Shown in pieces: positions 1-64,000 of a stretch of DNA of 64,000 nt. This DNA is from Fervidicoccaceae archaeon (GTDB taxonomy: Archaea > Thermoproteota > Thermoprotei_A > Sulfolobales > Fervidicoccaceae). Numbering within the stretch: position 1 is the stretch's first letter; each line of letters opens with the position of its first letter. The stretch covers positions 1-64,000 of the forward strand of contig JAVYOA010000001.1 of assembly GCA_038734945.1 (NCBI GenBank). Direction: 5' to 3'. The notes beneath the pieces were generated by a model, which made no database searches, had not been told where the DNA came from, and saw only the letters and a list, made by a program, of their open reading frames with translations. The position numbers were made by a program, and so were the translations under genes.

Positions 1-322
1 GACCATCATGCCAAGTGGCATTGGTTCTCAGCTTAAATACGTAGCAGCCACATGTGGTGTTTACATAATAGCTCTCTGCCAGTCCCGGAACCAAGTTCAG
101 GTTATTGTCGAACCTAAGCAGCGTGTCATAGATCTGTGCCTCCACCAGCCCTGCATATAGCGCACTATTGAGAGCCAGGCTTGTTGGCTCAGACGGTACT
201 GCAATTACAAGGGTTCCTCCAACCTGTATGGCTCCAACACTTGGAAACAAAATCAAGAGTGCTATGAAGGTGGCTGTAGCCGCTACCTTCACTGCATTTC
301 TTGTAGCTATATCAGTGCTCAT
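1..322 (-). CDS. Oligopeptide ABC transporter substrate-binding protein, N-terminal part (runs off the left edge)
   Basis: Reading from an ATG at 322 toward base 1 gives 107 codons with no stop. Residues about 10-32 form a hydrophobic signal or anchor segment. It is followed by GGTLVIAVPSEPTSLA and later by a WHDG motif, both typical of the start of SBP_bac_5 peptide-binding proteins. Such proteins capture oligopeptides outside the membrane and deliver them to the DppBCDF-type transporter. The gene is divergent from the dppDFBC operon that starts at 567, which supports a shared function. A TATA-like box at 351-359 lies about 32 bases before the ATG, so the transcript is probably leaderless or nearly so. 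The C-terminal part, including any membrane anchor, lies outside the window. The peptide type bound cannot be told from this fragment. Confidence 0.85.
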   Translation of the reverse strand, partial: MSTDIATRNAVKVAATATFIALLILFPSVGAIQVGGTLVIAVPSEPTSLALNSALYAGLVEAQIYDTLLRFDNNLNLVPGLAESYYVNTTCGCYVFKLRTNATWHDG

Positions 323-350
323 ATTTATTCTACACCTCACATGGAGTGGT

Positions 351-359
351 TTTAAAAAT
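351..359 (-). promoter_or_regulatory. TATA box of the peptide-binding protein gene
   Basis: The minus strand reads TTTTTAAAA-like here, centred about 32 bases upstream of the ATG at 322. This is the expected place for an archaeal TATA element of a short-leader transcript. The rest of 323-566 is AT-rich intergenic DNA between two divergent transcripts; a second TATA-like string (CTTTTAAG, about 497-504) suits the rightward dpp operon. Confidence 0.45.
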
Positions 360-566
360 ATCTAGAGGAACTAACGAAAGAAACACAAACATATAAAAGT
401 ATCTTCTAATTTCAGAGGAAAACAGTGGGATTCGTAGTATTGATAATTATTTTAAACATGAAAATTAAAAAACTAATAAGTTTTTTGAGAATAACACTTT
501 TAAGTCTAAACAATTAACCGATTCTAAAATCGTGCGCAAACCTTTGTCCAAAAGAGAGAGATTGAG

Positions 567-1526
567 ATGAGTGAGTTCCTCCTCGAAGTAGATAAGTTGA
601 GCATCAGTTATCTCATGGGAAAGAACAAGTTCAGGGCTCTGAAGAATATCAATATGAAAGTTAGGAGAGGAGAAGTAGTTGCGCTAGTTGGGGAGAGCGG
701 CTCAGGGAAAACTACCCTAATAAGGAGCATTATGAGGGTTCTACCAAAATCCGCAATCATTGAAGAAGGGAAAATTCTCTTTGAAGGCATCGACATTCTG
801 AAACTTAGTGAAGAGGAGATGCTGAAAATAAGAGGGAAAAAAATCACTATGGTCTTCCAAGATCCAGTGAGCCATCTAAATCCCGTCATGACTGTTAGAG
901 AGCAAATTGTGGAATCCCTGATGCTTCACAGAAGAATGACAGAAAAGGAGGCTGAGGAGGAGGCGCTCAGACTCCTATCGCTTATGCGCCTGAAAGATCC
1001 GAAAAGGGTTCTCTCCCTATATCCTCACCAGCTGAGCGGAGGGATGGCGCAGAGAGTGCTAATAGCAATGGCTCTCTCCAGCAATCCCTCAATGCTAATT
1101 GCAGATGAGCCTACTTCTGCTCTTGACCCAACAGTCCAGGTCAGGATTCTCTCCCTCTTGAAGGAGATTCACGAAAAGGAAAATCTGACTGTTTTGATTG
1201 TTACCCACGATCTCTCTGTTGTAGCGTACATGGCTGACTATGTTTATGTAATCTATGGCGGAAGGATTATGGAATCGGGAAATGTTTTTAGATTGTTTAA
1301 AAACCCAGTGCACCCCTATACTCGCGAGCTTCTGCTAAGCCTAAGCGGAAAAGCAAATGGAGAAAGTGCAAGAGCAATAAAAGAATTTTCTGAAGATGGA
1401 TGTCCATTTGCTCCAAGATGTCCACTTGCAGATGAAAAATGCGCTGCAGGCTTTCCTCCATATATTGAAATAGGAGATGGTCTGTATGCCTGCTACAATG
1501 CCGATAAGGGGGGATTTGTATCTTGA
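567..1526 (+). CDS. dppD: Oligopeptide/dipeptide ABC transporter ATPase (DppD-type)
   Basis: This 319-residue protein is one of two ATPases that power peptide uptake. Visible motifs are Walker A GESGSGKTT near residue 42, Q-loop FQDP, signature LSGGMAQR, Walker B LIADEPTSALD and the switch histidine in THDLS. The C-terminal extension carries four cysteines (CPFAPRCPLADEKC and a later C), typical of the oligopeptide-type ATPase tail. The ATG at 567 is preceded by a purine-rich AGAGAGAG stretch. Its TGA overlaps the TTG start of the next ATPase, so the two are probably translationally coupled. It belongs to an operon D-F-B-C facing away from the binding protein at the left edge. Confidence 0.93.
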   Translation: MSEFLLEVDKLSISYLMGKNKFRALKNINMKVRRGEVVALVGESGSGKTTLIRSIMRVLPKSAIIEEGKILFEGIDILKLSEEEMLKIRGKKITMVFQDPVSHLNPVMTVREQIVESLMLHRRMTEKEAEEEALRLLSLMRLKDPKRVLSLYPHQLSGGMAQRVLIAMALSSNPSMLIADEPTSALDPTVQVRILSLLKEIHEKENLTVLIVTHDLSVVAYMADYVYVIYGGRIMESGNVFRLFKNPVHPYTRELLLSLSGKANGESARAIKEFSEDGCPFAPRCPLADEKCAAGFPPYIEIGDGLYACYNADKGGFVS

Positions 1527-2503
1527 CCGGAAGCAAGGTTCTCCTTGAAGCCGTTCAGCTGAAAAAATACTTCAGGGAATCCTCGTTTCTTGGAAAAACT
1601 GTTAAAGTAACGAAAGCGGTGGATGGTGTGTCCTTCAATGTTGAGAGGGGTGAAAAATTCTGCGTAGTGGGGGAAAGCGGCTCGGGAAAAACTACTTTAG
1701 CAAGAATAGTTGCTGGACTGCTTGACTATGATGAGGGGGAGCTGAGGCTTGATGGAAAAAGCTATAGAGAGCTGTTGAAAAAGGATAGAAGAGGCTTTAG
1801 AAGAAAAGTGCAAATAATATTTCAGGATCCCTATTCTGCCACCAATCCAAGAAAGAGCGTAAGAGAGATACTTGAGAGACCTCTTAAACTGCATGGCATA
1901 GAGCACACAGAAGAAGATCTGCTCCGCCTGCTGGAATCCGTAGGTCTAGCTCCAGCCAGCGAAATCATTAATAGAATGCCTTGGGAGCTCAGTGGAGGGC
2001 AGAGGCAGAGGCTGTTCATTGCAAGAGCACTGTCACTGAACCCTGAGCTGCTTGTAGCAGATGAGCCTGTATCGATGCTTGATGTTACAGTAAGAGCTCA
2101 GATTCTCACTCTCCTGAATAGGCTATACAGAGAAAGGAAGATGTCGATAATGCTCATATCGCACGACATGCTTACTGTCAATGCTTTCTGCGACAGAGTA
2201 GCTGTAATGTATCTGGGAAAGTTCGTGGAAGTGGGGAAAGCAGAGGAGCTGTATTCCCATCCAATTCATCCATATACAGAGCTTCTCGTAAGCTCAACGC
2301 TCAAACCAAATCCGGAGGAGAGAGAGAAAATTGAGCTGCGTGAGAAGGATGAAGCCTCAGCTATTCCATCCATAGGATGCAGATTCTACCCAAGATGCCT
2401 GTATGCTATTGAAAAGTGCGCAAAGGAGGAGCCCGATCTCCTTGAGGTATTACCTGGAAGACTTTCTGCTTGTCATGTTAGAAATGGGGGTAAAGTAAAG
2501 TGA
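1523..2503 (+). CDS. dppF: Oligopeptide/dipeptide ABC transporter ATPase (DppF-type)
   Basis: The second ATPase of the peptide importer has 326 residues. Walker A GESGSGKTT lies near residue 50, followed by Q-loop FQDP, signature LSGGQRQR, Walker B VADEPVSMLD and switch SHDM. The C-terminal tail has the cysteine pattern GCRFYPRCLYAIEKC that marks OppF/DppF-like ATPases. The start is a TTG overlapping the stop of dppD. The GTG of dppB in turn overlaps its own TGA, so D, F and B form a chain of overlapping genes. It should pair with DppD as a heterodimer on the cytoplasmic side of the two permeases. Confidence 0.93.
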   Translation: MTGSKVLLEAVQLKKYFRESSFLGKTVKVTKAVDGVSFNVERGEKFCVVGESGSGKTTLARIVAGLLDYDEGELRLDGKSYRELLKKDRRGFRRKVQIIFQDPYSATNPRKSVREILERPLKLHGIEHTEEDLLRLLESVGLAPASEIINRMPWELSGGQRQRLFIARALSLNPELLVADEPVSMLDVTVRAQILTLLNRLYRERKMSIMLISHDMLTVNAFCDRVAVMYLGKFVEVGKAEELYSHPIHPYTELLVSSTLKPNPEEREKIELREKDEASAIPSIGCRFYPRCLYAIEKCAKEEPDLLEVLPGRLSACHVRNGGKVK

Positions 2504-3477
2504 AAAAGTTCACATTGTTCGTGCTCAAGAGATTCATAGCTGCTGTGTTGGTCATAGTTGCTGTGGTGCTCATTTCATTTTTTGTTATAAATTTAGCTCC
2601 AGGTAATCCCGCAGTTATGCTTGCAGGTGAAGCAGCTTCCCCCGAATACATAAAGGAAATAGAAAAAGCATATGGATTCGATAAGCCGATAGAGGAAAGG
2701 CTGGTCATATACCTTGAACGTCTCTTTGTAGGGGATTGGGGATATTCTACATATTATCAAGCACCTGTGTTGAGTGCAATTTTGAACAGGCTTCCCGCAA
2801 CTCTTCTGCTTATGCTGACCGCTCTGACTATTGCTATTTTTGCAGGGGTATATCTAGGTGCAATCACTGCTGGGAGGGCATTCACAAAGTTAGATACTGT
2901 GATCAACTATCTTGGTCTGGTGTTCTATTCATTTCCAGCATATTGGTTAGCTCTATTGCTTGTGCTTCTCTTCTCCCTATATGTTCCTCTCTTTCCAACG
3001 GGAGGTATAATTGATATAGGGATTGAAGGAGTTTTCCAAAAAGTAATCAATGTGCTTTGGCACATGGTCCTTCCAGTTTCTACCTTGGCGCTCATATTCA
3101 TGGCCTCATATTTGAGGCTAACAAGGTCTGTAATGATTGATGTCCTTTCCTCGAACTACATATTCACAGCCATAGCAAAGGGATTGCCGAGGAAAAGAAT
3201 AATTTTCAAACATGCTTTGAGGAACGCTCTAATTCCAGTAATCGCCATGGCTGGAACTCAATTCGGTCAGGTCATTGCTGGGGCTGTGCTTACAGAAACG
3301 ATATTCTCTTGGCCTGGAATTGGGTCGCTTCTAATTCAGGCAGTTACCTTTAGGGATTATCCGCTTGTGATCGGCATTTTCATAATGACTGCTATTGCTA
3401 CCTCTGTATCGAATTTTGTTGCTGACATACTCATGGCGAGGGTTGATCCAAGAGTTAGAGCTAAGTTGATGGGGTGA
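2500..3477 (+). CDS. dppB: Oligopeptide ABC transporter permease (DppB-type)
   Basis: A 325-residue integral membrane protein. The N-terminal helix (KRFIAAVLVIVAVVLISFFVI) followed by NLAPGNPA is the hallmark start of DppB/OppB permeases. About six membrane segments follow. The EAA-type loop around ATAKGLPRKRIIFKHALRNAL, which contacts the ATPases, is clear near residue 230. The C-terminus ends with LMARVDPRVR, also typical. The start is GTG overlapping the dppF stop. With DppC it forms the transmembrane channel. Confidence 0.93.
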   Translation: MKKFTLFVLKRFIAAVLVIVAVVLISFFVINLAPGNPAVMLAGEAASPEYIKEIEKAYGFDKPIEERLVIYLERLFVGDWGYSTYYQAPVLSAILNRLPATLLLMLTALTIAIFAGVYLGAITAGRAFTKLDTVINYLGLVFYSFPAYWLALLLVLLFSLYVPLFPTGGIIDIGIEGVFQKVINVLWHMVLPVSTLALIFMASYLRLTRSVMIDVLSSNYIFTAIAKGLPRKRIIFKHALRNALIPVIAMAGTQFGQVIAGAVLTETIFSWPGIGSLLIQAVTFRDYPLVIGIFIMTAIATSVSNFVADILMARVDPRVRAKLMG

Positions 3478-3486
3478 AAATGAGAC

Positions 3487-4317
3487 ATGAAGATCGGAAC
3501 AAAGCTTTCGGCTCTTGCTAAGCCAAGGAATCTCTTTCCTGCTGCCATTCTAGCAGTTGTCTTCATATTTGCAGTGTTCGCTGAGTTCATAGCTCCATAT
3601 CCGCCTCTAAAGACGGGGGTAGGTCCTGTTCTTTCCCCGCCATCGCTAACTTATCTGATGGGCACCGACCAAGTTGGCTCTGATATATTCAGTCAGGTTG
3701 TATATGGAAGTAGAACAGCGCTATATGTAGGCTTTCTATCTGGATTCATTGGTCTCGCCACAGCTCTTCTTCTTGGTTTACTTTCCGGTTACTATGGAAA
3801 GATGATTGATATGATAGTCATGAGAATCGTTGATCTTTTCCTCTCAATTCCTGTCTTCGTTTTCATGATAGTGCTGCTTGTAGTTTTTGGAAGCAATATT
3901 AACAATATAGCCCTGATTCTAGGTTTCTTTTCATGGCCTCTCATGACTAGGGTTGTTAGGTCACAAACGCTTTCAATTTCTGAGAAGGAATTCGTTGCTG
4001 CTGCCAAATCAATAGGAGAGAGGGATCTATATATATTGTTCAGGGAGATACTCCCAAACGTGTGGCCCTCGGTCATTCCCCTCTTCATGATGACAGTTAG
4101 CGGGAACATAGTAGCAGAGAGCGGAATAAGCTTTCTGGGATTGGGAGACCCGAACATTGCAAGCTGGGGAAAAACCTTGGCAATGGCCAGCAGAGCTTTC
4201 TATGCTGGATCATGGTGGGGAATCTTTTTTCCAGGATTGGTCCTAACTCTGACAATAGTATCACTGAATTTGATCAGTGACTATATTGTTAGCATCTTAA
4301 CCAGAACAGAAAAGTAA
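3487..4317 (+). CDS. dppC: Oligopeptide ABC transporter permease (DppC-type)
   Basis: This 276-residue permease is the partner of DppB. It has an N-terminal membrane helix, a short external segment with the family motif LMGTDQVGSDIFSQVVYGSR (residues about 56-75), then about five helices. The cytoplasmic EAA loop reads EKEFVAAAKSIGERDLYI, and the family motif SGISFLGLGDPN follows. It starts with ATG 9 bases after the dppB stop, so it closes the dppDFBC operon. A 124-bp gap without a gene (4318-4441) follows. Confidence 0.93.
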   Translation: MKIGTKLSALAKPRNLFPAAILAVVFIFAVFAEFIAPYPPLKTGVGPVLSPPSLTYLMGTDQVGSDIFSQVVYGSRTALYVGFLSGFIGLATALLLGLLSGYYGKMIDMIVMRIVDLFLSIPVFVFMIVLLVVFGSNINNIALILGFFSWPLMTRVVRSQTLSISEKEFVAAAKSIGERDLYILFREILPNVWPSVIPLFMMTVSGNIVAESGISFLGLGDPNIASWGKTLAMASRAFYAGSWWGIFFPGLVLTLTIVSLNLISDYIVSILTRTEK

Positions 4318-4441
4318 GCTGACCTCATCTTGTCCAGAGAAGAGGCTTTTTGGTTTGAAATACAGCAATTTAACTTTTTGTCTAAAAAAGTTCCGACAGT
4401 TTTTTAAGCAGATTCGGAAATGATGAACTTTGGTGGAAAAA

Positions 4442-4693
4442 ATGAGCGATGATGAGACTTATGTTGAGCTTTACGGAGAGCTCATATCGCTTAAGGAGCT
4501 TGCGATCTCCTCACTTATCTCAACAGTTCTAGCATTTGCCCTCTATTACATCTCTCCATATGCAGCTCAAGTGCTGGGGATGCCTAATTTGGCTAGTGCC
4601 TTGAAGATAACCCTTGGTGCAATAGGAGCCAGCATAGGCTTCTTCCTATCGGTGCCTATAACCAGGGTAAAGAGGGTGATTGAGGAGGATTGA
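4442..4693 (+). CDS. Small two-helix membrane protein upstream of TctA-like permease
   Basis: The predicted 83-residue product starts MSDDETYVELYGEL, then has two hydrophobic segments (about residues 18-42 and 48-72) and a basic tail. I do not recognise a family. The ATG at 4442 was chosen because GGTGGAAAA precedes it at Shine-Dalgarno distance; an in-frame TTG at 4430 would add four residues. Its TGA overlaps the start of the TctA-like gene, so the two are probably coupled. By analogy with TctB, the small membrane subunit of tripartite tricarboxylate transporters, it may be a small partner of the permease. That is inference from position and size only, since TctB is larger. Confidence 0.65.
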   Translation: MSDDETYVELYGELISLKELAISSLISTVLAFALYYISPYAAQVLGMPNLASALKITLGAIGASIGFFLSVPITRVKRVIEED

Positions 4694-6063
4694 TCGTGGA
4701 CGCTGTTCTATTTGCCCAAGCAGCTTTGCTGTCTGTCGTTTCCTCAGTGATATATATTTTTATAGGGATTTTGCCTGGAACAGATGAAACTGCTACTATG
4801 GCCCCGATAGCTTTGGCATTAATGCTGGCTGGGCTCGATCCTCTGCTCGTTCTCGCGTGGTTCATGGCATCGATAGTTGCTTTCAAGATAGGTGATGCTG
4901 TTCCTGTCGCCCTAGCAGGAATACCTGGTGGTGTCATGGCTGTCCCTCAGGTTCCAGATGCTCTTGTTGCTAAGGAAAACGGGCTCGCTGATGCACTGCT
5001 CAGAAAGGGAAATGCTGCTGCCCTTATTTCCTCCATTGTTGTAACTCTCTTTGTCCTTGGTGTTTCATACGCTATAATGCCTATAGGAGCCTGGCTGAAC
5101 TCTCAGGACATAGTCCTTGGAGTGAAAGTATACAGGTGGTTCTGGCTAATCCTTGTTGGAGTCATAATACTAGCATTAACATCAAAAAACAAATGGCTCT
5201 CTGTATTGATGATACCATCATTTGCCATACTTGTACAGGGAGTGAGGGGGGTATACGGGAAAACCGTCTCGATAAGCCTTTTCCTTGGAATAACCATCGG
5301 CCCAATGTTATTTGAGCTGTTCAGAGCTCTGAACAAGGAGCTGAGAAAGCGGATGGAAAAGAGAGGAGTAAAAGAAGTCAGGCTGGCAAAGATAGGAAAG
5401 ATTTCGCTCAATCCCTTATCTCATATAAATAAGGAAGAGCTGCTGCATGTGCTGATATGGTCTCCGTTGTCTTCTGTTCTTGCGACAGTCATGTCTCCTG
5501 TGGGACTTACAATACTAATAGGAGACACGCTAAGAGAAACCAAGAAGGACAGGCTTCAGGGATCACTTCTTGCTTATACAGTTAGAGAAGGGGTCAAGTT
5601 GGGGACATATGTAGGAGGGACCTTGATACCCCTATTGGTGATTGGGGCTGCTACAGGTCCGATGAGTGCTGGCCCTGCCGCTCCATTCTTCCAGACAATC
5701 CAGAGCATTGGAATGCAGCCCTACAAATACATTCTATCTCACTACAGTTATGGGGAAGTTGCTGCTATGATTCTCTTCTCCGTTATCATATCCTTGCTTG
5801 TCGCATATCCTCTAATCGTTAAATACTCCAGGTCTCTAACTCTTCTGGTCTTCAGAAAGGTTTCCGCCGAAGCTCTGTATGGGCTGTTTATTGCCATAGT
5901 TCTCCTGCTCGCTTACTATGATGCTGGAATTCCCGGAATATTTGGAATGCTCCTGGTATCGTTGATATCTGGAACTTTGAGCACATTAGGAGTATCTCTC
6001 GGTGTGCTCTTCATGGTATTAGTTGGAGCCCCAACTATATCTGCCCTTTTGGCAGCCCTGTGA
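4690..6063 (+). CDS. TctA/DUF112-like polytopic membrane transporter
   Basis: A 457-residue protein with about ten to twelve hydrophobic segments. GILPGTDETATMAP near residue 27 and IPGGVMAVPQ near residue 78 match the first half of the TctA large permease subunit. GGTLIPLLVIGAATGPM near residue 308 matches its second-half motif (GALIPLLTLGIPG in classical members). The Gly/Pro-rich loops have diverged from classical TctA. No periplasmic TctC-type binding protein is nearby. TctA proteins usually transport carboxylates with an ion gradient, but the substrate here is unknown. The start is TTG at 4690 overlapping the previous stop; GTG at 4696 is an alternative. Mevalonate kinase follows after 11 bases. 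Confidence 0.7.
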   Translation: MIVDAVLFAQAALLSVVSSVIYIFIGILPGTDETATMAPIALALMLAGLDPLLVLAWFMASIVAFKIGDAVPVALAGIPGGVMAVPQVPDALVAKENGLADALLRKGNAAALISSIVVTLFVLGVSYAIMPIGAWLNSQDIVLGVKVYRWFWLILVGVIILALTSKNKWLSVLMIPSFAILVQGVRGVYGKTVSISLFLGITIGPMLFELFRALNKELRKRMEKRGVKEVRLAKIGKISLNPLSHINKEELLHVLIWSPLSSVLATVMSPVGLTILIGDTLRETKKDRLQGSLLAYTVREGVKLGTYVGGTLIPLLVIGAATGPMSAGPAAPFFQTIQSIGMQPYKYILSHYSYGEVAAMILFSVIISLLVAYPLIVKYSRSLTLLVFRKVSAEALYGLFIAIVLLLAYYDAGIPGIFGMLLVSLISGTLSTLGVSLGVLFMVLVGAPTISALLAAL

Positions 6064-6074
6064 GGTAACCGGAA

Positions 6075-7073
6075 ATGAGGGTTTCAGCATCCGCTCCTGG
6101 AAAAGTAACGCTGTTTGGAGAGCATGCTGTTGTCTACGGATATCCAGCACTGGTAGTTGCAATAGAAAAGCGGGTACATGCTACAGCAGAATCCAGAAAT
6201 GATAATGTAATAAAGATAAGTGCTCGAGATCTCAGAGTTCCAGGCATTGTGATTTCCTATATAGGAAACGAAGTTGTGCTGGAGACTGACTATGGAATGG
6301 TTCTTCCCGCTATAGCTTATATAAATAAGGCAATTGAGCTAACTTCCAGATACTTAGGAATTAAGAAGGGCATAAACATAGAGATAAAGTCGGAAATGCC
6401 GGTGGGAGCTGGTCTGGGAACATCAGCAGCAGTAGCTATCTCTACCATAGCAGCATATGCAGCTGTCAACGGCTATGAATTGAGCAGGGAGGAAATAGCT
6501 AAAATTGGATGGGACGTTGAAAAGGAGGTGCAGGGAATTGCTTCTCCCATGGATACATCCATAACATCAATTGGAGGATACTTGAAGATAAAATTTGAGA
6601 GGGATAATGTTGAGAGGCTACCTATTAAGGTAAATAGAGAGCTTCCTCTCATAATAGGTTATGTAGAGAGGGAGGCCAAGACAAGGGATATGGTTGCAAT
6701 GGTTAAGGAAAGAATGACTCAATATCCGGAAATATACGAGAGCATTATGAGGCTAATAGGAACTGTGGTCAATAGAGCTGAGCTCTCTCTAGAAAAGGGC
6801 GATTTAAGGGAGCTCGGCTTTCTCATGAATTTGAATCACTCCCTCCTAGATGCCCTGGGAGTTTCAACCAGGAGACTCAATGAACTGGTTCATGTAGCAA
6901 AGGACTCCGGAGCCTATGGAGCAAAGCTAACCGGTGCTGGAGGAGGCGGCTGTGTTATTGCTCTTGTTCCAGAAAAGCAGGAGATAGTTGAAACTTCGAT
7001 GAAGCTTCACGGTTCCTTAGTAATCAGAACAAAGCTAGGAGCGGAGGGCGTCAGAGTTGATTCTGTGGAATGA
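6075..7073 (+). CDS. mvk: Mevalonate kinase
   Basis: This 332-residue GHMP kinase phosphorylates mevalonate with ATP in archaeal isoprenoid lipid synthesis. The N-terminal motif GKVTLFGEHAVVYGYPA, the ATP-binding glycine loop PVGAGLGTSAAVA near residue 111 and the C-terminal motif KLTGAGGGGC near residue 290 are all intact. The length fits archaeal mevalonate kinases. The ATG follows GAGGTAACCGGAA, and the gene starts 11 bases after the TctA-like gene, so they may be cotranscribed even though no functional link is obvious. It faces a convergent HAD gene. Confidence 0.95.
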   Translation: MRVSASAPGKVTLFGEHAVVYGYPALVVAIEKRVHATAESRNDNVIKISARDLRVPGIVISYIGNEVVLETDYGMVLPAIAYINKAIELTSRYLGIKKGINIEIKSEMPVGAGLGTSAAVAISTIAAYAAVNGYELSREEIAKIGWDVEKEVQGIASPMDTSITSIGGYLKIKFERDNVERLPIKVNRELPLIIGYVEREAKTRDMVAMVKERMTQYPEIYESIMRLIGTVVNRAELSLEKGDLRELGFLMNLNHSLLDALGVSTRRLNELVHVAKDSGAYGAKLTGAGGGGCVIALVPEKQEIVETSMKLHGSLVIRTKLGAEGVRVDSVE

Positions 7074-7113
7074 GGATCTCTAAAATAAAATGTGCAGGAC
7101 AAAGCTGTGGTAT

Positions 7114-7803
7114 CTACTGAAGCTTGGAGAGGATTTGCGGGAGCTCCGTCAAAGCTCGCACTATGACTGCTTTTTTTCCTATATGTATTGCTCTCTCAAC
7201 TTCTCTCCTTATAAGTACAGCAGAGACCCCCGAGAGTAGGGCCCCAGCCAGATCATTTTCGAGGGAATCGCCTATGTGCACTAGGTCCTCCACCTTGCAG
7301 TTCAATCTCTCAGCTATTGCCTCGAAAGCCCTCTTGTCCGGCTTCTGGACTCCTGCTTCATCGGAGAACAGGGAAGCATCGAAATATTCGAGGAGATCAT
7401 TTCTCTCGAGTATATACCTGGTTACCATTCCTGGCCAGAACATGACGTTTCCCAAGAGCCCCATCCTATAGCCGAGCCCCTTCAGCTCTCTGACTGCGAT
7501 CTTGGCATCCTCAAAGGCCAGCTCTTCTATCTCTCTCTTCCTTAGAATTCTGACAAAAGCTCTGAAGAGCTCCTCCTCGCTCATTCCGAGCTCCTTGGAA
7601 AAGACCGCAGCTGAATCCAGGATGGGGCTCCTGAATGCTCCTTCTAGCCTCAGAGCAAGTGCTTTCCGGTAAGCTGAAAGAAGGAGATCTCTCACTTCGT
7701 TGGCATCCCTACTGTAGGATTCAGAGATCTCTTCCGATAAGAGCGAGTAAAGCTTTTCCAGATCCAATAGGGTATTCCATATATCAAATGAAAGACATTT
7801 CAA
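7114..7803 (-). CDS. HAD-superfamily phosphatase downstream of ino1
   Basis: A 229-residue HAD hydrolase. Motif I is FDIWNTL, with the nucleophilic Asp near residue 7, and the general-acid position is altered relative to DxDxT. Motif II lies around LGYRMGLLGN, motif III is the lysine in GVQKPD, and motif IV is IGDSLENDLAGA with its acidic pair. An alpha-helical cap separates motifs I and II. The gene begins 15 bases after the stop of inositol-phosphate synthase on the same strand, so they are probably one operon. It may act on an inositol phosphate or archaetidylinositol phosphate, but nothing in the sequence proves the substrate. Confidence 0.8.
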   Translation of the reverse strand: MKCLSFDIWNTLLDLEKLYSLLSEEISESYSRDANEVRDLLLSAYRKALALRLEGAFRSPILDSAAVFSKELGMSEEELFRAFVRILRKREIEELAFEDAKIAVRELKGLGYRMGLLGNVMFWPGMVTRYILERNDLLEYFDASLFSDEAGVQKPDKRAFEAIAERLNCKVEDLVHIGDSLENDLAGALLSGVSAVLIRREVERAIHIGKKAVIVRALTELPQILSKLQ

Positions 7804-7818
7804 GGGGCTCCCCTTTCA

Positions 7819-8925
7819 TCAACGAACATTTTTTGTTCCATATCTGCTTATAAATTCGTCCAACATTCTTTTTGCCTCAAATGGAGACTGCACTGGCTTG
7901 GGAGGATGCTTCATGTAGTAGGCGCTGGCCTCCTGAATGGGACCAGAAAGTCCATTGTCCAGTGCAACCTTGGCCAGCCTTATCAGATCCATCATCGCTG
8001 CAGCATACATGCTCTTGTCATCTACCTTGAGCTTTACATCGAGCTCAACCGGGAATCCCAGAAATGATGTTGCCTTTATATAGATGTAAGCAATTTTTGT
8101 GTTCCCTAAGAATGGTACCCAGTCGCTGGGGCCTATTCTGATTCTCTTGGACTGAATTATCTCTGTTGGATTCTTGAGCGTGTGTGCTACAGCACTGGTT
8201 TTGCTCTCCCTCTTGCTCATCAGCCTCTCCTCTTCTTTCATATTCAAGAAATCTGTGTTTCCTCCTATGTTCAGCTGATAAGTTTCATTGACTGTTAGCC
8301 CCCTTTCTCTCATGAGAGCGGTCAGCGAAGAGTGAAGTATGGTAGCACCAAACTGTCCCTTTATGTCATCGCCGAGAAGAGGCAAGCCTGCTCTCCTGTA
8401 CTTTTCCTGCCATTCTCCCTTTGGATCGCTAGCAATGAAGACAGGCATACCATTTATGAAGGCTGCCCCTGCTCTTAAGGCTGCCTCTGCATAAAATCTA
8501 GTTGCTTCCTCGGATCCTACTGGAAGCATGTTTATTATTATTTCTGCCCCTGAACTCTTCATGGCAGCTACAATTTCATCCATTGTTATATTTCTTCCGT
8601 GCGGCATGAAGATATCTCTCATGTGCTCCGCTACACCATCAAGGACTGGGCCTGCAATGACCTTCACTCCAGTCTTCGTATCGTCGATAAGTCTTGGAAA
8701 GATGTTTGGTCCTTCGAATATAGCTTCCCCAAGATCTCTGTTTATTTTTCTCACATCTACATCTATGGCCAAGACGAAGTCTATGTCCTGTATTTTATAT
8801 CCGCCAATTTCTTCATAGAGAAGCTCTCTAGTTCTGCTCGGTTCCTTTTTAGAAAGAAGCACCCCCTGCACTATTGCTGAAGCGCAATTTCCTATTCCTA
8901 TTAGACCAACTTTGATTTTTCCCAT
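7819..8925 (-). CDS. ino1: myo-Inositol-1-phosphate synthase (archaeal type)
   Basis: This 368-residue enzyme converts glucose 6-phosphate to L-myo-inositol 1-phosphate with NAD. It supplies inositol for archaetidylinositol lipids or di-myo-inositol phosphate. The N-terminal Rossmann motif is GLIGIGNCAS, followed by the family segments IDVDVRKI, INMLPVGSEEATRFYAEAAL, GDDIKGQFGATILH near residue 190, and NIGGNTDFLN. ATG 8925 is preferred over the in-frame GTG at 8934. A CATATAAAA box is centred about 24 bases upstream, which predicts a leaderless transcript starting at or next to this ATG. Confidence 0.93.
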   Translation of the reverse strand: MGKIKVGLIGIGNCASAIVQGVLLSKKEPSRTRELLYEEIGGYKIQDIDFVLAIDVDVRKINRDLGEAIFEGPNIFPRLIDDTKTGVKVIAGPVLDGVAEHMRDIFMPHGRNITMDEIVAAMKSSGAEIIINMLPVGSEEATRFYAEAALRAGAAFINGMPVFIASDPKGEWQEKYRRAGLPLLGDDIKGQFGATILHSSLTALMRERGLTVNETYQLNIGGNTDFLNMKEEERLMSKRESKTSAVAHTLKNPTEIIQSKRIRIGPSDWVPFLGNTKIAYIYIKATSFLGFPVELDVKLKVDDKSMYAAAMMDLIRLAKVALDNGLSGPIQEASAYYMKHPPKPVQSPFEAKRMLDEFISRYGTKNVR

Positions 8926-8944
8926 GGCTCTCACGTATAAATTT

Positions 8945-8953
8945 TTTTATATG
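8945..8953 (-). promoter_or_regulatory. TATA box of ino1
   Basis: CATATAAAA on the minus strand is centred about 24 bases before the preferred ino1 ATG at 8925, so transcription should start at or next to the ATG. In the other direction, an AATTAAAAAAC stretch near 8979-8989 is a candidate TATA box for the regulator gene that starts at 9007. Confidence 0.5.
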
Positions 8954-9006
8954 AAACTGCATTTGATTTTCTTGGTCCAATTAAAAAACTTTTTCAGGGG
9001 AAAAAA

Positions 9007-9342
9007 ATGAATGGTTTTGAAGCATCAAGGGCATTTGAGAGGTTGAGAAAAAAACTCGAGGGGGAAGTTCTCTGGATATATGTCTCCAATTTGCTTATGA
9101 ATGGAAGAGGCCTCAGCGTTGTTGAGCTGAAGAGAGAACTCAATGAAAAGTTTCTCATATCTGTTAGAACTGTATATCTATATACAGTGCTCTACAGGAT
9201 GGAGAGGGAAGGGCTCTTAAGGAGGGAAGCCAGGAAAAGTGGGGAGAGCATTTATTTCTTGACTGAAAGAGGGAGAGAAGTATATGAGAAGGGCATAGAG
9301 TATTTGAAGAATAAGCTCCAGCTGCTTACTGCTAGGCAATAA
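9007..9342 (+). CDS. PadR-like winged-helix transcriptional regulator
   Basis: A 111-residue protein with a winged-helix pattern. Helices lie around LEGEVLWIYVSNLL and SVVELKRELN, the recognition helix is VRTVYLYTVLYRMEREGLL, and a wing follows in REARKSGESIYFLTERGR. The C-terminal helix (EKGIEYLKNKLQLL) could mediate dimerisation. The fold and TERGREVYE tail resemble PadR regulators. It is divergent from ino1 with only 81 bases between the starts, so it might regulate ino1 or itself. It runs convergently into the methyltransferase gene, overlapping it by 11 bases. Confidence 0.75.
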   Translation: MNGFEASRAFERLRKKLEGEVLWIYVSNLLMNGRGLSVVELKRELNEKFLISVRTVYLYTVLYRMEREGLLRREARKSGESIYFLTERGREVYEKGIEYLKNKLQLLTARQ

Positions 9343-10291
9343 CATTGGAAATTAAGAGAGGAAGCTCCTTGCTATAAGTTAGCTCCTCAGAGGTCTTTTC
9401 GAACACAAATATATGTTCGTGCTTAAGGAGAAGGAAGTCCTTGTTCCTCTTCATCCAAGGTATTGTTCCAATCATGTTGTGTTGAACCTTGATTATGTGC
9501 TCTTTCAATGTGAACCCAGCCCTGAGGAACTGAAGCATAACCATATACCCAAGAGGAATTATGTGCTTCTTTTTCCTCGCATCTCCTACCATAATTGCTG
9601 CAACTTTCCCTGTCTTGAGGATTCTGTAGATTTCCCTGGCTACCTCACCCATAGCCCTCAAGTATTCCTCTAATTTCATTCTAGAGAGATCCCCTTCTCC
9701 ATTGCTAGAATCTGAAGAATACTTGATGATCCCTGCATATGGCGGATGCCCTGCGACAAGCTCCACGCTCTCATCATCAATCAGATCCAGGTTCCTTGCA
9801 TCCCCCCTGTACAGCTTTACCCTTGAGCTTTCATTCAAGATCGGTTCTATCCTGCTCCAAGCCAGCATAACGGAATCTTCGTTTATATCTATTCCAATGC
9901 ATTTTCTCTTAAGCAATATGCATTCTATGATTGTCGTTCCAGAACCCATGAAGGGATCCAGTACGGTTTCCCCCTCTTCTGAATATAGAAGTATTAAGTT
10001 CCTGGCAACCTGTGGAGCCCAGTTCCCTCTATAGGAAGCATTATGCTTATGCGTCGCCCATTTTCCCCTCTGCGGAAAGCTCCATACAGTTGTTCTCTCT
10101 GCTTCAAATGATTCCGGCTCCAATACTTTTGGCTTAGGAACTCTCAGAGAAAGCTCCTTTCCTCCTATGTTTATACTCTTTCTTGTGCTTTTAAAGAGAA
10201 GAAAGTCCTCGTGTTTTATTTCCTTCATTCCCTCATGTAGCTTTAATATCTCTCTCTGCAATCCTTCTGCTTGTAACTCAGATTCCACCAT
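9332..10291 (-). CDS. Solitary beta-class (N4/N6) DNA methyltransferase
   Basis: A 319-residue SAM-dependent methyltransferase. The AdoMet motif DPFMGSGTTIIE near residue 112 comes before an IGIDIN acidic loop. The catalytic motif reads GHPPYAG near residue 181 instead of the usual TSPPY or DPPY. The stretch WSFPQRGKWATHKH and YRGNWAPQVARNLI upstream of motif I is conserved in beta-class DNA N4-cytosine/N6-adenine methyltransferases. There is no endonuclease gene next to it, so it looks like an orphan enzyme. The HPP variant keeps the Pro-Pro-Tyr core and is probably active, but the target site and base are unknown. The start is ATG at 10291. Confidence 0.8.
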   Translation of the reverse strand: MVESELQAEGLQREILKLHEGMKEIKHEDFLLFKSTRKSINIGGKELSLRVPKPKVLEPESFEAERTTVWSFPQRGKWATHKHNASYRGNWAPQVARNLILLYSEEGETVLDPFMGSGTTIIECILLKRKCIGIDINEDSVMLAWSRIEPILNESSRVKLYRGDARNLDLIDDESVELVAGHPPYAGIIKYSSDSSNGEGDLSRMKLEEYLRAMGEVAREIYRILKTGKVAAIMVGDARKKKHIIPLGYMVMLQFLRAGFTLKEHIIKVQHNMIGTIPWMKRNKDFLLLKHEHIFVFEKTSEELTYSKELPLLISNVIA

Positions 10292-10353
10292 ATATCCCTG
10301 AAAAAAGAGTATACATTATAAAAAGGATCAAAAAGGAGAGGGCGAATAGAAAT

Positions 10354-10842
10354 TTATTCTTCAATCGCTTCGCGATCATAAGGCTTTCCGAGAGATGCTG
10401 GCATCTCAGCCCTTCTCGACGTGTAAATTAGAATTGCCAAAGTCACAATAAATGGGAGCATAAAGAGGAGCTGGTATGGAATATTTATCTCCATGGCTTG
10501 GAGCGTGTAAACCAAAACCTCAACTCCAGCAAATAGAAGTGAGCCAAAGAGTATAGGGAGAGGACTCCATTTCCCAAAGATTGTTATAGCTATTGAAATC
10601 CATCCTCTTCCACTAACTATTGTATTTGTATAGATTCCCGTGAATCCAAGAGCTAGATAAGCACCAGCTAAACCCATTAAAGAGCTTCCTAATAGAGTGA
10701 ATAGGTGCCTCATTAGGAAAACATTGATGCCTAAAGCATCTGCTGCTCTTGGGTTCTCTCCAATGCTCCTCAGCTTGAGGCCTATGGGTGTGCGAAATAA
10801 GATGTAATGGGTTATTTTAGCTATAGTGTTTGTAATATACAT
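10354..10842 (-). pseudogene. Truncated nucleoside-type (BMP family) ABC permease fragment
   Basis: The 162-residue open frame matches only the C-terminal half of YufQ/RfuC-like permeases of nucleoside ABC transporters. The region RTPIGLKLRSIGENPRAADA is the central cytoplasmic loop, which in intact proteins follows about five membrane helices. The N-terminal half is missing: the reading frame begins 14 bases after the stop of the D-aminopeptidase gene. No ATPase or BMP-family binding protein gene is adjacent. The remaining frame is intact, with three or four helices and a charged tail. I infer a deletion remnant; a non-canonical function as a half-permease is a less likely alternative. Confidence 0.75.
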
Positions 10843-10856
10843 GCTTTTTTAAAAAA

Positions 10857-11702
10857 TTAGGGAGAGCTCATGCTCCTCACTCCTGCTGAAGCTATAGCAA
10901 GAAGTTCGATCAAGCTAAGAGCGCTTAATGCGTTTTCGACTACGAATTCGACTGTTAATCCATCTATTCTTTTTGCCCAAGGGAGGTACTCGGCAACGTC
11001 TGCATAGCTCGTATTTTGAAAAGTGACATCCAGAGTTACAGGCTTTTCCAATGCTATTATTCTTAGTTCCCCTCTCTTTGCCGCCTCAGCAGCTTCCTTT
11101 GAGGCTTTCCTAATTTCCTCAATCAATGTCACCATAGAAGGACTCAATGAGGCATATCTCCCAATTGATCTCTTGAGAGGGACAAAAATAGACCATGGAG
11201 TGAACTTTCTGACTTCCGGCTCCAGAGCGCTATCTCCTGCTACAAGTCCTACTGGGATCCCCATCTCGCTGAGGGCAAGAGCATTTATTAGAAATTCGCT
11301 GCATAAAACTTTGTTTATCTCGACTTTATGTATTGCGCTGCCACTATATGTGTGATCAAAAGTTGCGTTCTTTGTACCGAAACCAGCATGATATCCAATG
11401 AAGAAGGCTACAGAGCTTCCTTCCGCACCGGAGATCATGGATTTGAGCCTCGGATAGCCCCTAACTAGGATAGTTCCATTTGGAAGCTCGAATGGATCTA
11501 CATTCAGCATTTCTCCATGACTATCTGCTACCACAACCTCATCAAATCCATTTTCCAGGAGGGTTTTAGAGGCTTCGGAGACGAAGGCTGTAGCTATTTT
11601 CCTCCCCTCGCTCCAGAGGGGTCTATCGTGAGATAGCTGCGCTCTATGAACTATGTGAGGCAAACCTTCCAGATCAACAGATATGAAGGCTCTCTTGACC
11701 AT
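10857..11702 (-). CDS. dppA: D-aminopeptidase, M55 family (DppA-like)
   Basis: A 281-residue M55 metallopeptidase, a family that trims D-amino acids from small peptides with zinc. The family metal and active-site motifs are visible: SVDLEGLPH near residue 8, VVVADSHGEM near residue 58, FFIGYHAGFG near residue 100 and HTYSGSAIH near residue 116. The gene lies just upstream of the permease fragment on the same strand. In bacteria dppA often sits with dipeptide transporters, which fits the peptide transporter at 0-4 kb. The ATG was chosen because the SVDLEG motif then sits at the normal distance from the N-terminus. Confidence 0.9.
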   Translation of the reverse strand: MVKRAFISVDLEGLPHIVHRAQLSHDRPLWSEGRKIATAFVSEASKTLLENGFDEVVVADSHGEMLNVDPFELPNGTILVRGYPRLKSMISGAEGSSVAFFIGYHAGFGTKNATFDHTYSGSAIHKVEINKVLCSEFLINALALSEMGIPVGLVAGDSALEPEVRKFTPWSIFVPLKRSIGRYASLSPSMVTLIEEIRKASKEAAEAAKRGELRIIALEKPVTLDVTFQNTSYADVAEYLPWAKRIDGLTVEFVVENALSALSLIELLAIASAGVRSMSSP

Positions 11703-11876
11703 TTTTCTACACCCCTGCGAAAATCATAATGGATAAAATTAAAGTTTATTGCAGAATAGATACTTGCCTAACTTCAAAAGATTGTTGACTATATGCTTTT
11801 AAAAGAACCTTTCAGCATTCAAGCATTTTTTAATTGATAAATATTCATAATAACCAAATTTGACAGAAAATCATTT

Positions 11877-13097
11877 TTGGTGTGTGTATTGCTCAACGAG
11901 ATAAACAACCTAATACAGGAGGCAGATGAAAAGCTGGAAGGAAAGATTCACAGAACTCCCCTTGACTATAGTGCTACATTTTCAAAAATAAGCGGGGGAA
12001 AGATCTACTTAAAGCTGGAGAATCTGCAGAAAACGGGCTCGTTCAAGGTGAGGGGAGCCCTATTTAAAATAATGAGAAACCTCGATATAGCGAAAAAAAG
12101 AGGAGTTATTGCAGCATCTAGCGGGAATCATGCTCAGGGTGTAGCATATTCCTCATCAATTATGGGAGTTCCCGCAACAATTGTAATGCCTGAGATAACT
12201 CCTCCATTCAAGGTAAATGCAACTAAATCTTATGGGGCCAATGTCATTCTTCATGGTACAGTATATGATGAGGCCTACGGCAGGGCCCTGGAGATTTCTA
12301 AGGAGAATGGAGCCATGCTAATTCATCCATTTAACGATCCAGAGATAATTGCCGGTCAGGGAACTATTGGGGTAGAAATTCTTAGGGCGCTCCCTGATGT
12401 AGATGAGGTGGTCGTTCCGATAGGAGGAGGAGGCCTGATATCTGGAATAGGGACTGCTATAAAGATGAGGCGCTCTAATGTGAAGATTATTGGTGTTGAG
12501 CCGAAGGGGGATCCCAAGTATTTCCTCTCGAGGAAGATGGGAAGCATAGCAAAGGTTGATCCCCAACCTAGCTTAGCTGATGGTGTAATAACGAAGTCAG
12601 TTGGAGACCTTACTTTCAATATTATGAATGAGGTTGTTGATGATGTCATAACTGTAAGTGAGGACTCGATAGCTAGAGCCATTTACCTTCTTATGGAGAG
12701 AACAAAGTTAGTTGTTGAGGGAGCAGGTGCTCTGCCTCTGGCTGCTCTGCTGGAGGGTGGTTCCATAGGAAAGGGGGGCAAAAAAGCTGTTCTTGTGCTA
12801 AGCGGAGGCAATATCGATCTCACGACCCTGTACAGGATAATACTCAGGGGTCTTTCAGCTGATGGTAGAATAGTAGAAATAGATCTTGTTCTGAGGGACT
12901 CTCCGGGAGAGCTGAAAAAAGCACTAGAAGTCATATACAAACATAGGGGAAATATTCTTGAAATAAGACATGACAGGATGGGGTTAAAGCTACCACCAGG
13001 ATATGCGAGAGCAGAGCTCATAGTTGAACTACCAAGCAAGGAAGAGGAGCCAGAGGTTAGGAAAGAGCTCGAAAGAGCTGGCTTCATGCTGTCTTAG
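11877..13097 (+). CDS. ilvA: Threonine dehydratase (PLP-dependent, with ACT-like C-terminus)
   Basis: A 406-residue fold-type II PLP enzyme that deaminates threonine (or serine) to 2-oxobutyrate (pyruvate). The lysine motif KTGSFKVRGA (Lys near residue 57) forms the Schiff base. SSGNHAQGVA, the glycine loop PIGGGGLISG near residue 181 and LSGGNID follow. About 80 residues at the C-terminus (VEIDLVLRDSPGELKKALEV) look like an ACT regulatory domain. The start is uncertain: TTG 11877, GTG 11880 and TTG 11889 are all in frame and lie about 30 bases after a TATA-like GATAAATATT. It may serve amino acid catabolism or isoleucine synthesis. Confidence 0.93.
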   Translation: MVCVLLNEINNLIQEADEKLEGKIHRTPLDYSATFSKISGGKIYLKLENLQKTGSFKVRGALFKIMRNLDIAKKRGVIAASSGNHAQGVAYSSSIMGVPATIVMPEITPPFKVNATKSYGANVILHGTVYDEAYGRALEISKENGAMLIHPFNDPEIIAGQGTIGVEILRALPDVDEVVVPIGGGGLISGIGTAIKMRRSNVKIIGVEPKGDPKYFLSRKMGSIAKVDPQPSLADGVITKSVGDLTFNIMNEVVDDVITVSEDSIARAIYLLMERTKLVVEGAGALPLAALLEGGSIGKGGKKAVLVLSGGNIDLTTLYRIILRGLSADGRIVEIDLVLRDSPGELKKALEVIYKHRGNILEIRHDRMGLKLPPGYARAELIVELPSKEEEPEVRKELERAGFMLS

Positions 13098-13230
13098 CAT
13101 CCATAATTTTTATCTCTAGCCAAAAAACTCATGTTGGAGTTGCTATGGAGAATTTTGATAGCTTTATGTTCGCCATGAGTCTTGAAGAGCAAGGCCTTCA
13201 AACGAAAGAATAGGGGGAAATTTTTTTATT

Positions 13231-14874
13231 GTGAAGAGCGCAAGTTATGACAGTTGCTTGAAAAAAGGGGAAGCTGAAACAGAGATGGCCCGAAGATTTG
13301 AGCAGTCCTTCAAAGCATTGCTTGGAAGATCTTCAAGAAAGTTAACATATGCCGCACTCAGCATTGCTGTGGCTTTCTCAGTCCTGAAAGGAACGCTGGT
13401 CTACTTTGGAGAATTGCTATTCGCTTCCTTCATGCTCTTCATATCGAGGAATAGTGCTCTAAATCTGAGAAGGATATTGACTATATCATCTGTAATAGTT
13501 GCTACAGCAGCTATGATTGAGCTAGTTCTATTCAGACCTCCTTTTTCTCTATTTCTTCTAGTTCCCTCTATCACTTCCGTCATACTTCTGTCGCTATCAC
13601 CCAACAGTTTGATCTATGTGCTGCCATTCATAATTTCATCTATAATCTACAGCAGGATAAGCGAAAAAGCTATGTTAGGGAGCTTCATTCTGCTTCTAGG
13701 AGCGGTTTTTCTAAAGCATATATCCAAGAAATTGGCTTATGGTACAGATCCATTTTATCTTTTTAGCTCCATGATTGAAACTCTATTTGGAGAAAGCAAT
13801 TCATTTGAAAGGGTTTTGAAGAGCTTGTCCGAGGACAAGGAAGTTGAGGTATATCTATTCAAAATAGATGGAATCTCTCCTATACTCCTAGTTGTATCTA
13901 ATGTTCATCCTGGCCCATTTAGGAATGTGAGTGGGGCGAAGCTCGTTAGATTGCTCAGAAATAGGCTGAATGAACGTGGATACAGGCTTGTATTCCTTCA
14001 CGGCATAGGGAGTCATGAGAATGATCCTGCTACAAGTGAGGATGTAGAGAGTCTCATAAAGAGCATTGAGTTAGCTCTCGATCAGGGCAGCTGGATGAGC
14101 TGCAGAGGGGAAGGGATCAAGCCATTTTCTCTAGAAATGGAAGATATTAGGGCAACAGGCTTTAGTCTGGGAAGCTGTCCTCCTTTGCTTCTCATATCGA
14201 GAAAAAACAGCTCTATGGATGACTTACCAGGTTTTTTGGCGCAGAAGGCCAAGGATGCTGGAGTTATACTAGTGGACTCTCAGAACAAATTCGAAGGAGA
14301 AGTTGACTGGAGCTCTAAGCACATTAATGACCTTCTTTACCTTATATCTCAGATTCCAAAGGAAAAATGCAAGCCGAGAATAGGATACTCCTCCGTGAGT
14401 ACTGAGGAGCTTGATCCTTCAGGCAATGAAATTGGACCGCTGGGAATGAGCGTAATAACGATAGAATGTGAAGGCCAGAAGGCTGCCTTTGTAGTTATAG
14501 ATGGAAACAACATGAGAGATGAGATGAGAAGAGCATTGGTTGATGCTGCAAGATCTGCTGGATTCACCATTGTTGAAGTAGCCACTACGGACAACCATGA
14601 GAGTACAGGAAGTTCGAAGGGAAGAGGATACAAAGTTGTGGGAGAAACAATACCTGCCTCCAAGGTTGTGGATGCTCTGCTCAGATCATTAAAGAGGGCT
14701 GAGAGCGAGGAATCCGAGAGAGAGGTTGCTTTTCATGTCCTTAGGCTCAACATGAGCGTAGTAGGGGAAAGGGGTATGGGACTATTTGAGAGAATAGTTG
14801 ATAGATTGAAAATTTTTGAAGCTCTTATATTTGGCTATCTTGCGATAGCTTTGATAGTATCTCTTTACATGTAA
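13231..14874 (+). CDS. DUF2070 archaeal membrane protein
   Basis: A 547-residue protein with about six or seven hydrophobic segments in residues 35-170, a large soluble region, and one C-terminal helix (about residues 520-546). Landmarks of the DUF2070 family are NVHPGPFRNVSG near residue 228, GIGSHENDPATS near 263 and the late TTDNHESTGSSKG near 453. The soluble domain thus has conserved His/Asp/Glu residues that could bind metal. Its function is unknown. GTG 13231 gives the longest frame. A TATA-like string just before it would fit ATG 13285 better, which would drop 18 residues. Confidence 0.8.
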   Translation: MKSASYDSCLKKGEAETEMARRFEQSFKALLGRSSRKLTYAALSIAVAFSVLKGTLVYFGELLFASFMLFISRNSALNLRRILTISSVIVATAAMIELVLFRPPFSLFLLVPSITSVILLSLSPNSLIYVLPFIISSIIYSRISEKAMLGSFILLLGAVFLKHISKKLAYGTDPFYLFSSMIETLFGESNSFERVLKSLSEDKEVEVYLFKIDGISPILLVVSNVHPGPFRNVSGAKLVRLLRNRLNERGYRLVFLHGIGSHENDPATSEDVESLIKSIELALDQGSWMSCRGEGIKPFSLEMEDIRATGFSLGSCPPLLLISRKNSSMDDLPGFLAQKAKDAGVILVDSQNKFEGEVDWSSKHINDLLYLISQIPKEKCKPRIGYSSVSTEELDPSGNEIGPLGMSVITIECEGQKAAFVVIDGNNMRDEMRRALVDAARSAGFTIVEVATTDNHESTGSSKGRGYKVVGETIPASKVVDALLRSLKRAESEESEREVAFHVLRLNMSVVGERGMGLFERIVDRLKIFEALIFGYLAIALIVSLYM

Positions 14875-14953
14875 AGGATCTGCCTTTTCTTTTCGAAAAA
14901 AATGAATATATACAAAAAAACAAAAATAATATGATTCAAATTAATTAAAATCG

Positions 14954-15295
14954 GTGATAGAATTGGAAAGACTGAAAGAGTTCAGTGAAATGTTAGCAGT
15001 TGTCCAGAAAGAGAATCCGGAAAAAGTAGCAGCTTTCATGGAGCTGCTGGAAAAGGTCGAAAAGAAGGGAGCTCTTGATGTGAAAACTAAAGAACTCATT
15101 GCATTGGCTCTTGGAATAGTTAAGCACTGTGAATGGTGCATATCTTATCATGTTCACGAGGCACTAAACGCTGGAGCCACAAGAGAAGAGGTTCTCGAGG
15201 CTGCTTGGGTAGCCGTGCTCATGGATGGTGGTCCTGGATTGGCACACCTCGTTCCAGTCCTAAAAGCTCTCAACGATTTTGCCAAACAGAAATGA
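14954..15295 (+). CDS. Carboxymuconolactone decarboxylase/AhpD-like protein
   Basis: A 113-residue protein of the CMD fold. The redox motif is HCEWCISYHVHEAL (CxxC followed by His) near residue 57, then GATREEVLEAAWVAVLMDGGP. In AhpD these cysteines form a disulfide used in peroxide reduction, and many archaeal relatives are small stand-alone oxidoreductases. GTG 14954 is the assumed start; TTG 14963 is possible. It stands alone after the DUF2070 gene, with about 80 bases of AT-rich DNA before it. Confidence 0.88.
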   Translation: MIELERLKEFSEMLAVVQKENPEKVAAFMELLEKVEKKGALDVKTKELIALALGIVKHCEWCISYHVHEALNAGATREEVLEAAWVAVLMDGGPGLAHLVPVLKALNDFAKQK

Positions 15296-15418
15296 GACTC
15301 TCTTCTCCCAATTCCTTTTTTCAAAATTTATTGTTTCTTTTCAGTTTCAAAGAAAATGCACAAGGAACAGATGAAGTGAAAAAAGAAATTTTTGGGGCAA
15401 TGTATAAAGAGAGTCTGC

Positions 15419-15592
15419 CTACTTCTTCTGAAGCTTCTCGACTTCTGCCTTGCTAAGTATTCTATAAATGGTTATTCCGGTCTCAGGGCTCTTTCCCCTA
15501 ACAGCAACTCTTCCATTCTTCAGAGTCACAATCTCGGGGTTCTGAAGCTTTACCTTCTTCCTAGCCTTTACATCAAACGCTTCGAATTCCAT
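15419..15592 (-). CDS. Small DUF5679-like protein without cysteines
   Basis: Reading the minus strand from ATG 15592 gives 57 residues. The order VKARKKVKLQNPEIVTLKNG, then GRVAVRGKSPETG and IYRILSK matches the DUF5679 pattern. In that family a zinc ribbon normally has Cys in VKCRKK and CPxCGT. Here every such cysteine is replaced (Ala, Ser, Thr), so no metal site remains. A TATA box at 15637-15646 suits a short-leader transcript. The high Lys/Arg content may mean nucleic-acid binding, but the function is unknown. It is the nearest gene downstream of rpo6 on the same strand, but has its own promoter. Confidence 0.75.
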   Translation of the reverse strand: MEFEAFDVKARKKVKLQNPEIVTLKNGRVAVRGKSPETGITIYRILSKAEVEKLQKK

Positions 15593-15909
15593 TCTTCATG
15601 CACCTTGTGAATGTTTGTGAAAATATTCCATGCGTGCTTATATAAACATATTTCCAGCTTTATGAAGCAAAATGCTTTATTTACCTTTTAAATCTCCAGC
15701 ATTTTCAAGCTCAAAGCAAGAAAAAAGAACAAAACTTTTTCCAAAAATTTCTTTCTATATGCGAAATATTGTAATACCATTTTGAGATTATAGGAAAAAT
15801 TAAGTTGAAGTACTACGCAAGAATGATAGTTAGTATTCCAAAACCCGCAGAAGTAATACAGGAAATACGCCAGTCGCAGCGAAAGAAATTGAACAATGGC
15901 TCTATTCTT
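15593..15909. other. Intergenic region between the DUF5679-like gene and rpo6
   Basis: These 317 bases are AT-rich. They hold the TATA box CTTATATAAA (15637-15646) for the leftward small gene. I see no RNA gene or strong repeat. A 36-codon frame on the plus strand (TTG near 15805 to a TGA inside the rpo6 end) has no support beyond being open. Confidence 0.5.
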
Positions 15910-16203
15910 TCATGATATCTTTCTTTTTCCTTTCCTTTCTTCCTCAATGAGCCATCTCACTGGAACAAGCTGCTTGACTCCTCCCCTCAGCCATCTTGCT
16001 ACAGTTATGGGGAGAACGCCTTCTTCGAGCTCCTTTTCAGCAATATATATTGGGTCTCTTGGAACAGATGTCAGGTCTATGAAGGGTGGGGCTCCAAAAG
16101 ATAGCTGAAGCGCCCTTGCGCTTATTATTCTGGCCCGCTCGAATCTTGTAAGTTTTTTCGGTGGAATAACTTCATCGATGCTCTTGGGAATCACAAAGCT
16201 CAT
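15910..16203 (-). CDS. rpo6: DNA-directed RNA polymerase subunit Rpo6 (RpoK)
   Basis: A 97-residue homologue of eukaryotic Rpb6 and bacterial omega, a small RNA polymerase subunit that clamps the largest subunit. The conserved core is [18 protein letters not shown] (residues about 18-35) followed by GAPPFID and the later RWLRGGV. The frame stays open further upstream, into the thermosome gene, but ATG 16203 is right: it starts MSFVIPKS and has a GGGGGCG ribosome-binding site. It lies 64 bases downstream of the thermosome gene on the same strand. Confidence 0.94.
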
Positions 16204-16267
16204 GCTAACGCCCCCAAAAAGATATATGGAACAAAAATAAGGTTTTTTAAAGAAGATTAAAAAGTTT

Positions 16268-17923
16268 TTAGAATTCGGGCATCTTCGGGGTTGATCCTTC
16301 TTCTCCTTCCTTGCCTTTCTCCTTTTCTTTCTTAGGAGGCTGAGCTGCGATGAGGTCATCTATCTTCAATATCGTAATAGCAGCCTCGATAGCACTCTTG
16401 ATTGCCTGCTTCTTAACAATTATTGGCTCAATTATGTTCTCCTCGAACGTGTTCTCAACAATTGTTCCAGTTATCGCATTTATTCCTGCCTGTACCTTTC
16501 CTTCACTGTGCATTTGCCTCAGCTTCATGAGAGAGTCCAGAGCGTCGAGACCGCTGGTCTCGGCAAGTATCATTGGAACGGTCTCAAGAGCATCAGCAAC
16601 GGCCTCCACTGCCAGCTGCTTCTTTCCACCCAGAGTCATGGCGTACTTTCTCAGCTGCAAGGCAAGCTCTATTTCTGGGGCTCCTCCTCCTCCTATGACC
16701 TTTGGATCTTTCATGACGTTCCTGAGCACATGTAGAGCGTCGTTTATGCTTCTCTCGGCCTCATCAAGTATTATGTCGTTTGCTCCTCTGAGCAATATTG
16801 TAACACTCTTGGCATTCTTGACCCCCTCAACGAATACCATCTTGTCGTTGCCAACCTTCCTTTCCTCTACCAACGCGGCCTCTCCGAGATCCTCAGGCTT
16901 CAGGTCTCTTATGCTAGTCACTATCCTTCCTCCAGTTGCTCTCTCGAGCTTCTCCATGTCGCTCCTCTTGACCCTCCTCACAGCAAGGATTCCCTTCTTA
17001 GCGAGGAAGTGCTGGGCTACGTCATCTATTCCCTTCTGGCATATAACAACGTTTGCTCCGACCTCAGCTATCTTGTCGACCATTTCCTTGAGTAGCTTTG
17101 TCTCCTCGTCAAGGAATGCTCTCATCTGCTCAGGGCTCGTGATGTTTATTTTAGCTGATATCTCAGGTTTCTTTATCTCGAGTGGGGCATCTAGGAGAGC
17201 TATCTTAGCATTCTCCACTCTTCTTGGCATTCCAGGATGAACAACTTCCTTATCGAGAACTGTTCCTCTCACAAGTATTGAATCTGTTAGTGACTCTCCC
17301 TTTTTCTTCTCTATCTTCACGTTATCGAGTCTTACATTGAAACCTCCTCCGTTCTCTATTGGCTCTGCTACAGCCTTTGCTGCCTCCAGTATGAGATCGG
17401 AGAGCTTCTCAAGCGTTGCTCCGCTTCCAATGTACTTGCTGGAAATCGAGGTTTTGATTAGCCTCTTGAGCAGTTCATCATCCTGAGTTGGTACCTTTAT
17501 AGCTATATTGTCAAGTATCTCAATGGCTTTGTGAAGCGCGCTGGAATAACCTTCCATTATAAGTGTTGGGTGAATGTTTTGATCGAGGAGAAATTCAGCC
17601 TTCTCAAGTAAGCTTCCTGCCAAAACAACAGCAGTAGTTGTTCCGTCTCCCACTTCGGCATCCTGAGCCTTGGCAACTTCCACGAGCAGCTTCGCTGCAG
17701 GATGGTTCACTTCCATTTCCTTTACTATTGTCACACCGTCATTTGTTACAGTAACATCTCCAAAGCTGTCTACCAGCATTTTGTCGAGTCCCCTGGGACC
17801 CAAGCTAGTTTTTAGTATTTCAGCGAGTACTCTCGCTGCCATTATGTTTGCTCTCAGAGCATCTCTACCCGTTGTTCTCTGTGTACCTTCTTTAAGAATC
17901 AATACAGGAACTCCATAGCTCAT
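16268..17923 (-). CDS. ths: Thermosome subunit (group II chaperonin)
   Basis: A 551-residue group II chaperonin subunit that folds proteins in an ATP-driven double ring. Family motifs are [51 protein letters not shown] near residue 93 and the late [10 protein letters not shown] near residue 402. The C-terminal tail is charged and rich in Lys, Glu and Gly (residues about 525-551), and ends MPEF rather than the Gly-Met repeats common in other chaperonins. The TATA box CTATAAAAA with an upstream purine BRE (17998-18013) lies 75-90 bases before the start, as expected for a strongly expressed gene. Alpha or beta type cannot be decided here. Confidence 0.97.
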
Positions 17924-17997
17924 TATTATATCACCTCAGGTGCCAATCAAATGGCTGGACTCTAAAGTGAGTTCAACTATGATCATAAAATCTACTT

Positions 17998-18013
17998 CTA
18001 TAAAAACTTTTCG
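17998..18013 (-). promoter_or_regulatory. BRE/TATA promoter of the thermosome gene
   Basis: On the minus strand a purine-rich GAAAAG (BRE-like) runs straight into TTTTTATAG. It predicts transcription from about 17975 and a leader of about 50 bases that includes GAGGTGATAT before the ATG. Confidence 0.55.
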
Positions 18014-18051
18014 ATCTTCGGAAAATTCTCCTCAAACCTACTTGCCTTCCA

Positions 18052-18345
18052 CTATCCTCCTCCTTCTACTTGAAAAACGTCTATAGCATCGAACGTTATT
18101 CTGTCATGCTCTGACAGCCTGGCATTCTTTCCTCCTCTGAACGTGGCAGCTTCTCCATTTATCACAACGATTATCCCAGCTCTTGGTTCGCCGTTTTCCT
18201 GAAATAGAGCTGAAGCTTTAGAACCCAATCTGGTTCTAATCTTATCGTAGACGTCGGAGAGCTTATCGACATCGTTAATAGTTATTTCCTTTTCCCCTAC
18301 AATATCTATTAATCTTCCATAGAATCTTACTGTAACTGAGGCCAT
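18052..18345 (-). CDS. moaD: MoaD/ThiS-like ubiquitin-fold sulfur carrier
   Basis: A 97-residue beta-grasp protein. The N-terminal strand VTVRFYGRLIDIVG, the ING turn (VVINGEAATF), the DRITFDAIDVF segment and the terminal Gly-Gly-Gly are the marks of MoaD-type sulfur carriers. The C-terminal glycine is adenylated by MoeB/E1 and carries thiocarboxylate for molybdopterin, or is used for tRNA thiolation or protein modification. It is divergent from the molybdenum hydroxylase genes, which need molybdopterin, so a MoaD role is favoured. A TATTTAAAAA box at 18391-18400 serves as its promoter. A SAMP-type modifier remains possible. Confidence 0.82.
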   Translation of the reverse strand: MASVTVRFYGRLIDIVGEKEITINDVDKLSDVYDKIRTRLGSKASALFQENGEPRAGIIVVINGEAATFRGGKNARLSEHDRITFDAIDVFQVEGGG

Positions 18346-18425
18346 TCTGCTTAGCCCCGCTTTTCCTCAAACTAAAAGTATGTTGGCACTTATTTAAAAA
18401 GTTTGATTATAAAAAAAGAAAAATA

Positions 18426-18435
18426 ATTTATATAT
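18426..18435 (+). promoter_or_regulatory. TATA box of the molybdenum hydroxylase operon
   Basis: ATTTATATAT is centred about 43 bases before the ATG at 18474. This gives a leader of roughly 15-20 bases that includes CCAGGTGA as ribosome-binding site. It is divergent from the moaD promoter at 18391-18400. Confidence 0.5.
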
Positions 18436-18473
18436 CGATGACTCTGCAATAAATTCATTTGCTTACCAGGTGA

Positions 18474-20912
18474 ATGTTCTTGAGTGCAAATCAGTTCAAA
18501 ATAATAGGAAAGCCTGTGCCACCGCCCGATCTTTATGAGAAGGTGACAGCTTCTGCCCAATACGTCTTTGACATGGAATTCCCTGGTCTTCTCCATGCAA
18601 AGCTGGTAACTTCAAGAGAGCCGCATGCGAGAATAAAGAATGTGGATTTCAGTAAAGCCCTGCAGGTTCCTGGAGTAGTCACAGTTGCCGTAGGAAAGGA
18701 TTTTCCCTATAGACTTGGGATCTACGTGGGAGATAGAGATATCTTGGCCATAGACAAGGCTCTGTGGGTTGGTCATCCAGTTGCAGCTGTTGTTGCTGAA
18801 AACGTGAGGGCTGCTGAGAAAGCAATTGATTTGATTGAAGTTGAATATGATTCTCTTCCCCCTGTCTTTGATCCTGAAGATGCAATAAAGCCAGATGCCC
18901 CGATACTTCACCCTGATCTTGGAAAGTACAGGATCTCTCCAGCATTCAAGCCGATTCCTGGCACAAATATAGCGAATCTGTTCAAGCTTCAGAAAGGGCA
19001 GGGTGAAGCGGCTATAGATTCAGCTGATGTTGTTATTGAGAGAAACTTCAAGATACCGTTCATAACACATGCATATATGGAGACATGGAACACGATTGCT
19101 CACTATAAGGTAACTGGGGACGTGGAGATTTGGACCAGCAGTCAGTCGCCCTATGCTCCAAGGTACCTAACAGCCATGAGCCTTGGAATACCTGTTGGTA
19201 AGATCAAGATAAGGATCCCCTATGTCGGAGGGGGGTTTGGAGGAAAGGCTGGAATATTGAATGAGCCCCTTGTTGCAATGCTCTCAAAGAAAGCAGGCTA
19301 TAAGCCAGTGAAGCTAACCATGTCGAGAGCTGAGCAAATGAAGAGCATGCCAATAGTTGCAGGATATAGAGCAAAGGCAAAGATGGGGTTCAGAAAAGAT
19401 GGGAGAATAGTTGCCTATTCGGTGAGATTTCTATTCGACGGTGGAGCCTTTGCAGACTATGCAGTAAACGTTGCCAGGACAGCTGGATACGCATGTACAG
19501 GAGTTTACGATATGCCAAACGTATACTGCGAAAGCATAACTGCTTATACAAACAAAGTACCAACAACTGCCATAAGAGGATTTGGATATCCTGAAAACCA
19601 CTGGGTTCTTGAGAGAATGATGGATATAGGTGCCAAGGAGCTTGGACTAGATCCTCTGGAGATCAGAAGCAAGAACTTCCTGAGAATGGGTGACCCATCT
19701 TCAACTACTGGCTATGGAACCCCGATGAGGGCTGACCAGGGAGATCTTCCTGGAGTCATGAGAACTTCGGCTGAGCTCATAGAGTGGGGGAAGGAGCCTG
19801 AGCAGCCAAAGGAGCCCTGGAAGATAAGAGCTAAGGGGATAGCAGTTAGCTTGAAGGGGCCTAGTCAGCCTCCAAACGCTGTAGATGCAGCCATAATAAA
19901 GTTCAATGAGGATGCAAGCGTAGATGTAATGGTGGCAACTGGAAACTATGGACAGGGAACAGTCAATGCCCTCAGAATGCTTGTAGCTGAATACTTCGAT
20001 CTTCCTCTTGAGAAGGTTCATATATCATGGATGAACAGCACAGAGTGGAACCCATATACCTGGCAGACTGTGGGAAGTAGAAGCTTGTTTACCGTAGGAT
20101 CAGCACTTCTCGAAGCCGCTGAAGATGCCAAGAGACAGATCTTGGATGTTGCAAGTAAAGTTTTGAAGGTGAAGCCCGAAGAACTCGAAATTGCCGATGG
20201 CAAGGTGTACGTCAAGGGTGAGCCATGGTCGTCTGTGCCACTAACCGAGATTGTTATGGGATACACGTTCCCCAATGGTCAAGTATACGGTGGGCCAATA
20301 ATAGGAAGAGGAAAGCACTATCCTGCTGTGCTAAGCTACCTTGATCCCGATACTGGGCAGGCCCTTCCGATTAATACGGAGACTGGTCATTCCGAGCCAG
20401 GACATGTTACTGTTTTCTACACGTTTGGTTCAACAGCTGTTGAAATCGAACTAGATCTCCTCACTGGAGAGGTAAAGGTCCTGAAGGCTACTCAAGTCTA
20501 TGATTTGGGGAGAGTGATCAACCCATTGACAGCAGCTGGACAGGCATATGGAGGTCTCGTTATGGGGATGAGTAGGGCTCTGTTTGAGGAGATCATATTC
20601 GATGATACAGGTGGGGTGGCCAATCCTAACTTCAGCTTCTATTATATAGCCAGAGCTAAGGATGTTCCAGATGAAGTGATGGTCAAGTTCCTTGAGACGC
20701 CTCAAGCCAATGGACCTTTTGGTGCCAGAGGATTCTCCGAAAATGTGATGATAGCTGTCATACCCGCTATAGGCAACGCCATACAGAGAGCAACTGGAGT
20801 TGAGATAACCGAGCTCCCACTCACTCACGAGAGAGTTTGGAGAGCAATCAAAGAGCAGAGGCCGGACCTAATAGAAAAAGCGATTAAAGCGCTCAAGGAG
20901 TGGAAGGGGTGA
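18474..20912 (+). CDS. Molybdenum hydroxylase large subunit (xanthine oxidase/CO-dehydrogenase/aldehyde oxidoreductase family)
   Basis: The 812-residue molybdopterin-binding subunit of a heterotrimeric oxidoreductase. Landmarks are VGHPVAAVVAENVRAAEKA, the SQSPYAPR segment, the Mo-cofactor motif PYVGGGFGGKAG near residue 258, TAIRGFGYPENHWVLE near residue 365, and the late NGPFGARGFSEN with the base Glu region GFSE. The CO-dehydrogenase active-site loop with S-selenyl/Cys (VAYRCSFR in CoxL) is not seen. An aldehyde oxidoreductase such as the crenarchaeal glyceraldehyde oxidoreductase is therefore more likely than CO oxidation. The FAD and Fe-S subunits follow directly. Substrate unknown. Confidence 0.9.
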   Translation: MFLSANQFKIIGKPVPPPDLYEKVTASAQYVFDMEFPGLLHAKLVTSREPHARIKNVDFSKALQVPGVVTVAVGKDFPYRLGIYVGDRDILAIDKALWVGHPVAAVVAENVRAAEKAIDLIEVEYDSLPPVFDPEDAIKPDAPILHPDLGKYRISPAFKPIPGTNIANLFKLQKGQGEAAIDSADVVIERNFKIPFITHAYMETWNTIAHYKVTGDVEIWTSSQSPYAPRYLTAMSLGIPVGKIKIRIPYVGGGFGGKAGILNEPLVAMLSKKAGYKPVKLTMSRAEQMKSMPIVAGYRAKAKMGFRKDGRIVAYSVRFLFDGGAFADYAVNVARTAGYACTGVYDMPNVYCESITAYTNKVPTTAIRGFGYPENHWVLERMMDIGAKELGLDPLEIRSKNFLRMGDPSSTTGYGTPMRADQGDLPGVMRTSAELIEWGKEPEQPKEPWKIRAKGIAVSLKGPSQPPNAVDAAIIKFNEDASVDVMVATGNYGQGTVNALRMLVAEYFDLPLEKVHISWMNSTEWNPYTWQTVGSRSLFTVGSALLEAAEDAKRQILDVASKVLKVKPEELEIADGKVYVKGEPWSSVPLTEIVMGYTFPNGQVYGGPIIGRGKHYPAVLSYLDPDTGQALPINTETGHSEPGHVTVFYTFGSTAVEIELDLLTGEVKVLKATQVYDLGRVINPLTAAGQAYGGLVMGMSRALFEEIIFDDTGGVANPNFSFYYIARAKDVPDEVMVKFLETPQANGPFGARGFSENVMIAVIPAIGNAIQRATGVEITELPLTHERVWRAIKEQRPDLIEKAIKALKEWKG

Positions 20913-20918
20913 GATGAG

Positions 20919-21809
20919 ATGTCTGCACCTTACTTTACCCTGCCAGAATTCAAGTATGTGAAACCAGGGAGTCTAGATGAGGCATTGAAGTTGCTGAAGG
21001 AGAACGAGGGGGCAGCAAAGATAATGAATGGTGGAATAGGTCTCCTCGGCTTCATGAAAGAGAGATTGCTTGAGGCTCAAATTGTAGTGGACATAAAGGG
21101 AATTCCCGAATTGAAGAAAATTGAATACATTCCTGGAAAGGGTCTCCTTGTAGGAGCAACAGTCACTGCCAATGAAACTAAAGAGTTCCTGGAGCAAAAT
21201 CCCGAGCTGAAGGAGAAATATAGAGCTTTGTATGAAGCTGCTCAGGTCATGGCCGACGCAATAATAAGGAACAGGGCTACTTTAGTTGGAAACATATTGG
21301 AAGGCTTGCCCTATGTTGACATACCAGGACCAGCTGTTTTGTTTGATGCCGAGGTCCATGCTGTGAGTGCAGAAGGTGACAGATGGCTTCCTGTAGATGG
21401 GTTAGTTCTTGGACCAGCAACCACCAACCTGCTTCCGACGGAGATCGTTACGGAAATTCTATTTAGGGAACCTCCTGTAGGTGGAAGGTCTACCTATGTT
21501 AAGATGCAATCGAGAACTGAATACGGAATAGTCAATCTCTCTGCTCTCATTGCAAATCCAAATGATCCTGGGAAGAGAGATGTAAGGCTCGTGGTAACAT
21601 CTGCTACGCAGCTTCCCTACCGCGCAAGAGAATTTGAGGAGAGGCTCAAGAGAGCAGAGAGGATAGAGGATGTACTTGAAGGGGAGGTTGATAATATGAT
21701 AAGCAAGTTGGATGTAATAGAGGATCCGTATGCAAGTGCAGAGTTCAGAAAGCATCTGATCAAAGTTTTGACATTGAAAGCTATGAAGACCCTTCTCTCA
21801 GGTGAGTGA
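20919..21809 (+). CDS. Molybdenum hydroxylase FAD-binding (medium) subunit
   Basis: The 296-residue FAD subunit of the same complex. The N-terminal pattern FKYVKPGSLDEALKLLKENE, then NGGIGLLGFMKERL (isoalloxazine/pyrophosphate-binding glycine loop), and GATVTANE are typical. The second FAD loop reads RNRATLVGNI near residue 113, in place of the common TIGGNI. It transfers electrons from the Fe-S subunit to an outside acceptor. ATG 20919 lies 6 bases after the large subunit stop. Its TGA overlaps the GTG candidate start of the Fe-S subunit gene. Confidence 0.9.
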   Translation: MSAPYFTLPEFKYVKPGSLDEALKLLKENEGAAKIMNGGIGLLGFMKERLLEAQIVVDIKGIPELKKIEYIPGKGLLVGATVTANETKEFLEQNPELKEKYRALYEAAQVMADAIIRNRATLVGNILEGLPYVDIPGPAVLFDAEVHAVSAEGDRWLPVDGLVLGPATTNLLPTEIVTEILFREPPVGGRSTYVKMQSRTEYGIVNLSALIANPNDPGKRDVRLVVTSATQLPYRAREFEERLKRAERIEDVLEGEVDNMISKLDVIEDPYASAEFRKHLIKVLTLKAMKTLLSGE

Positions 21810-21811
21810 GA

Positions 21812-22282
21812 ATGGCGAGAACGATAACTTTCAGGCTAAATGGTAGGCAGAGAACAGTCCAAATAGAGGACAATGAAACTCTGCTGGAAGTGCTGAGGGA
21901 CAGGCTAGGAGAGACAAGCGTTAAGGCTGCATGCTGGAAGGGAGAATGCGGTCTGTGCACTGTACTCTTCAATGGGAGGCCTGTTAAGTCCTGCATGGTT
22001 CTAGGGGTCGAGGCAGATGGAGCTGAGATTATAACTGCTGCTGGTATAAGCAAGGATGGAGAGCTTGCTCCGATACAGAAGGCTTTTATCGAGCATGGAG
22101 CGTTTCAGTGCGGCTTCTGCACTCCAGCGTTTGTAGTTGCATCGCACTATTTCCTTCAGAAGAATCCAAACCCAACCAGGGAGGAAGTCAAGGAATTCCT
22201 GAGCGGAATACTCTGCAGATGCACAGGCTACAAGCAAATAATCGATGCAATAATGGATGCAGCTAAGTACTACAGAAAATAA
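21812..22282 (+). CDS. Molybdenum hydroxylase 2Fe-2S (small) subunit
   Basis: A 156-residue ferredoxin-type subunit with two [2Fe-2S] clusters. The plant-ferredoxin cluster is seen in CWKGECGLCTVLFNG plus a later Cys in VKSC. The C-terminal cluster is in FQCGFCTPAF and GILCRCTGY. It passes electrons from the molybdenum site to FAD. ATG 21812 is preferred (MARTITFRLNG) because GGTGAGTGAG precedes it; GTG 21806, overlapping the FAD gene stop, would add two residues. Gene order large-FAD-FeS is shared with other crenarchaeal clusters of the type. Confidence 0.92.
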   Translation: MARTITFRLNGRQRTVQIEDNETLLEVLRDRLGETSVKAACWKGECGLCTVLFNGRPVKSCMVLGVEADGAEIITAAGISKDGELAPIQKAFIEHGAFQCGFCTPAFVVASHYFLQKNPNPTREEVKEFLSGILCRCTGYKQIIDAIMDAAKYYRK

Positions 22283-22306
22283 CTTTTTTTGAAACTTTTT
22301 TCCTGG

Positions 22307-23191
22307 TTATATAAAAGTGCTCAATGCAAATAGAATAAGTGTTGTTCCCAGGAACATAGTGAACCCTCTGAATATCTTCTTTGCCAGCTCCTTCTCAGAG
22401 CTTCTGATGTACTTCAGCTGCAGAGCTATAAGGTACAGAGCTATTGCTGAGACTAAAGCTACCGTCCATAGCTTCACTATTTTGCTGGTCCAAAGAAGTG
22501 CTATTAGAGCTATCATCATGAGAGTTACAGCTATGGAAATAGCACCTGTTTTCTCCCTTCCGACTATTATGGGGAACATCGGAACCTTGGCCCTTATGTA
22601 ATCCTCGGAATAATATGATGAAATGTACCATATATGATTCAGGGACCACATTGAAATTATCATCATGAGCACTATTCCTCCGCTCAGCGGAGAGCCAGGA
22701 TGGGCGAGCCAACCTCCCAGAGAGGGTGATCCTCCAGCTAGGCTACCAACAACAACGCTGAGGGAGGTCCTCCGCTTTAAAAGATATGTATAGGCAACAA
22801 GGTCTATGAATGTTCCTAAAAGGCCTGCTAGTAAGACCGCGAAGTTTATCAGAGCAGATGCTCCTAAACCTATGAGCAAGCAGGCTGAGGAAAATGCCAA
22901 GGCCTCCTTTTCTTTAAGCTTTCCAGAAGGAAGCGCTCTCTTGGAAGTCCTTTTCATTATTCCATCTATATCTCTATCCAAATACATGTTGAAGCCTGTG
23001 GTCCCTGCTATGGTGAAGTACAGCGATATTGTCAATATTGCTAGAATTGCTAGGTCTATGTTGCCACCGGAGGACATGATATATGCAATTATCCCAGAAA
23101 GCACCAGGAAGGCTGTTTGAGTCGGCTTGAAGAGATCGAGGAAAACTGCTGAGAGATTCAATGATCTTCCCCACTTCTGAAGTGATCCCAA
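22307..23191 (-). CDS. ctaB: Protoheme IX farnesyltransferase (heme O synthase)
   Basis: A 294-residue UbiA-family membrane prenyltransferase with about eight or nine helices. The aspartate-rich motif NMYLDRDIDGIMKRT with the following RALPSG is specific to heme O synthases, which attach farnesyl to heme b for heme-copper oxidases. A second family motif is YLLKRRTSLSVVVGSLAGG. The start is uncertain: ATG 23191 lies inside thiL (34-base overlap), while an in-frame TTG at 23161 would overlap the thiL stop by only a few bases and give 284 residues. It is last in a taw3-thiL-ctaB operon. No oxidase genes are in the window. Confidence 0.85.
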   Translation of the reverse strand: MGSLQKWGRSLNLSAVFLDLFKPTQTAFLVLSGIIAYIMSSGGNIDLAILAILTISLYFTIAGTTGFNMYLDRDIDGIMKRTSKRALPSGKLKEKEALAFSSACLLIGLGASALINFAVLLAGLLGTFIDLVAYTYLLKRRTSLSVVVGSLAGGSPSLGGWLAHPGSPLSGGIVLMMIISMWSLNHIWYISSYYSEDYIRAKVPMFPIIVGREKTGAISIAVTLMMIALIALLWTSKIVKLWTVALVSAIALYLIALQLKYIRSSEKELAKKIFRGFTMFLGTTLILFALSTFI

Positions 23192-24147
23192 CCTTCTCCC
23201 AGTATCTCTTTTCCTTTGTAAAATATTTTTCCATCTCCCCTGAGCGCCCTGCCTATCTCAAGGCATCTGATCCCAACTGCCCTACATGCTTCAATAACTC
23301 TTTCAACGGGCTCGCTTGTTGTGAAAATTATCTCGTACTCCTCTCCTCCAAACAAAGTTGCCTGAAGAGGATCTACGCTGAACTTTCTCAATAGTTTTCT
23401 CATGTAATTCGATATGGGTATTCTGCTCAGCTCAATTGAGATTTCGCTGCTTTCAGCAATTAGCCTGAGGCTCTTTGCCAAACCATCGCTGGAGTCTATT
23501 GCTGAGTCTATTCGAATCAATCTAGCTAGCTCTGAAAATGATGTCACGGCAGCTGGACGAAAGCTTAGAAGCCTCCTAGATGCCTTTTTCCAGGCTCCAC
23601 TCACAAAGAGATTGTAGAGGAGGCCAGGTTTGCCATAACCATTCTGCACTGTTGTAAATACTTTGTCTCCGGGATTGGCCCCATTTCTTGGAATAGGATA
23701 GCCTGAGGAAAGCTTTCCTATTGCTGCTACGTCAATCCATATTTCTCCCCTGCTTGAATTCAGATCTCCTCCGAGGAATGAAGCTTCATACCAGTGAAGT
23801 GCTTCTCTTATTCCCCTGGCGAGATCCTTGACTGTGCTTAGCTCCATGTTTCTCGGAATACCCAAGCTGTATACTATGCCCACTGCTCTGTAGCCTTTAG
23901 CAGAAAGATCGCTTATGGGACCTGTAACTGCTCTCCATCCCCAGTCCCTCAAGCTTTCCCATGGGTAGCGACTCATGCTCTCGCTGTAGCCATCTATTTT
24001 AACAGCGATTTCGCACCCATCTAGGGCCTGCACGTCGTCCTCTGTTGGAAAGCAGGCATTCCTATTAATGACGGGCTTCAGAATTCTCAAAATGCTCCGT
24101 ATGGTCTCGATTTCTCCCAGCTCAAATACTTTCTTGCTTCTCCTCAA
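23158..24147 (-). CDS. thiL: Thiamine-monophosphate kinase
   Basis: A 329-residue ThiL of the AIR-synthase-related fold that makes thiamine diphosphate from thiamine monophosphate and ATP. Typical segments are FELGEIETI at the N-terminus, AVKIDGYSES, DWGWRAVTGPISDLSAKG (metal-binding Asp), GGDLNSS near residue 129, SAIDSSDGLAKSLRLI near residue 218 and FGGEEYEIIFT near residue 270. Family members usually have VxxTDxxVE where this one has IDGYSES, a modest divergence. The start is TTG within the end of taw3 (26-base overlap). Confidence 0.9.
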   Translation of the reverse strand: MRRSKKVFELGEIETIRSILRILKPVINRNACFPTEDDVQALDGCEIAVKIDGYSESMSRYPWESLRDWGWRAVTGPISDLSAKGYRAVGIVYSLGIPRNMELSTVKDLARGIREALHWYEASFLGGDLNSSRGEIWIDVAAIGKLSSGYPIPRNGANPGDKVFTTVQNGYGKPGLLYNLFVSGAWKKASRRLLSFRPAAVTSFSELARLIRIDSAIDSSDGLAKSLRLIAESSEISIELSRIPISNYMRKLLRKFSVDPLQATLFGGEEYEIIFTTSEPVERVIEACRAVGIRCLEIGRALRGDGKIFYKGKEILGEGWDHFRSGEDH

Positions 24148-24727
24148 GCAAAAGCTCCCTCAGCTTCTCATTAAGTCTTTTCAACCTTTCCCTTCCCTCG
24201 AGTATAGATCCATTAATTATGGATAGCAAATCAGATAGAGAGGCTTCATTAATAAATATTTTAGCACTGTCTCTGAGAGGCACGAATAGCTGGGTGCCGC
24301 TTATTAGCTCAACCATGAAGCAACCCTCCGATGCACTCATTATGCCGGAGTGCTTGAAGCCAGAAGCTCTGGCAGCAATAAGGAGCTTCTTTGCTTCTTC
24401 TAGATCTCTAGAGCATATGTGGATTATTGGCCCACTTACTATTAGCCATAGGAGTTTTTTTGGCTCGAATTCAATTAGCTTCTTGAGCTCTTCGACGGTG
24501 ATCTCCCCATGCTTCTTGAAGAGAACTGGCTCTTCGTCCTCTCTTCTCCAGGGATAGTCGGAATCAACAGCTGTGATCCTTCCAATGCATGATGATGTTG
24601 TGTAGCTCCTCTTTCTAGAGTTTATCAAGCTCAACGTATCCTCAATTCCTGGGTCAAGGTATCCTATCTCCCTATCGGCTCTAATTCTTTCGAGGAATTC
24701 TGTCTTTCTCTTTTCCCAAGCATCCAT
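24122..24727 (-). CDS. taw3: tRNA wybutosine-synthesis methyltransferase Taw3
   Basis: A 201-residue protein of the TYW3/Taw3 family, which methylates the 4-demethylwyosine-type base at position 37 of tRNA-Phe. The motif TTSSCIGRITAVDS near residue 42 and SGPIIHICSRDLEEAKKLL followed by GFKHSGI are diagnostic. In an archaeon with tRNA-Phe wyosine derivatives, it acts with Taw1 and Taw2. The coding region opens a three-gene minus-strand operon with thiL and ctaB. The ATG start gives MDAWEKRKTEFLERI, which matches the usual N-terminus. Confidence 0.92.
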   Translation of the reverse strand: MDAWEKRKTEFLERIRADREIGYLDPGIEDTLSLINSRKRSYTTSSCIGRITAVDSDYPWRREDEEPVLFKKHGEITVEELKKLIEFEPKKLLWLIVSGPIIHICSRDLEEAKKLLIAARASGFKHSGIMSASEGCFMVELISGTQLFVPLRDSAKIFINEASLSDLLSIINGSILEGRERLKRLNEKLRELLLEEKQESI

Positions 24728-24915
24728 TTTCAGCTGCCCCTACAGCTCATTATCCTTCTACATTTTTAACCTCCATCTCTTTCTTTTAATAAAATGGGTC
24801 TCGGGTCTGCGAGCATTACCCATGATGGACCACGAACATTTTCCATGTAGAAAGTTCAGAGATCATTTGCTTAAAAACCTAGATCCATTACTAAAATTTT
24901 GTTGGTGGAAAGAAA

Positions 24916-25092
24916 GTGAAGAGATCGGGGACAGCTCTCATAACATGTAAGGTTCCGTACGAGATGGCTAAAGAGATAGACGAGCTTGTGAGCAGGGGAC
25001 GCTTTGAGAGCAGAAGCGATGCAATAAGATTTGCCATAGGTCTCCTCCTTTCCACAAATCAAGCAGAAGAGGAGCAGAATAGTGCCGTCTGA
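24916..25092 (+). CDS. Ribbon-helix-helix (CopG/Arc-like) DNA-binding protein
   Basis: Starting at GTG 24916, this 58-residue protein has the pattern LITCKVPYEMAKEIDELV, then GRFESRSDAIRFAIGLLL. That is a short beta strand followed by two helices with the usual R-F-x-S-R-S-D-A turn of ribbon-helix-helix repressors. A GGTGGAAAG ribosome-binding site precedes the GTG, and a TATA-like GCTTAAAAAC lies near 24869-24878. Its end overlaps the following winged-helix gene by 11 bases, suggesting translational coupling. The target is unknown. Confidence 0.82.
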   Translation: MKRSGTALITCKVPYEMAKEIDELVSRGRFESRSDAIRFAIGLLLSTNQAEEEQNSAV

Positions 25093-25336
25093 GAGCAGAG
25101 AGTCTACGGGCGACAGGAAGAAGCTGTATCCCGATTTAAACGAAACAGAATATAGGGCCCTTGTTTACTTCATGAACAATATATCAGTAGGGGAGATCCT
25201 CGCAATAAGGGAGCTGGAGAGCATTGTTGGTATAAAGGATCCGAGGGCTGTAATTGATTCTCTAATAGCAAAGGGATATATTGAAAGAGGTGCTGGTTGT
25301 TTCAATCTATCAAGGCGGAAATTCCCACACAAATAA
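25082..25336 (+). CDS. Small winged-helix protein coupled to the RHH gene
   Basis: An 84-residue protein starting at GTG 25082. LNETEYRALVYFMNN is followed by EILAIRELESIVG, KDPRAVIDSLIAKGYIERG and a short beta wing FNLSRRK. This is the helix order of a small winged helix, in which PRAVIDSLIAKGYIE would be the recognition helix. Its start lies inside the ribbon-helix-helix gene, so the two are made from one message. I do not recognise a named family. It may act with its neighbour at one operator or be a transcription factor on its own. Confidence 0.7.
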   Translation: MPSESRESTGDRKKLYPDLNETEYRALVYFMNNISVGEILAIRELESIVGIKDPRAVIDSLIAKGYIERGAGCFNLSRRKFPHK

Positions 25337-25424
25337 ATAGAGATTGGAGAAAGGGTTAACAATCAGTTTTGGAATTAACTGTATTTCATGATCCTGCTCC
25401 AAGAAATTGGGCTAGAATTTGTAA

Positions 25425-25434
25425 AGATTTATTA
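25425..25434 (+). promoter_or_regulatory. TATA box of tRNA-Val
   Basis: AGATTTATTA lies about 35 bases before the mature 5' end of tRNA-Val, the usual distance for archaeal tRNA promoters. Confidence 0.4.
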
Positions 25435-25464
25435 GACTTACTTCAAAGTAATAAAGGCTCAGAA

Positions 25465-25539
25465 GGGCCCGTCGTCTAGCCTGGTTAGGACGCCGCCCTG
25501 ACACGGCGGAGGTCCTGGGTTCGAGTCCCAGCGGGCCCA
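25465..25539 (+). tRNA. tRNA-Val (GAC), no intron
   Basis: The cloverleaf is complete: acceptor GGGCCCG pairs with CGGGCCC and is followed by discriminator A. The D arm holds GGTTAGGAC. The anticodon stem CCGCC/GGCGG encloses loop CTGACAC, giving anticodon GAC. The T arm is CTGGG-TTCGAGT-CCCAG. No CCA is encoded, and the anticodon loop is continuous. The remaining gap sequence from 25540 to 25705 shows nothing else recognisable. Confidence 0.96.
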
Positions 25540-25705
25540 CTACTTTTCAAGCTTCTTGAAATACCTGCTATTGGAGGCTCAATAGAAACTAAATGAATGA
25601 GGCAGAGTTTCGCCCATTTTTCTCTGGATTTCTAAGTGGAGCTAAGCATAATACCCTAGTTCAATTTTTATTGCATAGGAGATCCTTTCACAGCCACTGA
25701 AATTT

Positions 25706-26920
25706 TCAAAAATCTAGTCTTATTGGAATAATCCTCTCGAGCTCGTTCTTCGATACCTGCGTGTTTCCCGTGATGGCTCTTATAACCTTTTGAGCTTCTG
25801 GAGAATTCAGCCATCTAACGATTGCAAGAAGCTCCCTCATCGGAGCGCTCTTTCTGGGATAGATTACGTTCACATGGTTCTCTGCAACAAAGATTGTGCC
25901 TTCTGGAACTAGGGAAGCTCTCAACGAAGCTCTCTTTGGATGCCCAACAATTCTGGATGTAACTATGGCTGGACCTCTATCTGCTTTTTCTTCAGGCCAA
26001 ACTATATACTGTGGCTTTCCTGGCTTGTTTTCGAGAACAAGCTTGCCATCCCTAATGTTGTGAGACCATATGAGCAAGATGCCATCACGGGGATTGTCAA
26101 CGAGCTTCTCCTTGTTCTTGTTCCATACAATCTTTCCAGTTCTAACAGAATATCCAAGCTCGCGAAGTGTATAGCTATGATTTAAAGTTTTCCTAAGCAA
26201 ACCAGCCTCCTCTGAGAATATCTTTGAACCGTTTAGGTCTAGCACGTAGTTCTCGTTGCCTAAATCCAGCTCTCCTTTACCTCGCTTTCTCATAACGAGG
26301 ATTTGAAATGTATGATTCGCATCAGAAAAGATCCTCGAGCCGTCGAGAACTTTCATGTACTCTATGCTCGTATTTTTTGCTATATATTCTCTCAGCTTCC
26401 TGAAATATGCTCCATTGTTCATGGAGGAGGATACCACTAATCCTACGTAGCCTCCTGGCTTCACAACCCTGACTGCCAAATAAATAAAAAGTGAGTAAAT
26501 GTTGACTCTTCCCCAGAGAATTTCCTCAAATTTTTCTCTAATCTCATCGCTTGGCTTGAATTCATAATACGGAGGATTTGTAACTACGACGTCAAATTCC
26601 TCACTGAATGGTTTGGCGAGGGAATCTATTATTTCTATTTGGGCGTCTGGGATAAGCTTCTTTGCAATTTTCCCTAGCTCGGGATCGATCTCCCAGCAGA
26701 AGAGCTTGGGGCGAACAAAGTGTTCCCTAGCAGAAACTAGGAACTCCCCAGTACCGCAGGCTGGATCCAGTACCTTAGGCTCAATGAGCCTTGGAATTCT
26801 CCGAAGGACTTCCCTCCTCAAGCTCTTCGGAGTGAAGTATTGTCCCATCATTGCTCTATACTCTGGACTTCTGGAGCGAATGTATTCTAGCGTCTCGGGG
26901 CGAAGTTCTTCAGTTTCCAA
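25706..26920 (-). CDS. Solitary N6-adenine DNA methyltransferase (TaqI-like gamma class)
   Basis: A 404-residue methyltransferase. The N-terminus GQYFTPKSLRREVLRRI, AdoMet motif I LDPACGTGEFLVSARE near residue 51, acidic loop FCWEIDPE, and catalytic motif VVVTNPPYYEF near residue 112 (NPPY) give the order seen in M.TaqI-like N6-adenine enzymes. The C-terminal half contains KAPMRELLAIVRWLNS-like and ITGNTQVSKNELERIPI-like segments, as in the target recognition part of type I/IIG HsdM- and TaqI-type proteins. No restriction endonuclease is adjacent. TTG 26920 follows a GGTAGGAGA ribosome-binding site. Confidence 0.85.
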   Translation of the reverse strand: METEELRPETLEYIRSRSPEYRAMMGQYFTPKSLRREVLRRIPRLIEPKVLDPACGTGEFLVSAREHFVRPKLFCWEIDPELGKIAKKLIPDAQIEIIDSLAKPFSEEFDVVVTNPPYYEFKPSDEIREKFEEILWGRVNIYSLFIYLAVRVVKPGGYVGLVVSSSMNNGAYFRKLREYIAKNTSIEYMKVLDGSRIFSDANHTFQILVMRKRGKGELDLGNENYVLDLNGSKIFSEEAGLLRKTLNHSYTLRELGYSVRTGKIVWNKNKEKLVDNPRDGILLIWSHNIRDGKLVLENKPGKPQYIVWPEEKADRGPAIVTSRIVGHPKRASLRASLVPEGTIFVAENHVNVIYPRKSAPMRELLAIVRWLNSPEAQKVIRAITGNTQVSKNELERIIPIRLDF

Positions 26921-27033
26921 ATCTCCTACCTAAACTCCTTTTTTTGTGAGTTTTTTACTCTAAATCATTATTAAAGCTAAGCGGAGATGTTTTAAAGCTA
27001 CTGCATTATTGCACTGCATTTATTAACTAAAAA

Positions 27034-27053
27034 TATCTTGATATATCGTGATA
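27034..27053. promoter_or_regulatory. Two tandem TATCnnGATA palindromes, likely PadR operator
   Basis: Two perfect 10-bp palindromes sit head to tail: TATCTTGATA (27034-27043) and TATCGTGATA (27044-27053). They lie about 60 bases upstream of the PadR gene and just downstream of a TATA-like TTTATTAACTA. A bound dimer there would block transcription start. The spacing of one helical turn suggests two dimers on one DNA face. Confidence 0.55.
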
Positions 27054-27114
27054 TCTCAGGCTCATATGAAATGAAGACAGCTCAATTTCAAAATATTAGG
27101 GAGAGAGGTAGGAA

Positions 27115-27603
27115 ATGAAGCCAAAGGATAAAATTTTCGAGGAAAGGAAAGCTATAGCCAAGCGAACTTTCAGGCTGATTATACTCAATATTCTGAACGA
27201 GAGAAAGATGAATGGCTATGAAATAATTAAAACAATGAGGGAGATGTTCGAGGGAGAATATTCCCCAAGTCCTGGACTCGTTTATCCTACTCTCAGAGCT
27301 CTGGAAAAAGAGGGGCTAGTTCTAGTAGAGAACATAGGAGGGAGCAAATACTATCAGCCTAGCGATGAAGGAAAAAGAGTCTTGAGAGAGAGGAAGAAGG
27401 AGATAGAGGAAATGATTGAGAGAATAAAGGAGCTGAAAAGTGGAAAGCATGGAGAGCTTAAGAAGGCTGTGGAAAGGCTTCTCAGAACACTCTACATATA
27501 CTTGCCTGAGATATCTGAAAATAGGGAGAAAGAGATAGTTAGGATTCTTGATAACGCTAGAAATGAAGTTGAGAGAATTCTACAGGGTGGTAAAAATGGA
27601 TGA
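27115..27603 (+). CDS. PadR-family transcriptional regulator of the ABC exporter
   Basis: A 162-residue PadR-type regulator. Winged-helix segments are FRLIILNILNERKMNGYEII, the recognition region YSPSPGLVYPTLRALEKEGL near residue 55 and the wing ENIGGSKYYQPSDEGK. A long charged C-terminal coiled helix (residues about 90-160) would form the dimer. The gene overlaps the start of the ABC ATPase gene by 8 bases, so it is cotranscribed with the exporter it probably controls. The palindromes upstream are the likely autoregulatory operator; the inducer could be a transported toxic compound. Confidence 0.9.
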   Translation: MKPKDKIFEERKAIAKRTFRLIILNILNERKMNGYEIIKTMREMFEGEYSPSPGLVYPTLRALEKEGLVLVENIGGSKYYQPSDEGKRVLRERKKEIEEMIERIKELKSGKHGELKKAVERLLRTLYIYLPEISENREKEIVRILDNARNEVERILQGGKNG

Positions 27604-28597
27604 TGTAATTGTAGAAAATCTTTGGAAGATCTATCCGGGTAATATTCAGGCAGTAAGGGGGATATCCTTCGTTGTTCATCATGGAGAGATATTCAGTCTG
27701 CTCGGTCCAAACGGTGCTGGGAAAACAACAACAATTAGCATATTGACGACTCTCATAAAGCCAACCAAGGGAAGAGCAATAGTGGGAGGCTTCGATGTTG
27801 AGAAGCAGGCCAGCAAAGTTAGAGAAATAATTGGCTTAGTGCCTCAAGACATAGTAGTGGATGATGATCTAACAGCCTGGGACAACATGATGGTGCAAGC
27901 TGCTATATACCATATTCCGAAGAGCATTGCGAAGAAGAGGGCTGAGGAATTGCTTGAGTTCATGGATCTGAGCGAATTTGCCAACAAGAAGGCCGAGAAC
28001 TTTTCCGGAGGAATGAGGAGGAGGCTGGAGCTTGCTGCAGCTCTTCTCCATAGCCCCAGAATCCTCTTCCTGGATGAGCCAACTTTGGGACTAGATGTTC
28101 AAGTGAGGACTGCGGTGTGGGAGTACATAAAGAGGATAAAGAAGGAGGAAGACATGACAGTAATAATGACAACTCATTATATGGAAGAAGCTGATAAGCT
28201 CTCAGACAGAGTTGCTATAATTGACTATGGAGAAATAAAGGCAATAGGATCTCCTGCAGAGCTCAAAGAGAGCCTGGGAGGAGATATAATAGAAATACAG
28301 GTTGATGGTCTGTCACATGAAATCGAGCTCGAAAAATTAATTCCAACGAATGGTCTCATCAAAGAAATTAAGTTGAGGGGAGATGTTATAAGAATAAAAA
28401 CTGCCGAGGGAGAGAGAGTTCTTCCCAACCTCGTTCTTGAATTGAGCAGGAAGGGGATGGTGGTGAAATCTGTGAACCTGATAAAACCATCTTTGGATGA
28501 GGTCTTTCTCGAATATACGGGGAAGAGGATCAGGGAAACAGAAGTATCAAAGGAAGAGGTCTTCAGGGAGAGGGCTATAAGGAGGAGAAGGAGGTGA
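27596..28597 (+). CDS. ABC-type exporter ATPase (DrrA/CcmA-like)
   Basis: A 333-residue ATPase of the drug- or lipid-export type. The sequence shows Walker A LLGPNGAGKTTT near residue 40, Q-loop VPQD, signature NFSGGMRRRLEL, Walker B ILFLDEPTLGLD and switch TTHYMEEAD. The C-terminal domain (about residues 220-320) is the typical extension of DrrA-like ATPases. ATG 27596 (MDDVIVENLWKI) follows GGTGG and is chosen over an in-frame ATG 48 bases upstream inside the PadR gene. The permease gene follows after 6 bases. Confidence 0.92.
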   Translation: MDDVIVENLWKIYPGNIQAVRGISFVVHHGEIFSLLGPNGAGKTTTISILTTLIKPTKGRAIVGGFDVEKQASKVREIIGLVPQDIVVDDDLTAWDNMMVQAAIYHIPKSIAKKRAEELLEFMDLSEFANKKAENFSGGMRRRLELAAALLHSPRILFLDEPTLGLDVQVRTAVWEYIKRIKKEEDMTVIMTTHYMEEADKLSDRVAIIDYGEIKAIGSPAELKESLGGDIIEIQVDGLSHEIELEKLIPTNGLIKEIKLRGDVIRIKTAEGERVLPNLVLELSRKGMVVKSVNLIKPSLDEVFLEYTGKRIRETEVSKEEVFRERAIRRRRR

Positions 28598-28603
28598 GAA
28601 TAA

Positions 28604-29494
28604 ATGGTGAAGGAAATTGGCAGAGGAAGGTTATATTCTGAGATTGGGGCACTTACTCTCAGAGAGCTCAAGAAGTGGATAAATAAGCCTTATGTTGTAG
28701 CAATGATGTTAATCCAGCCAGTTCTCTGGATCGGCTTATTTGGCAAAGCGTTCAATTTGACAGGACTCTTCACAATACCTCCAGATATACTTAGCAATCT
28801 CCCTCCATATGTAACACAGGAAGTTCAGTCTATGTTCAATGGCATCATGACGAGGCTATTCGGAACCTCGAACATTGATTACTTCTCATATATGGCTGTG
28901 GGCATGATGGCAGTGATCTCTCTGTTTGCAGGGCTGCAGACAGGGATGAGCCTTTCATGGGATAGAAGGCTTGGTTATTTGAACAAGCTACTTGTGGCCC
29001 CTATTTCTAGGGGAAGCATAATAGTATCAAAGGTTCTCGGAGGAACGGTGAAGGCTATAGTGCAGTCTATGATAATACTGATAATTGCGATCCCCTTTGG
29101 TCTCAAGCTGAATATTGCAGGAGCCTGGGAGCTTCTTGCAGCAATTGCTGGTCTTGTTCTATTTTCGGTAGGAATAGGAACCCTGATGATATCAATAACG
29201 CTGAAGGCAAAATCATGGGAAACACAGATGACGGTTATGAATCTTCTGAATCTTCCCCTTATGTTTGCTAGCAACGTTCTCGTTCCTTTGGCTATGATGC
29301 CAAACTGGCTCCAAACAGTGGCAAAGTTCAATCCTCTAACGTACACAGCCGACATATTGAGGGAGGCTCTCCTTATGGGAAGCTCTGCTAGTTCATCAAC
29401 TATTCTAAAGGACCTGGGAATTTTATCTATTACAGCAGCCGTTCTTTTGCTCATCGGCGTCATAATAGCAAGCAGGAGCCTGAGGAAGGAGTAG
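28604..29494 (+). CDS. ABC-2 type exporter permease
   Basis: A 296-residue membrane protein with six predicted helices in ABC-2 (DrrB-like) order. It has an N-terminal cytoplasmic piece with RELKKWINKPYVVAMM, an outer loop of about 50 residues after the first helix, and the family segment RRLGYLNKLLVAPISRGSIIVSKVLGG near residue 123. The remaining helices follow, including NPLTYTADILREALL near the end. It should form the channel powered by the preceding ATPase. The cargo may be a drug, lipid or peptide. Confidence 0.9.
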   Translation: MVKEIGRGRLYSEIGALTLRELKKWINKPYVVAMMLIQPVLWIGLFGKAFNLTGLFTIPPDILSNLPPYVTQEVQSMFNGIMTRLFGTSNIDYFSYMAVGMMAVISLFAGLQTGMSLSWDRRLGYLNKLLVAPISRGSIIVSKVLGGTVKAIVQSMIILIIAIPFGLKLNIAGAWELLAAIAGLVLFSVGIGTLMISITLKAKSWETQMTVMNLLNLPLMFASNVLVPLAMMPNWLQTVAKFNPLTYTADILREALLMGSSASSSTILKDLGILSITAAVLLLIGVIIASRSLRKE

Positions 29495-29523
29495 CAGAAT
29501 GATCATGAAATTTAAGCAGATGT

Positions 29524-30102
29524 ATGGTGGCCATGAGAGAAGCTAAGAATTTGCTGAATAGAGCTAGGAAGAGGGCTGTTCTGGCTTTTTTGTCAGCAGT
29601 ATACAGGGTTTATCCTGCTAGCAGTAAGTTCGAGGAATACAGAATTTCTGATAGGATAAGAGAAGAATTTGCATGCAGAAAAGTGCTTGATGTAGGGTGC
29701 GGAAAAGGAAATCTTGGAAAATTGCTGAGAGATCTGGAGCTGTATGTTGGTCTTGATCTATCTGAGATATTCGAGCAAGACGAGGGGAGAGAGTACATAA
29801 GAGGAATTATGGAGAAGCTTCCGATTAGAGAGGGAAAGATCTTTGACTGTGCTTATTTTGTGAATTCGATTTTTTACTCCAGCAACTGGATGAACAGCTT
29901 ATTTGAAGCAGAAAGGGTTTCCAGAAGAGTTGTGCTTATAGATATAGATAAGAGATACCCGCACATTTGGGTTCTCGATATGCTTGAGGGGAGAATAAGA
30001 GCTCCTCCACATGATATAAAGAGGCGTTTAGAGGGGAAAATGAGGGTTTTATGGGAGAAGCACGGAACAACTTTTGCTCTCGTTCTGGAGAAATCATCTT
30101 AA
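29524..30102 (+). CDS. SAM-dependent methyltransferase, class I
   Basis: A 192-residue protein with AdoMet motif KVLDVGCGKGNLGKLL near residue 53, acidic loop VGLDLSE, and the post-motif sequence FDCAYFVNSIFYSSNWMNSL. It resembles small methyltransferases of the Methyltransf_11 type. No substrate clue is visible. It follows the exporter permease by 29 bases on the same strand, so it could modify the exporter's substrate or simply be a neighbour. ATG 29524 is the assumed start; ATG 29533 is possible. It ends convergently with the RNase Z-like gene, overlapping it by 9 bases. Confidence 0.78.
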   Translation: MVAMREAKNLLNRARKRAVLAFLSAVYRVYPASSKFEEYRISDRIREEFACRKVLDVGCGKGNLGKLLRDLELYVGLDLSEIFEQDEGREYIRGIMEKLPIREGKIFDCAYFVNSIFYSSNWMNSLFEAERVSRRVVLIDIDKRYPHIWVLDMLEGRIRAPPHDIKRRLEGKMRVLWEKHGTTFALVLEKSS

Positions 30103-30867
30103 GATTATTCTCTCCAGGTCATTGACTATTCTTGCTGTCTGGCTTCTCCCTTCTTTCAGTATATCAGACTCCGTCGTCTGAACATTGTGAAATCTCTCAT
30201 CAATGTGATTTAGCAGAAGGATGTTGCTTCCTATTTTTGATGCTGCTGCAATAGCCTGCCTAGCTGTGGTGTGTCCATATTTCCTGCACAGCTCCTCGTA
30301 TCTATCATCGCAGGTGGCCTCGTGAACCAGAACTTCTACCCCTCTCATTTTATCAATGCCTTGGCAGGGCTCAGAAGTATCTCCTGAAAAGCCTATCATG
30401 GTATCATCATCTCTTATGGTGAGTCCGAAGGCTGGAAGGACGTGGCATACATCTACTATCTGCATTTGATTTCTTCCCAGACTGAAGGTTCTGAGATTCT
30501 CTGCTCTATCAATGAGAAGCTGAAATGAAATGTTTGTGAAGAGATGGGGAGCAACGACTCTTATGCTTTCCTCAAGTCCAGATGGTCCGATTATTTTCAG
30601 GGGCTTCCTTCTCCCCTCCATGTGTGCCTGAAAAATCAGCTCAGGAAGGCCGAGAAAGTGATCCATGTGCATGTGGGTAATGAAAACAGCATCGAGCTCA
30701 GTCAAATATCCCCTATCGCTGAGCCTGTAGTGACAACCGACCCCACAATCCACAAGTAGGAGGGAGTCCTGAAGCTCTGCTAAGGTGGATGCCCTCCATC
30801 TGCTCGATCCAGAACTTCCTCCTGCTCCCGTGCCTATGAAAAGAAGACTAGAGCTCAAATTCTTCAC
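30094..30867 (-). CDS. RNase Z-like metallo-beta-lactamase hydrolase (diverged paralogue)
   Basis: A 257-residue metallo-beta-lactamase-fold protein. The metal motif is ITHMHMDHFLGLPEL near residue 59, with a later Asp in GFSGDTS, and GHTTARQ plus LLLNHIDERF at the end. These motifs follow the RNase Z order (HxHxDH, GDT, GHxT and LxH), but the rest of the chain differs from the canonical RNase Z at 35042. It may be a diverged tRNA 3' nuclease or a phosphodiesterase. The upstream region carries a TATA-like GAATATTTAG and the palindrome at 30910-30922. Confidence 0.72.
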   Translation of the reverse strand: MKNLSSSLLFIGTGAGGSSGSSRWRASTLAELQDSLLLVDCGVGCHYRLSDRGYLTELDAVFITHMHMDHFLGLPELIFQAHMEGRRKPLKIIGPSGLEESIRVVAPHLFTNISFQLLIDRAENLRTFSLGRNQMQIVDVCHVLPAFGLTIRDDDTMIGFSGDTSEPCQGIDKMRGVEVLVHEATCDDRYEELCRKYGHTTARQAIAAASKIGSNILLLNHIDERFHNVQTTESDILKEGRSQTARIVNDLERIILR

Positions 30868-30909
30868 CCTTGCTTTCTCAATTTCCGCAAATCTAAATAT
30901 TCCTTTTGC

Positions 30910-30922
30910 TGTTTAGTAAACA
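30910..30922. promoter_or_regulatory. 13-bp palindrome upstream of the RNase Z-like gene
   Basis: TGTTTAGTAAACA is a perfect inverted repeat around a central G. It lies about 45 bases upstream of the start codon at 30867 and just upstream of its TATA-like box. That position suits an operator or activator site. Confidence 0.35.
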
Positions 30923-31038
30923 AAGTGGTTCAGAGAATCGGGAAATCAAATATGTCGAAAAGTGGTCATGGTATTTTCAGCCTCTCCATAGATAGCTAAT
31001 AGGAGAGGGAGGTTTCAATTGAAGCTGGTTGATGATTA

Positions 31039-33060
31039 ATGGCGAAGAGTGAAGTCAGCTGTGAGCAGCTGCTGGGGAAAGGATATGTGATGATTATTGC
31101 GGAGAAGCCGAAGGCAGCAGCAGCTCTGGCAAGGGCTCTAACGGGAAGGCCTGTGGAGTGCAGGGAAAGAGGGGTTGCCTACTGGATAGTGAAGATGAAA
31201 GATAGGACATATGCAATAGCGAGCACAGCGGGACATATGTTCACGCTCTCCACCAACACTGCTGGGTTTCCAGTCTTTGACTATGAATGGGTTCCTAGGT
31301 GGGAAGCAGAAAGAAAAGCCTGGCATATGAGGAAGTTCTACAGTGCTCTATCCAAGCTTGCGAGGAATGCATCTCTCTATATAAATGCCTGTGACTATGA
31401 CATCGAGGGATCTGTTATCGGATACATGATTATAAATAAGCTTGGCAACGGGGCCGAGGCCTTAAGGATGAAATATTCATCGCTAACTGAAGATGAGCTC
31501 AGAAAGGCTTTTTCCTCCCTCTCTGGAATGGATTGGGAGATGATAGAAGCTGGCCTCTGCAGGCACGAGCTAGACTGGATCTGGGGGATAAATTTGAGCA
31601 GACTGCTCAGCTGGGTGGCTGGAGAAAGAGGGAAGAAGTCGCTTAGCTCTGGCAGAGTGCAGAGTCCTACGCTCTTCGAGGTCGTCAATAGATACTTTGA
31701 ATATTTAACATTTGCTTCCCCTCCAAAGTTCGTGCTTAGGGCTGTAGTAATTGTCAATGGAGAAGAGCTGAGTACTACACATGTTTCATCTCCTTTCGAA
31801 ACTAGAATTGAAGCTGAGGACAGAAAAAAGAGGATAGTTAGAGCTAAGGAAGGGAGGGTTGAGAAGATCAAGAAAGAGCGCCAACTCCTTCCTCCTCCTC
31901 CAGCCTTCAACCTCAGTGAGCTGCAGTACGAGGCCTCCAGGATCTATGGCTTCTCTCCGAGTTACACACAGCGCTTGGCAGAGGAGCTGTATCTCGACGC
32001 TCTAATCAGCTATCCAAGGACAAACAGCGAGAAGCTTCCTCCAACAGTTCCGCATAGAAAGATAATGAGCGGGCTCTCATCAATAAAGAGCTATAGCGAA
32101 ATAGCCTCCTCTATAATTGCTATGGGAAGCTTCGAGCCAGTGCAGGGAAAAAAGGAGGATCCTGCACATCCTGCTATATATCCAACAGGAAAGATACCAA
32201 CCAAGATCAGCAGAGATGGGATGAGAATATACGATCTCATAGCAAGGAGGTATATGGCTGCCTTCATGCCTCATGCGGATATAGAAAAAGGAGATGTGCT
32301 CATTCAGATTGGGGAGGAAAAGCTCCTAGCACAAATAAGGAGAGTAGTTAAATCCGGCTGGCTATCAGCATATTACTTTGCTAGAGGCAGAGAAAGAGAG
32401 ATGGAGGTTTCTGAAGGAGATAGAGTTGAGTTGAAGTCAGCCAAAATATCTTCCTTGTTTCAGGGAAAGGTGAGACTGTACACAAAAGCATCGCTCCTGA
32501 AATGGATGGAGAATGAGAAAATCGGAACAGAAGCAACGAGAGCGCAGATAATGGAGACGCTGTTTAAAAGAGGTTATCTCATGCTCAAGGGAAAGAGTGT
32601 AGTTCCCACAAAGCTGGGGATTGCAGTCGCTCTTTTCCTAAGAGAGGAGTTCCCCGACATAACTAGAACAGAACTGACAAGGAGGTTTGAGGAAAAGCTC
32701 CTTCTGATCAGAGAGAATAGAGAGAAGAGAGAAAATGTTGTTAAAGAAGCAAAGGAATTTCTGAAAAATGAACTGGAGAAATCTATTGAGAGAGGAGAGC
32801 TATTGAGAAAGCGCATGAGAGAGTTCACTGCCCCAGAGAATAGGTGCGAGCTCTGCGATCTTCCAGCATTGAAGGAAGGGGGGCTCTGCCTAGTACATTA
32901 TACGGCTCTTCAGAGGCTAACCGAGAGCTTCGATGCATGGGAAAAGGCATTTGGAGAGAGCAGAGAGAAGATACTTAGAAGAATTGCCAGATCCGCTTCA
33001 GTTGGAAGGGCAGTGAGAGAGGTTGCGAGGGGCATAATCGAGAAAAAGATAATTTTGTAG
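31039..33060 (+). CDS. topA: DNA topoisomerase I/III (type IA)
   Basis: A 673-residue type IA topoisomerase that relaxes or decatenates DNA by single-strand passage. The Toprim start is VMIIAEKPKAAAALARALTG, the acidic centre NACDYDIEGS lies near residue 118, and the active-site Tyr is in LDALISYPRTNSEKLP at residue 325. A C-terminal mini zinc site CELC...CLVH (residues about 603-618) is followed by a helical tail. It is too short to be a reverse gyrase and lacks the helicase domain. It is probably the archaeal topoisomerase III. ATG 31039 is used; no clear ribosome-binding site precedes it. Confidence 0.95.
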   Translation: MAKSEVSCEQLLGKGYVMIIAEKPKAAAALARALTGRPVECRERGVAYWIVKMKDRTYAIASTAGHMFTLSTNTAGFPVFDYEWVPRWEAERKAWHMRKFYSALSKLARNASLYINACDYDIEGSVIGYMIINKLGNGAEALRMKYSSLTEDELRKAFSSLSGMDWEMIEAGLCRHELDWIWGINLSRLLSWVAGERGKKSLSSGRVQSPTLFEVVNRYFEYLTFASPPKFVLRAVVIVNGEELSTTHVSSPFETRIEAEDRKKRIVRAKEGRVEKIKKERQLLPPPPAFNLSELQYEASRIYGFSPSYTQRLAEELYLDALISYPRTNSEKLPPTVPHRKIMSGLSSIKSYSEIASSIIAMGSFEPVQGKKEDPAHPAIYPTGKIPTKISRDGMRIYDLIARRYMAAFMPHADIEKGDVLIQIGEEKLLAQIRRVVKSGWLSAYYFARGREREMEVSEGDRVELKSAKISSLFQGKVRLYTKASLLKWMENEKIGTEATRAQIMETLFKRGYLMLKGKSVVPTKLGIAVALFLREEFPDITRTELTRRFEEKLLLIRENREKRENVVKEAKEFLKNELEKSIERGELLRKRMREFTAPENRCELCDLPALKEGGLCLVHYTALQRLTESFDAWEKAFGESREKILRRIARSASVGRAVREVARGIIEKKIIL

Positions 33061-33091
33061 CTAAAAGAAAACAACTTTTTGGTGAGCGCCT

Positions 33092-33988
33092 TTGAGTTCT
33101 GTTCTTGTTTGTGGAACAAAGTCCGAGTGGTTCTGCAGCCAGCTATCCAAGAAATTGAGCGTTGAGTTTTTACAGGTAGAGAGCAAGAGGTTTCCTGATG
33201 GAGAGAGCTACGTTAGAATAGATGGGCAGGTCTCTGGGAAAGATGTTGTTTTGGCTCATTCACTTTCTCCTCCACAAAATGATTCAATTTGGGAGCTTCT
33301 GCTCACAATGGAAGCACTCAGCGAAAGCAGAGCTAAAAAGATAATTCTCTACCTTCCTTACATTGCCTACAGCAGGCAGGACAAAATATTCTTGCCTGGA
33401 GAGCCGATCAGCATAAAGGCTCTTCTTCAGATACTTTCATTCATGGGAGCTTCAGGGCTTATAACCTTTGATATCCACAAGGAGAGATCGCTGGAGTATT
33501 TCAGGGGAAAGGCATATAGCATAATTCCTGTGGATTCGCTTTCTTCGAAGCTGAGGGAAATAACGAAGAGCCCAGTAATAGTTGCCCCTGACATTGGAGC
33601 ATTGCAGAGAGCAAAGGCAGTGGCAGATAATTTGGGATGCAAATTCTTCAATTTGAGCAAGAAGAGGGATCTCAGAACAGGAGAGGTAACAATAACTGCT
33701 GAAGAGGTTGACGTGAAAAACAGAGAGGTTGTTATCTTGGATGATATTATTAGCACCGGAGGTACTGTGGCTAAGGCTGCTTCTCTGCTCAGGGAATTGG
33801 GAGCTGATAAGATCTATGTAGCAGTTACGCATGCCCTTATGGTCGGAGATGCCTACAAAAAGCTGAAAAGCTCAGGAGTTTCAACGATCATAGCAGCTAA
33901 TACGCTTCCCCCTCTGCCAGGAATAGAGTACTTTGATGTTTCCGAAGAAGGGGCAAAAGCAATAGGAAAATTCCTGAACAATGATTGA
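33092..33988 (+). CDS. prs: Ribose-phosphate pyrophosphokinase (PRPP synthetase)
   Basis: A 298-residue PRPP synthase. The early FPDGESYVRI, the segment LPYIAYSRQDKIFLPGEPIS near residue 88, ITFDIHKE near residue 126, and the PRPP-binding loop VVILDDIISTGGT near residue 213 are all present. It makes PRPP from ribose 5-phosphate and ATP for nucleotide, histidine and tryptophan synthesis. The start is TTG 33092 after GGTGAGCG. It lies between the topoisomerase and the Trm-G10 gene on the same strand. Confidence 0.96.
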   Translation: MSSVLVCGTKSEWFCSQLSKKLSVEFLQVESKRFPDGESYVRIDGQVSGKDVVLAHSLSPPQNDSIWELLLTMEALSESRAKKIILYLPYIAYSRQDKIFLPGEPISIKALLQILSFMGASGLITFDIHKERSLEYFRGKAYSIIPVDSLSSKLREITKSPVIVAPDIGALQRAKAVADNLGCKFFNLSKKRDLRTGEVTITAEEVDVKNREVVILDDIISTGGTVAKAASLLRELGADKIYVAVTHALMVGDAYKKLKSSGVSTIIAANTLPPLPGIEYFDVSEEGAKAIGKFLNND

Positions 33989-34040
33989 GATTGCCTTTTT
34001 AATCTGATACTGGAATAAGCAATATGAGGAAAGCTGAAGA

Positions 34041-35045
34041 TTGACTCATGTGGCCTATGCCAACATATCGGGAAAGCATGCCTGTCTGAGCAGAGCTGAG
34101 ATGCTTTCACTGCTTGAGAATAAGGAAGGATTCAGAGAGATAGCTTCTTTCACTGGAGTGGAGCTCTTTGAAATAGGGGATCTAAATAGCATTGTGTGGG
34201 CACAGTCCGTTTCATCGACTCTGAAGTCGGTTGGAAAGGTGCTTCTCATTTTGGGTGCGAAGGGGGAGATAAGGCATTTTGCCTGTCCTGATTCCATAGG
34301 TGAAGTTGAAATAAGAAGGATGCAGGGAATGAATAGGGAAATGGGAAGGGAGAGGGCTCTGAAGACGATTGAGGGGCTACTGCGGGATAGATGTGGAAAT
34401 TTGGAGGGAGGACAAGGAAAGGTGGAAATTTTCCTCACTGATGGAGTCATAATTGTGGGAGAGTCTCTGTCCTCAAAGGGAAAGGGGGAGCTGATGAGCA
34501 GAAATCCCCATACTCTTCCATTTTATAAGCCCGGGGCCCTAAATCCCTGGTTCGCGAGGCTCCTGGTCAATCTGGCATCTCCTTTTGGAGGAAAAGCTGT
34601 ATACGATCCTTTCTGTGGTGTTGGTACTATCCTCCTAGCTGCCTCAGAATTATGGAATATAGAGCTTCTCTGCAGCGATATAAGAAGGGATATGTGTGCA
34701 GGCTCAAAAGCAAACCTTGGGGCTCTATCGCCTCAGCCGTTTGAGATAGTGAGGGCTGATGCCCTTCATCTTCCTATGAGGAGAGGGGCCTTCAGCCATG
34801 TGGTAAGTGACCCTCCATATAATAGATCAATTAGATCTCTCTATTCAGCTCCAACAGAGCTCCTCTCTGGAGCTCTACAGCAGATCTCTGAAACTATTGA
34901 AAAGGGAGGGAGGATCGTCATCTCCATAGATGAAGATCTGGCAAGAAGTGTTTCCATACCAGAGGGAGTTTTTTTGAAGCATAAGTGCCCGATGTACGTC
35001 CACAACAGGTTAACCAGAGCAGTGATGGTGATGGTGAAGGAATGA
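34041..35045 (+). CDS. trmG10: tRNA (guanine-10-N2) methyltransferase, archaeal Trm-G10 type
   Basis: A 334-residue protein with a THUMP-like N-terminal part and a class I methyltransferase C-terminal part. The segment LPFYKPGALNPWFARLLVNL near residue 160, AdoMet motif YDPFCGVGTILLAA near residue 188 and catalytic motif VVSDPPYNRS near residue 254 match the Trm-G10 family, which makes N2-methyl or N2,N2-dimethylguanosine at tRNA position 10. The start is TTG 34041. Its TGA overlaps the ATG of the RNase Z gene, so the two tRNA enzymes are coupled. Confidence 0.9.
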   Translation: MTHVAYANISGKHACLSRAEMLSLLENKEGFREIASFTGVELFEIGDLNSIVWAQSVSSTLKSVGKVLLILGAKGEIRHFACPDSIGEVEIRRMQGMNREMGRERALKTIEGLLRDRCGNLEGGQGKVEIFLTDGVIIVGESLSSKGKGELMSRNPHTLPFYKPGALNPWFARLLVNLASPFGGKAVYDPFCGVGTILLAASELWNIELLCSDIRRDMCAGSKANLGALSPQPFEIVRADALHLPMRRGAFSHVVSDPPYNRSIRSLYSAPTELLSGALQQISETIEKGGRIVISIDEDLARSVSIPEGVFLKHKCPMYVHNRLTRAVMVMVKE

Positions 35046-35818
35046 GCGATGCATGGCTAATATTTCTGGGAACAGCTGCGGGAGTTCCCAGCGGAGGTTC
35101 GGGCATGCCGGGAATTCTGCTGCAGTACAGAGGAAAATACATTCTTCTGGATGCTGGGGAGGGAACGCAGATTTCCCTCTCAAGGCTGGGCATTGGAAGT
35201 GCCAAAATAGATGCTATCTTGGTTTCTCACCTTCACGGAGATCATATCTTCGGCCTTCCTGGTCTAATCCAGACAATGAGCATGGAATCAAGGACTAGGC
35301 CTCTTCTCGTCATTTCTCCTGCAGAAATTCGGTCTTTTCTTGATGCTTCCTTCAGAATAACCAGCTTTACTCCTTCCTTCGAAATTAAAGTAGAGGAGCC
35401 AAGCAGATTGAGCATAGGAGATGCTATAGATGTTGTGCCTTTTAGAACATGTCATACTATATCTCCTTCCTTTGGATATCTTCTGGTTGGGAAGAGTCAT
35501 GGAGGAAAAGTTAGATTTTCACTAGCATATACTGGTGATACTATGCCCTGCGATAGTTATAGAGATGCCATAAGGGGCGCAGAAATCCTAATACACGATT
35601 CCACTTTTTCTGAGGAGGTTGGAGCTGAAGCCTGGAACTATGGACATTCAACATCGAGAGATGCTGCTTTGCTAGCAAGGGATATAGGAGCAAGAATCCT
35701 ATTCCTTTTTCATATAAGCAGCAGATACAGCAGCGATCCCCTCGTTCTGGAGAGAGAGGCTAGAAGAATTTTTCCCATGAGCTTCTTGGCAAAAGATGGA
35801 ATGAAGTTTTATCTGTAG
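35042..35818 (+). CDS. rnz: Ribonuclease Z (tRNA 3' processing)
   Basis: A 258-residue canonical RNase Z that cleaves the 3' trailer of tRNA precursors. It has LIFLGTAAGVPSGG, LDAGEGTQISLSRLG, the metal motif VSHLHGDHIFGLPGL near residue 62, AYTGDTM and EAWNYGHSTSRDA. ATG 35042 (MSDAWLIFLGTAAG) is preferred to an in-frame upstream start, because the strand LIFLGT then sits at the normal distance from the N-terminus. It overlaps the methyltransferase stop by 4 bases (ATGA). This is the more typical of the two RNase Z-like genes in the window. Confidence 0.9.
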   Translation: MSDAWLIFLGTAAGVPSGGSGMPGILLQYRGKYILLDAGEGTQISLSRLGIGSAKIDAILVSHLHGDHIFGLPGLIQTMSMESRTRPLLVISPAEIRSFLDASFRITSFTPSFEIKVEEPSRLSIGDAIDVVPFRTCHTISPSFGYLLVGKSHGGKVRFSLAYTGDTMPCDSYRDAIRGAEILIHDSTFSEEVGAEAWNYGHSTSRDAALLARDIGARILFLFHISSRYSSDPLVLEREARRIFPMSFLAKDGMKFYL

Positions 35819-35848
35819 GAAATCACTACTAGAAATTGGTGAACAGGT

Positions 35849-36703
35849 TTGCCATGTGGGAAAATCAGGTTTGGTCCTGCAGGGAAGCCAATAGATCTGC
35901 ATGGGGATCTGTTAGATGCTCCCAAATTTCTCAGAGAGATCGGACTGAATGCTATGGAGTATGAGGCTGTGAGGGGTGTAAACATATCTAGGGAGAGGGC
36001 AGAGAAGTTAGGTAGCCTTGCCAGGGAAAACGATGTTGTTTTGAGCATGCATGCTCCCTACTATGTTAATCTCTCCGCACTTGAGCAGGAAAAGGTGGAG
36101 AGCAGCATAAAAAGGCTCGTGGACTCTCTCCAGGCATCTAGTTGGATGGGCAGCTATGTCGTTGTCTTTCACCCTGGATACTACCTGGATTGGGGGACAA
36201 AGGAAGCAGTAGCCAGAGTGATATCTGCCCTGAAAGAAGTTAGAAGCAGAGCGTTGAATGTATCTGCTTCTAATGTGTGGCTGGGACCTGAAACTACGGG
36301 AAAGACGAAGCAGGTAGGTTCTGTAGATGATATAATAAAGATCTGCAGTGAAATTGACAGATGCAGGCCTGTGGTTGATTGGGCTCACCTCCATGCTAGA
36401 AGCTTGGGAAAATTCCCAACGGGCTACGAGGATGTTCTGAAGGTCATAGAAGCTTTAGAGAGAGGGCTGGGAAGAGAGGCTGTGAACCCCCTGCACACGC
36501 ACTTCTCTAAGATTGAATATACAAGAGGCGGAGAAAAGGAGCATCACACCCTCGACGAAAATTTTGGTCCTGACTTCAGTATTGTATGCCGGGCTTACAG
36601 AGAAGTAGGCATAGATGCTATAATAATAAGCGAAAGTCCTGTGCTTGAGCGAGATGCTCTAAAAATGAAGAGCATTTGTGAAGATGTTTGTTTCGAGAAA
36701 TAA
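35849..36703 (+). CDS. nfo: Endonuclease IV-like AP endonuclease
   Basis: A 284-residue TIM-barrel protein of AP endonuclease family 2. Metal-site motifs appear as LSMHAPYYVNLSA near residue 65, VVFHPGYYL near residue 104, GPETTGKTKQVG near residue 149, VVDWAHLHARS near residue 178 and NPLHTHFSKIEY near residue 217. It would cut DNA at abasic sites with zinc. The start is TTG 35849, 30 bases after rnz on the same strand. Confidence 0.88.
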   Translation: MPCGKIRFGPAGKPIDLHGDLLDAPKFLREIGLNAMEYEAVRGVNISRERAEKLGSLARENDVVLSMHAPYYVNLSALEQEKVESSIKRLVDSLQASSWMGSYVVVFHPGYYLDWGTKEAVARVISALKEVRSRALNVSASNVWLGPETTGKTKQVGSVDDIIKICSEIDRCRPVVDWAHLHARSLGKFPTGYEDVLKVIEALERGLGREAVNPLHTHFSKIEYTRGGEKEHHTLDENFGPDFSIVCRAYREVGIDAIIISESPVLERDALKMKSICEDVCFEK

Positions 36704-36727
36704 GAGCACTTGCTTGAAAGAACAAGC

Positions 36728-37015
36728 TCAAATTATGTTTTGCTTAGCTTTTCTCTCCTCCTCCGCCCTCACCTTGACAATTCCAAGATGAATGGCGCAG
36801 GAAACACAATAGCATTTCTTGACAGGGTATCTAGCTATTATTGCTCCCTTCTTCTCGAGCTCCCTTGCCAACTGGGGCTCGATGGGAGAATACATTCTCT
36901 CAACACATATTGCTTTATCCTCGGGAACAAGCCTTCCGCAGTTGTCGCATTGAATCCTCTCTACATAGCCCTTTCCTCCTTTATGTCTTCCTCTGCTCTC
37001 TCTCTTTTTCGGCAT
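36728..37015 (-). CDS. rps26e: Ribosomal protein eS26
   Basis: A 95-residue small-subunit ribosomal protein found in eukaryotes and many Crenarchaeota. It begins MPKKRESRGRHKGGKGYV. A zinc site (IQCDNCGRLVPEDKAIC) and CYCVSCAIHLGIV (C-x2-C) near residue 70 complete the four-cysteine zinc knuckle. A TATA box in GATTTTAAATC at 37073-37083 lies about 60 bases upstream. Its presence supports a crenarchaeal host. Confidence 0.96.
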   Translation of the reverse strand: MPKKRESRGRHKGGKGYVERIQCDNCGRLVPEDKAICVERMYSPIEPQLARELEKKGAIIARYPVKKCYCVSCAIHLGIVKVRAEEERKAKQNII

Positions 37016-37344
37016 TTACACACTCTCCCTCTCAAATCAGTGAAGCATATTGGCAAAACCTTTGTTCTGAAAGATTTTAAATCTTTGCAGATCGCTGTTT
37101 TCTAGCTCAAGCGGACCAGCATTCTTGAGTGTGTGAAAGCTGTTTTAATTTTTTTTAGTCTCTGCAGGATGTCTGGAATTAGCCTGGGAAGCTGTGTGGA
37201 AGGCCCAGAGATTATTTAGCTGGAAAAATTTCCATGACTCTCATTCAGAGTGATAATAGCTAATGTGAAGCTTGGAGAAGAAAGAAAAGTACACAGCAAA
37301 GCCTGCAGAAATTTAGGGCAGGAAATGGTAGTCAAATTGGATTC
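37016..37344. other. Intergenic region between eS26 and proS
   Basis: These 329 bases have no open frame of note. They contain the eS26 promoter (GATTTTAAATC, 37073-37083) and a T-rich run near 37144-37160 that may end transcripts coming from the proS side. I see no RNA gene, repeat or insertion remnant. Confidence 0.5.
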
Positions 37345-38778
37345 TCAATAAGTTCTAGCAAGCCTGAGAGAGGTCTTAGCCTCTCTGCCGCAGATAGGAC
37401 ATTTTTTCCCAGCAACCCAGTCCGGAGGATCAATTGGAGATCCCAGAGCCTTGAGTCCGGTTTTCTCCTGCATCTTCAGAGCGCAGTCATCTTTTCCGCA
37501 CCATGGCGTCTCAACTATTCCTTTCCTCTCCTCATAATTTTCAATTTCCTGCAGGGAAATCACCCTCCTGATGCTTGAGTTGAGCCTAGTCCATGCTCTC
37601 TCCTTCAAGTTCCTGTCAATCTCATCTCCAATTCTGATGACTTCTTCGCATATTCTGTCAGCTTCAACGACGACTTTTTTCAACAGATCTCTCCTAGCAA
37701 GGACAGCAGTTCTTCCAGCGACCTCTCTCCTTCCAATCTCAGCTCTGATGGGGATACCCCTTAGCTCAAGGTCATAGAATTTCTTTCCTGGAGTTAGCTC
37801 CTCCCTCTCATCTATCTTTGCTCTTATACCGCAATCTTTCAGCTTGCCCTCTATCTCTCTCGCATATCTCAGTGAGGAGGCTTTCTCCTCTTCATTGAAA
37901 TATATAGGTACTATTGAAACCTGCAGAGGTGCAATTCTAAATGGTAGAACTGCTCCTCTCTCGTCTCCATGCACAGCTATTACTGAGGCAATGACTCTGT
38001 CCGAAATTCCATAGCTCGTCTGCCAGACGTAATCTATACTCTCATCGCTCAGCATTACCTTAACATCTATTGGCTTTGAGAACGATTGCCCCAGATGATG
38101 CACTGTTCCTATCTGAAGAGCTCTTCCATCAGGAAATACAGTATCGAAGGCGATTGTGTAAAGGGCTCCAGCGAATTTGTCAAAATCAGGCCTTCTTGAA
38201 ATTATGTATGGGATGCCAAGGCTGTCAAATATTCTCGAATATATATCGAGAGCTTCCTTGACCTGTCTATCGGCGTCCTCGAAGGAAGAATGAGCTGTAT
38301 GAGCTTCCTTGAACGTTGTTACCTCCCTGAGCCTCAACAGAGGTCTGGTTGACTTTGTCTCATACCTGAATATGCTCACTATCTGATAGAATTTTCTTGG
38401 GAGCTGCTTATAGCTGTTAAACCAGAGGCTTTCCATATAGCTAATGGATGTCTCGCTTGTCGGTCTCAGAGCTAGCTTCACATCAAGCTCCTCGAGCCCT
38501 CCATGAGTAACCCAGTATACTTCATCCCTGAAGCCTCTTATGTGCTCCTCCTCCTTGACCAAGAGATCCTCAGGTATTAGCATTGGAAAAAGAACTTCCT
38601 CGTGTCCTGTGGAGTCCAGCTCTCTCCTAACAACATCTAGTATGTTCTTTCGGAGAGCATACCCATATGGCATCCATATTCCTACTCCCTTTATGGGATA
38701 CCTGCCGTAATCGTATATTTCTGCCTCTCTCAGTACCCTATCGAACCATTCGCTGAATTTATCTCCCATCTCAGCCAC
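37345..38778 (-). CDS. proS: Prolyl-tRNA synthetase (archaeal/eukaryotic type)
   Basis: A 477-residue class IIa aminoacyl-tRNA synthetase. Class II motifs are visible as [12 protein letters not shown] (motif 1), [20 protein letters not shown] (motif 2) and [21 protein letters not shown] (motif 3 region, near residue 265). The C-terminal zinc domain ([11 protein letters not shown] and [10 protein letters not shown]) and the final Tyr are typical of the eukaryote-like ProRS. The start is GTG 38778, with MGDKFSEWF following. It ends with ARTY at 37345. Confidence 0.96.
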
Positions 38779-38844
38779 TACGAACCATCTCCCTGGGGAC
38801 TGAAAACATGGAAAAAGCTTTCTAAGATGCGAATCTGGAAACGC

Positions 38845-39162
38845 TCAGATCAGAATTATTATCAGAATGGCAACTATCAAACCATATATAGCTATTCCCT
38901 CTCCAAGGGCCACAACTAGGAGAACGTTGCTGAATAGCTCCGACTTCTCCGTTAGAGCGCTCAGTCCAGCAGATCCAGCAACTCCCACTGCATACCCTCC
39001 CCCTAGACCTGCGAGTCCAACAGCTAGTGCTGCTCCTAGGGCCTTGTAGCTGGAAACGCTTGCCTCTGCAGTTGTCGTCTGTGCAGAGGCAGCTGATGCC
39101 ATCATTATTAGTGCAAGGAATACAAATAACCCATATAGAAGGAATTTGTAAGCTCTCATCAT
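38845..39162 (-). CDS. atpK: A-type ATP synthase subunit K (proteolipid c)
   Basis: A 105-residue proteolipid. A hydrophobic signal-like segment (residues about 5-27) is followed by two long helices with the glycine-rich pattern GAALAVGLAGLGGGYAVGVA and the ion-binding Glu in VVALGEGIAIYG near residue 91. It forms the membrane rotor ring. A TTTTAAATAT box at 39205-39214 supports its own promoter, separate from the upstream D gene. Confidence 0.94.
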   Translation of the reverse strand: MMRAYKFLLYGLFVFLALIMMASAASAQTTTAEASVSSYKALGAALAVGLAGLGGGYAVGVAGSAGLSALTEKSELFSNVLLVVALGEGIAIYGLIVAILIIILI

Positions 39163-39204
39163 CTCTACCTCTCCATGGATTGATGTTATTAATTGGGTTC
39201 CCTC

Positions 39205-39214
39205 TTTTAAATAT
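39205..39214 (-). promoter_or_regulatory. TATA box of atpK
   Basis: ATATTTAAAA on the minus strand lies about 45 bases before the start at 39162, giving a leader of about 20 bases. The proteolipid is made in excess over other subunits, so a separate promoter makes sense. Confidence 0.45.
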
Positions 39215-39278
39215 TGCTTAATTTTTCAGTTCATGATTAGGCCTGGAATTTCTTTATTATTAAAGCTCTTTTTCTATT

Positions 39279-39929
39279 TTACCCTTCTTTTTCCTCCTGT
39301 GCAGAAGCTGTCCTTTTTGCCTTAAGCACTTTGAGCCTCGTGAATTCCTCCCTCATCCTCTCGTCCAAGATAAGCGAGATGTACTTTATGCTTTTCTCAT
39401 AGTCCGGCAAAATGGCGTAGTCAATTGAATTTATCAGGCGCTGCGTTCCTTTCAGTTCTGCTATGAGTCTGAATATTGAGTTCTCGAGCTCTATGAGCTT
39501 GAGAAGCTTTTCAAAGGTATTTTTCAGCTCGTCTCTCGCTCGGAAGAAGGATGGAGGTATATCTGCTGGGAAAAGCATTTGGGGGATCGAGTCTCTGTTG
39601 AGGCTCAGATAGGGGGTTCTCACTGAGAAGACAAGCTTTGTCTTAACTGCTACTGAGAGGCTGGGTGGGACAGAGACGGCTATATCTGTTGATCGCTTCA
39701 AGCCTATCTCGAAGAGTGCCTCGCTATAGGAAGCATATGCTCTCTTCAGCTCTTCAGATGTCTCCGCATATAGCTTTTCATACTCCCCTATCATCGTCCT
39801 TATGTAGAGAAGAAGGGCGGACCTCTTCTCATCAAGAACCTTCCTTATTCTTCTTATTAGAGAGAGATCCCTCTTTAGTTTTATCAGGTTTATTTTCGTA
39901 GGTAGTCTGCTTCTTTTGTCAAAGCTCAA
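39279..39929 (-). CDS. atpD: A-type ATP synthase subunit D
   Basis: A 216-residue coiled-coil central-stalk subunit (V-ATPase D type). The N-terminal PTKINLIKLKRDLSLIRRIR and the C-terminal NSIDYAILPDYEKSIKYI with a long terminal helix fit the family. The start is TTG 39929 after GAGGTAAG, a few bases downstream of atpB on the same strand. It connects the A3B3 head to the rotor. Confidence 0.92.
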   Translation of the reverse strand: MSFDKRSRLPTKINLIKLKRDLSLIRRIRKVLDEKRSALLLYIRTMIGEYEKLYAETSEELKRAYASYSEALFEIGLKRSTDIAVSVPPSLSVAVKTKLVFSVRTPYLSLNRDSIPQMLFPADIPPSFFRARDELKNTFEKLLKLIELENSIFRLIAELKGTQRLINSIDYAILPDYEKSIKYISLILDERMREEFTRLKVLKAKRTASAQEEKEG

Positions 39930-39941
39930 GCTCTGCTTACC

Positions 39942-41345
39942 TCAGTTTTTCTTGTAGTACTTCTGTATGTATTCTGGTCTGATATTGGTGAGCTCCGTTT
40001 CTGGAAGGATTGATAGAACATTCCAAGCTATTTCCAAAGTTTCCTCAATGCTTCTATTTTCCGTTGGGAGCTGATTGATAAAAGTTCTCTCAAATGCTTC
40101 CCCAAATCTCAGATATTTCTTGTCTGTTGCACTGAGGCTCTCCTCCCCTATTATTGTTGCCAGGCTCTTCAGCTCCTGAGATCTGCTATATGCTGCGTAT
40201 AGCTGATTGTAAACATCACTGTGATCCTCCCTAGTCTTTCCAGCACCTATCCCCTCCTTCATTAGCCTGGAAAGACTCATGAGAACATTCACTGGTGGGT
40301 ATATTCCCCTATTGTAAAGTCCTCTATCAAGGACTATCTGCCCTTCTGTGATATAGCCAGTGAGATCTGGAATAGGATGAGTTATGTCGTCATTTGGCAT
40401 TGAGAGGATTGGCATTTGTGTAATGCTTCCCTTCTTTCCTATGACCCTCCCAGCCCTCTCATATATTGATGCCAGATCGCTGTACATGTATCCAGGATAT
40501 CCCTGTCTTCCAGGTATTTCTTCTCTGGCAGAACTAACTTCCCTCAGTGCTTCAGCATAGTTAGTCATGTCAGTAATTATCGCGAGCACATGCATGTCTC
40601 TCTCATACGCCAAGAACTCCGCCAGCGTGAGCGCTACTCTTGGAGTGACAAGCCTTATCATTGCAGGCTCATTGGCAAGATTGACAAACATTGCTACTTT
40701 GTTTCTTGCACCAGTTTCCTCGAAGAATCTCTTGAAGAACAGGAACTCATCATATTTTATTCCAATAGCAGCAAAGACAACAGCGAATTGCTCGTTTTCT
40801 CCTCTTACTACAGATTGCCTAGCAATCTGTGCAGCAAGCAGATTATGAGGTAAGCCTCCCCCGCTGAATATTGGAAGCTTCTGTCCTCTTACCAGAGTGT
40901 TCATTCCATCTATTGCGCTGACTCCGGTCTGTATGAAGTCCTTTGGATAAGCTCTGGATGATGGATTGAGGGGCTCTCCATTGATATCCCTCTTATCATC
41001 AGCTATGATTGATGGCCCCCCATCTATGGGATCTCCAAGACCATTGAATATTCTGCCCAGCATGTCCTCGGATACTCCCAATTCGAGTGTCTTACCAAGA
41101 AAACGAACGATTGTTCCAGTTGTTGAAATCCCTGTAGTTCCCTCGAAGACCTGTATTACAGCTACTCCCCTGCTCACATCCAGTACCCTTCCTCTCCTCT
41201 TCTCTCCAGAGGATAGCTCCACTTCAACTAGCTCATCGAAAGCTACTCCAGATGAAGCCTTAACGAAAAGGAGCGGGCCTCTTATTCTCTCCACTTCCTT
41301 AGACTCAATCACTCCAGATATTCCTTTCTTTTCTCTCAGCGCCAC
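39942..41345 (-). CDS. atpB: A-type ATP synthase subunit B (regulatory)
   Basis: A 467-residue non-catalytic nucleotide-binding subunit. It has the P-loop-like segment [20 protein letters not shown] near residue 160, MRRLVTPR-type and [13 protein letters not shown] motifs, [21 protein letters not shown] and [23 protein letters not shown] near residue 300. The modified P-loop lacks the Lys-Thr of the A subunit, as expected for the regulatory subunit. The start is GTG 41345. It follows atpA by 6 bases. Confidence 0.97.
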
Positions 41346-41351
41346 GCGAAA

Positions 41352-43151
41352 TCACCTTGACTGTGATTGATTGAATGACTTTAGCTTTTCTACAATATTA
41401 TTAACAATGGAATCAAATTCCTCCGGCTTGTCGTGCGGTATAGTATATCTTCCTCTCATCAGCTGAGCTACTTGATCCGAAATAGCCGATTCGACTTCTG
41501 AGACTGTCGCCAATCCCTGCGATATTATGCTCTGAACTGCTTCATGGACAGTGAGTATAGATCGCAGCATCTTATATTGTCTTCGAGGATCTGAAAATGC
41601 ATCGATCGGATCAAATGCATTCTGCTTGAGAAATCCTTCCTTGATCAGCCTTGCTGTGAAAAGGACAAGCTTGTCCGATTCGCTTAGGCCCTCCGTTCCT
41701 ACCAATCTCACTATTTCTCTCACTTCGTTTTCTCTGTACAGTATGTCAAGAGCCTTCTTTCTGTCCTCTGGCCATCTCTGATCAACGTTCTTCTTCCACC
41801 ACTCACTCACCGTATCTGCATATGCGCTATAGCTGAGGAGCCAGTTTATAGCTGGATAGTGCCTTGAATATGCTAGAGCTGTATCGAGGGCCCAGAAAAC
41901 TCTCACAAATCTCCTGGTATGGCTTGTTACCGGCTCCGTGAAGTCTCCTCCCGGAGGCGAAACTGCTCCTCCAAGCGTCACCGAACCAATCCTTCTGGGA
42001 TTACCAATAGCTATAACCCTTCCCGCTCTTTCATAGAACTCGGCTATTCTTGAAGCCAGATAGCTGGGATATCCCTCCTCTGCAGGCATCTCCTCAAGCC
42101 TTCCAGCTATTTCTCTCAGAGCCTCAGCCCATCTGCTTGTGGAATCTGCTACTAGGAGGACATCGTAGCCTTGGTCTCTGTAGTATTCCGCCATGGTTAT
42201 TCCAACATAGATGCTTGCCTCTCTGGCTGCCACTGGCATGTTGCTCGTGTTTGCTATTAGGATCGTTCTCTCCATGAGAGGTCTTCCGGTCCATGGATCC
42301 TTATATTCTGGGAATCTCTCCAAAACTTCGGTCATCTCGTTTCCTCTCTCTCCGCATCCTATGTAGATCACGACCTTTGCCTCGCTCCACTGTGCTAGCC
42401 CATGAAGGGTTACGGTTTTCCCAGTTCCAAAGCCCCCTGGTATTGCTGCTGTCCCTCCTTTTGCTATTGGAAAAAGCGTGTCAATTATTCTGAGCCCAGT
42501 TATAAGTGGCTCAGTTGGCTCGAGCTTGTCTAAATATGGTCTGGGAATCCTCACAGGCCATGTATGATAGAGTCTGAGGGGGGTCTCTCTCCCCGATTGT
42601 TCAATAGTTCCTATTTCCTCCTCTATGCTGTAGTCTCCCTCTGGAACAATCTCCTTCAGTGTACCATGTAGATTTGGAGGAATCATTATTCTATGCTCTA
42701 TGAGCTCTGTTTCCTTCACAGTTCCAATAATGGTCCCACCTTCAAGCTTCTCTCCAGGCTTGATTTGATCGGCAGGAACAAAGTGCCATTTCTTGTCTCT
42801 CGGTAGAGCGGGAAGCTTTATTCCCCTCTTCACAAAAATTGAGTTTGTCTCTCTCTTAATTTCTTCCAGAGGTCTCTGAATTCCGTCATATATTTGGCTA
42901 ATTAGCCCTGGTCCCAGCTCAACAGACAGGGGAGCTCCTGTTCCCCTAACTATTTCTCCAGGTCTGAGCCCGGATGTGGATTCGTAAACTTGAATATAAG
43001 CAACATCTCCTTCAATCCTCGATACTTCCCCTATTAGCCCTTCGCTTCCAACCTCAACGACCTCGTACATCTTTATGCCAGCCATATCTTCTGCAACTAC
43101 TAAGGATCCTGATATTCTCCTAATTCTTCCAAGGACACTCATGAAGATCAT
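41352..43151 (-). CDS. atpA: A-type ATP synthase catalytic subunit A
   Basis: A 599-residue catalytic subunit with Walker [14 protein letters not shown] near residue 240, preceded by the family 'bulge' domain (about residues 115-195) that distinguishes A/V-type from F-type. Other motifs are [19 protein letters not shown] and [21 protein letters not shown]. The first ATG at 43151 overlaps the stop of atpE; the internal ATG at 43142 ([12 protein letters not shown]) is an equally good start. It makes or hydrolyses ATP at the A-B interface. Confidence 0.97.
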
Positions 43152-43762
43152 TCCTCTTCAAATAGAACCTTTTTTGCTGTGCTCATGAGCTCGTCTCTCA
43201 TTAGCTCAAAGGCTCTTTTCAGCGTAAAATCCTGGGATATGCCTGTTTCGGGGTAAACCAGAACAAAGCCTCCGCTTCCTTCAGGAAGATCAGCCTTTAT
43301 CTCGATTTCCTCCGCTTTTTCAGCAATCTTTTTGACAATTTTTTCAAAAATCTTCCTGTCCTTTGCCTCAACATGAAGCTCTATCGAGCTGCTGAGGGAA
43401 GATGATAGGACTCTCTTCAGGGCTGAGCTATAGAGTTTCTCCCTGTCTTTTTCGCTCATCCCGAAAATTCTTTCTTCAGAAGCTGATAGCACCTTCTCAA
43501 CAATTTCATTTATTTTCATCTGAGAGCTCAACCTGGTATTCAGCTCGAGAGATGACTCGAGGCTCCTGAGCGAATCAATGTAAGAGGAATATTCCTCATT
43601 GAGTTTAGACAGGGCTTCAGCTCTTATTTTCCTGTATCCATCATCGAGCATTGTGAGAGCGTCTTTCTTAACTCCATTTATGTACTCAGCATAATCCTTG
43701 AGCGCTCTTTCTATGACTGCTGAGGACAGTTTCTCTGGCTTACCCCCTTCCAAGCATCTCAC
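43148..43762 (-). CDS. atpE: A-type ATP synthase subunit E (peripheral stalk)
   Basis: A 204-residue helical peripheral-stalk subunit. It has long charged helices (residues about 15-90) and a C-terminal globular part with [20 protein letters not shown] and [20 protein letters not shown] near residue 163, the conserved end of vATP-synt_E. It opens the E-A-B-D gene run. A TATA box at 43796-43805 and an upstream palindrome lie in the gap to atpF. Confidence 0.88.
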
Positions 43763-43795
43763 CCAAGTAACGAGCTTTTAAATGGATTTCATTCC

Positions 43796-43805
43796 CTATA
43801 AAAAC
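43796..43805 (-). promoter_or_regulatory. TATA box of the atpE-A-B-D operon
   Basis: The minus strand reads GTTTTTATAG, about 38 bases before the atpE start, followed by a short leader. Confidence 0.45.
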
Positions 43806-43813
43806 TTAGCCTC

Positions 43814-43830
43814 GAAAAATGACATTTTTC
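43814..43830. promoter_or_regulatory. 17-bp perfect palindrome before the ATP synthase operon
   Basis: GAAAAATG-A-CATTTTTC has two 8-bp arms around a single A. It lies about 8 bp upstream of the atpE TATA box, overlapping or next to the BRE position, and downstream of the atpF stop. It could be an operator or form a hairpin at the end of the atpF transcript. Confidence 0.45.
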
Positions 43831-43887
43831 ATTGTAATAACATAATAGTTGATCCTCCATGTGAAGCCTTGTAGCTAGGCTCGATCG

Positions 43888-44205
43888 CTATCCAAAGCCA
43901 AGTGCTTTCAGAACTAGCTCTCTCATGTTGGAGGGAGCAAAGCCGCTTCTGGGAGAGGGAAGAAGAAATATGATCTTTCCCGTCCTTCTCCTTATTCTAT
44001 CTATTTCCTTAGAAATAACCTCACCTAGATCCTTCTCAACTAGTATTAGAGAGATGTCGTTTCTATTGGCATAGACCTCGATCAGCTTTATTGCTTCTGT
44101 GGGATTTCTTTGAACCTCTCCCAAGCAGCCTATGCTCCTGTACATTGTCACAAGATCTGCATTTCCTATAACTACAACTTTACCTTCCATTGGATCTGTG
44201 CTCAT
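43888..44205 (-). CDS. atpF: A-type ATP synthase subunit F
   Basis: A 105-residue Rossmann-like central-stalk subunit. Its core is GKVVVIGNADLVTMYRSIG, then LVEKDLGEVISKEIDRIR, and its C-terminus ends LVLKALGFG. The start is ATG 44205 (MSTDPMEGKVVVIG); a longer frame upstream is unlikely, because the TATA-like CTTTTATG at 44229-44237 predicts a leaderless transcript starting here. It is set apart from the E-A-B-D run by 125 bases. Confidence 0.88.
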   Translation of the reverse strand: MSTDPMEGKVVVIGNADLVTMYRSIGCLGEVQRNPTEAIKLIEVYANRNDISLILVEKDLGEVISKEIDRIRRRTGKIIFLLPSPRSGFAPSNMRELVLKALGFG

Positions 44206-44397
44206 ATTCTTACATCTCCAGAGACGGCATAAAAGCACAAAGTCTTCTAGTGTAGATTGTTTTTTCTATTATTATTTTTTATAGTTTATTTTTCAGCCTG
44301 CTATCTTTTTCTAATCATAGATAGAGAAAAAATAAATTAGAGAAGGTTAGAATTAAGAACTACCTGTCATCATCCCTGCTGAAGAGGTTTGCTGCTG

Positions 44398-46398
44398 ATG
44401 TTCATCTCAAGAGAGATAGCTGAGATAACGATAATGACCTCCAGGAAGAACTCAAGCAGGCTAGCTTCAACGCTTCTCAGCACCAACATATTTCATCCAA
44501 TTTCAGTAGATGCTTCCTTTCCCGGGGATACAGATATAACTGCGCAGAAACTGTCATTTGAGCTCACATCAAAGATTAGAAAGCTGAATGATTATATGAG
44601 AGAGGTTGGGATCTTCCTCTCTTCTGGAGGCGGCTCCCTCAAGATAGCGGATTGGATAGATTTTTCAAAACAGCTTCTTTCTAAGATTTCGTCCTTGGAA
44701 GCATCGGTTGATCCAATAGTCTCAGCCCTAAGAGAGGAAAAGCAGCAGGCAACCAAGCTAGTAGATCTTCTGAGGGAATTGGAGCCTCTCTGTAACCTGG
44801 ATATTGATCTCAGGGAAATACTCGATCTGAAGCTTATTTCAGTTAAGATAGGCGAGATTCCCTCTGACTCAATTGAAGCTGCAAAAACATTTCTCAAGGA
44901 TGAGGTATTTTTCATCTGGCCAATAAATGAGAGAAGATCACTGCTTGTAGTCTTCTCCCTGAGGGAAAACGAGAAAAATGTGGAGAGGATTCTAGCATCG
45001 CTGGGCTTCAAGCAGATTGAGATTGGGGAGGGGCTTCCAAGCAATCCAATGAGGGCCTGCGAGGAAATTCGAAGTAGGCTGGAGAGACTTGAGTTAGAAT
45101 TGGAGAGCAGAAAGGCAGAGCTGTTGAGCTATAAGGACAGAATAATTGAGCTCTATGCTGAAGCCTTTACAGCAAATGAAGCAATGAAGATTCTGTCTTT
45201 CTCAAGAGTAACAGATAGCTTTATAGTAGTAAGGGGATTCATTCCCTCGGAAGAGACTGTGAAAACTAGGGATATGCTTAGAAGAGCACTCAACGATGAA
45301 TTTCTACTTTTCATAGGAAAAGTTGAGAGGGGGTTCACTGCAGAAGAGGTTCCCTCATCAATATCTGTTCCAAGCTTCCTCAAGCCGTTCAAGATGATAG
45401 TGGACAACTATGGAGCTCCTAAGGCAAGTGAAATATATCCAGTGCTTATGGTTGCTATAACTTTTCCTGTAATATTTGCTCTGATGTTCCCGGATGCTGG
45501 ACACGGGCTCCTTGTAGCGCTTTTTGGCTATTTTCTAATGAGGAGGGCGAAGGGAAGGGAAGGATGGAAGAACACTGGGCTACTGGCGATCTACCTGGGC
45601 ATTGCAAGCGTAGTAAGCGGATTGCTGGCTGGAGAGTTCTTTGGACCGCTGACAAACCTTGGAGAAATTCTGTGGCATGGTCATCCACCGCTTCCAAGCC
45701 CGTTTGAAGCTGGAGGAACCGCTGTTGACATCATGATCAATATCTCGCTGAGATTGGGTTCAACATTGCTGATTTTGGGCACTTTTATAGGTATGCTGAA
45801 CTACATTATCTCCAGGGACTTGATCGGGGCAATTGAGGTAGGGCTACCAAAGTTCATTGCCTTCACATTTGCTCTATATCCTTTCGTTATTTATAATTCA
45901 GCTGAGGCCGGAAGCATTATATACAGAGCCGTCTTCGGTGGAGCAGGAGACCTTCAGAGCTTCCTTGTGAGGTGGGGATCGATATCTGGCCTTCTTCTTA
46001 TGTTCCTCGCAGAACCCATTTTCCACGTTGTAAAACATGAAAGGGGATCTGTGTCCTCAGCAATCACTATGTCCTTCATGGAAATGTTCGAAGCTGTTCT
46101 CATGATGATAGGCAACACTGCCAGCTTTCTTAGGATTTTGGGACTGAGTGTTGCCCATGCAGGGCTAATGTACAGCTTCACAGTTCTAGCAAAGCTCTTG
46201 ATGAGTGGCACGGCTGGAATAGTAGCAGGAATCTTGATCTATGTGATTGGAAACCTATTAGCTGCAGGACTAGAAGGAGTTATTGTGTTTGCCCACTCTC
46301 TCAGGCTGCACTATTACGAGTGGTTCAGCAAGTTCTATTCTGGGAGTGGAATTCCTTTCACTCCGCTGAGGCCCCTTCTCAACATAGTGATAGAATAA
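44398..46398 (+). CDS. atpI: A-type ATP synthase subunit I (membrane stator)
   Basis: A 666-residue subunit, divergent from the other ATP synthase genes. The soluble helical half (residues about 1-320) is followed by seven or eight membrane helices. The family landmarks are FALMFPDAGHGLLVALFGYF near residue 360, the helix around MMIGNTASFLRILGLSVAHAG near residue 558 with the key membrane Arg, and VIVFAHSLRLHYYEWFSKFY near the end. ATG 44398 follows GAGGT; an in-frame TTG at 44389 is less likely. Subunit I provides half-channels for ion passage. The stop is followed by a decayed transposase region. Confidence 0.94.
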   Translation: MFISREIAEITIMTSRKNSSRLASTLLSTNIFHPISVDASFPGDTDITAQKLSFELTSKIRKLNDYMREVGIFLSSGGGSLKIADWIDFSKQLLSKISSLEASVDPIVSALREEKQQATKLVDLLRELEPLCNLDIDLREILDLKLISVKIGEIPSDSIEAAKTFLKDEVFFIWPINERRSLLVVFSLRENEKNVERILASLGFKQIEIGEGLPSNPMRACEEIRSRLERLELELESRKAELLSYKDRIIELYAEAFTANEAMKILSFSRVTDSFIVVRGFIPSEETVKTRDMLRRALNDEFLLFIGKVERGFTAEEVPSSISVPSFLKPFKMIVDNYGAPKASEIYPVLMVAITFPVIFALMFPDAGHGLLVALFGYFLMRRAKGREGWKNTGLLAIYLGIASVVSGLLAGEFFGPLTNLGEILWHGHPPLPSPFEAGGTAVDIMINISLRLGSTLLILGTFIGMLNYIISRDLIGAIEVGLPKFIAFTFALYPFVIYNSAEAGSIIYRAVFGGAGDLQSFLVRWGSISGLLLMFLAEPIFHVVKHERGSVSSAITMSFMEMFEAVLMMIGNTASFLRILGLSVAHAGLMYSFTVLAKLLMSGTAGIVAGILIYVIGNLLAAGLEGVIVFAHSLRLHYYEWFSKFYSGSGIPFTPLRPLLNIVIE

Positions 46399-46415
46399 GT
46401 ATTGTGATTTAAGCT

Positions 46416-46730
46416 TCACCGTTTATCCAATATTTGTCTGTCTAGCTTGAAACCGCATCGTGGGCAGGTTTAAAAAGCGTTGTGCGGAGAAACCTTAACG
46501 ACTAGTGCCTTCTCTGAGAGCCTCTTATGCATTGCTTCCCAGGGTCTTCAAGCATTTCCCTTCCCTCCTCTTCTAGCTAGCTTTCCCTCTAGCAACCAAG
46601 CCTTCCTTTTCGAGGTCTTCAAAAACATGAACAGCTTTGGGGAAAAGGTGGTTAACTGCTTAGCGAGCTTGCTTACGAAATCTCTCTATTTTTCTCTCGC
46701 TTAGCATACTTCTCGAATAGCTCTCTTTTG
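46416..46730 (-). pseudogene. Decayed TnpB (IS605 OrfB) gene with frameshifts and zinc-ribbon deletion
   Basis: The 46399-46923 gap has no intact gene, but on the minus strand it encodes pieces of an archaeal TnpB in several frames: EKYAKREKNRE, FVSKLAKQLTTFSP, EDLEKEGLVARGKAS, HKRLSEKALVVKVSPHNAF, then TCPRCGFKLDRQ up to a TGA at 46416. The order and spacing match the second half of TnpB, including the RuvC-II acidic strand (EDL). The first CxxCG of the zinc ribbon is fused directly to the last CG of the second knuckle, so 51 bases are lost compared with the relic at 59.3 kb. Confidence 0.8.
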
Positions 46731-46870
46731 CCAACGGATTATGCAACAGCTTTCTTCTTCTCGTAGACAATTTTCAGGCTCTGAAATAGCCTAAATTAAC
46801 CTTGATGAAGCCTGCGCCAGGAGAGCAACCATCCAGAGATAGCTCTTTTGAATCCATGCAAAACCCTAAA

Positions 46871-46879
46871 AATATAAAT
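46871..46879 (+). promoter_or_regulatory. TATA box of the flavodiiron gene
   Basis: AATATAAAT is centred about 49 bases before the ATG at 46924, leaving a short leader of about 24 bases. Confidence 0.45.
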
Positions 46880-46923
46880 CGTGTTTTTTTAATACTAAAG
46901 TATGCTTAAACCGGAGAATTACC

Positions 46924-48144
46924 ATGGGAAAGGTTGAGTGGAGCATAAGGAAGATTTCCAGAAATATTACGATGATAAGGATCATTGATTCTGAGACGAG
47001 GTTCTTCGAGGCCCTCTGGGAGATTCCGGAAATGATATCCTACAATTCATATTTTATATCAACTGAGGAGGGGGGCATCTTAATCGACACGGGCCCCAGG
47101 GATTCCTATGCATTTCTCGAAGCCCTGGACTCAGTAGCTTCTCCAAAGGATGTTTCTTTTCTCGTTGTCAACCACATGGAACCAGATCACTCCGGAGCTC
47201 TGGAATTGCTCATTGAGAGGAACAGAGACATCAAGATAGTATCCCACCCAATTTCCTTTCACCTGATGAAGAGCTTCTATGGGATTTCGCCTTCTTCCAG
47301 ATTGGAGATTAAGGATGGGGGGACGCTGAAGGTTGGAAAAGATGAGCTGAGGTTCTTTCATGTGCCCTGGCTCCATTGGCCTGAGACTATAGTGACCTAT
47401 CTTGAAAGCAGAAGGGCTCTTTTCACGGGCGATGTGTTTGGTGCCTATTCAATTGAATCCGAGCTTCTAGAAAGTGAAGAAATTGTAAGAAATGAGAAAT
47501 ACCTCTGGGAAATGAAGAAATACTTTGTTAATGTTATAGGTGCATATAGAAACAATGTTGTGAGCGCAGTTAGGAAGCTCAGAGAGCTCAATCTCAATGC
47601 GGAAATAGTTCTGCCTGCCCATGGAGCTGTTTTTCATGGAAATGGGGCTCTCGAATCCCTTCTCTCCATATATGAGGGCTGGTCCCTATGTGGAGAGAAG
47701 AGGGAGGCTATTATTGCTTTGAGCTCTATGTACGGCTTTTCCGAGGAGGTTGCCAAAGAAGTTTCGGAAGCTCTAGAGCAATTTGGTGTACCCAGCAAAA
47801 TTTTCAGATTCACATCCAAGATGAGGAATAACTTCTCCGATGCAATAGCAGCTATGCAAGATGCTTCTTTGATTGTAATCATATCCTCGACGTATGAGAA
47901 TTCTCCCCACCCCATCATTGAATATTTGGTTTCCCTTATGGGGAAAAAGCTATGCAGGGAAAAGAAAATTCTCTTGATCGGAACATATGGGTGGGGAGGG
48001 GGGACTGCTGCATCAATTCTCTTAGAGAACCTGGTTAAGAAGGGGTTCAAAGTCCCCGAGCCAATAATGGTGAATTCCAAGCTGACTTCTTGGGATAAGG
48101 AAAAAATTCATGAAGTGGTTGCTAAGCTATTTCTCAGCAGCTAG
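46924..48144 (+). CDS. fprA: Flavodiiron protein (FprA-type oxygen/NO reductase)
   Basis: A 406-residue A-type flavodiiron protein. The metallo-beta-lactamase domain carries the diiron ligands in VVNHMEPDHSGALE near residue 80, HVPWLHWPE near residue 145 and LFTGDVFGA near residue 164. The C-terminal flavodoxin domain (residues about 260-400) binds FMN at IISSTYENSPHP. It reduces O2 to water or NO to N2O. The last 18 bases overlap the convergent P-type ATPase gene. It sits alone on the plus strand with its own promoter and is probably an oxygen-detoxification enzyme. Confidence 0.92.
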   Translation: MGKVEWSIRKISRNITMIRIIDSETRFFEALWEIPEMISYNSYFISTEEGGILIDTGPRDSYAFLEALDSVASPKDVSFLVVNHMEPDHSGALELLIERNRDIKIVSHPISFHLMKSFYGISPSSRLEIKDGGTLKVGKDELRFFHVPWLHWPETIVTYLESRRALFTGDVFGAYSIESELLESEEIVRNEKYLWEMKKYFVNVIGAYRNNVVSAVRKLRELNLNAEIVLPAHGAVFHGNGALESLLSIYEGWSLCGEKREAIIALSSMYGFSEEVAKEVSEALEQFGVPSKIFRFTSKMRNNFSDAIAAMQDASLIVIISSTYENSPHPIIEYLVSLMGKKLCREKKILLIGTYGWGGGTAASILLENLVKKGFKVPEPIMVNSKLTSWDKEKIHEVVAKLFLSS

Positions 48145-50547
48145 GCCAACCTTTCTGAATATTAGGACCTTTAGAGGATCGATGCCTAATGTGAATGCTG
48201 CCGAATAGATAAGGGAAAAGAGGGAGGCTGTCAGTGGAATTGGCTTGACGATCAACCCGAGGGTTCCAAGGGCAAGAAAGGCAGCTATGACCCCTATGAT
48301 GGAAATTGATAGTTCCCTTCCCGGCCTTGTTCTCCAGAACCACCTTCTCTCCCTCACAATTAGGACTCTGAATTGGCTGGTGAAGACCATTACCAGCAAA
48401 ATGAATGTCTGCATCTCATGCTGACCGAAGGCAAATAGCCTAAGTCCCAGGTATATGGCTATGAGAGCTTCAAAGAGAAGAGCTATTCCAATTATTGAGG
48501 AAGATATCATTAGATTTCTTATGCTCCATTTGTTTGGACTGAGTGAGGGTTCTGCATTGTCTGTAGCCAATGACATTGTGGCAAAATCATTGGCAAAAAT
48601 CAGGAGGGCCATTCCCATTAGAGTAAGGACATCGTAGCGCAGCCACATCAGGCCAAGTACCAGCAGTAATGTAAACTGAATTACCTTTGCAACCTTGTTC
48701 AATATCCATGTGAGCGCTCTCTGATATACTTCCCTGCTCTGAATTATAGCATCCACTATTCCCTTGAGTCCAGGAGTCAGAAGAACTATGCCTGCTGAAG
48801 CCTTAGCAACATCTGTGGCATTGCTCACCGCTATTCCAAGCTCGGCCTGCCTGAGGGCAGGAGCATCGTTTACTCCATCTCCCGTCATTCCTACCATGTG
48901 CCCTCTATTCTGAAGCCCCTTCACAATTGAATATTTATCTTCTGGATAGACCTCTGCAATGAAGTCCACCATCTCTATTGTTTGAGCAAATTTCTCCTGA
49001 TCGTAGGACTTTATTTGCGATAGGGATGCTCCCTTGTCCCCTATTCCTACTTTCGCTGAGACCTCCTTCGCTATGAGGAAGCTGTCACCCGTCAGCATCT
49101 TGGGCTTTATGTATATTTCCTTGAGCTTTCTTATCAGTTCTGCTGAGTCTGGCCTTGGGGGGTCTGAAAGTCCTATTGCTCCTACTATCTTCATTTCTCC
49201 TCCTTCTTCTCCATATGAAACTAGAAGAGTCCTCAGACCCCTTGTAGCAAGATCCTCAATAATTTTTTCCAAATTTTGAGATGCCTCCTTGCATAGATTC
49301 TTTATTATCTGGGGTGCACCTTTTGAGACGCGGATTCTCTTCCCATCAAGTTCCACTATTCCCTCAGATCTCTTGAGGGAAGGATCGAAAGGAGTAAAAG
49401 ATAGCTGTTTTCCCCTTGGCACAATCCCTAGCTCCTTGGCCTTCCTTGCTATTGCAGCATCTATTGGATCTCCAGTTTCTGTACTGCTTGCATATAGGGC
49501 AAGCTCCAGGAGCTCCTTCTTATCAATGGAACCCAGGGGGATCAGCTCTGTTACTTCTATGGATCCCATTGTAATTGTACCAGTTTTATCTAGGCAAAGC
49601 ACATCCACCGAGGCCGCATCCTCAACTGCATCAAGCTTAGCAACGAGAACGCCCTTCTGTGCCAGCTCTCTTGCTCCTGCTGCCTGCATAATTGTCAGAA
49701 CTGCGGGGAGAGCTACTGGGACACAGCCCATTAGGATAGTTACATCGAATGCTATTATTGAGATAAGTTCGTTCTTTAGTCCTGTAAGATAAGTGAATAT
49801 GCTGGCTACTATCATAACTGCAATGCCCAAATACATTGAATATTTAGTTATTGAGAGCATTATCTCCTGCTGATGTGACTTTGGTCTCGCTATTCTGACG
49901 AGTTCAACGGTCTTTCCAAAATAGGTGTTCTTTCCAGTATTAACAACTAAGCACTTTGCCTTTCCTCTCCTCACAACAGAACCTGAAAATATGACGTCTC
50001 CGGAAGAGAGATCCACCGGAAGGCTTTCCCCTGTTAGAATGGATTGGTCCACTGAAATGCTTCCTTCAAGGATTTTGCAGTCCGCTGGAACTACGTCTCC
50101 AAGCTCTACTATTACTATGTCTCCTGGAACGAGAAATTTTGCCTCAATATTTTTCAGTCTTCCCGATCTTATAACTTTGGCCCTCAGTGCTAGCTTTGAC
50201 TTCAGTGTTTCAAGGACCTTCTTGCTCGAGTGCTGATGTGCAAAGCCAACAATGGAATTTATTACGAGTAGAGCTGCTATTATGACAGCTTCAATCGTAT
50301 GCCCTATTATAAGAGAAAGGGCTATGGCAATTTCAAGCAACCATGGCATTGGACCCCAGAATCTCCTGAGAAATTCGAGCATTGGATTTTCCTTCTTTTC
50401 CTCAACAGCATTGAGCCCATAGTGCTTCAATCTTTCCTCGGCCTCTGAATCGCTGAGACCTTCAGCATTTGTGCTCAAAAGCTTCATGGCATCTTCAGCA
50501 GAGATTTTCTCGAAGTCCTTTGTAGAAGTTTGCTTGGTGCTGCTCAT
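48127..50547 (-). CDS. P-type plasma-membrane H+-ATPase (type IIIA)
   Basis: An 806-residue P-type pump. It has a cytoplasmic N-terminus, LTGESLPVDL for the actuator domain near residue 175, phosphorylation motif DKTGTITMG with Asp at residue 320, and hinge VGMTGDGVNDAPALRQAELGI near residue 555. The TM4 start VPVALPAVLTI and TM6 region IFANDFATMSLATDN resemble plasma-membrane proton ATPases such as yeast Pma1. Ten helices are predicted. It exports protons, using ATP from the A-type ATPase, and helps pH homeostasis. The 3' end overlaps that of fprA by 18 bases. Confidence 0.9.
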   Translation of the reverse strand: MSSTKQTSTKDFEKISAEDAMKLLSTNAEGLSDSEAEERLKHYGLNAVEEKKENPMLEFLRRFWGPMPWLLEIAIALSLIIGHTIEAVIIAALLVINSIVGFAHQHSSKKVLETLKSKLALRAKVIRSGRLKNIEAKFLVPGDIVIVELGDVVPADCKILEGSISVDQSILTGESLPVDLSSGDVIFSGSVVRRGKAKCLVVNTGKNTYFGKTVELVRIARPKSHQQEIMLSITKYSMYLGIAVMIVASIFTYLTGLKNELISIIAFDVTILMGCVPVALPAVLTIMQAAGARELAQKGVLVAKLDAVEDAASVDVLCLDKTGTITMGSIEVTELIPLGSIDKKELLELALYASSTETGDPIDAAIARKAKELGIVPRGKQLSFTPFDPSLKRSEGIVELDGKRIRVSKGAPQIIKNLCKEASQNLEKIIEDLATRGLRTLLVSYGEEGGEMKIVGAIGLSDPPRPDSAELIRKLKEIYIKPKMLTGDSFLIAKEVSAKVGIGDKGASLSQIKSYDQEKFAQTIEMVDFIAEVYPEDKYSIVKGLQNRGHMVGMTGDGVNDAPALRQAELGIAVSNATDVAKASAGIVLLTPGLKGIVDAIIQSREVYQRALTWILNKVAKVIQFTLLLVLGLMWLRYDVLTLMGMALLIFANDFATMSLATDNAEPSLSPNKWSIRNLMISSSIIGIALLFEALIAIYLGLRLFAFGQHEMQTFILLVMVFTSQFRVLIVRERRWFWRTRPGRELSISIIGVIAAFLALGTLGLIVKPIPLTASLFSLIYSAAFTLGIDPLKVLIFRKVGLAAEK

Positions 50548-50703
50548 TGTACAATCACTTCACAGCTTCCTCGCACATTATAGCGTAGCAAATTTAGCTA
50601 TAAAAAGCATTTTTCGCTCTTAATAATTTTATGAGATTGTAGCATCTTTTAAAATGTCGCACTAAGCTTTCCACTGGAGAGATTGCTTCCAGAGGTCGTA
50701 GGA

Positions 50704-51444
50704 TCACTTTTTTGCTTCGAGAATAAAGACCGCTCCCCCTAGCATGTAGTAGCACTTTGCCTTTCCAAATATTTTTTGAAAAAGAAATTTGATTGCTGGA
50801 GTGCTCATGAATCTTGTATATGTTCTTCTGAGCTCAATGTATCTGGTTATCCCTCTCCACCCCATCAGCACAGCTCCAGCTATGGCAGGAAGAAAGAGCA
50901 TGTAAGGCCCTTCCAATATTTTGGAATAGATCCTTTTCCTCAGAGGCTTGCCAAGGTCGAGTATTAGGACAGCTGCTCCCTCTCTCGCCACTCTCCAAGC
51001 CTCTTTAGCTGCTCTGAAGTAGTTGATGGCATCCCTGAACGAAAATGAGAACGTTATGGTGGAAATGCTTCCATCCCTGAACGGAAGGGCTTCGAAGACT
51101 CCCCTAACAAGCTCTATCCCCTGCCTGTTGCCGTGCCTTCTTAAGGCTTCTTCAAGCATGCTCGTGAGGGGATCCAGGCCAATGATGTAGGATTCTTCTC
51201 CGAGGGATTCCAACAGAGCTTTTATTGAGCTTCCAGGACCACAACCAGCATCCAGAACAGGAAATTTAGTCCTCGTTGAGAGCTTTCTCACATTAATCTT
51301 GAATATTTCCCTAACATAGACAACGCTGCCAATGCTCATTATCAAGTTTGCTAAATCATAGATTTGAGGAATATCGCTTAGAACCTTTACTATTCTCGAC
51401 CAGTAGCTGAGAGATACTTGCTTATCGCTGGGAGATGAGGCCAA
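50704..51444 (-). CDS. UbiE-like SAM methyltransferase
   Basis: A 246-residue class I methyltransferase. AdoMet motif VLDAGCGPGSSIKALLE near residue 62, acidic loop IIGLDPLTSMLEEAL, FEALPFRDGSIST and FSFRDAINYFRAAKEAWRVA match the UbiE/COQ5 type that methylates quinone rings. The C-terminal hydrophobic part (PAIAGAVLMGWRGI) could touch membrane. The gene lies immediately downstream of cysS (2-base gap) on the minus strand. A menaquinone or isoprenoid quinone role is suggested but not shown. Confidence 0.75.
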   Translation of the reverse strand: MASSPSDKQVSLSYWSRIVKVLSDIPQIYDLANLIMSIGSVVYVREIFKINVRKLSTRTKFPVLDAGCGPGSSIKALLESLGEESYIIGLDPLTSMLEEALRRHGNRQGIELVRGVFEALPFRDGSISTITFSFSFRDAINYFRAAKEAWRVAREGAAVLILDLGKPLRKRIYSKILEGPYMLFLPAIAGAVLMGWRGITRYIELRRTYTRFMSTPAIKFLFQKIFGKAKCYYMLGGAVFILEAKK

Positions 51445-51446
51445 AT

Positions 51447-52880
51447 TTACTTCCTCATTATGTATTTTGTTTCAAGGCCACTGTCCTGCAGCTCGATGCC
51501 CATTTCTCCCAGAGAGCTCCTAATTCTATCAGAAAGCTCGTACAGCCCTCTCTCTCTCAAGCTTCTTCTAACGGCTATTAAGAGCTCAATCATTTGCTTC
51601 AGCCTCTCATCTTCCCTAGCGAGAGATGCTTCTTCTGGTACAAAGTCGAAGACCAGATTGGCCTCATGAAGGAAGCTGAATAGCTGTGCTGCTATTGCTG
51701 GATTCCAGCTTCTCTTCAATATTGAAAAGTAAATATCGGTTGCCCTCCTCGCGCTTTTTAATGCAGCGGCCGTGTTGAAGTCGTCGCTCATTGCCTCATG
51801 AAATTCCCTGTGAAGGTATTCTATCTCCCTTATGACCTTTATCTCATCGTCTTCCAATCGGAAATTCTGGGAGAAATCCCTGAGTGAGGCTCTCAATTCT
51901 CTATATGCTGTTGCCAGCCTCTGCTGGTTTGCCTCGTGTTGCTGAAGCGATTCCTCGTTGAATTCAAGTTGGCTCCTGTAGTGAGAGCTGAGGACCCAGA
52001 TTCTTATAACTTCGGGGCTCCAGCGCTTTAGAACTTCATCTATGTATATCATGTTTCCCAGGCTCTTGCTCATCTTCTCCCCCCTTATGGTGAGCATGCC
52101 AGCATGCATCCAATATCTAACCCACGGTCTAATTCCAAACAGAGCCTCAGACTGCGCCCTTTCGTTTTCATGATGGGGAAAGATTAGATCCCCTCCTCCT
52201 GCATGTATGTCTATGGGGACCCCAAGATACCTAGAAGACATAACACTGCACTCTATGTGCCATCCAGGCCTCCCTTCCCCCCAGGGGCTGCTCCAATGGG
52301 GCTCTCCCTCCTTCATTCTCTTCCAGAGAGCAAAGTCGAATGGATTTCTCTTTTCCCTGAGCGTCTCTTCCTCCTGTCTCCAGCTCTCCATGCTCCTCCT
52401 ACCTGATAGCTCTCCGTAGTATGGGTATTTACTCACATCGAAATATACGCTCCCATTTGATTCATATGCGTAACCAAGCTCAATGAGTTTCTGAATTGCG
52501 GAGATAATCTCCTCTATATGATGGGTTACCCTGGGAGAAAGAGTGGGATATATTTTCAGCTTGCTGAGAGCTTCAAGATATGCTTTTATGTTCTCCTCCG
52601 CAACTTCTTCCCATTTCTTCCCAGTCTCCTGTGCTTTTTTTATTATCTTATCATCTATGTCGGTTATGTTCTGTATATGGACTACGTGATATCCCCTGAG
52701 CATGAGGTACCTCTTGACGGCATCGAAAGCTATATATGTCCTAGCATGCCCGAGGTGAGATCTGTCGTATACTGTTGGACCGCAGACATACATTCTCACT
52801 ATTCCAGGCACAGCTGTCTGGAATGACTCGGTTCTTCTAGATGCTGTGTTGTATACTCTCAGCTCTGGCAGACTGCTCAT
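51447..52880 (-). CDS. cysS: Cysteinyl-tRNA synthetase
   Basis: A 477-residue class I aminoacyl-tRNA synthetase. The zinc/signature site is CGPTVYDRSHLGHARTY near residue 34 (HIGH motif as LGHA). WHIECSVMS near residue 210 and HHENERAQSEAL carry other zinc ligands, and the KMSKS loop appears as EKMSKSLGN near residue 271. The length matches the family. It precedes the UbiE-like gene and follows the thermopsin-like gene (37-base gap). Confidence 0.96.
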   Translation of the reverse strand: MSSLPELRVYNTASRRTESFQTAVPGIVRMYVCGPTVYDRSHLGHARTYIAFDAVKRYLMLRGYHVVHIQNITDIDDKIIKKAQETGKKWEEVAEENIKAYLEALSKLKIYPTLSPRVTHHIEEIISAIQKLIELGYAYESNGSVYFDVSKYPYYGELSGRRSMESWRQEEETLREKRNPFDFALWKRMKEGEPHWSSPWGEGRPGWHIECSVMSSRYLGVPIDIHAGGGDLIFPHHENERAQSEALFGIRPWVRYWMHAGMLTIRGEKMSKSLGNMIYIDEVLKRWSPEVIRIWVLSSHYRSQLEFNEESLQQHEANQQRLATAYRELRASLRDFSQNFRLEDDEIKVIREIEYLHREFHEAMSDDFNTAAALKSARRATDIYFSILKRSWNPAIAAQLFSFLHEANLVFDFVPEEASLAREDERLKQMIELLIAVRRSLRERGLYELSDRIRSSLGEMGIELQDSGLETKYIMRK

Positions 52881-52917
52881 CTTACTGACCTCAGCAAAAA
52901 TATTGGAAAGAGGATTA

Positions 52918-55518
52918 TTATCGTTTCATCTTGATTGCTATGAGCGCTCCAAATATAATTGTGATTAGGGCAGCTATGGGGAGAGGCACAGATATAGGGA
53001 TGCTGACGCTGCAGGAAGAAACCGAAGGATCATCCAATGTGAGGATCTGTTCGCGACTCATGAATGAAATGCTCTCATTTGTTGAGCTTCCACAGGTAAG
53101 TGTTGAAAGTGTTAGCACGTTGGGCAATCCAAGCAAGGATGTTTGTATAGCTGCTCTAGCCCTAAAGACCCCCCTCCCCTCGATGGGATTGTTTAGAGTA
53201 GCATTTGAAAGCACATTGCCCTGAGAGGTTGAGATATAGAGAAGCTGAAATGATAGAGAATATGCATAAATTCCACTATTTCCATGAACTGTGGATGCGA
53301 GAGATGAAAGGTTCAAGGAAGTTCCCTCAGGAAGCCAAGCTGTGTAGTTTCCGTTGAGAAGCTGTATATTAACGAGAAACTCCCTTTCATATTTGAGAAG
53401 CACATCGACTGGAGAGTTAACAGTGAAGTTTAAGTCCAGGGCTGTTCCATTTGGCAAGAAAGCTCCAACTAGAACGAGCCTCGTATTATTATTAAAAGCT
53501 ATTATCTTGCTTGAAAGCAAGTTGAGGTTTTCTCCTGGCTCTATCCATACATCGCTCTCATTGAACGGGCTAATGATTTTCACCAAGTATTCTGTAACAT
53601 ATATAGCCTCAAGCCTTCCAGGAGAGCTAAGGCTGAAGGTCTGCGGATTGATATAGGTTCCGTTGAACTTGAGGGAAGAAAGCACCAGAGAAGTTCTGTT
53701 TCCAAGATCTATCCTTTCTGGTATAAGCGAGAGGAAATCCCTTCCCTCTCTTATCCATATATTCTTTTCTCCATTATAGGTGAGAAGATCCACAAGATAT
53801 TCTTTTCCATAAACTAATGTCAGGTTAATTGGGCCGGAAATTGAATAGCTGCTGAAGTCTATTTTATTGCTATCTATGAAAGCTGAAATAAGAACCATTC
53901 TCTCGCTCTGCGATAGATATATTGTTGTGTTTATTAGATTCATCAGAGGGGTTCCATCGATTGCCCAAATCGAGCTGTTTCCTAATGGGGAACTTACTCT
54001 CACCAGGTATTCTCTAGTATAATTGATGAAGACGACAGTTCCCATGGGGACCGTGCTTCCGTTTACCTCCCTCCCGTCCACATAGGCTCTTGGTAGGATT
54101 AGCCTTGTTCCGTTGCCCAAATCGATCTCCTTAAGATATTGAGATATGTCGTTGCTTTCCTGCATGAAAACTCCATAGGGAGTCACTACTATTACGGAGC
54201 TCGACCAGAGCTGGTAAGCTTCTGCATTTCCAGGAAGCACAGCTGCTGAGTGGGGGAAAATAGCTATGGAGTTTGCTCTAGCTCTCTCATAGGTAGCAGT
54301 TCCAATGCTCCAGGCCGCTAGAGGAGGGATCCAACTTCCAGAAAGATTGTAGTACAGAGAGAGCTCAATGCTTCCTCCACTGAGAACAGCTATTGGCTCT
54401 TCCGCTGAATATCCAGCAAATACGAGTTCCAGATCCAGAGGAGTGCCGTACGAAGTCTTTATAGAAGGATCAATGTAGATTTCTGCTCTATTGGCAGGAG
54501 CATAGGGCTCTATGAGCACAGAGTCGTAGACTTTTCCATCCAGAATGAAGTTCACAATAATGCTAGAACCTTTAAGAGCAGTGGAAATTGTTAAATCATG
54601 GGTTCCAAATGCTATGGTGCCTTCCTTCCCATAGGCATAGTACTGCTCTCCTCCTCCCCAATACCAATATGTTCCTCCATTTCCAACAATTCTTCCCTGA
54701 GAAAATTGGGATGGGGCTGATGTGGCATTCCATATATTGTCGATATATCCTAGCATTGAACCATAGCTGCTTTTCCAATTGAGGCAGTTCTGAAGCCAAT
54801 ATATCTGCCTTTTTCCATCAGCCAGATCGACAACGAGGAATGCATTGAGCTGAATGGAGAAGCCGGGAAAAGCCGCTGTGCCATTTGCATAATAGGAAAT
54901 GGAAGATGGGGGATTGGTTATGTTCACAATGCCTCGCACCGAATTTGTTCTAATCGAATAGAAGAATGCTTCACCGGAGAGGGAGGTAACGCCATAATCA
55001 ACCACTCCAACAGGTGCTATGCTTCCAAGCTGAGAGATTGTTGCCTTTATATTGCCATTTATCCAGGCTGCTACAGCAGGAGATCCGCAGAGCTCAACAG
55101 AGATGTAGCCGTAGTAATCAGCTGGATAGCTTCCAGGATTGTATATGCCTATCTCCAGAATTGCTGGTGTAGAAATGTTTGCAGTGAAAGTTAGGCTCAG
55201 ATTGCTTGAAGCGCTACTTCTATATATCTCTTTTCCAGTTATGCTATCCTTGATAACTAGTTCCAATGGTTGCGTCGAAAATATAGATGAGAAGATGGAA
55301 ATGCCTATGCTTCCGGGAGCAGATATGTTTTCAGAGTAGTAAACTTCATAGTTGGGGGCTATGCTTCCGAGCCTCTCATGCGAATAGGTGAAGTTGAGAG
55401 TTTCCATGTAGCATTGAAATGCATGCAGAGTTTCCCCCTGTGCCAGTGCTATTTTCCCCGATAGCAGGAGAAGAGTTACCAGCCACAACAGCGCTCCAGC
55501 AGTTAGATACCTGTTCAT
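52918..55518 (-). CDS. Thermopsin-like secreted/surface protein with 70-residue repeats
   Basis: An 866-residue protein with an N-terminal signal segment (residues about 4-27). The first half carries thermopsin (A5 peptidase) landmarks: IYWLQNCLNWKSSYG near residue 240, GYIDNIWNATSAPSQFS near residue 262, and GNGGTYWYWGGG. Residues about 430-760 contain five copies of a 70-residue repeat. Four of them begin EYLV or EFLV at exactly 210-nt intervals (54012, 53802, 53592, 53382). A C-terminal helix (LPIAALITIIFGALIAI) and MKR tail anchor it. Many N-x-S/T sequons fit glycosylation, and a glycosyltransferase gene lies next door. ATG 55518 is preferred; GTG 55533 is possible. Confidence 0.8.
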   Translation of the reverse strand: MNRYLTAGALLWLVTLLLLSGKIALAQGETLHAFQCYMETLNFTYSHERLGSIAPNYEVYYSENISAPGSIGISIFSSIFSTQPLELVIKDSITGKEIYRSSASSNLSLTFTANISTPAILEIGIYNPGSYPADYYGYISVELCGSPAVAAWINGNIKATISQLGSIAPVGVVDYGVTSLSGEAFFYSIRTNSVRGIVNITNPPSSISYYANGTAAFPGFSIQLNAFLVVDLADGKRQIYWLQNCLNWKSSYGSMLGYIDNIWNATSAPSQFSQGRIVGNGGTYWYWGGGEQYYAYGKEGTIAFGTHDLTISTALKGSSIIVNFILDGKVYDSVLIEPYAPANRAEIYIDPSIKTSYGTPLDLELVFAGYSAEEPIAVLSGGSIELSLYYNLSGSWIPPLAAWSIGTATYERARANSIAIFPHSAAVLPGNAEAYQLWSSSVIVVTPYGVFMQESNDISQYLKEIDLGNGTRLILPRAYVDGREVNGSTVPMGTVVFINYTREYLVRVSSPLGNSSIWAIDGTPLMNLINTTIYLSQSERMVLISAFIDSNKIDFSSYSISGPINLTLVYGKEYLVDLLTYNGEKNIWIREGRDFLSLIPERIDLGNRTSLVLSSLKFNGTYINPQTFSLSSPGRLEAIYVTEYLVKIISPFNESDVWIEPGENLNLLSSKIIAFNNNTRLVLVGAFLPNGTALDLNFTVNSPVDVLLKYEREFLVNIQLLNGNYTAWLPEGTSLNLSSLASTVHGNSGIYAYSLSFQLLYISTSQGNVLSNATLNNPIEGRGVFRARAAIQTSLLGLPNVLTLSTLTCGSSTNESISFMSREQILTLDDPSVSSCSVSIPISVPLPIAALITIIFGALIAIKMKR
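53173..54222 (-). repeat. Five tandem ~70-residue coding repeats in the thermopsin-like gene
   Basis: Each unit follows the outline: hydrophobic strand (EYLV), four to six residues, W or F, I/L, D/E-G, LNL/LSL, ID/IAFGN/NN-TRLVL, a hydrophobic strand with NG, T-P/S, then the next EYLV. Four units have an exact 210-nt period; the first (SSVIVVTPYG at about 54210) is shorter and more diverged. The last (EFLVNIQLLNG) runs into a Cys-containing tail. The repeat looks like a beta-rich surface module. Confidence 0.75.
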
Positions 55519-55542
55519 GATTGGGATCCTCACTTTAGAAAA

Positions 55543-56784
55543 TCAGATCTTCTTCAACAGCTCTCCCAGCTTCCTCGCATATTCTTTTAGATTGAGCTCC
55601 TTTACCCTCTCCACAGATGCCCTTGAAAGCCTTCTCCACTCCCCCTCATTGTTCATGAGCCTGAGAACAGCATCTGCTGCCTCATCCCCATCCACATATC
55701 CAAGGGCATTTCTCCCATCCTCAGCCAGATCGCTCCATGCACCTCCAGATCTGTGAATCACTGCTGGAATTCCCCTGGCCATTGCCTCTGCAACAGCAAT
55801 TCCCCAGTGCTCGTTTACTGTTGCATGCATGAATACCCTGGATCTGTCCATGATTTTAAGCTTGAGCTCGCTTGGAGCATTGAGCAAGAGGCATATGCTC
55901 TCACTGCATTCTTCCTTTTCAGAGATCTTGATCCCCATGCTCCCAGCTAGCTTCATCAGCCTACTCACATATGCTCTGGAATGGGGGGTGGAGGAGGACC
56001 CAATTATGTATAGCCTTATCTCAGGATCCTCCCTGAGGAGCCTCGGCAATACCTCCTCTATGACCCAGTGATACCTCTTCTCCTCGCTGTACCTCCCAAT
56101 CATGACCACGCTCTTCTCCCTCTCCTCAAAGTCCCTTGGCCTCTCAACTATCTCCATCGATGGCGGGATTGGGGGGTTCAATACAGTGGGCTTCTCCCCA
56201 TACACCTCCCTCACAATGTTTCCAGTCCAAGAAGAGTTTGTTAGAACGAGATTTGAAGCATCAAATGGATTTATACCTGTGAACTGCGGAAGAATCTTCT
56301 TGTATACCCACCAGTACAGATTCATCGGAAACCTACCGTACCTTTCGAGAATGTACGGATCGTTTCCATAGAAATACCCCTTCTTTCTGTAATCCTCGTT
56401 AACGGCTGCCTCAAGAGGAAAATGAATGTACTCTATGGTCTCTATTCCCCTCTCTCTGAGCTCTTTCAATGCTCTTCGTGACGTAGCCTCATCGGAAAAT
56501 ACTATCTCTGCATTGAATTTCTCAGCTGCTCTTTTCCCCACATTGCCTACGAAGAGCCTTAAGTAAATTCCAAATGCCTTCAAGTCTATTGGATAGCTAT
56601 ATGTTTCAAAGTCTTCCAGGGAAATGCCGTACCATTGGGGATACTTGCTAACATCTATTTTCATGGGTGAGGCGAGGACGGGATCAAATCCCATAGCTTT
56701 CAGAGCGATTGCCGTGGATGAGCATACAAGCTCTCCTCCTCCTGGCTCGTTCCAGTAGTGATGAAGAACTACAGCTTTAGCCAT
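55543..56784 (-). CDS. GT4-type glycosyltransferase (ALG11-like)
   Basis: A 413-residue GT-B glycosyltransferase. The N-terminal VVLHHYWNEPGGGELV is the nucleotide-sugar domain start. The family signature EHWGIAVAEAMARGIPAVIH near residue 329 (with the EX7E pattern) and MIGRYSEEKRYHWVIE near residue 228 are clear. The segment SSSWTGN and WSDLAEDGRNALG resemble the ALG11-type mannosyltransferase. It probably adds a sugar to a lipid carrier or surface glycan. Its position just upstream of the highly N-x-S/T-rich thermopsin-like gene on the same strand suggests involvement in surface glycosylation. Confidence 0.82.
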   Translation of the reverse strand: MAKAVVLHHYWNEPGGGELVCSSTAIALKAMGFDPVLASPMKIDVSKYPQWYGISLEDFETYSYPIDLKAFGIYLRLFVGNVGKRAAEKFNAEIVFSDEATSRRALKELRERGIETIEYIHFPLEAAVNEDYRKKGYFYGNDPYILERYGRFPMNLYWWVYKKILPQFTGINPFDASNLVLTNSSWTGNIVREVYGEKPTVLNPPIPPSMEIVERPRDFEEREKSVVMIGRYSEEKRYHWVIEEVLPRLLREDPEIRLYIIGSSSTPHSRAYVSRLMKLAGSMGIKISEKEECSESICLLLNAPSELKLKIMDRSRVFMHATVNEHWGIAVAEAMARGIPAVIHRSGGAWSDLAEDGRNALGYVDGDEAADAVLRLMNNEGEWRRLSRASVERVKELNLKEYARKLGELLKKI

Positions 56785-56858
56785 CTCAATCAACTACAGA
56801 GAATTATTGAATAACTGCTAAAAACGTTTTTTTACTAAGCAGAATTTCCCTTTTTCTT

Positions 56859-57740
56859 CTATGAGAACTCCATGCTCATTCCAACGTGGATCTGCTTGAA
56901 CTTTGTCCCAAAGCTCCTCAAGAGCTCACAGCTGGCTCTCAATCCAGTACAGTGACCTGCGCAAATGGCATCGATATCAAGCTTAGAGAGATGGCTTACT
57001 GTTCTGATTATCCTCTCATCCGATGCCTCTGCTAGATGAAGGCCTCCTATGATGAACTTTATTTTCGTCTCACCGGTTAGAGCTCTTGCTTTTTCCAGGA
57101 TGTTTATTATGCCTGAATGCCCGCACCCGGTAACTATTCCAATGCCACTTCTGAACTTTATGACAAGAGCTATGTCATCGGATATGATGTCGCGCTCCAG
57201 CACTCCATCCTTTCCAACAAACATATAGGGCTCCTCTACTTTCTCAAAATCATTCCTTCTCTCGATTTCTCCAGTTGTCAGAATGCCTGGGGCTATCTCT
57301 ACAGGATCTCTGGATAGAATGGGATAGCCTCCCAATCTCTTCAACTCGCCTATTTCTGAAAATGACAAAATTCCAACAGGACGGATGAACGGCTCACTGA
57401 TGAAGGATGTCTTGAGGGCAAGGGGATGCATTACGATGGGTATTTGCTTTCCTTCAGCTTTTTCGAGCACCTTCAGAAGCCCTCCTGTATGATCCCAGTG
57501 TCCATGTGTTATAACAATTGCATCAATGCTCTTTGGATCTATCTCGAGCATTTTCATGTTGAACAAAAGGGCCTCCCCGTTCCATCCAGTATCCACAAGA
57601 ATCCTTCTCTTCTCCTCCCCCCAAGATGCCTCCAGAAAATATGAAGCGCCGTGCTGAGCGAGAAGTTTCCCTCTGAATCCTACCTGATTGTCCGCCAGGA
57701 CTCTTATTCTTATTCTATCTACAAATTTATCCTTCATCAT
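56859..57740 (-). CDS. Metallo-beta-lactamase protein of the dihydropteridine-type (methanopterin-related) family
   Basis: A 293-residue MBL-fold protein. The metal motif GHWDHTGGLLKVLE near residue 79 and GIGVVTGCGHSGIINILEKA near residue 200 match the family annotated as beta-ribofuranosylaminobenzene 5'-phosphate/7,8-dihydropterin-related synthases. The N-terminus VLADNQVGFRG also fits (DN then GF). The true role of many members is unclear. ATG 57740 is preferred over TTG 57746: a TATA-like box ATATTAAAAATA near 57752-57764 suggests a short-leader or leaderless start. Confidence 0.75.
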   Translation of the reverse strand: MMKDKFVDRIRIRVLADNQVGFRGKLLAQHGASYFLEASWGEEKRRILVDTGWNGEALLFNMKMLEIDPKSIDAIVITHGHWDHTGGLLKVLEKAEGKQIPIVMHPLALKTSFISEPFIRPVGILSFSEIGELKRLGGYPILSRDPVEIAPGILTTGEIERRNDFEKVEEPYMFVGKDGVLERDIISDDIALVIKFRSGIGIVTGCGHSGIINILEKARALTGETKIKFIIGGLHLAEASDERIIRTVSHLSKLDIDAICAGHCTGLRASCELLRSFGTKFKQIHVGMSMEFS

Positions 57741-57866
57741 TGTCAACTCCCTATTTTTAATATGTAGGGGGTTTCCTATTAATCCGTTGCTTTGCTTCTT
57801 TATCTAGTTATTTATTATTTGAAAAATATATGTTAATATATATAATTTAGAACAATTTATAGAAAG

Positions 57867-57875
57867 ATATATAAA
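57867..57875 (+). promoter_or_regulatory. TATA box of the MFS transporter gene (leaderless)
   Basis: ATATATAAA is centred 28 bases before the GTG at 57899, which puts transcription start at or next to the start codon. The rest of 57747-57898 is AT-rich and holds the divergent promoter of the MBL gene. Confidence 0.5.
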
Positions 57876-57898
57876 CTTTCCACTAAATTTGTAGATTA

Positions 57899-59287
57899 GT
57901 GACAAAATTGAGAAATCCATTCGATGAGCTGAACAGAACTGGGCTCACTCGTGGACATTTAAAGCTATTGATAGTCTCAGGATTTGGGTTCTTCACAGAT
58001 GCATACGACCTGTTTGTAATAGGCGTTGTGCTTTTAATTCTCTCAAGCGATGCCTCTACATCATTTCACCTTGCTGGAAATGAAGTGGGTCTCATAGGTG
58101 CCTCTTCCCTAGCATCAGCTATTCTAGGACAGCTGCTATTTGGAAAAATAGCTGATGTCTATGGGAGAAAGAAGGTCTATGGAACAGAACTAGCTATATT
58201 GATAGCTGGAGCAATCATGAGTGCTCTTTCATGGAATTTCTCTTCCCTGCTGATTTCCAGGATCATTCTCGGAATAGGAATAGGAGGAGACTATCCAGTG
58301 AGTGCCACAATTATGAGCGAATATTCCAATGCGAGGGACAGGGGAAAGCTTGTTGGACTTGTCTTTTCCATGCAGGGGTTGGGCGCTATTTCTGCTGTTC
58401 TTGCTGCTTATTTTCTTGCATCGAAATTGCCTGCTGAGATTGCGTGGAGAGCTCTGCTTGGAATTGGAGCAATTCCTCCGAGCTGTGTTGTTTTTCTGAG
58501 AAGGAAAATTAGGGAAACTCCGAGATTCTCTCTCTTTGTAGCAGGTAACGAGAAAGAAGCATCAGAGGCCCTGAGAATTGTTTTGGGAGAGAAGGTCAGC
58601 AAGCAGATTGAAGGTGTTAGGGGAAGAGGTTCGGCATTTAGCTTCAATGAGTTTCTCAGAGAATATCGAAAGCCATTGATTATAACTTCACTTTCATGGT
58701 TTCTCATGGATATAGCATTCTATGGAACTGGAATATATTCTGGTTTCATAGTTTCTCAGATCGTCATGCTGCACTCATTTCAAGGAAGAATTCTAGCAGC
58801 GGGGATACCCTATTTCATTGGAGGCTTTGGATACTTCCTTGCAGCTTTTCTAATGGATAAAATGGGTAGGAAGAGGATACAACTGCAGGGATTCTTGGCG
58901 ATGTCAGTGATATATATCCTAGTAGCGGCTTCTATAGTTGCTGAAGGGAGCAGGATAATAGGATTCTTATTTCCGAGAGAATTAGCGTTTCTGATCTACA
59001 GTCTATCGTTTTTCTTCATAAATTTCGGTCCAAACGAGACTACATTCGTTCTCCCATCAGAGCTTTTCCCAACCAAGTTCAGATCCACTGCTCACGGCAT
59101 TGCATCTGCCTCCGGAAAGGCAGGAGCTGTAATTGGAACTTATCTCATGCCGTTTGCCCTTGAAAGTATTGGAGTGAGAGGAGTTCTGGTGATCCTTTCC
59201 ATTGTTTCAGTTATCGGAGCCATAATTTCTCTTGGTCTGAAGGAGCCAGCAGGTCTCCCTCTCGAAGTTGTATCTCATGAGATTTGA
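57899..59287 (+). CDS. MFS transporter, phosphate:H+ symporter (PHS)-like
   Basis: A 462-residue major facilitator with 12 predicted helices. GFGFFTDAYDLFVIGVV near residue 30 is a hallmark of the PHS phosphate:proton symporter group. GKIADVYGRKKVYG near residue 83, GIGIGGDYPVSATIMSEY near residue 125 and DKMGRKRIQLQGF in the second half are the usual loop motifs. PSELFPTKFRSTAHGI lies before the last helices. The start is GTG 57899, leaderless. The C-terminus ends LPLEVVSHEI just before a transposase relic, so the native tail may have been replaced. Confidence 0.85.
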   Translation: MTKLRNPFDELNRTGLTRGHLKLLIVSGFGFFTDAYDLFVIGVVLLILSSDASTSFHLAGNEVGLIGASSLASAILGQLLFGKIADVYGRKKVYGTELAILIAGAIMSALSWNFSSLLISRIILGIGIGGDYPVSATIMSEYSNARDRGKLVGLVFSMQGLGAISAVLAAYFLASKLPAEIAWRALLGIGAIPPSCVVFLRRKIRETPRFSLFVAGNEKEASEALRIVLGEKVSKQIEGVRGRGSAFSFNEFLREYRKPLIITSLSWFLMDIAFYGTGIYSGFIVSQIVMLHSFQGRILAAGIPYFIGGFGYFLAAFLMDKMGRKRIQLQGFLAMSVIYILVAASIVAEGSRIIGFLFPRELAFLIYSLSFFFINFGPNETTFVLPSELFPTKFRSTAHGIASASGKAGAVIGTYLMPFALESIGVRGVLVILSIVSVIGAIISLGLKEPAGLPLEVVSHEI

Positions 59288-59533
59288 GAGATCTTCCCCT
59301 CACAACACTTCTCGAACCTGCCCACGATGTGGGTATGTAGTGAAGAGACGAGTGAGCAGGGCATTCAAATGCATAAAATGCGGTTTCAAGCTAGATAGGC
59401 AGAAGCTGGCATCTCTCACATCTACCTCAAGTACACCAGTATGTTGGGTTTTTCCTGCAGCTGTGAGCCGGAGCTGGATGAAGGGGAGCTATGGGTTGGG
59501 GTTACCCTGAATGGGCGGAAACCGATAATGTGA
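59288..59533 (+). pseudogene. Decayed TnpB (IS605 OrfB) C-terminal fragment with frameshift
   Basis: Beginning next to the MFS stop, the frame reads SSPHNTSRTCPRCGYVV and RAFKCIKCGFKLDRQKLASL: the RuvC-III/zinc-ribbon end of TnpB. After LASL the frame must shift to continue as IYLKYTSMLGFS, then GELWVGVTLNGRKPIM and TGA at 59531-59533. The body upstream, with RuvC-I/II, is missing. It is a relic, not a functional nuclease. It shares the TCPRCG...FKLDRQ segment with the minus-strand relic at 46.4 kb. Confidence 0.85.
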
Positions 59534-59640
59534 GTACCGATAAAAGGTGCTCCGAGGTCTGTGAAGCCAAGAGTTACATCAGACTGCATCAACTAACATG
59601 AAACCCGAACCCCCGAAGGAAATTTACACGATCACTGAAA
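59534..59640 (+). other. IS605-type right end / omega-RNA-like trailer of the TnpB relic
   Basis: Directly after the TnpB stop is GC-richer, structured-looking DNA (GTGCTCCGAGG, AGACTGCATC) with ATGAAACCCGAACCCCCG near 59598-59615 and GAAGG after it. In archaeal IS200/605 elements the guide-RNA scaffold lies over the 3' end of tnpB and this right end. I infer a remnant of that region. It is not a proven RNA gene. The gap up to the MscS start at 59749 has nothing else beyond a TATATATAAT promoter string near 59711-59720. Confidence 0.4.
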
Positions 59641-59748
59641 CTATGAGCTGAAGAAAAGGTTATCGATATTTAGTTCAGAACCTTTGATAATTCTGCTAAT
59701 TTGAAAAATTTATATATAATATATTTAAATTTTTCTTCGGTGATAGTC

Positions 59749-60381
59749 ATGGCAGAGAAAGCTGATAGCGTAGGAAGGGCTCTGGGAAAGCTGATTTTAT
59801 ACATAGTTATTGTTGCAATTTTTCTCGGGATAGTTAATTACTTCTTCAATGTCTTTATACCTCAGATCGGAGAAAGCTATCCAAGCCTAAAAAGCTTAAG
59901 TATCCTCAAGGACTATTATCCATATGTAAATGCTATATTGATCCTCATCCTTGGATGGCTAATCATAGTTTCAACGGCAAATGCTTTCTATGCTATGCTG
60001 AAACCAAAATACGGGGTTTCAGCAGCAGGAGCGGTCAGAAGTCTTGTGAGGATCCTTGGAATTGCTGCCTTAATAGCTGGGGTTGCTGGAAGTGCTGCAG
60101 GAGGAGCTTCTGGCGTGGCCCTAGGTGGGTTCATTGGAATGATAGTCGGATATGCCACACAGCAAGTTCTGGGACAGGCTGTCGCTGGAATCTTTGTGCT
60201 AATTTCGAGACCATTCAAGATAGGCGATCTTATCGATGCTGCTGGAGAAAGTGGAGTTGAAGTTACTGAAGTAGCTACCCTTTTCACAATTGCTAGGAGA
60301 AAGGATGGCAATGTTGTACTCATACCAAACAATGCTCTGATAGGACAAAAGATAGTTATAAATGCTAGAAAAGAAGGATAA
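59749..60381 (+). CDS. Short MscS-type mechanosensitive channel
   Basis: A 210-residue protein. Two N-terminal helices (residues about 13-40 and 62-85) and the TM3 region with GGFIGMIVGYATQQVLGQAV near residue 130 lead into RPFKIGDLIDAAGESGVEV and the beta-domain end VVLIPNNALIGQKIVINA. The C-terminal alpha/beta vestibule domain of full MscS proteins is absent; the protein stops right after the beta domain. ATG 59749 (MAEKADSVGRALGK) is preferred to a longer in-frame start with no family match. Confidence 0.82.
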   Translation: MAEKADSVGRALGKLILYIVIVAIFLGIVNYFFNVFIPQIGESYPSLKSLSILKDYYPYVNAILILILGWLIIVSTANAFYAMLKPKYGVSAAGAVRSLVRILGIAALIAGVAGSAAGGASGVALGGFIGMIVGYATQQVLGQAVAGIFVLISRPFKIGDLIDAAGESGVEVTEVATLFTIARRKDGNVVLIPNNALIGQKIVINARKEG

Positions 60382-60408
60382 GGAACTCGAAAAATATGCT
60401 TCAGTGAT

Positions 60409-60423
60409 TAATTTTTTTAAGGT
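60409..60423 (+). promoter_or_regulatory. TATA box of tRNA-Met
   Basis: An ATTTTTTTAAGG-type string about 35 bases before the mature tRNA-Met 5' end is at the usual archaeal tRNA promoter distance. Confidence 0.4.
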
Positions 60424-60451
60424 TTAATCCAATACCCTTTTAGAAGTGTGC

Positions 60452-60558
60452 GCCGCGGTAGCTCAGCCTGGTTGGAGCGCCGGACTCATACGGAGTATGA
60501 AGCAATAGGTCGCTCCTGAGATATCCGGAGGTCCCGGGTTCGAATCCCGGCCGCGGCA
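60452..60558 (+). tRNA. tRNA-Met (CAT) with a 32-nt intron
   Basis: Acceptor GCCGCGG pairs with CCGCGGC; the D arm is GCTC...GAGC, the anticodon stem is CCGGA/TCCGG and the T arm is CCGGG-TTCGAAT-CCCGG. The anticodon loop reads CTCATA, then 32 inserted bases (60491-60522), then A, giving anticodon CAT after splicing between positions 37 and 38. The intron has GGAG and CTCC able to pair as the central helix of a bulge-helix-bulge splice site. The acceptor G1-C72 and stem favour elongator Met over initiator; tRNA-Ile2 (CAT) cannot be fully excluded. Confidence 0.93.
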
Positions 60559-60576
60559 CTCTTCCTTAAAGCACAC

Positions 60577-61647
60577 TCATCCACTCTGTGTTCTTTTTTT
60601 CTCTGCTTCTGAGCTCTTGATTGAGCCAAAAATGAGGGGCTTCTCCTTAAATATTCCATTTGGATTAATTAACAATATAGCTATGATTGAAATACTGAGA
60701 AGAAGATAGTCAAGCCAAGCTACATTGAATGCTAGGAAAGATGCCAGCTGCTGCTTATATGTGTAGATCAGTGTTCTTGCTGTAACGAAGACAAATGTTC
60801 CAACAACTGGCCCCAAGTTTGTGCCCATTCCTCCCAACATCATCATTACCCAAGGCCAAAATGTCCAGGAAAATCTGTCGAATGCAGTTGCTATGACACC
60901 TAGGGTGTAGTAAGCATATAGGCTTCCAGCAAGAGCTGCTGTGGCAGAGCCTATGAAAATTACTGTAGCTCTTTTTGCAGCTATGTCTTTACCCAGGGCA
61001 CCTGCAGCATCTTCATTTTCTCTTATGGCTTTGAGAGCTCTTCCAAAGGGAGTTGTAAGCATTTTCCAGTATATGAGAAACACGATGATAGCAATGGCGG
61101 AGAGCAGAGCCGTGTAGTACAAGTATCTATTTCCACCAAGGGAATAGAAGGGATCTGGCACTTGAACTCCAGAGGTTCCTCCAGCTATTGGCTCATAATT
61201 GTAGCCAACAACCCTGATGGTTTCAGCCATCGCCAGGAGAGTGATACCCAGGTAGTCCTCTCTGAGCCTGACTGATGGGATAACGCTCAAAAGACCTATA
61301 ATCCCTCCTACCAAGCTGGAGAGAGCTACTGTTGAGATGAATAGAAGAGCTGCTGCCCAAGCATTGGAGGATAGCCATGGATTGACTGTGGATACTATAA
61401 TGTTGTTCTGAGTCACGTAGTTGCTCACTGAAATGGGATTGTTGCCTTGAAGAGCATTGTAGAGAAATACTCCTATCCTTGGAGAGAACCAAGCAGTAAA
61501 TAGAGCGCCAGAAATTACCGCAAGCATTTTCCCAAAATTTGGAATCCCTGTGAATCCAGCTTCAAGGTTGAGGCTAATTACGACAATGAGATATATTGAG
61601 GCCATTGAAATGACTGCCAGGGAAAGCTGAATAATCTCTGATGACAG
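60577..61647 (-). CDS. livM: Branched-chain amino acid ABC transporter permease (LivM-type)
   Basis: A LivM-type permease with about nine or ten helices. Motifs are SLNLEAGFTGIPNFGKMLA near the start, GLLSVIPSVRLREDYLGIT near residue 133 and the cytoplasmic ALKAIRENEDAAGALG near residue 213. The first ATG (61605) would cut the first membrane helix. The frame between the livH TGA (61654-61656) and that ATG is open and encodes the missing hydrophobic residues, but has no ATG, GTG or TTG. CTG at 61647, preceded by GGAGGTGAGGAGAA, is the best start and gives 356 residues. LivG and LivF are not in the window. Confidence 0.85.
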   Translation of the reverse strand: MSSEIIQLSLAVISMASIYLIVVISLNLEAGFTGIPNFGKMLAVISGALFTAWFSPRIGVFLYNALQGNNPISVSNYVTQNNIIVSTVNPWLSSNAWAAALLFISTVALSSLVGGIIGLLSVIPSVRLREDYLGITLLAMAETIRVVGYNYEPIAGGTSGVQVPDPFYSLGGNRYLYYTALLSAIAIIVFLIYWKMLTTPFGRALKAIRENEDAAGALGKDIAAKRATVIFIGSATAALAGSLYAYYTLGVIATAFDRFSWTFWPWVMMMLGGMGTNLGPVVGTFVFVTARTLIYTYKQQLASFLAFNVAWLDYLLLSISIIAILLINPNGIFKEKPLIFGSIKSSEAEKKRTQSG

Positions 61648-61653
61648 TTCTCC

Positions 61654-62700
61654 TCACCTCCTCTTTATCTTGAATGGGCCTATTCCTGCCAATCCCTTTG
61701 GGAAGAGCATGAGGGTTGCTGTCATTATGAGGAGGGGAATTATTGGCCTGTAGGCACTGCTTATTCCGGTGAGCGCTGTTATGTAGCCAAGAAGGACTGT
61801 TTCGCTTAGCCCAATAATGATCGCACCAAGCACTGAGCCGTACAGCGAACCAATGCCTCCCAATATGCTTGAAGCGAATATGCTTATTATAAGCGTCATT
61901 CCAGTTGATGTGTTTGTGTAGAATTTCAGTGGTATGAGAGAGCCTGCTATTCCAGAAACTCCTCCTGATATGAACCATGCAGCAACGCTAGCGAGCTCCA
62001 CATTGATGCCTATGACACCCGAGAGATTTGGATTCTCGACGACTGCTCTCAGAGCTATTCCAAATTTGGTCTTTTTGAGAAGGAGTTCGAGGGATGAGAG
62101 TATTGCTGCTAATAGAATTGGTGCTATAAAGAGAGCTCTCTGCACGCCAGCTTTTCCCATTAGGTCATAACTATAATAGGTGAAGTCCCTCGCATCTATG
62201 CTCAGCGGAACTTTGTATCCAGCTTGGTTGGACAAAGTTGAAATTGCTGAGAGAAAGCTGGAACTAGCAGCATCAACGTAGATATTGAGAACGGAAAAAA
62301 TGAACATGTCAGTTGCTATTGTAGCTATCATTAGCACAGTTGGAGATCCTCCTCTTCTCTTGAGGGGTCTCAGCACTGCTAGGTATTGAGCAACTGCAAC
62401 CAGCCCTACAATAATGAATGAAACTAGAATGAATTCCAGATATACAGATAGGGGGATCGAGTAGTTGTAGACGGAGGCGTTTATCTCCAGGGGATTGGCT
62501 CCAGAGAGGAGGGCATTTTTCACGGCTCCTATTCTGCTCAAGCTGACTAAGGTCCATGTGGTATATGCACCGAGGATGGCGAAGCTGGCCTGAGCAAAGT
62601 TTGGAACCTTTGTTATCGAATATGTGAGGGAGAGCCCTAAGCTGAGAAGGGATAGAATGGAGCAGTATATTATAGCATTTACAAGCTGAGGAGGCAGCAC
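61654..62700 (-). CDS. livH: Branched-chain amino acid ABC transporter permease (LivH-type)
   Basis: A 348-residue LivH-type permease with about eight helices. The start LVNAIIYCSILSLLSLGLSL, then TKVPNFAQASFAILGAYTTW near residue 35, the cytoplasmic loop FGIALRAVVENPNLSGVIGI near residue 220 and GGIGSLYGSVLGAIIIGLSE near residue 285 are typical. It pairs with LivM to form the channel for branched-chain amino acids. The reading frame of livM continues in the same frame after its TGA. ATG 62700 follows the livK gene by 74 bases. Confidence 0.92.
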   Translation of the reverse strand: MLPPQLVNAIIYCSILSLLSLGLSLTYSITKVPNFAQASFAILGAYTTWTLVSLSRIGAVKNALLSGANPLEINASVYNYSIPLSVYLEFILVSFIIVGLVAVAQYLAVLRPLKRRGGSPTVLMIATIATDMFIFSVLNIYVDAASSSFLSAISTLSNQAGYKVPLSIDARDFTYYSYDLMGKAGVQRALFIAPILLAAILSSLELLLKKTKFGIALRAVVENPNLSGVIGINVELASVAAWFISGGVSGIAGSLIPLKFYTNTSTGMTLIISIFASSILGGIGSLYGSVLGAIIIGLSETVLLGYITALTGISSAYRPIIPLLIMTATLMLFPKGLAGIGPFKIKRR

Positions 62701-62774
62701 GGGCTAACCCTTCTTTGGATTTTAAAGGATTTCAATTATAAGTGGATTATATTCCTTTCTCACTATTAAAAAAA

Positions 62775-64000
62775 TTAGCTGAATGTGAATGATTTTGTAG
62801 CTGTGTCGTACATTCCTTTGTAGCTCCATACATACTGGCCCTGCTGGCTGTCCACTGCATATATAAAGTAATTAGCATATGCCCTATCTCCATTGGCATT
62901 GAGCTGAGTCCAGCCTGTTACTCCATAGTAGTTAGAAGCTATTGTTGGGAGGATCTTGATAACTTTGTCCGGAGAATAGTCTCCTGCTGTTATTATAGAT
63001 AAGGTCAGGATCCATGCTATATCGTATGTGTTGTAGGCATATGAAATGGGCTCTGTTCCCAGACTCTGGATAAACCTCGCTGTGAGGTTCTCGTACTTTG
63101 GATTGGGCAGTGTTCCAGCTATAGTGGCAGTGAAGTTCGTCTTTACTGCGAAGGAAGCTGCAACTGGATCGCTAATTAGCTTGCCAGATTTAGCTATTCC
63201 ATCTGTTCCTATCCATCTTACGCTGGAGAGTGATTGGTACTGACTTGCCTGATCGATGAATTGGACTCCTTCCTCAAAGGATATGAGGACAACTCCAACG
63301 CTTGATTCCCCGTATTTTCCTATCAGAGAGCTCACAGTATTAGCAAGCTGGTTCACTTCAGAAGTGTAGTCGCTTGCCTGCACGGAATATCGAGGTCCAG
63401 TGATCGCATCGATTCCGAGCAATGCCATGTTAGCAATTGTGGAATTAGCCAGGTTGTCTCCCCAGTCATCTCCTCTCCAAACAATAACAACATGTTTGAG
63501 ACCGTAGTACTTTGCCAATTGTGCCAGAGCCTCCCCCTGCATTCTATCATCGACAACTAGCCTGAAAATGAAGTCGTTAGGAATAGCTAGAGCTGGAGAT
63601 GTACTAGAAGGGCTGAATATTATTATATGGTTCGAATTAGCGAAGCCCATGATGTTCTTAACTTCAGAGCTTGCCATTGGACCAACTATGAATTTCACTC
63701 CTTGTGCATAGAGGCTCTGCAGCTTTTGAAGCGCCACGTTTGGATTAGTCTGTGTATCCTCAATGAAGACCTTCACTTGGTATGGAAGCCCGGAGGAGTT
63801 GAGGAATGCATTTATGTCTGAGGCAGCCAGCTGAAGAGCCAGACTGTTCTGCTGTCCAAAGGTCTGAAGATCTCCGCTGAGGGGGAAGAGGCCTCCCAGA
63901 GCTATTGTGGTTAAGGTTTTCGCCGATGTGCTCTGCTGTGCAGTTGTATTTGTGCTAGGAGTTGTGGATGTTGTTTGGGTCTTCAGCCCAAATCCTACAG
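62775..64000 (-). CDS. livK: Branched-chain amino acid ABC substrate-binding protein (LivK-type), N-terminus beyond the right edge
   Basis: The minus-strand frame is open from 62775 to the right edge (about 408 codons), so the start codon lies outside the window. After a Thr/Ser-rich linker (QTTSTTPSTNTT) it reads IALGGLFPLSGDLQTFG, the classical start of the Peripla_BP_6 domain. IVGPMASSEVKNIMGFANSN and RWIGTDGIAKSGKL follow. The linker after a signal or anchor helix is typical of archaeal lipid- or membrane-anchored binding proteins. A GTG inside the frame near 63776 is not the true start. Confidence 0.9.
   Translation of the reverse strand, partial: VGFGLKTQTTSTTPSTNTTAQQSTSAKTLTTIALGGLFPLSGDLQTFGQQNSLALQLAASDINAFLNSSGLPYQVKVFIEDTQTNPNVALQKLQSLYAQGVKFIVGPMASSEVKNIMGFANSNHIIIFSPSSTSPALAIPNDFIFRLVVDDRMQGEALAQLAKYYGLKHVVIVWRGDDWGDNLANSTIANMALLGIDAITGPRYSVQASDYTSEVNQLANTVSSLIGKYGESSVGVVLISFEEGVQFIDQASQYQSLSSVRWIGTDGIAKSGKLISDPVAASFAVKTNFTATIAGTLPNPKYENLTARFIQSLGTEPISYAYNTYDIAWILTLSIITAGDYSPDKVIKILPTIASNYYGVTGWTQLNANGDRAYANYFIYAVDSQQGQYVWSYKGMYDTATKSFTFS

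Follow-up and report, generated by a model that had tools for sequence, protein, structure and literature searches.

The single thermopsin gene of the 1.34-Mb source genome, a minus-strand ORF at positions 52918-55533 of the window (the whole stretch of 64,000 nucleotides that was analysed), probably codes for a member of peptidase family A5 that is secreted, tethered to the membrane and heavily N-glycosylated, and in which an InlB-B-like spacer bears a head that is most likely an extracellular protease. The evidence for this assignment comes from the domain architecture of the protein, from the conservation of its head and from comparison with homologues.

Architecture of the protein and genetic locus

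All features given below lie on the minus strand. The predicted protein comprises 871 amino acids if translation starts at a GTG codon; an ATG at position 55518 may also serve as start. At its N terminus, hydropathy indicates a signal segment (55438-55518; hydrophobic at approximately residues 10-30 and followed by ALAQ, with a helix at residues 10-24 in the structure model) which would direct export. This segment is followed by a beta-rich region (approximately residues 35-165; 55039-55431) that was modelled with low confidence and whose residues Cys41 and Cys149 are kept in a congener and in Thermofilum-type homologues. The thermopsin domain (residues 170-418; 54280-55026) and five tandem units of about 70 residues come next. 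Cys814 and Cys841 of the adjoining membrane-proximal module (52990-53157) are both conserved in an alignment of homologues. The protein ends with a hydrophobic helix (approximately residues 849-867 by Kyte-Doolittle hydropathy, 852-870 in the model) and a KMKR tail (52921-52989). This helix would retain the protein in the membrane, a topology predicted from hydropathy alone. The order of repeat stalk and C-terminal anchor proposed in the preliminary description is supported by these features, the anchor by hydropathy. The five beta units may act as a spacer across the cell-surface layer, by which the N-terminal beta region and the head are brought outward. In addition, the protein contains 24 N-glycosylation sequons, as compared with a mean of 10.2 and a maximum of 17 after shuffling; this excess fits a glycosylated surface protein and suggests that N-glycosylation takes place.

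The gene is flanked by genes for an MBL-fold protein and cysteinyl-tRNA synthetase (CysRS), and a GT4-type glycosyltransferase gene (55543-56793) is located approximately 10 nt upstream of it. The latter is missing at the equivalent locus of congeners G001 and G002. Congener G002 carries a thermopsin orthologue in the matching position, with 49% identity over 857 aligned columns, and this orthologue stands there without the glycosyltransferase gene. In congener G001, the MBL and CysRS genes are separated by an empty interval of about 140 bp, and no thermopsin was found elsewhere in this genome (87% complete). As G001 lacks the gene at an intact locus, the thermopsin gene is accessory within the genus. 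Further, no thermopsin was found in several members of the archaeal family. An initial contig scan with the whole protein as query had returned no relatives. The same window also contains a gene for a plasma-membrane proton-efflux P-type ATPase (48127-50547; TIGR01647, 715 bits), which lies near CysRS in the congeners too.

The 70-residue stalk repeats

Four E[YF]LV starts had been reported at positions 54012, 53802, 53592 and 53382 (residues 508, 578, 648 and 718), and their spacing of exactly 210 nt was confirmed. The stretch 53173-54222 corresponds to residues 438-787, i.e. exactly five times 70. When residues 441-790 were scored against themselves with BLOSUM62, similarity was highest at a lag of 70 (0.354), followed by a lag of 140 (0.114); the peak lies far above the best value reached at any lag by shuffled sequences (-0.176; n=300). 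Periodicity is not confined to the EYLV strand. The three central units U1 (508-577; 53803-54012), U2 (578-647; 53593-53802) and U3 (648-717; 53383-53592) align over 70 residues without gaps, share 19 to 21 of the 70 positions in each pair, and match the units of the congener column for column over all 70 columns. The two outer units are diverged: U0 (438-507; 54013-54222) and the somewhat longer last copy U4 (approximately 718-792; 53158-53382). The fifth copy postulated ahead of the four starts is real, since the partner of U0 is unit 1 both in the congener and in Thermofilum-type homologues (scores of 223, 149 and 158 versus at most 54 with any other unit). In a unit-by-unit comparison, both U0 and U4 had their best match in their positional counterpart in the congener.

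At the DNA level, neither a 210-nt array (Tandem Repeats Finder) nor a 210-nt family (separate repeat search) was detected, so the repeat in the protein is old and does not stem from a tandem duplication that is recent or unstable. A recent expansion was also rejected because each unit has its own counterpart in the other species. Judged by these sequence comparisons, the units are ancient, and the repetition exists at the protein level only. The stalk part of the full-length structure model, built from the window protein's own sequence alone, reached a pLDDT of about 35, and mixed or unit-only alignments for stalk modelling were poor or shallow.

Repeat number, for which variation between strains had been considered, is constant at five in the two congeners that possess the gene, the units of the G002 orthologue corresponding one to one with those of the window protein. 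It is lower by one in the Thermofilum-type lineage (L121, L124, L125 and L130), where the four units align with a single clean gap of unit length. These homologues show approximately 30% identity over 660-730 residues and share the N-terminal region, head, repeats, cysteines and anchor with the window protein. A tree built from 75 heads placed the window protein in this set (local support 0.995) and apart from the G004 thermopsin, although G004 is a member of its own family. The group includes the A5 thermopsin of Thermofilum uzonense (L124; probably MA03_03850), which resembles the window protein in full architecture and repeat type at about 30% identity but has four units instead of five. 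The authors of the T. uzonense study list an A5 thermopsin as one of four proteases that may account for peptide hydrolysis (PMC4673724).

No Pfam model matched the 70-residue repeat. In particular, direct Pfam search found PF18998 (Flg_new_2, divergent InlB B-repeat) neither in the whole protein nor in single units, nor anywhere in the genome. Profile comparison with hhalign, however, aligned the window units with divergent InlB B-repeat-type units over 69 of 70 columns (probability 95.7%, E 9e-9). Further, neighbouring or overlapping units in two other loci (L073 and L137) were called Flg_new_2, and the repeat profile and PF18998 models overlap in L137. On the grounds of this profile match and these calls, the unit is regarded as distantly related to the divergent InlB B-repeat. 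Both are about 70 residues long and align end to end as profiles, but the window repeat lies below Pfam detection and has neither the GWY nor the gW motif present in archaeal PF18998 units.

Family membership of the head and proposed role

The head, described earlier as thermopsin-like, belongs to family A5: PF05317 is the sole Pfam domain of the protein (E 1.5e-39; 136.5 bits versus a curated cut-off of 25). To transfer residue numbers, locus L020 was taken as thermopsin, as its motifs are at the published positions. Thermopsin residues Q109, N111, N148 and D228 are the same in all of 52 heads, and Q128 and E305 in nearly all. The window protein keeps all six; taken in the order Q109, N111, Q128, N148, D228 and E305, their equivalents are the putative active-site residues Gln228, Asn230, Gln248, Asn269, Asp337 and Glu416 (54286-54852; 52 heads and a 16-row alignment). 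The congener also retains the invariant polar residues of the family.

The preliminary description regarded a stalked, membrane-tethered thermopsin as unusual, which is wrong. Among 145 uninterrupted PF05317 ORFs listed from 214 genomes of the order, the listing stopping short of the weakest matches, 108 have at least 500 residues and only 16 have fewer than 400, and nearly all long ORFs read to their end possess a C-terminal hydrophobic segment by hydropathy. Published examples exist as well. SsMTP (SSO2045) and SsMTP-1 (SSO1175) of Sulfolobus solfataricus consist of a catalytic domain followed by tandem motifs, are N-glycosylated and located at the cell surface, and are active acid proteases (PMC3958906). 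With their thermopsin head, tandem repeats and transmembrane segments they resemble the window protein, which is of the SsMTP type in combining head, tandem repeats and C-terminal hydrophobic segment in one chain. However, they belong to other A5 subgroups, and their additional domains are PKD, RPT and Y_Y_Y instead of the 70-residue units. The window gene thus represents an ordinary tethered archaeal surface protease whose plan is already well documented.

The similarity in plan to these active enzymes was counted in favour of a protease, and the head most likely cuts peptide bonds outside the cell as a tethered acid protease. Against this counts that Asp129 and Asp302 of thermopsin, proposed as catalytic in a 2013 review by Rawlings (PMC3842238), are replaced in the window protein by Asn249 and Ala413, respectively, though both positions vary across the family. 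According to the same review, the fold and catalytic residues of family A5 were unknown at that time (PMC3842238).

The strongest rival explanation is a structural role: the protein might be a secondary stalk that ties the S-layer canopy to the membrane, with proteolysis being incidental or lost. Two proteins which share signal sequence, thermopsin family, stalk and C-terminal helix with the window protein have a demonstrated function in S-layer anchoring. The S-layer is gone when Saci1846, a thermopsin-family protein with a signal sequence and a C-terminal helix, is lost together with SlaB (PMC12207459), and M164_1049 is a secondary S-layer anchor that assists SlaB (PMC6712394). The window protein is likened to both by general architecture alone, and its stalk differs from that of Saci1846, which consists of three Ig-like domains and not of InlB-B-like units. 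Moreover, the absence of the gene from G001 at an intact locus, and of any thermopsin from several family members, argues against an essential anchoring function. We consider S-layer anchoring unlikely as the main role of the protein.

Still less probable is that the protein is a degenerate thermopsin maintained as an adhesin or binding protein, whose non-cutting head is accompanied by repeats that bind surfaces or glycans; the divergence of the head (about 140 bits versus about 300 for canonical thermopsins), the two missing aspartates and the occurrence of related repeats in numerous surface proteins that have no recognised protease domain would agree with it, but every invariant polar residue is kept in both the window protein and the congener, and the divergent head type is also maintained in the Thermofilum-type homologues.

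Fold of the head and spread of the stalk repeat

An AlphaFold2 model of the thermopsin head alone (window 54220-55044) was obtained with a pLDDT of 84.6 and a pTM of 0.88. It suggests a glutamic-peptidase-like fold, which is of greater interest than the repeat finding itself. Among the best solved structures matched by Foldseek were (i) scytalido-glutamic peptidase of family G1 (E 1.3e-5, probability 1.00, TM-score 0.50 by target) and (ii) neprosin (E 6.5e-5, probability 1.00), a beta-sandwich glutamate peptidase with a structure similar to that of eqolisins (PMC9343461). TM-scores of the glutamic-peptidase matches were only 0.38-0.50, with an rmsd above 8 (8.7). A further match was YncM of B. 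subtilis (4hfs; E 5.6e-5), an uncharacterised protein which may share a fold group with the glutamic peptidases. A pepsin-like fold was rejected, as no pepsin-type enzyme was among the structure matches listed.

Sequence profiles do not share this similarity. Comparison of A5 with 12 archaeal PF01828 proteins (Peptidase_A4, eqolisin) by hhalign gave a probability of 0.1% and no sequence link. Searches of solved structures by sequence, with the head profiles as well as with the repeat profiles, returned nothing credible, and a viral structure library yielded nothing informative for the model. In the full-text papers searched, none naming both thermopsin and neprosin was found; for thermopsin and glutamic peptidases, only the 2013 review was found, which argued against a glutamic mechanism (PMC3842238). 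At the level of fold, the modelled head would thus resemble glutamic peptidases and not pepsin, which we offer as a hypothesis. Tentatively, and with some doubt, we propose that A5 thermopsins adopt the beta-sandwich fold of glutamic peptidases with Gln128 and either Glu305 or Asp228 as the catalytic pair, and that one family of InlB-B-like repeats provides an interchangeable stalk to surface enzymes of these archaea that are not related to each other. If true, such a pair would fit the pepstatin-insensitive A5 members.

A search with the 70-residue unit, as had been suggested, was carried out with a six-unit profile; of 300 genomes from the phylum, 46 contained the repeat. The matches include further repeat-bearing thermopsins (L122, L128, L139 and L140), which have anchors except for L128, where no C-terminal hydrophobic peak was found. 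Many matches are unnamed surface proteins in which no protease domain was recognised. A stalk repeat that has no name in Pfam is common to thermopsins and a thermopsin-kinase fusion as well as to matrixin-like metalloproteases and a signal-peptidase-like protein.

Two ORFs (L127:2224-4842 and L137:1665-4274) combine a matrixin-like metalloprotease domain (Peptidase_M10) with repeats of the window type, and the metalloprotease of L127 showed a hydrophobic segment at its C terminus. In L071 (310-2079), a Peptidase_S24 domain with weak similarity to signal peptidase S26 is followed by related repeats; L075 (307-2079) resembles it by sequence. Finally, in a 1261-residue ORF (L115:1810-5592; G204:C1:1313809-1317591) a thermopsin head is combined with YLV-type repeats, a hydrophobic segment and, at the C terminus, a protein kinase domain (PF00069), a layout like that of receptor kinases. 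A further open frame of G204 (C1, approximately 1307295-1311179; 1301 codons) shows matches to its head as well as to its kinase part.
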